This document shows, piece by piece, positions 1 to 31,684 of a stretch of DNA of 31,684 bases; the first letter of the stretch is position 1, and each line of letters opens with the position of its first letter. The notes beneath the pieces were generated by a model. The model was not told the DNA's origin. It did no database searches and saw nothing but the letters and a program-made list of their open reading frames with translations. The position numbers were made by a program, and so were the translations under genes. The DNA is from Campylobacter sp. (GTDB lineage Bacteria > Campylobacterota > Campylobacteria > Campylobacterales > Campylobacteraceae). The stretch lies in the NCBI GenBank assembly GCA_024680445.1, contig JAILCJ010000091.1, positions 1-31,684 on the forward strand, given 5' to 3'.

Positions 1-228
1 GTTGCCATAATCGGTGCTGGAGTTGGGGCTGGTGGGACTTGGGCTGTAGTTAAATGTGATAACGAAAAAGTAGGAGTCAAACAAGAAGAATTAGCTAAAA
101 CCATAAGCTATTACAGAAAAAATAAAGACATAGCCAAAAAAGTTGTTGCAGAGTGTAAAACAATGGATACTATGACTGAACAACAAAAAGAAAATTGTAG
201 TAATGCTTTAGCGGCATTACATTTATAA
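1..228 (+). CDS. EexN-like small protein, C-terminal part (5' end outside window)
   Basis: An open frame runs in from the left edge and gives 75 residues before TAA. It begins with a hydrophobic glycine/alanine-rich stretch, followed by a charged domain with a tyrosine pair, then AECK and finally ENCSNALAAL. The spacing Y-Y-x-x-N ... V-x-E-C ... N-C-x-N-A resembles the EexN family of entry-exclusion lipoproteins found beside conjugative type IV secretion genes. The visible cysteine near residue 19 (VVKC) is not a clear lipobox, so anchoring by the hydrophobic segment is as likely; the true N-terminus is not in view. If EexN-like, it would block uptake of a second copy of a related element. 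The family call rests only on the Cys/Asn pattern. Confidence 0.5.
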   Translation, partial: VAIIGAGVGAGGTWAVVKCDNEKVGVKQEELAKTISYYRKNKDIAKKVVAECKTMDTMTEQQKENCSNALAALHL

Positions 229-241
229 ATTAGATTTTTAA

Positions 242-631
242 ATGAGCGAATCAGAAATTATTTATATTCTACTTAGAATATTGATTATATTTGTTTTATT
301 GGTTCCTTTGCTTAATGATATTATCGATAATCAAGAAAACTATATTCACAGACACCCCATATTATTTACTTTGGGGCTTATTTTTATCGCTTATCAATTG
401 CTAGCTACGCCTATATCGGCTACTTATAAGCATATCCAAAATAACGCTGATTGGACATATTTAGGTAGTATAGCTATTTTTGTGATAAATCTTTGGCTTA
501 CGATGGCTATGTTTGGTGTAATGGTTTGGATATACAAAAAATTTCTTAGGGGAATTTGCACTTTTATTTTTAATTTTTTGGATTACCTTGTCAGACAAAT
601 TTTTGCTTTTATCTTTAAAAATCATCACTAA
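242..631 (+). CDS. small membrane protein of unknown function
   Basis: 129 residues; the ATG lies 13 bp after the preceding stop with only an AT-rich leader and no clear Shine-Dalgarno. There are probably three membrane segments, at about residues 8-25, 38-58 and 73-98. An aromatic, basic C-terminal tail is rich in Phe and Lys and ends in His-His. I recognise no family motif. The tight spacing after the EexN-like gene suggests co-transcription and perhaps a shared origin in a mobile or plasmid-derived segment. Transcription converges on the BCCT transporter gene 21 bp away. Function unassigned. Confidence 0.6.
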   Translation: MSESEIIYILLRILIIFVLLVPLLNDIIDNQENYIHRHPILFTLGLIFIAYQLLATPISATYKHIQNNADWTYLGSIAIFVINLWLTMAMFGVMVWIYKKFLRGICTFIFNFLDYLVRQIFAFIFKNHH

Positions 632-644
632 ATTTAACAAACAA

Positions 645-659
645 GGGGAAATTTACCCC
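645..659. terminator. possible weak terminator between convergent genes
   Basis: Four G and four C flank AAATTTA in the 21-bp gap between the convergent small membrane-protein and BCCT genes, overlapping the BCCT stop codon. The stem is short and has no good T-run, so this is only suggestive. Confidence 0.25.
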
Positions 660-2584
660 CTAGTTTTGTGCAAAAAGTGCATATGTTTGCGGTATTGCTC
701 GACTACATCGTTGATTAGGGCTTGTTTGCTCCACCCTATGACATCATAGTCGCGTCCGCCTTCTAGCAAATACACCTCCGCCCTATAATAGCTATCACTC
801 ATCGCATAATCAGGCGTGGAGGTCTCTATAAATCTCACTCCATAGACAAAGTCCCTCTCACTGCCGTGGTCTATGTGAATATGGATTTTTGAGCCATTTT
901 CTACTATTTTTGCGTTTAGATTGTTTTTGATAAATTCATCGCAAATCTCGCTAAATGCGGGTTTTACCACGGCTTTTAAAAAGTCCTTTGCCTCGCTATA
1001 ATCAGGCGTATTTATGATAGCTTCTAGCCTTTCTTTCCATGATTTTGAGCCACTAAGTATAGGCAAATTTGCCACATCTTGGGTGTATTTTTTCTCACTA
1101 TCGACACGCAAAGCCCTAAAAAGCCCAAAAAGCGAACCCAAAATCAAAACCGCCAGCGGCAAAGCCCACAGCATAGTCATGGACTGCAAAGCCTCCAAAC
1201 CACCGCTATACAGTAGCACCGACGCCACCAAGCCAATAATCACCGCCCAAAAGATTTTTTGCCATTTTGGAGTAGCGTCTTTGCCACGAGAGCAAAGCAT
1301 ATCCATCACCATCGCAGCCGAATCTGCCGAGGTTATAAAAAATAGCACCACCATTATCAAGGCTATACCGCTAAGCAAATTTGATAAAGGAAATTGCTCT
1401 AAAAACAAAAAAATCGCCAGCGAACTGTTTTCGCTACTTACACGCCCAAGCTCGCCAAATCCGCCATTTATGAGCTCTATGGCACTATTTCCAAAAACAC
1501 TCATCCACACTATCGTAAAGCCAGTCGGCACAAAAAGTGCCCCTGTGATGAACTCTCTTATCGTGCGACCTTGTGAAATTTTGGCGATAAAAAGCCCCAC
1601 AAAAGGCGACCATGATATCCACCAAGTCCAATAAAACAGCGTCCAACCGCCCAGCCACGCTTCGTTTTGTTTTTCGTAGGCGTAGAGATTGAAAGTATCG
1701 CCGATAAAGGACGCTAGGTAGTTACCGGTATTTTCGACCAAGTCTTTTAAAATCCCTGTTGTATTGCCAAGAAACAAGACAAAAAGCACGAAAAACACCG
1801 CCAAAATCATATTTGCATTACTCAAAAGCTTTATGCCCTTGTCTATGCCACTGCTTACTGAAATGCTTACAAATAGCGTTATAATCGCAATTGTAGCGAT
1901 TTGCATACCTACTGTCATCGAAAATCCAAAAAGATGAGCAAAACCAGCATTTATCTGCAAAACCCCAAATCCCAGCGAAGTAGCCACACCAAAAAGCGTA
2001 GCGATCACGGCAAAAACATCGACCATATCGCCAAAACGTCCGTAAATTTTGTCCCCCACCAAGGGATAAAACGCCGAACGGAGCGTAAGCGGGAGTTTGT
2101 GCCTAAAAGCGAAAAACGCCAGCACCACAGCCACCGCCGAATAAATCGCCCAAGCATTTAACCCCCAGTGAAAAAAGGTGATTTTCATCGCTTCTTTGGC
2201 AGCCTCCATGCTCCCAGCCTCCGCACTAGGCGGTGCTAGATAGTGCATCACAGGCTCAGCCACCCCAAAAAACATAATCCCTATGCCCATACCGGCTGCA
2301 AAAAGCATGGCAAACCACGAGGCGTTTGAGTATTTGGGCGTGGAGTGGTCGCTACCGAGTTTGATAAGACCGAAGCGAGAAAAAAGCAAAAACATAACCG
2401 CAAAAAAGATTATCGTAGCACCAAGCACATAAAACCAACCAAATTTGGCGGTAAAATAGGCTTGCAGAGCCTTGAAAATACCCAAAGCCTCATCATGATA
2501 AAGCAAAGAAAAAGCCAAAATAATAAAAAGTAAAGCCACAGATACATAAAAAACAAAAGGGCTAAAAGCGTGTTTAAATTTCAT
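653..2584 (-). CDS. betT: BCCT family osmolyte (choline/glycine betaine) transporter
   Basis: 643 residues from the ATG at 2584. The open frame extends 11 codons upstream to a TTG at 2617, but the ATG has AGGA about six bases before it, so it is preferred. The protein has about twelve hydrophobic segments. It carries the family hallmarks GMGIGIMFFGVAEP near residue 100 and the tryptophan-rich WTLFYWTWWISWSPF beginning near residue 314, which forms the substrate aromatic box in BCCT carriers. About 130 hydrophilic residues follow the last helix, as in the long-tailed BetT group where the tail senses osmotic stress. The likely role is proton- or sodium-driven uptake of choline, betaine or a related compound. 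By eye the gene is more GC-rich than its neighbours. Substrate not determinable from sequence. Confidence 0.85.
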   Translation of the reverse strand: MKFKHAFSPFVFYVSVALLFIILAFSLLYHDEALGIFKALQAYFTAKFGWFYVLGATIIFFAVMFLLFSRFGLIKLGSDHSTPKYSNASWFAMLFAAGMGIGIMFFGVAEPVMHYLAPPSAEAGSMEAAKEAMKITFFHWGLNAWAIYSAVAVVLAFFAFRHKLPLTLRSAFYPLVGDKIYGRFGDMVDVFAVIATLFGVATSLGFGVLQINAGFAHLFGFSMTVGMQIATIAIITLFVSISVSSGIDKGIKLLSNANMILAVFFVLFVLFLGNTTGILKDLVENTGNYLASFIGDTFNLYAYEKQNEAWLGGWTLFYWTWWISWSPFVGLFIAKISQGRTIREFITGALFVPTGFTIVWMSVFGNSAIELINGGFGELGRVSSENSSLAIFLFLEQFPLSNLLSGIALIMVVLFFITSADSAAMVMDMLCSRGKDATPKWQKIFWAVIIGLVASVLLYSGGLEALQSMTMLWALPLAVLILGSLFGLFRALRVDSEKKYTQDVANLPILSGSKSWKERLEAIINTPDYSEAKDFLKAVVKPAFSEICDEFIKNNLNAKIVENGSKIHIHIDHGSERDFVYGVRFIETSTPDYAMSDSYYRAEVYLLEGGRDYDVIGWSKQALINDVVEQYRKHMHFLHKTRG

Positions 2585-2777
2585 TTTCGTCCTTTTTATA
2601 GTGATTTTGCCTTTCAAACTACAAAAAAAACAGCAACGAAATTTAAATGCTTTTTATATAAGCTAATTTAAATTATTTTAAAAAATTAATGTCTGTTTAA
2701 AATATCAAAACTAATAAATACCGCGATCAAACGCTAAATTTAGGAATTTGCATATAACAATAAAAAACTTAAATTTT

Positions 2778-2806
2778 ATTTATAGGCAAAAAATTTGCCT
2801 ATAAAT
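2778..2806 (-). terminator. Rho-independent terminator after obg
   Basis: A perfect 13-bp inverted repeat (ATTTATAGGCAAA and its complement) surrounds a 3-base AAA loop, starting 9 bp after the obg stop codon. On the minus strand it is followed by an AT-rich stretch with AAAATTT and TTTTTT. It would end the obg transcript before the BCCT gene. Confidence 0.7.
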
Positions 2807-2814
2807 TTTAAAAA

Positions 2815-3867
2815 TTAAGACTTAAGATCTCTTTGCAAAAGTTCATAAAGTGCGGATTTTAGCTCTTTTAAATTTGAGTTTGTAGCAGATGAGATTTGCA
2901 TAGCAAAAAATGGCTTTTGTATATCGTAATTATCGATATCTTGCTTGTATTGTTTTAAATTTTCGCCAAGTTCTAATTTAGCTAAAAATTCTGAAATTTC
3001 TTTTTCATCACGCAAGGCATCAGACTTTGTAAAAGCTATGGCATAAGGACGTTTTGCAAGCTTTGGTGAAAATTTTTGAATCTCGGATTTTAAAGTAAAA
3101 AACTGCTCACTAAGACTTCTATAATTTGCCAAATCTATCATAAATAACAAAATTTTCGTTCTTTCAATATGCTGCAAAAACTTTAAACCAAGCCCCCTGC
3201 CCTCGCTAGCACCTTCGATAATGCCGGGGATATCAGCCATAACAAAGCCGTTGTATTCATCAAGGCTGACTAATCCTAATTTTGGCGTAAGAGTTGTAAA
3301 TTCATAGTTTGCTATCTGTGGTTTTGCGTTTGAGATAGCAGAAATCAAAGTGCTTTTGCCGACATTTGGGAAGCCAAGCAAACCAACATCGGCTATAAGT
3401 CTAAGTTCAAGCAAAACTTCACGACTTTCTTCTGGGGTGCCTTTTTGAGCGTATTCTGGGGCTTGATTGACAGAGTTTTTAAAATGCACATTTCCAAGTC
3501 CGCCTTTACCACCTTTTAAAAACAGGGTCTTTTGCCCCTCGCTTAGCATATCGCAAAGCAATTCGCCACTTGTAGCGTCCAAAACAGCCGTGCCCGGTGG
3601 GACGACAAGCACAAGATCCTCGCCCTTTTTGCCGTTCATCCTTTTACCCATGCCCGGCTCACCATTTTTAGCTTTCATCGCTCTTTTGCCCTTGTAAGCT
3701 GCCAAGGTGTGAGAGTTGTTATCGGCTAGAAAATACACATTTCCGCCATCACCGCCATCACCGCCGTCTGGACCACCGAGCAAAACATGCTTTTCACGGC
3801 GAAAACTAACCGCCCCTGCACCACCATGACCTGATGAAATCGTGAGTTTTACGCTATCTATAAACAT
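2815..3867 (-). CDS. obg: Obg/CgtA family GTPase
   Basis: 350 residues, starting at ATG 3867 with AAGGA about seven bases upstream. Residues 1-160 form the glycine-rich Obg domain, with repeated GGDGGDGG and KGGKGGLGN stretches. The G domain follows: P-loop GFPNVGKS at 165-172, switch [11 protein letters not shown], and later the guanine-specificity motif TKSD. Obg is an essential GTPase that binds the 50S ribosomal subunit and links ribosome assembly to growth and stress. It lies downstream of rplU and rpmA on the same strand, the widespread rplU-rpmA-obg arrangement, but is separated from rpmA by 224 bp that contain a candidate terminator and CAAATTTG repeats, so it may have its own promoter. 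Confidence 0.95.
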
Positions 3868-3914
3868 TTTTTTCCTTATTTTGCTTTTTTGTCTTACAAA
3901 AAATTTTAACTTAT

Positions 3915-4003
3915 CAAATTTGGTATATCAAATTTGATAATTTTCAAATTTAGCTTCAAATTTGAAAAAATAAAACATAATTTTTAAAAAATTATCAAAT
4001 TTG
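3915..4003. repeat. cluster of CAAATTTG palindromes between rpmA and obg
   Basis: Within 90 bp upstream of obg there are four exact CAAATTTG octamers (starting 3915, 3929, 3957, 3996) and one CAAATTTA (3945). Several extend to TCAAATTTGA or ATCAAATTTGAT. The octamer is its own reverse complement. This is a smaller version of the array at 8214-8516. Confidence 0.75.
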
Positions 4004-4066
4004 GACTGAATTTTAGCTAGGATTATATCTTTTTGTAGGTTAAATTTTGTTTTGTTAAATAAGAAG

Positions 4067-4086
4067 TTGGGGTTAAAAAACCCCAA
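4067..4086 (-). terminator. candidate terminator after rpmA
   Basis: TTGGGGTT and AACCCCAA are separated by an A4 loop six bases after the rpmA stop codon. On the minus strand the stem is followed by a pyrimidine-rich CTTCTTATTT rather than a clean T-run. Probably terminates or attenuates the ribosomal protein transcript. Confidence 0.5.
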
Positions 4087-4091
4087 AAAAT

Positions 4092-4346
4092 TTACGCAGG
4101 ATAAACAGAAACTTTTTTTCTATCTTTGTCTTTGCGTTCAAATTTTACATATCCGTCGATAAGAGCAAATATCGTATGATCCTTACCCATGCCAACATTT
4201 GAGCCGGGATGTGTAGCTGTACCTCTTTGGCGGATTATGATATTTCCAGCGCGAACGAATTCGCTACCAAATTTTTTAACACCTAAACGGCGACCGATAG
4301 AATCTCGGTTATTTTGGGTTGAACCCTGCCCTTTTTTGTGTGCCAT
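4092..4346 (-). CDS. rpmA: 50S ribosomal protein L27
   Basis: 84 residues, the usual length for bacterial L27. It has the typical start [10 protein letters not shown], the central RLGVKKFG and the [13 protein letters not shown] stretch. The N-terminus reaches the peptidyl-transferase centre. The protein starts directly at Met-Ala-His, without the cleaved leader seen in Firmicutes. A good Shine-Dalgarno (AAGGAG) lies upstream of ATG 4346. It sits 10 bp after rplU and is surely co-transcribed with it. Confidence 0.97.
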
Positions 4347-4356
4347 ACTTTACTCC

Positions 4357-4668
4357 TTAAGCTACGATACTTACGACTTTTACGCGTGTATATTGGCGTC
4401 TAAAACCGCGTTTTAATTTTGAGTCTTTTCTTCTACGTTTTTTGTAGATAAGAATTTTTTTGTCCTTACCTTCATTTACGACTTCTAAGACAACTTTTGC
4501 ACCCTTAACAAATGGCGCACCTACCTTAACTTCGCCGTCGTTAACAGCTAAAACTTCTGTAACTTCGACTTTTGCTTTTGCTTCGGCTTGAAAATGATCG
4601 AGATTTAGGTATTGACCCTCGCTTACTCGATATTGTTTTCCACCGTTTTTGATAATAGCGTATTTCAT
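4357..4668 (-). CDS. rplU: 50S ribosomal protein L21
   Basis: 103 residues, standard for L21. The start [15 protein letters not shown] and the basic [19 protein letters not shown] stretch near the C-terminus, which contacts 23S rRNA, are characteristic. ATG 4668 is preceded by AAAGGA. It is the first gene of the rplU-rpmA unit; a -10-like box lies about 75 bp upstream, leaving an untranslated leader that contains a small TGGTAA-G-TTACCA inverted repeat. Confidence 0.97.
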
Positions 4669-4743
4669 GCTATCCTTTCATGTGGTAAGTTACCAAAAAG
4701 CACTTATTTAAAAGTTTATGGAGCTTTGTTGGTTAAGTTGGGG

Positions 4744-4749
4744 ATTGTA
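4744..4749 (-). promoter_or_regulatory. probable -10 box of the rplU-rpmA promoter
   Basis: On the minus strand TACAAT follows a T-rich ATTTTTAGA, the usual look of a Campylobacter housekeeping promoter, about 75 bases before the rplU start codon. Confidence 0.5.
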
Positions 4750-4789
4750 TCTAAAAATTTATAAATTTTAACTAAATTTTTAAAATTTG

Positions 4790-4806
4790 GGGGCAAAAAA
4801 TGCCCC
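4790..4806 (-). terminator. terminator after cytochrome c peroxidase gene
   Basis: GGGGCA and TGCCCC flank an A5 loop six bases past the stop codon. On the minus strand the stem is followed by AAATTTTAAAATTT. Confidence 0.65.
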
Positions 4807-4812
4807 AAAAAA

Positions 4813-5844
4813 TTAATGTTCCAAATCAGGTTTTGGAGTAGTTTCAGTAGACGGTGGCAATATCGGATAGTCTATTTTTGGCATTTTGCCAGTTAAAGAT
4901 TTTAAAAATGTAACGATCAAATCGGCATTTTCATCGCTTATATTATCACCAAGTTGGATAGTACCCATGTCTTTAATGGCATCTCTTAACGACCAATAAA
5001 CGCCGTTATGAAAATACGGAGCCGTAAGTTCGATATTTCTCAAAGTTGGCGCCTTTATCATGCCATATTTATCGCCTCTAAAATCGCCGATATGATAGTA
5101 TTTATACTTAGAAACGACTTGAAAATGCTCTAACCTACCGCCTAAATTTACGCCATAATGGCAACTCGCACAACCTGTTTCTAAAAATAATTTAAAGCCT
5201 TTTTTCTCTTTTTCGCTTAATGCGTTTTCATCGCCTTCAAGGAATTTATCGTATCTTGATGGAGTTACCAAGGTGCGTTCAAAAACGCCGATCGCGGTAT
5301 TTACAAGATCAAATTTGATTTCACTATTAAAAACTTTTTTGAATTCTTCAACATATTGCGGTATGGATTTTAGCCTTTGTTCTACAAGTTCTGGAGTGCT
5401 AGCCATTTCTGGCATAGCCGTCATAGGACCCGCTGCTTGTTCGGCTAAATGTTTGGCTCGTCCGTCCCAAAACTGCACAGAGTTAAACACGCTATTATAA
5501 ACAGTTGGAGAATTTACATGATGAGGATTTGGCGTCCATTTATGTCCCGTAGCAACAGGAACGCCGTCTGCACCGCCAAGACCTAGATTGTGACAGGTAT
5601 TGCACGAAATAATGCCAGATTTTGAAAGTCTAGGTTCAAAATAAAGCTTTTTTCCAAGCTCGTATGTTGCCATATTTGTCGGATACTGCTGTGAATCTGG
5701 TGCCGCTTCATTTATCATTTTTCTAAGTTCGGCTGGATCGCTTGGCATAGCCACCAAACCATACTGTTTAGCTAGATCAATTATCTCATTTGAAAAAAGA
5801 GATGAAAATGCAACGCAACTTAATAAAATAAACTTTGTTTTCAT
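4813..5844 (-). CDS. di-heme cytochrome c peroxidase (CcpA/MauG-type)
   Basis: 343 residues. An N-terminal signal peptide (MKTKFILLSCVAFSSLFSNE) sends it to the periplasm. Two c-type heme sites, CNTCH (81-85) and CASCH (225-229), mark the two halves of a bacterial di-heme peroxidase. The stretch around FWDGRAKHLAEQAAGP between them is typical of the family. It reduces hydrogen peroxide to water with electrons from cytochrome c. The start has a strong AAAGGAGA upstream. It is transcribed alone, divergently from flhB, with its own promoter and terminator. Campylobacters usually carry more than one such peroxidase, so I give no gene symbol. Confidence 0.92.
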   Translation of the reverse strand: MKTKFILLSCVAFSSLFSNEIIDLAKQYGLVAMPSDPAELRKMINEAAPDSQQYPTNMATYELGKKLYFEPRLSKSGIISCNTCHNLGLGGADGVPVATGHKWTPNPHHVNSPTVYNSVFNSVQFWDGRAKHLAEQAAGPMTAMPEMASTPELVEQRLKSIPQYVEEFKKVFNSEIKFDLVNTAIGVFERTLVTPSRYDKFLEGDENALSEKEKKGFKLFLETGCASCHYGVNLGGRLEHFQVVSKYKYYHIGDFRGDKYGMIKAPTLRNIELTAPYFHNGVYWSLRDAIKDMGTIQLGDNISDENADLIVTFLKSLTGKMPKIDYPILPPSTETTPKPDLEH

Positions 5845-5867
5845 GGCTTTCTCCTTTACAGCTTTAA

Positions 5868-5873
5868 ATTATA
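5868..5873 (-). promoter_or_regulatory. -10 box for cytochrome c peroxidase
   Basis: The minus strand reads TTTTATTATAATTTAAAG, with TATAAT 24 bases before the start codon, giving a short leader that contains the Shine-Dalgarno. It faces the flhB promoter across the divergent gap. Confidence 0.55.
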
Positions 5874-5974
5874 ATAAAATTTTAATCAAATTGAGTTTAA
5901 ATAAACATTTTTTAAGCAAAAAAATTACAAATTTATAAAATTCAATTTCATTTTGGCTAATTTTACTTTTTTGC

Positions 5975-5980
5975 TATAAT
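5975..5980 (+). promoter_or_regulatory. -10 box for flhB
   Basis: TTTTTTGCTATAAT is a near-ideal Campylobacter extended -10 with its preceding T-tract, 24 bases before the flhB ATG. Confidence 0.65.
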
Positions 5981-6004
5981 TTCGCAAAAATTTTTAGGCA
6001 AAAA

Positions 6005-7084
6005 ATGGCAGGCGACGATCAAGAAAAAACCGAAGAACCCACCTCGAAAAAAATCGAAGACGCGAAAAAAGAAGGCAATGTCCCCAAATCTCAAGATTTC
6101 AGCGGTTTTGTAACCTTAGTCGTTGGCATAGGCATGCTAATCGCACTCATGGACTTCATGCGAGAACAAGTAGTTTTGCTTTATAGATACTTCATGAGCT
6201 TTATAGGCACACAACTAAGCCCTGCAAATATTTACGAACTAGCCATAAACACCATAGGACGTTTTTTACTTATCATTTTACCTATACTTATATGCGTTGC
6301 CATTTCGGCAGTGCTTGTAAATATCATGCAGTTTGGCTTTCTTTTCACGACCAAGCCCATCATACCAAATTTAAACAAAATCGACCCCATAAAAGGACTA
6401 AAAAATCTATTTTCTTTAAAAAAATTTATAGAAGGTATCAAAATTTGCCTCAAAGTTACAGCGGTTTTTGGCGTAGGTTTTTACTTTTTTTTGCAATTCA
6501 TAAAAGAACTGCCGCATACATTATTTTTAGGCATCTGGGATCAGCTAACATGGCTTAAAGACAAAATGCTTATCCTTGCTGGAGTCATGCTTATAGTCTT
6601 GCTGGTTTTAGCGTTGATAGATATTTTGTTTGTGAGATATAATTATTTTAAAGATTTAAGGATGAGCAAGCAAGAAGTCAAGGACGAATACAAACAAATG
6701 GAGGGCGATCCGCAAATCAAAGCCAGAATTCGCCGTTTGCAAATGGAGACTAGTCGCCGCCGCATGATGTCGCAAGTGCCAAATGCCGATGTAGTTATCA
6801 CTAACCCAACCCATTACGCCGTCGCACTTCGCTATGACAAATCCAAAGAGGACGCACCGATAGTTTTGGCAAAAGGCGTTGATTATATGGCTTTGCAAAT
6901 TCGTAAAATCGCCGCACAAAGCGATGTGCAAATAGTAGAAAATCCACCCCTTGCAAGAGAACTTTACAAACTTTGCGAAACTGACCAACTCATACCAGCC
7001 AAGCTTTACAAGGCAGTCGCCGAGGTGCTTAGCTTTGTGTATTATGGCAACAAAGATAAATTTGGCGAGAAGCTAAAAAAATGA
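6005..7084 (+). CDS. flhB: flagellar type III export protein FlhB
   Basis: 359 residues. A hydrophilic N-terminus (DDQEKTEEPTSKKIEDAKKEG) is typical of the FlhB/YscU family. It is followed by four membrane segments at about residues 32-50, 85-112, 140-165 and 185-208, and then by a cytoplasmic domain. That domain contains the self-cleavage site NPTHYAVALRYD, with cleavage expected after Asn267. Cleavage switches the export gate from rod/hook to filament substrates; in Campylobacter FlhB is also needed for normal sigma-54 flagellar gene expression. The gene stands alone between a peroxidase gene and fmt rather than in a flagellar cluster. The start is preceded by only a weak AGG-like site. Confidence 0.96.
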   Translation: MAGDDQEKTEEPTSKKIEDAKKEGNVPKSQDFSGFVTLVVGIGMLIALMDFMREQVVLLYRYFMSFIGTQLSPANIYELAINTIGRFLLIILPILICVAISAVLVNIMQFGFLFTTKPIIPNLNKIDPIKGLKNLFSLKKFIEGIKICLKVTAVFGVGFYFFLQFIKELPHTLFLGIWDQLTWLKDKMLILAGVMLIVLLVLALIDILFVRYNYFKDLRMSKQEVKDEYKQMEGDPQIKARIRRLQMETSRRRMMSQVPNADVVITNPTHYAVALRYDKSKEDAPIVLAKGVDYMALQIRKIAAQSDVQIVENPPLARELYKLCETDQLIPAKLYKAVAEVLSFVYYGNKDKFGEKLKK

Positions 7085-7303
7085 AATTTTAAAATTTTTT
7101 TGGCTAAAATCTGCAAAATTTATCCAAAAAATAGCAAAAATTTTTCTAAAAACACAAATTTGACAAAGTATTTTTGGCTAAATTTTGCAAAAAGCCAAAG
7201 GATAAAAGCGATTTTATAAGGCAAATTTGATAGCGAAAATCGCCAAAACAAGGCGGTAATGTAATTTAAAACCAATTTGGCAAAACTACATAAAGGATAG
7301 AGC

Positions 7304-8209
7304 ATGAATATAATTTTTATGGGCACACCAGAGTATGCAACAAAAATTTTGGCTAATATCTTAAAACACAATATAAATGTTTTAGCAGTTTTCACCCAGC
7401 CTGACCGCCCTGTTGGCAGAAAACAAATTTTAACTCCGCCAAGCGTCAAGGCTTTTGTAAACGAAAACTACCCAAAAATTCCCATTTTACAACCAAAAAA
7501 TCTAAAAGATGAAAGCACAAAAAAATATATCGCATCGCTAAAACCTGATTTTATAGTAGTTGCAGCCTATGGGCAAATCTTGCCAAAAGAGATTTTAGAT
7601 ACGGCACCTTGTATAAATTTGCATGCCTCTATTTTGCCAAAATTTCGTGGCGCAAGTCCGATTCAAAGTGCGATTTTGGCTAATGAAAGCGAAACTGGCG
7701 TAACTAGCATGCTTATGCAAGAAGGGCTAGACACCGGCGATATCTTGCAAATCGCCAAAACTTCATGCCTTGATAAAACCGCCGAACAACTTTTTGACGA
7801 ACTTGGCGACATGGCTGCCGCACTCATAATCAAAACGCTTGAAAATTTCAAGGATATAAAAGCCCAAAAACAAGACGAAAGCAAGGCAAGTTTATGCAAA
7901 AAAATCAAAAAAGAAATGGGGCTTTTTAGCTTTGATGAAACAGCGGATGAAATTTATGCAAAATTTAGGGCTTTTTACCCTTGGCCGGGCTTGTATTTGC
8001 AAAGCGGTCTTAAAATTTTATCTTTAAAACCAGCAAATTTGCAAGGCGAAAGTGGCGAAATTTTACAAATTTCAAAAAATAGTTTTACAATAGCTTGCAA
8101 AGACGCTTCTGTCGAGATTTTCAGCCTTCAAGAACCGGGTAAAAAAGCCAGTGACGCCTTTTCATATATAAATGGAAAAAGGTTAAAACTCAAAGATAAA
8201 ATTTGTTAA
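7304..8209 (+). CDS. fmt: methionyl-tRNA formyltransferase
   Basis: 301 residues, close to the usual 310-315. The N-terminal Rossmann-like domain starts MNIIFMGTPEYA. The catalytic trio is visible: Asn105 and His107 in NLHASILPKFRG and Asp143 in EGLDTGDI. A C-terminal OB-fold domain follows. It formylates Met-tRNAfMet with 10-formyl-tetrahydrofolate to start protein synthesis. AAAGGA lies upstream of ATG 7304. It comes after a 219-bp non-coding gap that holds an 8-bp inverted repeat (7208-7215 with 7236-7243) but no obvious terminator. The downstream gap is the CAAATTTG array. Confidence 0.96.
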   Translation: MNIIFMGTPEYATKILANILKHNINVLAVFTQPDRPVGRKQILTPPSVKAFVNENYPKIPILQPKNLKDESTKKYIASLKPDFIVVAAYGQILPKEILDTAPCINLHASILPKFRGASPIQSAILANESETGVTSMLMQEGLDTGDILQIAKTSCLDKTAEQLFDELGDMAAALIIKTLENFKDIKAQKQDESKASLCKKIKKEMGLFSFDETADEIYAKFRAFYPWPGLYLQSGLKILSLKPANLQGESGEILQISKNSFTIACKDASVEIFSLQEPGKKASDAFSYINGKRLKLKDKIC

Positions 8210-8213
8210 AACT

Positions 8214-8516
8214 ATCAAATTTGATTTTTGCTGTTATCAAATTTGATTTATTTTAGTTCATCAAATTTGATTGATTAAACTTCAAATTTGATAAGTTTTT
8301 TTCAAATTTGCTTTGTTTAAATTCATCAAATTTGATTTTTTCATTATCAAATTTGATAAAAACTTAACTTGTCTATCAAATTTGATTTATTTGAGTCATC
8401 AAATTTGTTGTATTTATCAAATTTGCTTTGTTTAAATTCATCAAATTTGATTTTTTCATTATCAAATTTGATTTATTTGAGTCATCAAATTTGATTGAAT
8501 AAATTTCAAATTTGAT
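8214..8516. repeat. array of 14 ATCAAATTTGAT-type palindromes with internal duplications
   Basis: This fills nearly all of the 334-bp gap between fmt and birA. CAAATTTG occurs 14 times, at 8216, 8238, 8262, 8283, 8303, 8327, 8348, 8377, 8400, 8418, 8442, 8463, 8486 and 8507. Spacing runs from 16 to 29 bp, mostly 20-24 bp. Nine copies extend to the full 12-bp palindrome ATCAAATTTGAT; the other five differ in one or two flanking bases. Larger exact duplications are present: 8302-8357 equals 8417-8472 (56 bp), and 8374-8407 equals 8460-8493 (34 bp). No ORF, terminator or RNA gene is evident inside. The array may have grown by slippage or unequal recombination. Confidence 0.9.
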
Positions 8517-8543
8517 TTATAAAATTTAAAATTAGGATTTTTT

Positions 8544-9179
8544 ATGCTTGTAGAATTTGTCGATTCTTGCCCTTCAACTCATCTTTATTTAACAGACGCT
8601 TTGCGAAAGGGCGTTATAAAGCCACCTTATGCGATATGTGCGAAAAATCAAACCCAAGGTGTTGGCAGTCGTGGAAATGAGTGGAACGGCTATGAAGGAA
8701 ATTTATTTTTATCTTTTTGTGTAGATAAAAATTTTTTACCAAATGATTTAAACGAAGCATCAATTTCGATTTATTTTTCTATGATAATGAAAATTTACTT
8801 GCAAAATTTAGGCTCAAATTTATGGGTAAAATGGCCAAATGATTTTTATCTAAATGAGCTAAAAATCGGTGGTACCATAAGCACAAAAGTGCAAAATTTT
8901 TATGTCGGTAGCATAGGTTTAAATTTGTTAAAAGCACCCGAAAATGCGGGGGTTTTAGACATAAGCATACAAGCAAACGACTTAGTTTGGGGCTTTTGTG
9001 AATTACTTGAAAAAAAAATCTCTTGGAAAGAAATTTTAAGTAAGTTTAGTGTAGAATTCGACAAATCAAAAAACTTCATCACACATATAAATAATGAAAG
9101 CGTAGATTTATCAGAGGCTGTGCTTTGCGAAGATGGAGCTATTTTAATTAACAAAAAAAAGGTGTATTCTTTAAGATGA
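8544..9179 (+). CDS. birA: biotin--[acetyl-CoA-carboxylase] ligase
   Basis: 211 residues, much shorter than E. coli BirA (321). It has the catalytic core only, without the N-terminal DNA-binding domain, so it should not repress biotin genes. The biotinyl-AMP loop appears as GVGSRGNEWNGYEGNLFLS and the core motif as KWPNDFYLNELKIGGT. It attaches biotin to the carrier protein of acetyl-CoA carboxylase in the cytoplasm. ATG 8544 follows AGGATTTTTT. Its TGA overlaps the parA ATG by four bases (ATGA), indicating translational coupling. Confidence 0.9.
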   Translation: MLVEFVDSCPSTHLYLTDALRKGVIKPPYAICAKNQTQGVGSRGNEWNGYEGNLFLSFCVDKNFLPNDLNEASISIYFSMIMKIYLQNLGSNLWVKWPNDFYLNELKIGGTISTKVQNFYVGSIGLNLLKAPENAGVLDISIQANDLVWGFCELLEKKISWKEILSKFSVEFDKSKNFITHINNESVDLSEAVLCEDGAILINKKKVYSLR

Positions 9180-9958
9180 GTGAAGTCATAACTATAGCAA
9201 ATCAAAAGGGCGGAGTCGGCAAAACCACCACGGCTGTAAATCTTGCAGCCTCTTTGGCAGTTGCAGAAAAAAAGGTTTTGCTTATAGATATAGACCCACA
9301 AGCTAACGCTACCACGGGATTGGGCTTTAAAAGAAGCGATTACGAATTTAACATCTATCATGTTTTAACAGGCTCAAAAAAACTCTCACAAATTGTCTTA
9401 CAAACACAAATTCCAACTCTATTTTTAGCACCTTCAAACATAGGTTTGGTAAGCATAGAAAGGGAATTTAACGAAAACGATAGAGATTTTAAACTTATAC
9501 TTCGTAAAAAACTTCAAGAGATAAGAGACGAATACGATTTTATCATCATAGACAGTCCGCCAGCTCTTGGTGGCATAACGGTAAATGCCCTAAGTGCAAG
9601 TGATAGCGTCATTATCCCGATTCAATGCGAATTTTACGCACTTGACGGCGTTGCTCTTATACTAAACACGGTTAAATATATCAAAAAAAGCATAAATTCA
9701 AAACTTACCATAAAAGGCTTTTTACCTACCATGTTTAGCGCTCAAAATAATCTTTCAAAAGAGGCTGTAAATAATTTGCGTGAAAATTTCAAAAGCAAAC
9801 TTTTTACCATTAAAGACAATCCAGATGATTTTGTGATAATACCACGCAACATAAAACTAGCCGAAAGCCCAAGTTTTGGCAAACCAGTAATACTTTACGA
9901 TATAAAATCCCCGGGCTCAATTGCTTATCAAAATTTAGCCTACTCAATACTAAACTAA
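9176..9958 (+). CDS. parA: chromosome partitioning ATPase ParA (Soj)
   Basis: 260 residues. The deviant Walker A motif KGGVGKT is at 11-17; Walker A' follows in LLIDIDPQANAT and Walker B in FIIIDSPPALGG. This is the chromosomal Soj-type ParA, which forms nucleotide-dependent dimers on DNA and moves ParB-bound origins apart. It starts inside the birA stop codon and is eight bases from parB. In other epsilonproteobacteria the same gene pair sits immediately before the ATP synthase genes. Confidence 0.96.
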   Translation: MSEVITIANQKGGVGKTTTAVNLAASLAVAEKKVLLIDIDPQANATTGLGFKRSDYEFNIYHVLTGSKKLSQIVLQTQIPTLFLAPSNIGLVSIEREFNENDRDFKLILRKKLQEIRDEYDFIIIDSPPALGGITVNALSASDSVIIPIQCEFYALDGVALILNTVKYIKKSINSKLTIKGFLPTMFSAQNNLSKEAVNNLRENFKSKLFTIKDNPDDFVIIPRNIKLAESPSFGKPVILYDIKSPGSIAYQNLAYSILN

Positions 9959-9966
9959 GGATAAAA

Positions 9967-10833
9967 ATGGCAAAGGAAAAAGTGAAAATAAATTTTGGAA
10001 GTATGCTCCAAGATGCTAAATCAGCATATGAAGACGACGAAGTTCTTGATTATTTTGGACTAAGCCCTGATAGTATCGAAGAGATAAAAGTATCAAAAAT
10101 TTCACCAAACCCTTACCAACCACGAAAACATTTTGACGAAGAAAGCTTAAAAGAACTAAGCGAAAGCATAAAACGACACGGACTTATCCAGCCTATCATC
10201 GTTATACGCAAAGAAGATGGCTATATGCTAATCGCAGGTGAAAGACGTTTAAGAGCAACAAAATTGCTTGGCGAAAATAAAATCAAAGCCATAGTCGCCG
10301 ACCTTGAATCAAAAAATTTACGAGAATTAGCTCTTATAGAAAACATACAAAGAGAAAACCTCAACCCTATAGAGCTTGCAAACTCATATCAAGAACTTAT
10401 AGGCGAATATAAAATCACTCAAGATGCCCTAGCAAACATTATTCACAAGTCAAGAACCCAGATTACAAACACTCTAAGGCTTTTAAATTTATCGAAAAAA
10501 ACGCAAGAATTATTAATAGATGAAAAATTAAGCCAAGGACATGCAAAAATTTTAGTTGGACTCGATAAAAACGACGAAAAAGCCGTGGTTGATACCATAA
10601 TCGGACAAAAACTAACAGTCAGACAAACAGAAGACCTACTAAGAAAGCTAAAAAACAAGCCAAAAGCAAAAAAAGAAATACTAAAAGCTAGTGGCGAACA
10701 CAAAAAAGCCCTAGAAGAATTACAAAAAAATATCAAAAAATTAAATTTGACTTCAAAGATAAAAAATAAAAATTTAGTTATAGAATTTAAAAATATTGAG
10801 CAAATTTACGAATTTATGAATAAAATTTTGTAG
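9967..10833 (+). CDS. parB: chromosome partitioning protein ParB (Spo0J)
   Basis: 288 residues. The CTP-binding ParB domain shows GERRLRATKLLGE and ENIQRENLNPIELANSY. A helix-turn-helix follows around TQDALANIIHKSRTQITNTLRLL, and then a lysine-rich linker and a C-terminal dimerisation segment. ParB loads at parS sites near the origin and works with ParA. The start has AAGGATAAAA upstream. I saw no consensus 16-bp parS in the window. Confidence 0.95.
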   Translation: MAKEKVKINFGSMLQDAKSAYEDDEVLDYFGLSPDSIEEIKVSKISPNPYQPRKHFDEESLKELSESIKRHGLIQPIIVIRKEDGYMLIAGERRLRATKLLGENKIKAIVADLESKNLRELALIENIQRENLNPIELANSYQELIGEYKITQDALANIIHKSRTQITNTLRLLNLSKKTQELLIDEKLSQGHAKILVGLDKNDEKAVVDTIIGQKLTVRQTEDLLRKLKNKPKAKKEILKASGEHKKALEELQKNIKKLNLTSKIKNKNLVIEFKNIEQIYEFMNKIL

Positions 10834-10873
10834 ATTTTGTTTGAAATTTATTTTATTTTTTATTTATTTATAG

Positions 10874-10879
10874 TAAAAT
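10874..10879 (+). promoter_or_regulatory. possible -10 box ahead of the ATP synthase genes
   Basis: TAAAAT follows a strongly T-rich run (TTTTATTTTTTATTTATTTATAG) 35 bases before atpF' in the 81-bp gap after parB. It may be an internal promoter for the atp-tol run. Confidence 0.4.
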
Positions 10880-10914
10880 CCCAATTATTCTGACAAAACT
10901 TTTAAGGAGAGTCG

Positions 10915-11343
10915 ATGATAGAGTTAAAGGTAGATTTTTATCTTGTTATCTTAACTGCTGTCGTTTTTCTAGCACTTATAGCGATACTAAATCCTCTGCT
11001 TTACAAACCTATGCTTAAATATATAGATGACAGAAATGCATCTATAAATAACGACGAAGAGAGCGTTAGCAAAAATACAAGCGATTTAAGCATACACGAA
11101 GCAGAAGCCGCAAGTATCTTGCAAAGTGCAAGAAATGAAGCGAATAAAATAAAACAAGATGCATTAAATGCGGCAAAAGCTGTTGCTGCAAAAGAAATTG
11201 ATGCTAAACGAAGTGCTCTTGAAGCCAACTATGAGACATTTTTAAGCACTCTTGCCGAGCAAAAAAATGAACTCAAAGCAAATTTGAGCCAAAAGCTGCC
11301 AGAATTAAAATCAGCTTTGAGCGAAAAATTAGTCAAAATTTAA
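10915..11343 (+). CDS. atpF': ATP synthase subunit b' (Fo stalk)
   Basis: 142 residues. One N-terminal membrane helix (about residues 8-28) is followed by NPLLYKPMLKYIDDR, which matches the b/b' hinge. A long charged, alanine-rich coiled coil runs to the C-terminus. Together with the next gene it would form a b-b' heterodimer stator linking Fo to F1, as in cyanobacteria and epsilonproteobacteria. AAGGAG precedes ATG 10915. It is nine bases from atpF. Confidence 0.88.
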   Translation: MIELKVDFYLVILTAVVFLALIAILNPLLYKPMLKYIDDRNASINNDEESVSKNTSDLSIHEAEAASILQSARNEANKIKQDALNAAKAVAAKEIDAKRSALEANYETFLSTLAEQKNELKANLSQKLPELKSALSEKLVKI

Positions 11344-11352
11344 GGAGTGTAA

Positions 11353-11859
11353 GTGAAAAAATTACTTATTTTACTCATTTTGCCAACCTTAATGTTAGCC
11401 ACCGGTGGAGAAAAAAACTACGACTTCATCGAAAGAACCCTAAACTTTCTTTTATTTTTTGGAATTCTTGCCTATTTTGTAACTAAGCCTTTAAAAGCCT
11501 TGTATCAGTCAAGAATCGACAAGATTGCAAACAAACTTAGCAATATACAAGAAAAACTAAAAGAATCTGAAAACAAAAAAACACAGGCACTTAAAAGAAT
11601 AGACGAAGCAAAAGTAAACGCCTCTGTTCTCATAGAAACTGCAAAAAAAGAAGCAGTAAATTTGGCTGAAAAAGTCAAAAAAGATAGCGAACAAGAGATG
11701 TTAAATATCGAAAGAAGTTTCAAAGAACAACAAGAATTTGAAACAAGAAAGATGACAAAAACCGTTGTAAACGAAATTCTAAACGATATTTTTGCAAACG
11801 ATAGCCTAAAAGTCGATCAAAAAGAGCTTGTCAATATCATAATGAAAAAGGTTAGCTAA
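11353..11859 (+). CDS. atpF: ATP synthase subunit b
   Basis: 168 residues from a GTG start at 11353, with AAGGAG 8-13 bases upstream. The N-terminus (MKKLLILLILPTLMLATGG) looks like a signal peptide. It is followed by a second hydrophobic helix at about residues 30-46 and then a long coiled coil. Classical b subunits have only the one helix. The protein is the partner of b' in the peripheral stalk of F-type ATP synthase. Its last base is the first base of atpH. Confidence 0.9.
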   Translation: MKKLLILLILPTLMLATGGEKNYDFIERTLNFLLFFGILAYFVTKPLKALYQSRIDKIANKLSNIQEKLKESENKKTQALKRIDEAKVNASVLIETAKKEAVNLAEKVKKDSEQEMLNIERSFKEQQEFETRKMTKTVVNEILNDIFANDSLKVDQKELVNIIMKKVS

Positions 11860-12389
11860 TGAACGAAAAAATTGCAAAAAAATACGTCAAAGCTATCTTA
11901 AATGGCACAAGCAAAGATGAACTTGATGTATTTATCACAAATTTAGACAAAATTTCGTCCGCATTTAGTTTGGATAAATTTAACAGTATCATAAATTTAC
12001 CAACCCTAAACATGCAAGCAAAAATTGATTTTGTGCTTTCTTTACTCGAAAATCCAAACGATAAATTTAAAAACTTTATCAGACTACTTGGACAAAACAA
12101 AAAACTAGCACTCATACCTAGCATTTGTGACGAGCTAAAAACACAAAAATCTATCATAGAAAATATCTACATAGGCGAAATTCGTGGCGGTTTGAATTTA
12201 AGCGACGCCGATATAACAAGCCTTTCAGACAAATTTTCAAAGAAATTTAATTCTAACATAAAGCTCATAAATACAAACGATGACTACAATGGCATCAAAA
12301 TTGAGCTTAAAGATTTGGGCATTGAGGTAAGCTTTTCGGTCGATAGACTAAAAGCACAATTAAGCGAATACATACTAAAAGCAATCTAA
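11859..12389 (+). CDS. atpH: ATP synthase subunit delta
   Basis: 176 residues, typical for delta/OSCP. It begins [14 protein letters not shown] and ends with the conserved stretch [28 protein letters not shown]. It caps F1 and joins it to the b-b' stalk. The start overlaps the atpF stop by one base. An AAGGAGA site for atpA follows the stop. Confidence 0.93.
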
Positions 12390-12402
12390 AAAGGAGAAAA
12401 GC

Positions 12403-13920
12403 GTGAGCGTAAAAAATAGAGCAGATGAAATCAGCGCGATAATCAAAGAAAGAATTGAAAATTTTGATTTAAACGTTGATGTTGAAGAGACTGGCAAGGT
12501 AATTTCCGTTGCTGATGGTGTTGCAACCGTCTATGGTCTTAAAAACATTATGGCTGGTGAAATGGTTGAGTTTGAAAGCGGCGAAAAAGGCATGGCTCTC
12601 AACCTCGAAGAAAGTAGCGTTGGTATTGTTATCCTTGGTAAAACAAGCAATATCAAAGAAGGAAGTAGCGTTAAACGACTTAAAAAACTACTTCGCGTTC
12701 CAGTTGGTGACGCACTTATAGGCCGTGTCGTTAATGCACTTGGCGAACCTATAGACGCAAAAGGTCCTATCGAAACTAGCGAAACTCGTTTCGTCGAAGA
12801 AAAAGCAAAAGGTATCATGGCTAGAAAATCAGTTCATGAACCACTTCAAACAGGTCTAAAAGCTATCGACGCCCTAGTTCCTATCGGTAGAGGACAACGC
12901 GAACTTATCATCGGCGACCGCCAAACTGGTAAAACAACAGTTGCGATAGATACTATCATCAACCAAAAAGGTCAAGATGTTATTTGTATTTATGTTGCTA
13001 TCGGTCAAAAACAATCAACCGTTGCACAAGTTGTTAAAAAACTTGAAGAATACGGCGCTATGAATTACACCATAGTTGTAAATGCAGGTGCTTCTGAAAC
13101 AGCAGCACTTCAATACCTTGCACCTTACGCTGGTGTTACCATGGGCGAATACTTCCGTGATAACTCTCGTCACGCCCTTATCATTTATGATGATCTTAGC
13201 AAACACGCCGTGGCTTACCGCGAAATGTCTTTGATTCTTCGCCGCCCACCGGGTCGTGAAGCTTATCCAGGCGATGTTTTCTACCTACACTCAAGACTAC
13301 TTGAACGTGCTAGTAAACTTAGTGATGCACTAGGCGCTGGCTCACTTACGGCTTTGCCTATCATCGAAACACAAGCAGGCGACGTTTCTGCGTATATTCC
13401 AACTAATGTTATTTCAATCACAGACGGACAAATTTTCCTTGAAACTGACTTGTTTAACTCTGGTATTCGTCCAGCTATCAATGTTGGTCTTTCGGTTTCT
13501 CGTGTTGGTGGTTCAGCACAAATCAAAGCTGCAAAACAAGTTTCAGGTACTCTTCGCCTAGACCTTGCACAATATCGCGAACTTCAAGCATTTGCACAAT
13601 TTGCAAGCGATCTTGACGAAAGTTCAAGAAAACAACTTGATCGTGGTCAAAAAATGGTCGAAGTTTTGAAACAACCTCCATACAGCCCACTTCCGATAGA
13701 AAATCAAGTTTTGATTATTTTTGCTGGTGCAAAAGGTTATCTTGATGATATTGAAGTTTCAAGCGTTACAAAATTTGAATCAGAACTTTATCCTTATGTA
13801 GAGGCTAAATATCCTGAAATTTTTGAACAAATTAGAACTAAAAAAGCACTTGATAAAGAAGCCGAAGAAGCGTTACATAAAGTATTGAAAGAATTTAAAG
13901 CGACATTTTCTGCTGACTAA
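12403..13920 (+). CDS. atpA: ATP synthase subunit alpha
   Basis: 505 residues from GTG 12403 with AAGGAG upstream. The P-loop GDRQTGKT is at 171-178. Family motifs include [15 protein letters not shown] and [25 protein letters not shown]. The subunit is the non-catalytic nucleotide-binding part of the F1 hexamer at the inner face of the cytoplasmic membrane. Codon choice looks more C-rich and biased than in flanking genes, as expected of a highly expressed protein. Confidence 0.98.
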
Positions 13921-13930
13921 GGGTTAAGAC

Positions 13931-14818
13931 ATGTCAAATTTGAAAGATATAAAAAGAAATATCAAAAGCGTCCAAAACACACAAAAGACGACGCGTGCGA
14001 TGAAACTTGTCTCTACTGCAAAACTAAGAAAAGCAGAAGAGGCAGCACGCAAGTCTCGTGCTTATGCGCTTAAAATTGACGAAGTCCTTTCAGAGATAGC
14101 TTACAAGATAAGTCAATACGGCTCTGTCGTAAATGAAAGCAAATTTTTCGAGATCAAAGAAGAAGTCGAAAAAGTTGATATCATCTTTGTAACTGCCGAT
14201 AAAGGGCTTTGCGGTGGCTTTAATATCGCAACTATCAAAAAGATTAGAAAAATGATAGAAGATTTCCAAGCCAAAAAGATAAAAGTTCGCCTTCGTGCCG
14301 TTGGTAAAAAAGGTATAGAATATTTTAACTTCCAAGGAGTTGATTTACTTGAAAGTTATTTACATGTTAGTTCTTCGCCTAATTATGAAAAAGCACAAGG
14401 CATTATACAAGATGCTATAAACGACTTCATAAATGGAGTTACAGATAAAATCATCTTGGTTCATAATGGCTATAAAAATATGATCTCACAAGAACTAAGA
14501 ATAAATCAAATAGTTCCGATCAGACCGCCAGAAGTTAAGGATACAAATTCAAATTCTTTAATGGAATTTGAGCCAGAAGATAATAACACTCAAATTTTAG
14601 ACGAATTGCTAAAAAAATATTTTGAGTATAGTATGTATTATGCGCTCATTGACTCACTTGCCGCAGAACACAGTGCTCGTATGCAAGCCATGGATAATGC
14701 GACAAATAACGCAAAAGAGCGAGTATCACAACTAAATCTTGCTTATAACAAAGCAAGACAACAATCAATCACCACTGAACTTATCGAGATTATCAGCGGT
14801 GTCGAATCGATGAAATAA
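13931..14818 (+). CDS. atpG: ATP synthase subunit gamma
   Basis: 295 residues. The N-terminal helix begins [19 protein letters not shown] and contains [12 protein letters not shown]. The C-terminal helix contains [16 protein letters not shown] and [18 protein letters not shown]. These two helices form the rotating coiled-coil shaft in the alpha3beta3 ring. It is spaced 10 bp from atpA and 15 bp from atpD. Confidence 0.97.
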
Positions 14819-14833
14819 ACAAAAGGAGCATAA

Positions 14834-16231
<1,398 letters not shown>

Positions 16232-16243
16232 AAAGGAAGTGCG

Positions 16244-16633
16244 ATGGCAAATTTACATCTAGAAATAGTAACACCAGAAGGTAAAATTTTTTCAGATGAC
16301 GTAAGTAGTGTTGTACTTCCGGGAAGCGATGGCGAATTTGGTGTTTTGCCAAATCACGCCTCTTTGGTTACGCTTTTAAAAGCAGGTATTATAGACATAG
16401 AACACACAGACGCTAAACACGATGTAGTCGCTATCAACTGGGGTTACTCTAAGATAGACGAAAGCAAGGTTTCTGTTTTAGCAGACGGTGCTGTATATGT
16501 AGCAGGTAATAGCGAAAGTGATTTAGCAAATTCATTGCAAGAAGCTAAAAAACTAATAGAGAGCATAAGTAGCGACAACGCCGCCTTAGCAAGTACTATT
16601 GCCAAAATGGAAAACATAGTGAAAGCAAAATAA
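16244..16633 (+). CDS. atpC: ATP synthase subunit epsilon
   Basis: 129 residues. The N-terminal beta-sandwich shows LEIVTPEGKIFSDDVSSVVL and GSDGEFGVLPNHASLVTLL, followed by a short C-terminal helical hairpin. It couples the gamma shaft to the c-ring and can inhibit ATP hydrolysis. AAAAGGAAG precedes the start. The following tolQ GTG begins one base after its stop codon, joining the ATP synthase and Tol genes. Confidence 0.95.
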   Translation: MANLHLEIVTPEGKIFSDDVSSVVLPGSDGEFGVLPNHASLVTLLKAGIIDIEHTDAKHDVVAINWGYSKIDESKVSVLADGAVYVAGNSESDLANSLQEAKKLIESISSDNAALASTIAKMENIVKAK

Positions 16634-16634
16634 A

Positions 16635-17225
16635 GTGGGCGGAGCAGATATCATTTTAAACTACTTTTCACGAAGTAGTTTTATAACTATTTTTGTTTTA
16701 AGCTGGTTATCGATTTATTTTATAACCAGCTTTACTATATTGTTTTCTCGTATGAGCGGTTTAGGCAGATGGCAAAAAAATGAACAATCTGCCTTAGAAT
16801 CGCTTTTAATGGGTGCTAAAACACTCCCGAATAACTCATCGCTTCATAAGTGTACTAATACAAAAATCACAAAAGAGAAGTTAAATGTCTGTATGAGTCT
16901 TGCCGAAAAAAACTCGACAAGCGGGATAGTTTGGCTAAATATCATAGCTTCAACCTCACCTTTTATAGGACTTTTTGGAACGGTTGTTTCTATACTCGAA
17001 ACTTTTTCAGGCCTTGGAAATGGCTCAAATGCTAGTTTGGGTGTTATTGCCCCTGCTATTTCAGAAGCCCTTGTCGCCACTGGTGCTGGAATTTTCGTAG
17101 CTATACCGGCGTATACTTTTAGCTTACTTTTAAAACGCAAATCATACGAATTAATGGGAACATTAGATCGCCAATGCGATATATTAATGAGTTTAAAGGA
17201 CCAAATCGGTGTCACGAAAATTTGA
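16635..17225 (+). CDS. tolQ: TolQ/ExbB-type proton channel subunit
   Basis: 196 residues from GTG 16635; no clear Shine-Dalgarno is visible, so it probably depends on coupling to atpC. There are three membrane segments, at about residues 15-35, 97-118 and 142-163. Family motifs are IASTSPFIGLFGTVVSILETF and ISEALVATGAGIFVAIPAY. With the next gene it makes the inner-membrane motor that turns proton flow into movement of TolA. Campylobacter genomes often label this gene exbB; the tolA-tolB-pal neighbours favour a Tol role. Confidence 0.9.
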   Translation: MGGADIILNYFSRSSFITIFVLSWLSIYFITSFTILFSRMSGLGRWQKNEQSALESLLMGAKTLPNNSSLHKCTNTKITKEKLNVCMSLAEKNSTSGIVWLNIIASTSPFIGLFGTVVSILETFSGLGNGSNASLGVIAPAISEALVATGAGIFVAIPAYTFSLLLKRKSYELMGTLDRQCDILMSLKDQIGVTKI

Positions 17226-17610
17226 TAACAGCGACGCGCCAGAATTAAACATAACGCCACTGGTTGATATTATGTTGGTTTTGCTTGCGATTTTAATGGT
17301 AACCATGCCAACTATCACTTATCAAGAAGACATAAAATTACCAGATGGCTCAAAAACAAAAGCTTCGTCTGTTAATATGAAAGATCTTGTCGTATACATG
17401 AACGAAAAAAGACAAATCAGAATAGAACAAAGCACTATGAGTGTTGAAGAATTCCCTGATAATCTTGTTTTGCTTAGTCAAAAATACGACAAGCAATCGC
17501 CTATTTACATAAAAGCAGATAAAAATTTAAAATACAATGATGTGATGTTTGTGCTAAAAAGCCTTAAAAATGTCGGCTTTACAAAGGTTGCATTGCAAAC
17601 AAACGGATAA
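17209..17610 (+). CDS. tolR: TolR/ExbD-type motor subunit
   Basis: 133 residues from GTG 17209, overlapping tolQ by 17 bp, with AAAGGA about eight bases upstream. A single N-terminal membrane helix starts at LNITPLVDIMLVLLAILMV and carries the conserved membrane aspartate (Asp20) that handles protons. A periplasmic domain follows, with IYIKADKNLKYNDVMFVL. It forms the stator-like dimer inside the TolQ pentamer. Confidence 0.9.
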   Translation: MSRKFDNSDAPELNITPLVDIMLVLLAILMVTMPTITYQEDIKLPDGSKTKASSVNMKDLVVYMNEKRQIRIEQSTMSVEEFPDNLVLLSQKYDKQSPIYIKADKNLKYNDVMFVLKSLKNVGFTKVALQTNG

Positions 17611-17611
17611 A

Positions 17612-18550
17612 ATGCCAAAGCCTAAGTTCCCGACCACTAGTTCATTCTTAGTGGCTTTAACAATTTACTTTTTACTTATTATAGTAGTATTTTTTAAGCT
17701 TACATACTTTGTAGATCCAGCCAAAAGATACACAGACGATAAAGATGCATTTATAGATATCTTAGTGCCTGTTGAACGAGAAGAAGAAGCCAAAGAATCT
17801 AAAGCACCAGAGCAAAAAGATAAAATTGTTAAAGCCGAGGTCAAAAAAGAAGAACCAAAAGAAGAAGAAGAAGAGGTAAAAGAAGAAACTACAAACAAAA
17901 TTCCAGACGAACCTCTTCCTACTCCAACTTTACCGGTAAAAGAGCCAGAACCAGCACCGCAACCACCAAAGCCCGAACCAAAACCAGAGCCAAAACCTGA
18001 ACCTGAGCCTATACCAACCATAAAAGAAGATGCAAAAGAAATAGTAAAAAAAGAGCCAAAAAAAGTTGAAACAAAAAAACCAAATTTGAAAAATCTTTTT
18101 AGCGAAATAGATACTAGTAAGTTAAAAAATATCGAAGAACCAAAACCTAAAAAAACGAATTCTCGCAAAAAAAGCGAAAAATCAAACAAGCCAGCTAGCA
18201 CAGCAGCAAGCGATATCATAAAAGCAATCAAATTAGATAAAAGTTCAGCCACACCAAAATCACAAATGACTGGAACTTATGATCCATTAAGAGGTGCTAT
18301 AAACAAACAAATCGAAAGAAGATGGCGAAGTTACAAGGCAAATACAAACAACGAAGCCAAGGTTAAAATAAAAATAGACGGACGAGGAAATTTTAGTTAT
18401 GAGATCATTAAGCTACCTTATGACGAAGAATTTAATTCAAAAGTCAAAGAATGTCTTGAAATTTTAAAAACAGAGAAATTTCCGTTTTCACCAGATGGAA
18501 CGGATATTATTTTAGATTTAAGTATGCAAGATACAATACAAATTCAATAA
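17612..18550 (+). CDS. tolA: TolA/TonB-like energy transducer
   Basis: 312 residues from ATG 17612, one base after the tolR stop. The frame is open back to an ATG at 17570 inside tolR, but the later start puts the membrane anchor (about residues 10-28) in the usual place. A long periplasmic linker is rich in Glu, Lys and Pro, with PEPxP and KPEPKPEP repeats at about 85-140. A C-terminal domain of about 95 residues (DPLRGAINKQIERRWRSY ... VKIKIDGRGNFSYEI) resembles the TolA/TonB C-terminal fold. It would span the periplasm from TolQR to TolB and Pal. Often annotated tonB; the neighbours support TolA. Confidence 0.85.
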   Translation: MPKPKFPTTSSFLVALTIYFLLIIVVFFKLTYFVDPAKRYTDDKDAFIDILVPVEREEEAKESKAPEQKDKIVKAEVKKEEPKEEEEEVKEETTNKIPDEPLPTPTLPVKEPEPAPQPPKPEPKPEPKPEPEPIPTIKEDAKEIVKKEPKKVETKKPNLKNLFSEIDTSKLKNIEEPKPKKTNSRKKSEKSNKPASTAASDIIKAIKLDKSSATPKSQMTGTYDPLRGAINKQIERRWRSYKANTNNEAKVKIKIDGRGNFSYEIIKLPYDEEFNSKVKECLEILKTEKFPFSPDGTDIILDLSMQDTIQIQ

Positions 18551-18566
18551 ATTTTCGGAGGAAAAA

Positions 18567-19832
18567 ATGAAAAAACTCATTACTCTTGTGTTTTTTGCGT
18601 TGAGCCTTTTTGGTACAGACGCAACAATCTCGGTTGTAAATCAAGGTGTAGCTCTACCAAAAATAGTTCTACAAGACGCTACAACAGCAGTTAGCGATAC
18701 GGCTTTTAAAGAAAAATTTCATAAAATTATGCTTGGGGATTTAAAAGTCAGTTCGGATTTTGAAGTCGTTGATGAACTCATCAAAAGTACTTATGAAGGT
18801 GACCCTCGTTCAAATACCATGAGCGACAAAGGGGCTCAACTTATTTTTAGATACGCTCTTGAAGGCTCACAAAATTCACCTCTTACTCTAAAAGTAAAAC
18901 TTATAGACGCTCAAAGAGCAAGCGTAAGATATGAAAAAGTCTATACCATGCAAAATGGCGATAAATACCCATTTTTAGCACATAAAAGTATAGTTGAACT
19001 TACAAATGAATTAGGCTTACCACCAGTAGGTTGGATGGAAAAATTTATAATATTTTCAAAATACACTTCAGCCAAAGAAAGTACAATTTCAGTTGCTGAT
19101 TATACTTTGACCTATCAAAAACCTATTATTAGAGGCGGATTAAATATCTTTCCAAAATGGGGCGGAGCCGATCAAACAACTTTTTATTATACATCTTTTG
19201 TAAACAACAAACCTACTTTATATAGATACAATCTACAAAAAGGAACAAAAGCTAAAATAATAGATAGCAATGGTATGCTTATAGCCTCTGATGTTAGCAC
19301 AGACGGACGAAAACTATTATTAACCATGGCACCAAAAGATCAACCAGATATTTATGTTTATGATTTATCTAGCAAAAAACTTAACCAAGTTACAAACTAT
19401 CCGGGCATAGATGTAAATGGAAATTTTGTTGATAACAATAGCAGAATAGTTTTTGTATCTGAACGTCTTGGTTATCCAAATATCTTTTCAGTAAGTGCAA
19501 ATGGTGGTGGTGTCGAACAAATGGTATATCATGGCAAAAACAATAACTCAGTTAGCACTTATGGTAGCTATATAGTTTATTCAAGCCGTGAAAATAGCAG
19601 CGATCCAAGCAATAGTTTTAACATTTATCTTATCTCAACCCAAACAAATTTTATCCGCCAACTAACAGCTAGCGGCAAAAATAATTATCCAAGATTTTCA
19701 AGCGATGGAGAAAGTGTAATCTTTATAAAACAACTCGGCGGACAGAGTTCTTTGGGCGTAATAAGATTAAACGAAAATAAAAGTTTTCAATTTCCATTAA
19801 AAATTGGTAAAATTCAGTCAATAGATTGGTAA
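18567..19832 (+). CDS. tolB: Tol-Pal system protein TolB
   Basis: 421 residues. A signal peptide (MKKLITLVFFALSLFG) sends it to the periplasm. An N-terminal domain of about 150 residues precedes a six-bladed beta-propeller, with repeats such as SDVSTDGRKLLLTMAPKDQPD, FVSERLGYPNIFSV and PRFSSDGESVIFIKQ. TolB links TolA to the outer-membrane lipoprotein Pal during cell constriction. GGAGG lies just before ATG 18567. Confidence 0.95.
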   Translation: MKKLITLVFFALSLFGTDATISVVNQGVALPKIVLQDATTAVSDTAFKEKFHKIMLGDLKVSSDFEVVDELIKSTYEGDPRSNTMSDKGAQLIFRYALEGSQNSPLTLKVKLIDAQRASVRYEKVYTMQNGDKYPFLAHKSIVELTNELGLPPVGWMEKFIIFSKYTSAKESTISVADYTLTYQKPIIRGGLNIFPKWGGADQTTFYYTSFVNNKPTLYRYNLQKGTKAKIIDSNGMLIASDVSTDGRKLLLTMAPKDQPDIYVYDLSSKKLNQVTNYPGIDVNGNFVDNNSRIVFVSERLGYPNIFSVSANGGGVEQMVYHGKNNNSVSTYGSYIVYSSRENSSDPSNSFNIYLISTQTNFIRQLTASGKNNYPRFSSDGESVIFIKQLGGQSSLGVIRLNENKSFQFPLKIGKIQSIDW

Positions 19833-19851
19833 AAATTTAAAGTTTTTATGG

Positions 19852-19857
19852 TATAAT
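19852..19857 (+). promoter_or_regulatory. -10 box for pal
   Basis: TTTTTATGGTATAATTCC is a clear TATAAT preceded by a T-tract, 29 bases before the pal start codon, in the 54-bp gap after tolB. It allows pal to be made in excess over the Tol motor. Confidence 0.6.
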
Positions 19858-19886
19858 TCCCAGAAATTTTTTTTTAAAGGATTTTT

Positions 19887-20390
19887 ATGAAAAAAATAGT
19901 TCTAACAAGCGTTGCCATTGCGGCAGTAATTTTTAGTGGTTGTAGCTCAAAAGCACCAGAAGTAGATATGAATGCAAACTCACAAACATCAGTTTCTGAT
20001 GGTAGCATGAGTGATGCTGATAGACTTAATGCTTTGATCGCTAATATCCAAGCTCAAGTTAAAAATGTTTATTTTGGCTTTGACAAATATAACATAACAG
20101 CTGATCAACAAGGTACAGTAAGCTCAAATGCTGCTTTGTTTAATCAAGCAGAAGCTCAATCACTTTCAGTCAAAGTTGAAGGCAACTGCGACGAATGGGG
20201 TACTGATGAGTATAACTATGCACTTGGTCTAAAACGTGCTAAAAGTGTAAAAGACGCTCTTGTTCGCAATGGCGTTGCTGCTGAAAGAGTTGATGTTGTA
20301 AGCTATGGCGAAAGCAATCCAGTTTGCACAGACAAATCAAAATCTTGCGATGCACAAAACAGACGTGCAGAATTCAAAGTTCTTCCATAA
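19887..20390 (+). CDS. pal: peptidoglycan-associated lipoprotein Pal
   Basis: 167 residues. The lipobox FSGC places the lipidated cysteine at residue 19. An OmpA-type peptidoglycan-binding domain covers about 55-165, with VYFGFDKYNITADQQ and the diaminopimelate-binding region VEGNCDEWGTDEYNYALGLKRA. It anchors the outer membrane to the wall and is moved by TolQRAB at division. AAAGGA precedes the start. Codon choice suggests high expression. Confidence 0.96.
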   Translation: MKKIVLTSVAIAAVIFSGCSSKAPEVDMNANSQTSVSDGSMSDADRLNALIANIQAQVKNVYFGFDKYNITADQQGTVSSNAALFNQAEAQSLSVKVEGNCDEWGTDEYNYALGLKRAKSVKDALVRNGVAAERVDVVSYGESNPVCTDKSKSCDAQNRRAEFKVLP

Positions 20391-20396
20391 TCAAAT

Positions 20397-21257
20397 ATGA
20401 CTACAGTCAAATTTATCTCGGTCGCCGTTTTGGCGGCCGCTTTGCCAGTTTTTGCACAAGTTTCAGCCTTTGATGCTGGAAATTTAAATTCCGAAAACCC
20501 TTATGGCCTTACAGAAAACGAAAAAGAACTTCTAAAAAATAAAAGAAGTGTTCAAAGTATGCAAGGGGATCTAAGCTCGCTAAGCGAACAAATTCAGGGT
20601 TTACAAAGCGTTGTTGAGGGCATGAATTCTCGAATGGCAAAAATCGAGCAAAGACTAAGCGATTTAGAGATTAGAGTAAATGGCGATACCAGTATGGGTG
20701 TCGAAACAGGCGATACATTAGCAACTTTACGCAAATCTATCGACGAAACCCAAGCTACTCAAAAATCAAATTACGAAGAGATAAAAAATGCACTTAGTAA
20801 ACTTGCAGGTTTGATAGACAAAAAAGCAAGTTCTCAAACAAATGTAAGTAAAAAAAACACAGCCAACAAGGCGGCAGAAAGTCCAAAAGTAAATTTATCA
20901 AGCACCGACAATAAAAGCTTGATAAACGAAGCTATTCAACTTTTTAATAATAAAAAAGATAGCGAAGCAAAAGCATATTTTGAACATTTAATTTCAAAAA
21001 ATTTCATGCCTGCTACTTCAAACTACTATCTTGGCGAAATACAATACAGACAAAAAAACTATTCTAACGCTATAAAATACTACCAAGCTAGCGTTGCAAA
21101 AGACGATCAGGCTTCTTATATGCCACGACTTTTATATCATACTGGTATAAGTTTTGATAAAGTCGGCGATACAGCAAGTGCGAATCGTTTTTACAAAGCT
21201 CTTAAAATTGGCTATCCAAACACAAATGAAGCCAAAACAGCTCCAAATCGTGACTAA
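20397..21257 (+). CDS. cpoB: cell division coordinator CpoB (YbgF)
   Basis: 286 residues. The signal peptide is MTTVKFISVAVLAAALPVFA; a coiled coil follows at about residues 55-95 (LSEQIQGLQSVVEGM, RMAKIEQRLSDLEIRV), then a low-complexity linker. C-terminal TPR repeats from about residue 175 include SNYYLGEIQYRQKNYSNAIKYY and YHTGISFDKVGDTASANRFY. YbgF/CpoB binds TolA and couples cell-wall synthesis to outer-membrane constriction. It lies six bases after pal, and no Shine-Dalgarno is visible before its ATG, so coupled translation with pal is likely. Confidence 0.88.
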   Translation: MTTVKFISVAVLAAALPVFAQVSAFDAGNLNSENPYGLTENEKELLKNKRSVQSMQGDLSSLSEQIQGLQSVVEGMNSRMAKIEQRLSDLEIRVNGDTSMGVETGDTLATLRKSIDETQATQKSNYEEIKNALSKLAGLIDKKASSQTNVSKKNTANKAAESPKVNLSSTDNKSLINEAIQLFNNKKDSEAKAYFEHLISKNFMPATSNYYLGEIQYRQKNYSNAIKYYQASVAKDDQASYMPRLLYHTGISFDKVGDTASANRFYKALKIGYPNTNEAKTAPNRD

Positions 21258-21275
21258 TATTTAAACTTTTTTAGA

Positions 21276-21281
21276 TATAAT
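21276..21281 (+). promoter_or_regulatory. -10 box for slyD
   Basis: TTTTTTAGATATAATC, a TATAAT preceded by a T-tract, sits 35 bases before the slyD start codon in the gap after cpoB. Confidence 0.55.
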
Positions 21282-21316
21282 CTTGCATTATTTATTCAAT
21301 TTTACAAGGAGATAAT

Positions 21317-21919
21317 GTGCAAGAAAAAGTTGTAACCATGTTTTACGAACTAAAAGACGCTAATAATGGCGAAATTTTAGAATCAAATATGAGCGAAGGC
21401 GGTCAAATTTCTTTTATAACTGGTCGCGGTCATGTCATAGAAAAACTCGAAGAAGAAGTACTAAAACTAAATTCAGGCGACAAAAAAGAAATTTGCTTAA
21501 AAGCCGATGATGCTTGTGGCGCTTATAATCAAGACGCTGTTCAAAGCCTTCCAAAAGAACAATTTGCAGGTATTGAGCTAAGACTTGGCATGGAGCTATT
21601 TGGTCAAGCCGAAGATGGTTCAAGCGTTAGAGTTAGTGTAAAAGAAATAAAAGATGACGAAGTGGTCGTTGATTTTAATCATCCTTATGCTGGAAAAGAT
21701 TTATTATTTAATGTCGAAATTTTAGAAATTCGCGATCCTAGCGAAGATGAAAAAATGACTGGCATGGTCGGCGGTGCTCATAGTTGTGCTTGCGGTTGTG
21801 GCGGACACGAACATGGCGATGAATGCTGCGGAGGTCATCATCATGAAGATCACGAATGTTGTGGCGGTCATCATCATGACGATGATGAAGGCGGTTGCTG
21901 CTGCGGACATCATCACTAA
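21317..21919 (+). CDS. slyD: SlyD-type FKBP peptidyl-prolyl isomerase with metal-binding tail
   Basis: 200 residues from GTG 21317, with AAGGAGAT upstream; the overlapping ATG two bases earlier is out of frame and stops at once. The FKBP domain (about 1-65 and 120-145, with FYELKDANNGEILESN and ITGRGHVIEKLEEEVL) is split by the insert-in-flap chaperone domain. The last 45 residues are packed with His, Cys, Gly and Asp/Glu (CACGCGGHEHGDECCGG and related repeats) and should bind nickel or zinc. In related bacteria SlyD supplies nickel for hydrogenase maturation and folds proteins. Confidence 0.93.
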   Translation: MQEKVVTMFYELKDANNGEILESNMSEGGQISFITGRGHVIEKLEEEVLKLNSGDKKEICLKADDACGAYNQDAVQSLPKEQFAGIELRLGMELFGQAEDGSSVRVSVKEIKDDEVVVDFNHPYAGKDLLFNVEILEIRDPSEDEKMTGMVGGAHSCACGCGGHEHGDECCGGHHHEDHECCGGHHHDDDEGGCCCGHHH

Positions 21920-21925
21920 GAATAC

Positions 21926-22852
21926 ATGATGAAAATTGCTTTTATTTTTCCCGGCCAAGGATCGCAATGCCTTGGCATGGGGCAAGAATTTTATGAAAAT
22001 TACAAATCCGCCAAAGAACTTTTGCAAAACGCTAGCGATGAAGTAAAAATTGATTTTGATAAACTACTTTTTACCCAAAATGATAAACTCGGCGTAAGCG
22101 AATTTACTCAACCAGCCATAGTTTTAAACTCTCTTATGACCTACCTTGCTTTTTGCGAAAACTGCGATGTAAAGCCTGTTTTTAGCCTTGGTCACTCACT
22201 CGGAGAATTTAGTGCCCTTGCTATTAGCAATGCTTTTTCATATACAAATGCTTTAAAACTGGTAAACCTTCGTGGCAAATTTATGCAACAAGACTGCGAG
22301 GGCAAAAACGCTGGTATGATGGTAGTGCTAAATTTGAAAGACGAAGTTATAGAAAATATATGCTCCGAGGCAAGAAATAACGGACTTAAAATTTACGCTG
22401 CAAATTATAATTGCGATGGGCAAGTCGTAGTTGCCGGAGCAAAAGATGACCTAGCAAAACTTCAAGACACTTTTAAAAACGCTGGTGCCAAACGAGCATT
22501 ATTGCTTGATATGTCGGTGGCTTCGCACTGCCCTATTTTACAAAATGCTAGTGAAAAACTTGCAAATGAGCTAAAAAATTATCTAAATGATAGCTTTTTA
22601 CCCGTAATCTCAAATGTCACTGCCAAGGCTTACTCGCAAAAAGACGATGCACTAAATCTTTTAAAAGCACAGCTAACAAGCCCTGTTAAATACAAACAAA
22701 GTATTTTAAACAACGAAGCTGACATTTATATAGAATTTGGTGCCAAGGTTTTAAGCGGGATAAATAAAAAAATCACCGATAAACCAACTCTTAGCATTAC
22801 AAATTTAGCAAGTCTTGATGAAGCCCTAAACTTTTTAAAGGATAGGTTATGA
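21926..22852 (+). CDS. fabD: malonyl-CoA:ACP transacylase
   Basis: 308 residues. FPGQGSQ lies near the N-terminus, the nucleophile Ser91 is in GHSLGE, and the catalytic His201 is in SVASHCPIL. It transfers malonyl from CoA to acyl carrier protein to feed fatty acid synthesis. The start is one of two adjacent ATGs (21926 or 21929), six bases after slyD; no strong Shine-Dalgarno is visible. It overlaps mtnN by four bases (ATGA). Confidence 0.95.
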   Translation: MMKIAFIFPGQGSQCLGMGQEFYENYKSAKELLQNASDEVKIDFDKLLFTQNDKLGVSEFTQPAIVLNSLMTYLAFCENCDVKPVFSLGHSLGEFSALAISNAFSYTNALKLVNLRGKFMQQDCEGKNAGMMVVLNLKDEVIENICSEARNNGLKIYAANYNCDGQVVVAGAKDDLAKLQDTFKNAGAKRALLLDMSVASHCPILQNASEKLANELKNYLNDSFLPVISNVTAKAYSQKDDALNLLKAQLTSPVKYKQSILNNEADIYIEFGAKVLSGINKKITDKPTLSITNLASLDEALNFLKDRL

Positions 22853-23532
22853 TAGGCATTTTGGGTGCTATGCAAGAAGAAATCACACCTATACTTGATC
22901 GCCTAGATACTTACGAAACTCACAACTTTGCATCAAACGAATTTTACAGTGCAAAATATGCAAATCACGACATAGTTATCGCTTATTCAAAAATAGGCAA
23001 GGTAAATGCAGCCATAACTGCAAGCATAATTTTGCAAAAATTTAAAGCGAAAACACTTTTATTTTCAGGCGTTGCAGGCGCTTTAAATCCTAAACTAAAA
23101 ATCGGCGATATCATCTACGCAACAAGCCTTGTTCAGCACGACCTTGATATCACGGATTTTGGACATCCTTATGGCTATGTGCCGGGCATTGAAATTTTTT
23201 GCAAAACAGACGAGCGATTAAATGCCCTAGCCCTTAAAATCGCCAAAGCCAAAGGCATAAATCTAAGCGGCGGCATAATCGCAACAGGCGATCAATTTAT
23301 CTGCAAAAAAGATAAAAAAGACTGGATAGCCAAAACCTTTAACGCCGATGCCACCGAAATGGAAGGTGCCAGCGTCGCCCAAGTTTGCGCACAAATGAAT
23401 GTCCCATTTTTTGTGTTAAGAGCCATTAGTGACGAAGCTGGTGGCGGAGCGGAATTTGATTTTGATAAATTTTTAAACACTTCGGCAAAAATCAGTGCGG
23501 ATTTTATACTAGAAATGGTAGCCCAGCTATGA
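22849..23532 (+). CDS. mtnN: 5'-methylthioadenosine/S-adenosylhomocysteine nucleosidase
   Basis: 227 residues, standard length. It begins MIGILGAMQEEI, with the catalytic base in the Glu pair at 10-11. Other motifs are the substrate-binding TEMEGASVAQVC and the catalytic aspartate in RAISDEAGGGAEFDF. It cleaves the adenine from MTA and SAH, and so also contributes to autoinducer-2 formation through LuxS. In Campylobacter and Helicobacter the same enzyme also hydrolyses aminodeoxyfutalosine in menaquinone synthesis. It is coupled at both ends by four-base overlaps. Confidence 0.95.
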   Translation: MIGILGAMQEEITPILDRLDTYETHNFASNEFYSAKYANHDIVIAYSKIGKVNAAITASIILQKFKAKTLLFSGVAGALNPKLKIGDIIYATSLVQHDLDITDFGHPYGYVPGIEIFCKTDERLNALALKIAKAKGINLSGGIIATGDQFICKKDKKDWIAKTFNADATEMEGASVAQVCAQMNVPFFVLRAISDEAGGGAEFDFDKFLNTSAKISADFILEMVAQL

Positions 23533-24272
23533 TAATAAGCAAAAAACTTCTAAGCATAGTCGGCAAAACAAACGCAAAATACAAAATGATACAAGGCGGT
23601 GACAATGTATTGCTAGGGCTTAGTGGAGGCAAAGACAGCCTAGCCTTGGCACATATTTTAAAACACATGCAAAGCGTAACGCCAGAAAAATTTAATTTCA
23701 AAGCCGTTACATTAAGCTACGGCATGGGCGAGGATTATAGCTATCTTAACGAACATTGCAAAGAACACGGCATCGAGCACGAAGTCATAGACAGCACGAT
23801 TTTTGATTTTGCAAAAGATAAAATTCGCCAAAATTCTAGTTTTTGTAGTTTTTTTAGTCGCCTTAGAAGAGGTTATCTTTATAGCTACGCCCTAAAACAC
23901 GGCTATAATAAACTAGCTATCGCCCATCACCTTGACGATGCGGTTGAAAGTTTTTTCATGAATTTCACCTATAATGGAGCCTTGCGAACCCTAGCTCCAA
24001 AATACACTGCAAAAAATGGCATTATAGTGATTCGTCCGCTTATTTTTGTACGCGAACGAGCCTTGGTGCAAAACGCCATACGCAATGAACTTAAAGTAGT
24101 TGGTGATGAAATGTGCCCGGCTATGCGTATGGATATCAAAATGCCTCATGCGAGATTTGAAACAAAAAAACTTTTAAGTGAGCTTGAAAAAGCAAATCCA
24201 AAGCTTTTTATATCGCTAAAAGCAGCTTTTGAAAATATCCATAACGATACATTTTTTACCAGCAATAAGTAA
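23529..24272 (+). CDS. ttcA: TtcA-family tRNA 2-thiocytidine synthetase-like protein
   Basis: 247 residues. The PP-loop LSGGKDS (31-37) binds ATP. SRLRRGYLYSYA and AIAHHLDDAVESFFMN are typical of TtcA, which thiolates C32 of some tRNAs. E. coli TtcA holds its 4Fe-4S cluster with a CxxC before SRLRRG plus one later cysteine. Here the first site reads CSFF (Cys106, Phe109), and only Cys196 is present downstream. The second cluster cysteine is therefore missing, though the fold motifs are intact. It overlaps mtnN by four bases. Family assignment is firm; exact activity less so. Confidence 0.82.
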   Translation: MIISKKLLSIVGKTNAKYKMIQGGDNVLLGLSGGKDSLALAHILKHMQSVTPEKFNFKAVTLSYGMGEDYSYLNEHCKEHGIEHEVIDSTIFDFAKDKIRQNSSFCSFFSRLRRGYLYSYALKHGYNKLAIAHHLDDAVESFFMNFTYNGALRTLAPKYTAKNGIIVIRPLIFVRERALVQNAIRNELKVVGDEMCPAMRMDIKMPHARFETKKLLSELEKANPKLFISLKAAFENIHNDTFFTSNK

Positions 24273-24289
24273 AATTTACAAGGCTTTTT

Positions 24290-25339
24290 GTGCAAACAAA
24301 TGAAAAATTTGGCGAGAGCAAAAGTATAATTTTAGCATGTCCTCTTGATGTGGCTATGCATACAGAAATTCATAAAAATTTATCCTATTACGGCTTTGAA
24401 GTTATAGATCTTTCAAAAGATTTTTCTAAATATTCAAATTTGATTTCACATTTAAAAGTAAAACTTAAAAAATTTTTTGACAAAAACGCCAAGGAAAAAT
24501 ACCAAAAACAACGCGCGCTTAAATACATGCAAGAAAAACTAAAAGCCTATGATAAGGTGGATTATGTTTTTTGCATACTTGCCCATAGATACGATGAAAA
24601 AATTTTAGATTTTTTAAAAAGCAAGTGCAAAAATACTCTCATAAACTACCAATACGACGGACTTGAAAGATACCCTAAAATTTTTGATTATATTACCAAA
24701 TTTGATAGATTTTTCATCTTCAATCCAAGCGATAAAAAATACATGCAAAGCTATCCAAACATCTTACCGACTACGAATTTTTTCTTTGATTATAAAAGCG
24801 AAAACTCACAAATCAAATTTGATTTATATTTTATTGGCAAGGATAATGATTCAAGAAAAAATTTGATTATAAAATTTGCTAAATACATAAAGCAACAAGC
24901 TTTAAGTTCAAATTTGATAATTTGTGCCAATACAGCAAAAAATTTACAAAAACTCATCCAAAGTTACGACTGTGAAAATATCAAATTTATCACCCAAACC
25001 ATATCCTACGAACAAAATTTAAAGTTCGCAAAAGAAGCAAAAGTCTTAGTCGATTTTGTCATAGACGCACACAAAGGCCTGTCATTTCGCACTTTTGAAG
25101 CACTTGGTTTTGATAAAAAACTCATCACCACAAACAAAACTATCAAATTTTATGACTTTTATCACCCAAACAATATTTTCATACTTGATAATAATTTCGA
25201 TGAGATAAACGACTTTTTGCAAAAACCTTACATCATAAACGAAAAAATGAAGCAAAAATACAGCTTTGGCAACTGGATAAGATATATCCTAGACATCAAG
25301 CCGCACGAGCAAATAAACTTAGCTAATATAAATTTTTAA
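24290..25339 (+). CDS. putative GT-B-like glycosyltransferase, unassigned
   Basis: 349 residues from GTG 24290, with AAGG about eight bases upstream, 17 bp after ttcA. No signal peptide or membrane span is seen. The middle (FDLYFIGKDNDSRKNLI) and the C-terminal part (GLSFRTFEALGFDKKLITTN, then PNNIFIL) resemble the second half of GT-B glycosyltransferases, where the Glu of RTFEALG would contact the sugar nucleotide. The N-terminal half looks like a degenerate Rossmann domain. Such proteins often act in surface glycan synthesis, but no glycan genes are nearby. The gene is lysine-, asparagine- and isoleucine-rich and contains four CAAATTTG octamers. Not recognised as a named gene; function inferred from weak patterns. 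Confidence 0.5.
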   Translation: MQTNEKFGESKSIILACPLDVAMHTEIHKNLSYYGFEVIDLSKDFSKYSNLISHLKVKLKKFFDKNAKEKYQKQRALKYMQEKLKAYDKVDYVFCILAHRYDEKILDFLKSKCKNTLINYQYDGLERYPKIFDYITKFDRFFIFNPSDKKYMQSYPNILPTTNFFFDYKSENSQIKFDLYFIGKDNDSRKNLIIKFAKYIKQQALSSNLIICANTAKNLQKLIQSYDCENIKFITQTISYEQNLKFAKEAKVLVDFVIDAHKGLSFRTFEALGFDKKLITTNKTIKFYDFYHPNNIFILDNNFDEINDFLQKPYIINEKMKQKYSFGNWIRYILDIKPHEQINLANINF

Positions 25340-25379
25340 AAACTATTTAAAATATTGCAATTTTTAAACAAAATTTTCT

Positions 25380-25385
25380 TATAAT
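25380..25385 (+). promoter_or_regulatory. -10 box for the polyamine dehydrogenase gene
   Basis: TTTTCTTATAATAC gives TATAAT 22 bases before the ATG at 25407, with AAGGAG in the short leader between. Confidence 0.6.
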
Positions 25386-25406
25386 ACAGATTTTTAAGGA
25401 GAAAAT

Positions 25407-26639
25407 ATGGCAAATATTTTAATCATCGGAGCCGGTGGCGTAAGCCAAGTCGCAACCGTAAAATGTGCGATGAATTCAGACACTTTCACAAATATCACCT
25501 TAGCAAGTCGCACCAAAAGCAAATGCGATAAAATAGCAAAATTTATCAAAGACCGTCTTGGGGTAAACATACAAACTGCCCAGATTGACGCTGATGACAC
25601 GGATGCCGTAGTCGAACTTATCAAAAAAACAAAAGCAGATTTGCTCTTAAATGTCGCCCTGCCCTACCAAGACCTAACACTTATGGACGCATGTATAAAA
25701 AGCGGTATCGCCTATATAGACACGGCAAACTACGAACATCCAGACACAGCCAAATTTGAATACAAACTCCAATGGGCAAAAGACGAAGCCTTTAAAAAAG
25801 CTGGCACCATGGCACTTCTTGGCTCTGGCTTTGACCCGGGCGTTACCAATGTTTTTTGTGCCTTTGCTCAACAAAATTTATTTGACGAAATCCACGAAAT
25901 AGACATACTTGACTGCAACGCAGGTGACCACGGTTACGCATTTGCAACAAATTTTAACCCAGAAATCAACCTTCGCGAAGTAAGCGCAAATGGCAGATAC
26001 TGGGAAAATGGCAAATGGATACAAACCAAACCTATGGAAATCGGCTTTAAATGGGACTATCCAAAAATCGGCGTTAAAGATAGCTATTTACTCTACCACG
26101 AAGAGCTTGAAAGCCTTGTAAAAAACATAAAAGGGCTAAAACGAATCCGCTTTTTTATGACCTTTGGCGAAAGTTATTTGACCCACATGAAATGCTTGCA
26201 AAATGTCGGTATGCTCCGCATAGACGAAGTCGAACACAACGGCGTTAAAATCGTGCCTATTCAGTTTTTAAAGACCCTTTTGCCAGACCCTGCAACTCTT
26301 GGCGAACGCACCAAAGGTAAAACAAATATCGGCTGTGTGATTCGAGGGATAAAAAATGGCAAAGAAAGACAAGTTTATATCTTTAACGTCTGCGATCACG
26401 AAGCTTGCTATGCTGAAACCGGCGCCCAAGCGGTTAGCTATACAACAGGCGTGCCAGCCATGATAGGTTCTTTGCTCGTTGCAAGAGGCATATGGAAAGG
26501 CAAAGGCGTGTTTAATATGGAAAATTTCGATGCCAGAGCATTTATGGACGAACTAAACCGCCAAGGTTTACCATGGGAAATCGTCGAAATGAAACCGGGC
26601 GAAAGATATGAAAAAGGTGATTTAAAACTGGATTTTTAG
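25407..26639 (+). CDS. saccharopine dehydrogenase family protein, probable carboxynorspermidine dehydrogenase
   Basis: 410 residues. The N-terminal Rossmann fold begins with the nucleotide-binding LIIGAGGVSQVA (about 4-15). Conserved stretches such as YIDTANYEHPD, LLGSGFDPGVTNVFCAF and CNAGDHGYAFATNFNPEIN follow. The length and motifs match the single-domain LYS9/carboxynorspermidine dehydrogenase group rather than fungal saccharopine enzymes. In Campylobacter this enzyme and carboxynorspermidine decarboxylase make spermidine; the decarboxylase is not in the window. It has its own promoter and a strong AAGGAG site. Confidence 0.85.
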   Translation: MANILIIGAGGVSQVATVKCAMNSDTFTNITLASRTKSKCDKIAKFIKDRLGVNIQTAQIDADDTDAVVELIKKTKADLLLNVALPYQDLTLMDACIKSGIAYIDTANYEHPDTAKFEYKLQWAKDEAFKKAGTMALLGSGFDPGVTNVFCAFAQQNLFDEIHEIDILDCNAGDHGYAFATNFNPEINLREVSANGRYWENGKWIQTKPMEIGFKWDYPKIGVKDSYLLYHEELESLVKNIKGLKRIRFFMTFGESYLTHMKCLQNVGMLRIDEVEHNGVKIVPIQFLKTLLPDPATLGERTKGKTNIGCVIRGIKNGKERQVYIFNVCDHEACYAETGAQAVSYTTGVPAMIGSLLVARGIWKGKGVFNMENFDARAFMDELNRQGLPWEIVEMKPGERYEKGDLKLDF

Positions 26640-26660
26640 ATATTAACTAAAAAATTGGCA

Positions 26661-26705
26661 TAATGGTAAAAAGTGGATGATGTCAGCCCCGCTTTTTGAC
26701 CATTA
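26661..26705 (-). terminator. candidate terminator in the convergent gap after the GGDEF gene
   Basis: TAATGGTAAAAAG (26661-26673) pairs with CTTTTTGACCATTA (26692-26705), a 13-bp stem with a one-base bulge. On the minus strand it is followed by TGCCAATTTTTT, so it fits best as the end of the GGDEF transcript. An alternative stem, TTTTTGAC (26693-26700) with GTCAAAAA (26707-26714), uses the same bases and cannot form at the same time. Confidence 0.45.
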
Positions 26706-26780
26706 AGTCAAAAAATGCAATAAATTTATAAAATACTAGTCAAGCACCTAAATTTTAACATCAAATTTGGCTTATCTTAT

Positions 26781-27752
26781 TTACCTTTGGTGTTTTTTGG
26801 ATTTTGAATAAAACTTTCTTTTGTCTTCATACATTTTAGAATCTGCTTCTCTTAGCATCTTAGAAATGCTAAATTTATCGCTATTATTATGAACATAGCC
26901 CATAGCGAGATGAATATCGCAAGAGTCCAAAAAAGCCTGTAATTTCGCTATCATCTCATTAAATTCATCTTCGCTCTTGCCTTTTACAAACACGACGAAT
27001 TCATCACCGCCCATTCTATACACATTATCCTTGCCAAAAACCCTTGATAAAGCATTTGCACTATCCAAAATCAGCTTGTCTCCGGCTTTGTGGCCTTTCG
27101 TGTCGTTTGCGACTTTGAGCCCGTTTATATCGCACATCATGATATTTATGGATGTTTCTTGCGGATCGAAACTCTTTTTAATCAAATCAAAAGCGTGTCT
27201 ATTTTTGACCCCTGTGAGCTGGTCTATAAAGGTCATTTTTTGGATTTTATTAAGAGCGTCCCTATTTGCTATCATAATAGACAGCACATAAGACAGAGTT
27301 GAAAGTATGGCAGCGACATCCTCCATGTTATGCACAGGCGGATTATCCACGCCATAAAAACCTATATATTTGCCATTTAATTCAAGCGGGCCAGTTACTA
27401 GGGTGCGAATCCCTTGTGGTTCTAAATAAGCATGCATCTTTGGCGCTACATTTTTATACTCGTCCATATCGTAGATTATCAAGGTTTTATTAGCATCGTA
27501 TTCTTTATACCAAAGCTCGCAAACCTCGTATGGGACGTTTTGGAGATTGTCTTTTTGCGGAGAAACGCCTTTGTTGCACCACTCATAGGTATTGTTAAAA
27601 TACTTGCCGTCGATTTCTTCAAATATATAAGACCTATCGGCTTCTAACGTTTTTGCTAGGTATTCAAGCACATTATCTATGATATTTTCATGCTTATCTA
27701 TCATAGTGGCGTATTTAAGTATATTTGTAAGAAATTCTTCTCTGTTGATCAT
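26781..27752 (-). CDS. GAF-GGDEF protein, probable diguanylate cyclase
   Basis: 323 residues. A GAF sensor domain covers about 15-160, with TGPLELNGKYIGFYGVDNP. A GGDEF domain follows from about 170 (FIDQLTGVKNRHAFD), with MCDINGLKVANDTKGHKAGD and an intact GGDEF at 248-252. This suggests synthesis of cyclic di-GMP from two GTP under control of a small ligand bound by the GAF domain. The four residues where the inhibitory RxxD site normally lies read FGKD (239-242), so product inhibition through that site is unlikely. No membrane segment. AGGTAAAA lies before ATG 27752. It is transcribed alone, next to chemotaxis genes. Confidence 0.88.
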   Translation of the reverse strand: MINREEFLTNILKYATMIDKHENIIDNVLEYLAKTLEADRSYIFEEIDGKYFNNTYEWCNKGVSPQKDNLQNVPYEVCELWYKEYDANKTLIIYDMDEYKNVAPKMHAYLEPQGIRTLVTGPLELNGKYIGFYGVDNPPVHNMEDVAAILSTLSYVLSIMIANRDALNKIQKMTFIDQLTGVKNRHAFDLIKKSFDPQETSINIMMCDINGLKVANDTKGHKAGDKLILDSANALSRVFGKDNVYRMGGDEFVVFVKGKSEDEFNEMIAKLQAFLDSCDIHLAMGYVHNNSDKFSISKMLREADSKMYEDKRKFYSKSKKHQR

Positions 27753-27849
27753 TTTTACCTACTTAAACGGATTTTTGGCTGGCTATTTTGCAAGACTCTT
27801 AGCGGTTTAACAAGAGATTTCGCAAGCTAGAAAGCCCAAATTCACACTA

Positions 27850-27979
27850 TTTTACTTCGCTTTGTCCGTGAATTTTAGACAAATACAAGGGAATTTTCTC
27901 TTTTTATGCCTTTAAATTTACTTAAGCGGTGCTTAGCATAACCCCTTGTGCTTGTAGCTACAAACGTAGCGAAGTAAAA
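27850..27979 (-). ncRNA. candidate structured RNA or leader element upstream of the GGDEF gene
   Basis: The outer arms TTTTACTTCGCT (27850-27861) and AGCGAAGTAAAA (27968-27979) are a perfect 12-bp inverted repeat. Inside are three branches. Branch A is TTTGTC/GACAAA (27861-27866 with 27878-27883). Branch B is a long arm made of ACAAGGG/CCCTTGT (27885-27891 with 27943-27949), TATGC/GCATA (27905-27909 with 27936-27940) and TAAGC/GCTTA (27923-27927 with 27931-27935). Branch C is the palindrome TTGTAGCTACAA (27952-27963). Very few bases lie between branches. On the minus strand a TATAAA box (27986-27991) would start transcription at about the outer arm and run into the GGDEF gene. Strand and function are inferred; it could instead be a small palindromic repeat element. 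It matches no RNA family I recognise. Confidence 0.35.
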
Positions 27980-28057
27980 AAATACTTTATAATTTCATGA
28001 AGTTTTTTTGAAATTCAAGGAAGTTGCATATACCTATTTTTCATCGGTACAATTACA

Positions 28058-28084
28058 GTTAAAAACTCTTTAAAAGTTTTTAAC
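28058..28084. other. 10-bp perfect hairpin downstream of cheR
   Basis: GTTAAAAACT and AGTTTTTAAC flank a 7-base loop (CTTTAAA). It lies about 75 bp past the cheR stop and might terminate the cheB-cheR transcript, though no T-run follows on either strand. Confidence 0.35.
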
Positions 28085-28158
28085 TTGTCTTGAACCAAAT
28101 CAAATTTGAAAAAAATCCACAGGGTAAATAAAATCAAATTTGAACTAAAAATATTTTT

Positions 28159-28992
28159 TTACATCTCAATTTTTTCATAAAAAGTTGTTATGTGGTTGAA
28201 TTTTTTTTCAAACAATGGAGTATAAGGCACGATATCGGCATGTCCGACATAAACTCTGCCGTAAGGATTTAAAAGTTTGTGTAGTCTTTCTATGCATTTT
28301 AAACGAAATTCTTCATCAAAATATATCATCATATTTCGAGAAACAATTAAATCAAATTTACCAAGTCTATAAATCGCATCATCAAAAATATTGCAAATTC
28401 TAAAATCGCATTTGGCTAAAATTTCACTTCTTATCTGAAATTTATCGACTATTTTATAAAAAAATCTGCTTATTTGAAAGTTATTTAACCTATGCAAACT
28501 TCTTTCTTTATAAATGCCACTGTTGCACTGCGAAATAACCTGAGAATTTATATCTATGCCTACGATTTCAAGGCTGGCTGGATCTATGCCCCTTTCGTGA
28601 GCGAGCATAGCGATAGAATAAACCTCTTCTCCGCTAGAACATGGGGCACAAAGCACCCTAGCACCGCCCATATCGGTTATGTCAGTAACTATTTCTTTAA
28701 GTTGGGCAAGTTCTCGGTAAAAATAAGTCTCATTGACAGTTATGATATTTAAAATTTCTTGCTTTGTATTTGAATCGCAATGAAGTTTAGAATCAAGTTC
28801 GCCAAAGGTATTTATGCCATTGCTTTTAGCATAAGCACCGAGTCTACGCATAATAATATCGCGTTTTGGAGCGATATCGACACCGCAAATTTTTTTAATA
28901 CTTTCTATGAGTTCATCAAAATTTTTGTTATCGCTTGGTAATGGTGTATTGTTTACAAAATCGATTGGAGTTTCGTCACTGTGAAACATCAT
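28159..28992 (-). CDS. cheR: chemotaxis protein methyltransferase CheR
   Basis: 277 residues. An N-terminal helical domain is followed by the SAM-dependent methyltransferase domain from about residue 100. That domain carries NETYFYRE, CAPCSSGEEVYSIAML, the acidic EIVGIDINSQVISQC and FDLIVSRNMMIYFDEE. It methylates glutamates on chemoreceptors such as the one encoded nearby. The first of two ATGs lies inside cheB, overlapping it by 17 bp, so the two are translationally coupled. Confidence 0.94.
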   Translation of the reverse strand: MMFHSDETPIDFVNNTPLPSDNKNFDELIESIKKICGVDIAPKRDIIMRRLGAYAKSNGINTFGELDSKLHCDSNTKQEILNIITVNETYFYRELAQLKEIVTDITDMGGARVLCAPCSSGEEVYSIAMLAHERGIDPASLEIVGIDINSQVISQCNSGIYKERSLHRLNNFQISRFFYKIVDKFQIRSEILAKCDFRICNIFDDAIYRLGKFDLIVSRNMMIYFDEEFRLKCIERLHKLLNPYGRVYVGHADIVPYTPLFEKKFNHITTFYEKIEM

Positions 28993-29545
28993 CTAAAAAT
29001 TCCTGAACTTCCTTTACAATATCATCTAAATTTAACACCTTCACGGCAGGATTTAGATCCTTTGCACGTTTTGGCATACCATAAACTATCGAACTTTCTT
29101 CGCTTTCGGCTATACACATAGCACCTGTTTTATAAAGCTCAAAAAGCCCCGAGGCGCCGTCATCACCTATGCCAGTTAATAAAACTGCTAATATGGAGAC
29201 ATTTTTGCTTACTCCAATGCTAGATGAAAAAAGCATATTTACATTTGGCGAAAAGGTCGTAAGCTCGTCATCTTGCGGGATCGCAACCAAAGGCATGGTC
29301 GGATTTAGCATAAAATTTTGTTCGCAAACATAAACCTTGCTTTGCAAATTTGTTTTTTCTCTTAAAATTTCTACCTCAACTCCGCATTCTTTTCCAGCTT
29401 GGGTAGCAAAAGACGGGATAAAAATTTTATTCATATGTTGAGCGATAACAACTGTGCCACCATTTAGTTTTAAATTTTTTAAAATTTTTTTGATATGCCC
29501 AGGCCCACCTGTTGAAGCACCTATCAAAACTAATTTTTTTTCCAT
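28976..29545 (-). CDS. cheB: CheB-type protein-glutamate methylesterase, no receiver domain
   Basis: 189 residues, only the catalytic domain of CheB (the E. coli protein is about 350). Active-site residues are visible: Ser11 in GASTGGPG, His37 in AQHM and Asp129 in LLTGIGDDGASG. It removes methyl groups from chemoreceptors. With no receiver domain, it cannot be activated by CheA phosphorylation in the usual way. This matches what is known for Campylobacter. ATG 29545 follows an A-rich leader with weak Shine-Dalgarno. Confidence 0.92.
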   Translation of the reverse strand: MEKKLVLIGASTGGPGHIKKILKNLKLNGGTVVIAQHMNKIFIPSFATQAGKECGVEVEILREKTNLQSKVYVCEQNFMLNPTMPLVAIPQDDELTTFSPNVNMLFSSSIGVSKNVSILAVLLTGIGDDGASGLFELYKTGAMCIAESEESSIVYGMPKRAKDLNPAVKVLNLDDIVKEVQEFLDDVSQ

Positions 29546-29602
29546 TTTTTTGCTTTAAAAAAACGAAAATTTACACTAAGAGTGCAAATTTTATGTAAAT
29601 TG

Positions 29603-29634
29603 GCGAATCTCGCCCAAAAATAGGCAAGATTCGC
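29603..29634 (-). terminator. terminator after the chemoreceptor gene
   Basis: GCGAATCTCGCC (29603-29614) and GGCAAGATTCGC (29623-29634) form a 12-bp stem with one mismatch and an 8-base loop, starting eight bases past the stop. The minus-strand tail is AT-rich (CAATTTACATAAAATTT) but not a clean T-run. Confidence 0.6.
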
Positions 29635-29642
29635 ATAGAGTT

Positions 29643-31646
29643 TTAGAATTTTCTCTTTTTAACGTCTTCGACTATATTTTTTGCCATAGTATCAACTTCG
29701 GCAGTAACTTTGTTTGTATCAAAGGCGATTTGAACGTTTTGTTTAGTTAGATTATCTACTTCACTAACGCCTTGATTTATAAGATTTATAGCTTCGCTTT
29801 GCTCTCTTATGCTTTCGCTCATTTCGTTAATGCTTTGAGCCAAAACATTTGTATTTGCTTCGATTTCGCCAAGAGATTTTTGAGTTCTTTCAGCAAGTTT
29901 TCTAACCTCATCGGCAACAACGGCAAAGCCCCTACCATGTTCACCAGCACGAGCAGCCTCGATGGCAGCGTTAAGTGCCAAAAGATTCGTTTGATCGGCT
30001 ATATCTCTAATGATGACGATGATATTTTTGATCTCTTCGCTTTGTCTGATAACATCTTGGGTTTTTTGACTAATCGCACTCATAGACGAACTCATCTCTT
30101 CAACAGCAGCAGCACTTTCTTGCAAAGAACTTGACTGTTTGTTTGCACCATCTGTAACTTTTTTCATAGAATCGGCTAAAATTTGTGCTTTTTCTTGAAG
30201 GGTTGTAGCTTGGTTTAGATTTTCTTGTAACATTTTGCAAATTTCTTCGCCTAAGGCATTTGTGGTGATTTCAACCGTACCTTTTGCATTTGGGATCTTA
30301 GAAGTAAAATCAAGATTCGTAAAGCTATCAAAAGTTTGTTTTATGACATTAAGGTTACTACCAACCTTTCTTTGAAGGGTATCAAGCATTTTGTTAAGCA
30401 CATTTTTAAGCTCATTGAGTTGAGGATTTGCTGGAGTATCGGTGATTCTAGCTTGCAAATCGCCATTTTCTATGAGTTTTGCAGTTTGGACTGATTGTTC
30501 AACTGCTTTTGCATCTTGAAGTGAATTTGCATGAATTTTATCGATATTGTCGTTGATTTGTTTAGCCATTTGACCAAATTCATCATGCGTTGTAACCTTA
30601 ATACTTTTAGATTCTTTGCTTTCGTGATTTAAGAAACTAAAAAACGAACGCAAACCGTCTTTGATATCTGAAAGTGGGCGAAGCAATTTTGAAATAGCAA
30701 AAAGCAAAATTCCAACTATAACTACTATAAAAATGACAGAAGTTAAAATTTGAGAATTTAATGTAGAACTTAGTTCGGCATCATAGTCTTTCATAGAATT
30801 TGCTGTACAAACTAGCCAATTAGCAGTTTTATATAGATCGCAAGCGGCAACTTTACTATCGCCATCAAACTCATAATTAAAGGCTTTGCCTTTGTTTTGT
30901 TTATTCAAATCTATAAGTGCGGATGATAATTGTTTGATTTCAGGCTTGTTTGATGTGATGTTTTCACGAACTGGGTGATAGATCATATTTTTTGCAACAG
31001 GATTTAACATTACGCTAATTTCTGTTGGGCTAGTTTTCATTTTTGCCAATGCATCGCCAAGACCATCAAGGATAAGGTCTGTTCCGACTACAGCCAAAAC
31101 ATTACCGTCTATGATAAGTGGTTTTGCTATACTAAGAGTTAGTTTTTTGTTTTCACCAGCCGACATATATGGGTCAGAAAAATACATTTTTTTCGTTGCC
31201 ACAGCCTCTTTAAACCATGCACGAGTTCTTGCGTCAAAATTATCTTTTTGCGAGAGCTCTACAAATTTAGGATTTTTGCCATTTGTAAAAGCAACATCAA
31301 ACAACACTCCATTGTCTGCAAAACCTATAAAGATTTCATCGAGATCTGAAATTTGAGTGATTTTAATAAAATCGTTTTTAAGTTCTTCTCTGCCCTCGTA
31401 AGTCGTAATCATATAAGGGTGAGCCTGAAGATAAGCTACCAAATCATCTACTGCTTTTACCTTAGTTCCAGCATATTTTTCCACCAAATCCACGACTGCT
31501 TTTGCGATAGATTCCTTTGCACGTTTTGAGGTATCGATGATAGCATCTCTTGTTTGATTATAGCTTTCATACGAAAACAAAGCGAAAGAAACCACAAGTA
31601 AAGTAACTACTATCATAGCAATTTTATTTGCAACTTTGCCAAACAT
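29643..31646 (-). CDS. methyl-accepting chemotaxis protein with dCache sensor
   Basis: 667 residues. TM1 is at about 9-27; a periplasmic dCache domain covers about 35-290; TM2 is at about 301-320. A HAMP-type region (about 322-410) and a long cytoplasmic coiled coil follow. The receptor tip at about 545-580 has [34 protein letters not shown] split over the conserved hairpin. In the sensor, [10 protein letters not shown] (139-148), FSDPY (156-160) and VVGTDL (186-191) resemble the pattern in amino-acid-binding dCache domains; ligand unknown. The C-terminus (KKRKF) lacks a CheR-binding pentapeptide. A strong AAGGAGG precedes ATG 31646. It is upstream of cheB-cheR but separated by a terminator. 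Confidence 0.94.
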
Positions 31647-31684
31647 TTGTAGGCCTCCTTAATGAAAAATTAATGAGTTATTCT

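What the first reader, a model, noticed from the sequence alone, without database searches (positions are those of the whole stretch)
27850..27979. Compact nested inverted repeats that could fold into a branched RNA upstream of a GGDEF gene
Seen directly: a perfect 12-bp outer inverted repeat encloses three further paired regions (6 bp; 7+5+5 bp; a 12-bp palindrome), nested without crossing and with few unpaired bases between branches. Several stems contain G and C, so AT-richness alone is a poor explanation. A minus-strand TATAAA box would start transcription at the outer arm, making it a leader of about 230 nt for the GAF-GGDEF gene. It could be a riboswitch-like leader, an independent small RNA, or a short palindromic mobile repeat. 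I recognise no known family.
Basis: partly seen in the sequence, partly recalled or inferred. Interest (0 to 1): 0.7.

Follow-up and report, generated by a model that had tools for sequence, protein, structure and literature searches.

The report
Decayed transposon riddled with tiny repeats
The branched structure is most likely not a gene-control RNA but the shrunken remains of a jumping gene into which several roughly 30-letter repeats had inserted, two of them in opposite directions so that their ends pair; the tiny repeats themselves are the more surprising part.

Summary
The nested inverted repeats are real and fold better than shuffled sequence on both strands. They are not a riboswitch or dedicated leader RNA. 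The gap 27762-28096 is an internally deleted, decayed IS1595-family insertion sequence (MITE-like). Three other copies in the genome share its internal join and a full-length decayed copy exists. The 12-bp outer stem is two inverted copies of a roughly 31-nt dispersed repeat nested in the IS; the middle arm comes from the transposase 3' end. The full-length copy carries the repeat at both deletion breakpoints, so the MITE probably arose by deletion between direct repeats. Four related copies do not share the full fold, and covariation does not exceed shuffles. Most novel is the repeat family: 22-34-nt units, found nested in each other, inserted after TT at 8 of 11 chosen sites in IS1595 copies of several species, without visible target duplication, at the same nucleotides in host copies far more diverged than the inserts. 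No Y1 (RAYT-type) transposase was found in 48 genomes of the genus. How the units move is unknown.

The parts
27762..28096 (-). Decayed, internally deleted IS1595-family element (MITE-like) filling most of the cheR-GGDEF gap
   Evidence: Alignment to an intact IS and to own-genome copies; tblastn of 27869-27946 to the IS1595 transposase E 3.4e-5; copies elsewhere in the genome
28076..28096 (-). Left terminal inverted repeat of the IS (GGTTCAAGACAAGTTAAAAAC; intact IS: GGCTCAAGATAAGTTAAAAAC)
27980..28075 (-). IS left-end region, including the degenerate start of the transposase gene
27946..27979 (-). Small repeat A (TACTTCGCTACGTTTGTAGCTACAAGCACAA, preceded by TTT), sitting at the internal deletion join; gives one outer arm (27968-27979) and the 12-bp palindrome
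   Evidence: family members
27891..27945 (-). Fragment of the transposase 3' end (GYAKHRLSKFKGIKKEN... in the intact gene); forms most of the middle arm of the fold
27850..27890 (+). Small repeat B, inverted relative to A; gives the other outer arm (27850-27861) and a 6-bp hairpin; its 3' boundary is uncertain
   Evidence: absent at this place in copies C139 and C37
27777..27795 (+). Probable decayed third small repeat, at the IS position where other copies carry a 22-32-nt insert (site 720)
   Evidence: weakest assignment
27762..27776 (-). Decayed right end of the IS (AAAAATCCGTTTAAG); the terminal TTATCTTGAGCC is not recognisable; 9 bp separate it from the GGDEF start codon at 27752

Best explanation
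27762-28096 is a dead, non-coding relic of an IS1595-family insertion sequence. Shown: it has the IS left end, then a small repeat, then the transposase 3' end and a decayed right end; other copies in the same genome share the internal join; a full-length decayed copy carries the small repeat, in direct orientation, at both breakpoints. Inferred: an ancestral IS copy collected several small repeats, recombination or slippage between two direct repeats removed about 450 bp of IS sequence, and the short product was spread as a MITE by a transposase supplied in trans. A further small repeat, inserted in the opposite direction, then created the 12-bp outer inverted repeat. The branched fold is a by-product of these inverted repeats in DNA, not a selected RNA.
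For: Own-genome copies: 8 other matches with the 151-bp query and 11 other stretches on 10 contigs with the whole element (its 13 rows include the window itself and one self-inverted match). An intact relative, L030:966-1667, is an IS1595 transposase (PF12762 E 1.8e-27, NF033547 165 bits); two near-identical intact copies (99.7%) show terminal repeats and, read by eye, an 8- and a 9-bp duplication. Join: the left flank of one small repeat and the right flank of a later one of copy C37 are joined in the window, C112 and C139 copies; C80 has the same join with more changes, and C133 is a further deletion derivative with another join. C139 and C37 lack repeat B, so their outer stem cannot form.
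Against: The right terminal repeat and a target duplication cannot be recognised in the window copy, so its own arrival by transposition is not shown. The copies are old (70-89% identity), so the order of events is inferred. The window's pairs do exceed versions slid by 1-3 columns (86% against 42-50% paired), which is expected because the structure was taken from one of the rows, but it is not evidence against an RNA. In C80 the two arms carry matching T/A changes relative to the window (read by eye); its arm A was outside the alignment counted. The relic could still serve the downstream gene as promoter or leader.
Confidence: 0.92

Rival explanations
1. Structured leader (riboswitch-like) of the GAF-GGDEF gene, folding as a four-way junction and sensing a ligand such as a nucleotide.
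For: Strong fold (z -3.72); it lies directly upstream of a signalling gene on the same strand.
Against: Equal fold on the other strand; no Rfam family at threshold; dispersed copies; four related copies fold differently, one keeping the outer stem; pair counts within shuffles (86.0% against 84.9% paired, 74 of 500 shuffles as high); the GGDEF gene has no match at E<=1e-40 in 47 other genomes of the genus, so no orthologous leader was available to compare.
Confidence: 0.03
2. The relic has been co-opted: IS-derived sequence now supplies the promoter or 5' UTR of the GGDEF gene, whatever its origin (does not exclude the best explanation).
For: The IS end lies 9 bp before the start codon and the GGDEF gene has no close match in the genus sample.
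Against: No sigma-70-like promoter on the minus strand in 27700-28200 by a simple consensus scan; no expression data.
Confidence: 0.2
3. An independent small RNA encoded by the element.
For: Compact fold.
Against: No terminator-like site in 27700-28200, no conserved fold among five copies, no Rfam family at threshold.
Confidence: 0.03

Closest known systems
IS1595 family insertion sequences and their MITEs
   Same: Transposase family by two profile libraries; terminal repeats GGCTCAAGATAAGTTAA / TTAACTTATCTTGAGCC and an 8-9-bp duplication around two intact relatives; short non-coding derivatives in several copies.
   Different: The window copy has no recognisable right terminal repeat; the internal deletion runs between nested small repeats, and the copies carry further inserts.
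Small dispersed repeats (SDR) of Nostoc-type cyanobacteria (Elhai et al. 2008; recalled, only its title phrase was met as a search hit inside other papers)
   Same: Very short units (22-34 nt here), dispersed, nested in other mobile elements and in each other.
   Different: Different phylum; sequences, target preference and hairpin content were not compared with the original paper, which was not read.
REP / REPIN elements with RAYT (Y1) transposases
   Same: Short repeats with hairpin potential (passages of PMC3116915 and PMC3733652).
   Different: No Y1_Tnp (PF01797) in 48 of 48 genomes of the genus; many units sit inside transposase genes rather than between genes.
Double-hairpin elements of mitochondrial DNA (search listing only; features recalled)
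   Same: Tiny units invading other sequence, with two small hairpins drawable.
   Different: Single units here are mostly not more stable than shuffles.

Membership tests
Riboswitch or other Rfam-type structured RNA | Match to a curated covariance model | tested here: not met
   best sub-threshold match MIR6027, 17.6 of 95 bits
Riboswitch or other Rfam-type structured RNA | Covariation supporting the fold in homologues | tested here: not met
   Five copies: all five measures within shuffles, although above slid versions; different folds. Small sample.
Riboswitch or other Rfam-type structured RNA | Conserved association with one kind of downstream gene | tested here: not met
   Five own-genome copies lie beside other genes, judged by eye from ORF translations
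IS1595-derived element | Sequence from an IS1595 transposase gene | tested here: met
IS1595-derived element | Both terminal inverted repeats | tested here: not met
   Left present, right not recognisable in the window copy; copy C112 shows both, degenerate
IS1595-derived element | 8-bp target duplication | tested here: not met
   8 and 9 bp around two intact relatives; none recognisable at the window copy
MITE | Several non-coding copies with one shared internal deletion | tested here: met
   Window, C112, C139, and C80 with more changes
REP/REPIN (for the nested small repeats) | RAYT (Y1) transposase in the genome | tested here: not met
   0 of 48 genomes; control rings in 5 of 14 known genomes
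REP/REPIN (for the nested small repeats) | Extragenic location | tested here: not met
   Many units interrupt transposase reading frames
Double-hairpin element (for the nested small repeats) | Two stable hairpins per unit | tested here: inconclusive
   z from +0.39 to -2.25 over six units
Cyanobacterial SDR (for the nested small repeats) | Sequence or target rule of the published SDR families | not tested
   Original paper not read; comparison rests on recall

The most novel reading that the evidence does not exclude
These bacteria carry a family of 22-34-nt mobile elements that invade diverged copies of the same transposon again and again at exactly the same nucleotides, 3' of T-runs, without target duplication and without a RAYT, as if homing; deletions between them turn the transposon into MITEs.
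Probability: 0.35. Interest if true: 0.72.

Novelty: new variant of a known kind. Interest (0 to 1): 0.45.

Why it matters
For the locus as given, it removes a false riboswitch candidate: a strong, multi-branched fold upstream of a signalling gene can be made by nested mobile repeats. Beyond that, the small repeats give a natural experiment. Dozens of IS1595 copies (47 distinct rows) serve as filled and empty sites, so the target rule, relative age and effect of elements of about 30 nt can be read directly, and a route from IS to MITE (deletion between nested direct repeats) can be seen. What moves such tiny units, when no Y1 transposase was found, is an open question.

Tried and rejected
Riboswitch and Rfam families: nothing at threshold. 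Plasmid collection: no match with the gap. Covariation in an orthologous gap: not possible, because the GGDEF gene has no counterpart at E<=1e-40 in the other 47 genomes of the genus; a scan of named genome contigs gave seven loci, 30-36% identical over the GGDEF part, in unrelated bacteria. The cheR side: 46 of 48 genomes have the gene at E<=1e-30; 24 of 24 fetched loci from other genomes show no IS or MITE match in up to 1200 bp downstream, but gene order differs, so this is not a strict empty site. RAYT-driven mobility of the small repeats: rejected for this genus sample, as no Y1_Tnp was found; a passage of PMC4945800 names IS605/IS607-family elements in another Campylobacter species, so the wider group may hold such enzymes. 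The idea that all small inserts are tolerated (skipped or spliced out): for the 23-nt insert at IS site 299, three orthologous copies (L016, L020, L073) differ by 3-5 silent against 9-10 replacement changes and one has a stop, close to neutral, so that insert probably kills the gene; the fourth copy, L013, compared with the others gives dN/dS 0.08-0.15, which does not fit this simply. Strong hairpins in single units: mostly not beyond shuffles. Co-conversion around the insert at site 255: flanking identity is 0.88-0.93 within about 60 bp downstream and 15 bp upstream, against 0.78-0.90 in the other bins, nine rows: weak. T-run test: 8 of 11 sites have TT directly 5' in the empty reference against 12.7% of positions (binomial P 8e-6). 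I chose the 11 sites and their orientation; sites 24, 177, 179, 255, 489, 686, 711 and 719 were left out as not assigned to a repeat family or doubtful, and 298, 317 and 652 as the same places as 299, 337 and 653.

Full report
Observation. The outer arms are 27850-27861 and 27968-27979. Folded as RNA, the minus strand gives a four-way structure of -39.9 kcal/mol, z -3.72, and the plus strand z -3.88; none of 200 shuffles did as well on either strand. No Rfam family reaches its threshold. The equal strength on both strands was the first hint of a DNA repeat rather than an RNA.

Dispersed copies. The 151-bp stretch has eight other matches in its own genome, at 71-89% identity, and the whole element has eleven other matching stretches on ten contigs, at 70-86%. 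In the genus, 16 of 48 genomes, the window's own included, hold a match. In several of them the central part is coding: it is the 3' end of a transposase, 233 aa where intact, that both Pfam and NCBIfam place in the IS1595 family. Transposase matches occur in 24 of 48 genomes.

Anatomy of the gap. Aligned with an intact IS and with copies in the same genome, the gap reads, on the minus strand: the IS left end (28096 downwards, GGTTCAAGACAAGTTAAAAAC); the start of the IS up to AAAGTAT; a small repeat (A, 27946-27979); the transposase 3' end (27891-27945); a second small repeat in the opposite orientation (B, 27850-27890); more of the 3' end; probably a third, decayed small repeat (27777-27795); and a decayed right end that stops 9 bp before the GGDEF start codon. 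About 450 bp of the IS are missing (IS positions of the flanking inserts). The outer 12-bp stem is therefore A pairing with B. The palindrome TTGTAGCTACAA is inside A, the middle arm is IS sequence closed by bases of A and B, and the last hairpin is inside B.

How it was made. Copy C37 is full length but decayed. It carries small repeats after AAAGTATTTT and before GGGCTATGCC, in the same orientation. The window, C112 and C139 copies join the left flank of the first to the right flank of the later one, with a single repeat in between; C80 shows the same join with further changes, and C133 has another join. Deletion between direct repeats explains this in one step. C139 and C37 have no repeat B, so the outer stem cannot form in them; C112 keeps the outer stem but folds otherwise inside. 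Over five copies, the window's pairs are formed in 86.0% of cells against 84.9% in shuffles, and none of the five measures is exceptional; versions slid by 1-3 columns pair in 42-50%, as expected because the structure comes from one of the rows. Five copies in the genome lie beside genes of other kinds, judged by eye from ORF translations without a family search. I conclude that the structure is a by-product of repeat insertion. Whether the GGDEF gene now uses any of it cannot be told: a simple scan shows no sigma-70-like promoter on that strand, and the gene has no counterpart at E<=1e-40 in 47 other genomes of the genus.

The small repeats. With up to three mismatches, the 31-nt unit occurs at 25 sites in 8 of 48 genomes, and a 23-nt unit (CTCAAAGAGAGTGCAAGCACAAG, searched with a leading TT) at 39 sites in 13 of 48; the same patterns read backwards occur nowhere in these genomes. 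A 28-nt core was found in 9 of 347 genomes of the class, two of them outside the genus but in the same family. Of 112 loci aligned to the intact IS, 60 scored well enough to read inserts; these loci overlap, and one search counts 47 distinct rows. Units of 22-34 nt sit at recurring positions, and some longer inserts are small units nested in small units: 62 nt at site 277, 45-46 nt at 299, 52 nt at 37. In the orientation of the unit, 8 of 11 chosen sites have TT directly 5' in the empty reference, against 12.7% of positions. No target duplication is visible.

Age of the inserts. At five site and length classes (255 with 34 nt, 255 with 27 nt, 299, 576, 720), the inserts of different IS copies are on average 91-98% identical while third codon positions of the same copies are 66-73% identical (10, 6, 7, 3 and 7 copies). 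So either the inserts arrived more than once at the same nucleotide, or they spread by very local conversion, or their sequence is constrained. Presence and absence of the site-255 insert are interspersed in both main clades of a tree of 35 IS rows, whose inner forks are mostly weakly supported (18 of 32 open). Flanks near that insert are only slightly more alike than elsewhere. I regard repeated, site-faithful insertion as the most interesting reading but not as proven.

Comparison with known kinds. The large element is a MITE-like IS1595 derivative. The small units resemble, by size and habit, the small dispersed repeats described in cyanobacteria (recalled; original not read) and REP elements (passages of PMC3116915 and PMC3733652). 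No Y1 transposase was found in the 48 genomes, and many units lie inside genes. My searches found no description of them in this genus: Campylobacter, IS1595, palindromic: 7 papers; in PMC4945800 only the passage naming IS605/IS607 and IS1595 elements was read; at least two of Campylobacter, repetitive extragenic palindromic, small palindromic repeat: 47 papers, 12 listed; IS1595, MITE, Campylobacter: 1 paper, on Paracoccus; Campylobacter concisus, dispersed repeats: 0; at least two of Campylobacter, miniature inverted-repeat transposable, palindromic elements: 25 papers, 10 listed. Apart from that passage only titles and abstract starts were seen, and only open-licence papers are held, so this is not proof of novelty.

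Side observation. The insert at IS site 255 occurs in 27-nt and 34-nt forms, just before the first catalytic Asp (position recalled from the DDE family). Of 15 pattern hits of the 34-nt form, 13 lie in or at the break of IS1595 transposase matches and 2 lie 76 and 218 bp from one. The 34-nt form ends in CTT TGA, where a +1 shift, as in the RF2 gene (recalled), would restore the frame; the 27-nt form holds an in-frame TAG, and its four variants differ only at third codon positions. Carriers have dN/dS of 0.04-0.20 among themselves, against 0.06-0.15 among intact copies, including the close trio L097, L098 and L100 (0.12-0.17). A recoded transposase is possible; recent repeated insertion explains much of the same data. 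A search for IS1595 family with frameshift and transposase gave 14 papers, 8 listed, of which only titles and abstract starts were seen.

Noticed in passing
L100, L101, L098 and other IS1595 copies, IS site 255: A 34-nt insert ending in CTT TGA (RF2-like +1 shift site, recalled) or a 27-nt insert with an in-frame TAG precedes the catalytic Asp codon; carriers show low dN/dS (0.04-0.20), so transposase recoding is conceivable.
   Followed up: partly
window 26781-27752: The GAF-GGDEF gene has no match at E<=1e-40 in 47 other genomes of the genus; the nearest named relatives found are 30-36% identical, in unrelated bacteria. Possibly acquired.
   Followed up: partly
G320 contig 1, 761944-762267 (L206): Four copies of the small repeat in a short array, 81-132 bp apart, in another genus of the same family.
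   Followed up: no
L037, L049, L052 around 1501: In genome G033 (five small-repeat sites) at least three of them lie at the centre of a larger inverted repeat (TTAAGGGAGAAGGGG... / ...CCCCTTCTCCCTTAA), another dispersed family.
   Followed up: no
L040, L175, L195, L198 near 1400-1530: 23-nt units sit inside other small-repeat-like sequence (GCAGCT[...]GCGAGGCAAAGC and similar), suggesting layered arrays.
   Followed up: no
window 24290-25339: A 349-aa ORF without any Pfam match at E 0.001.
   Followed up: no
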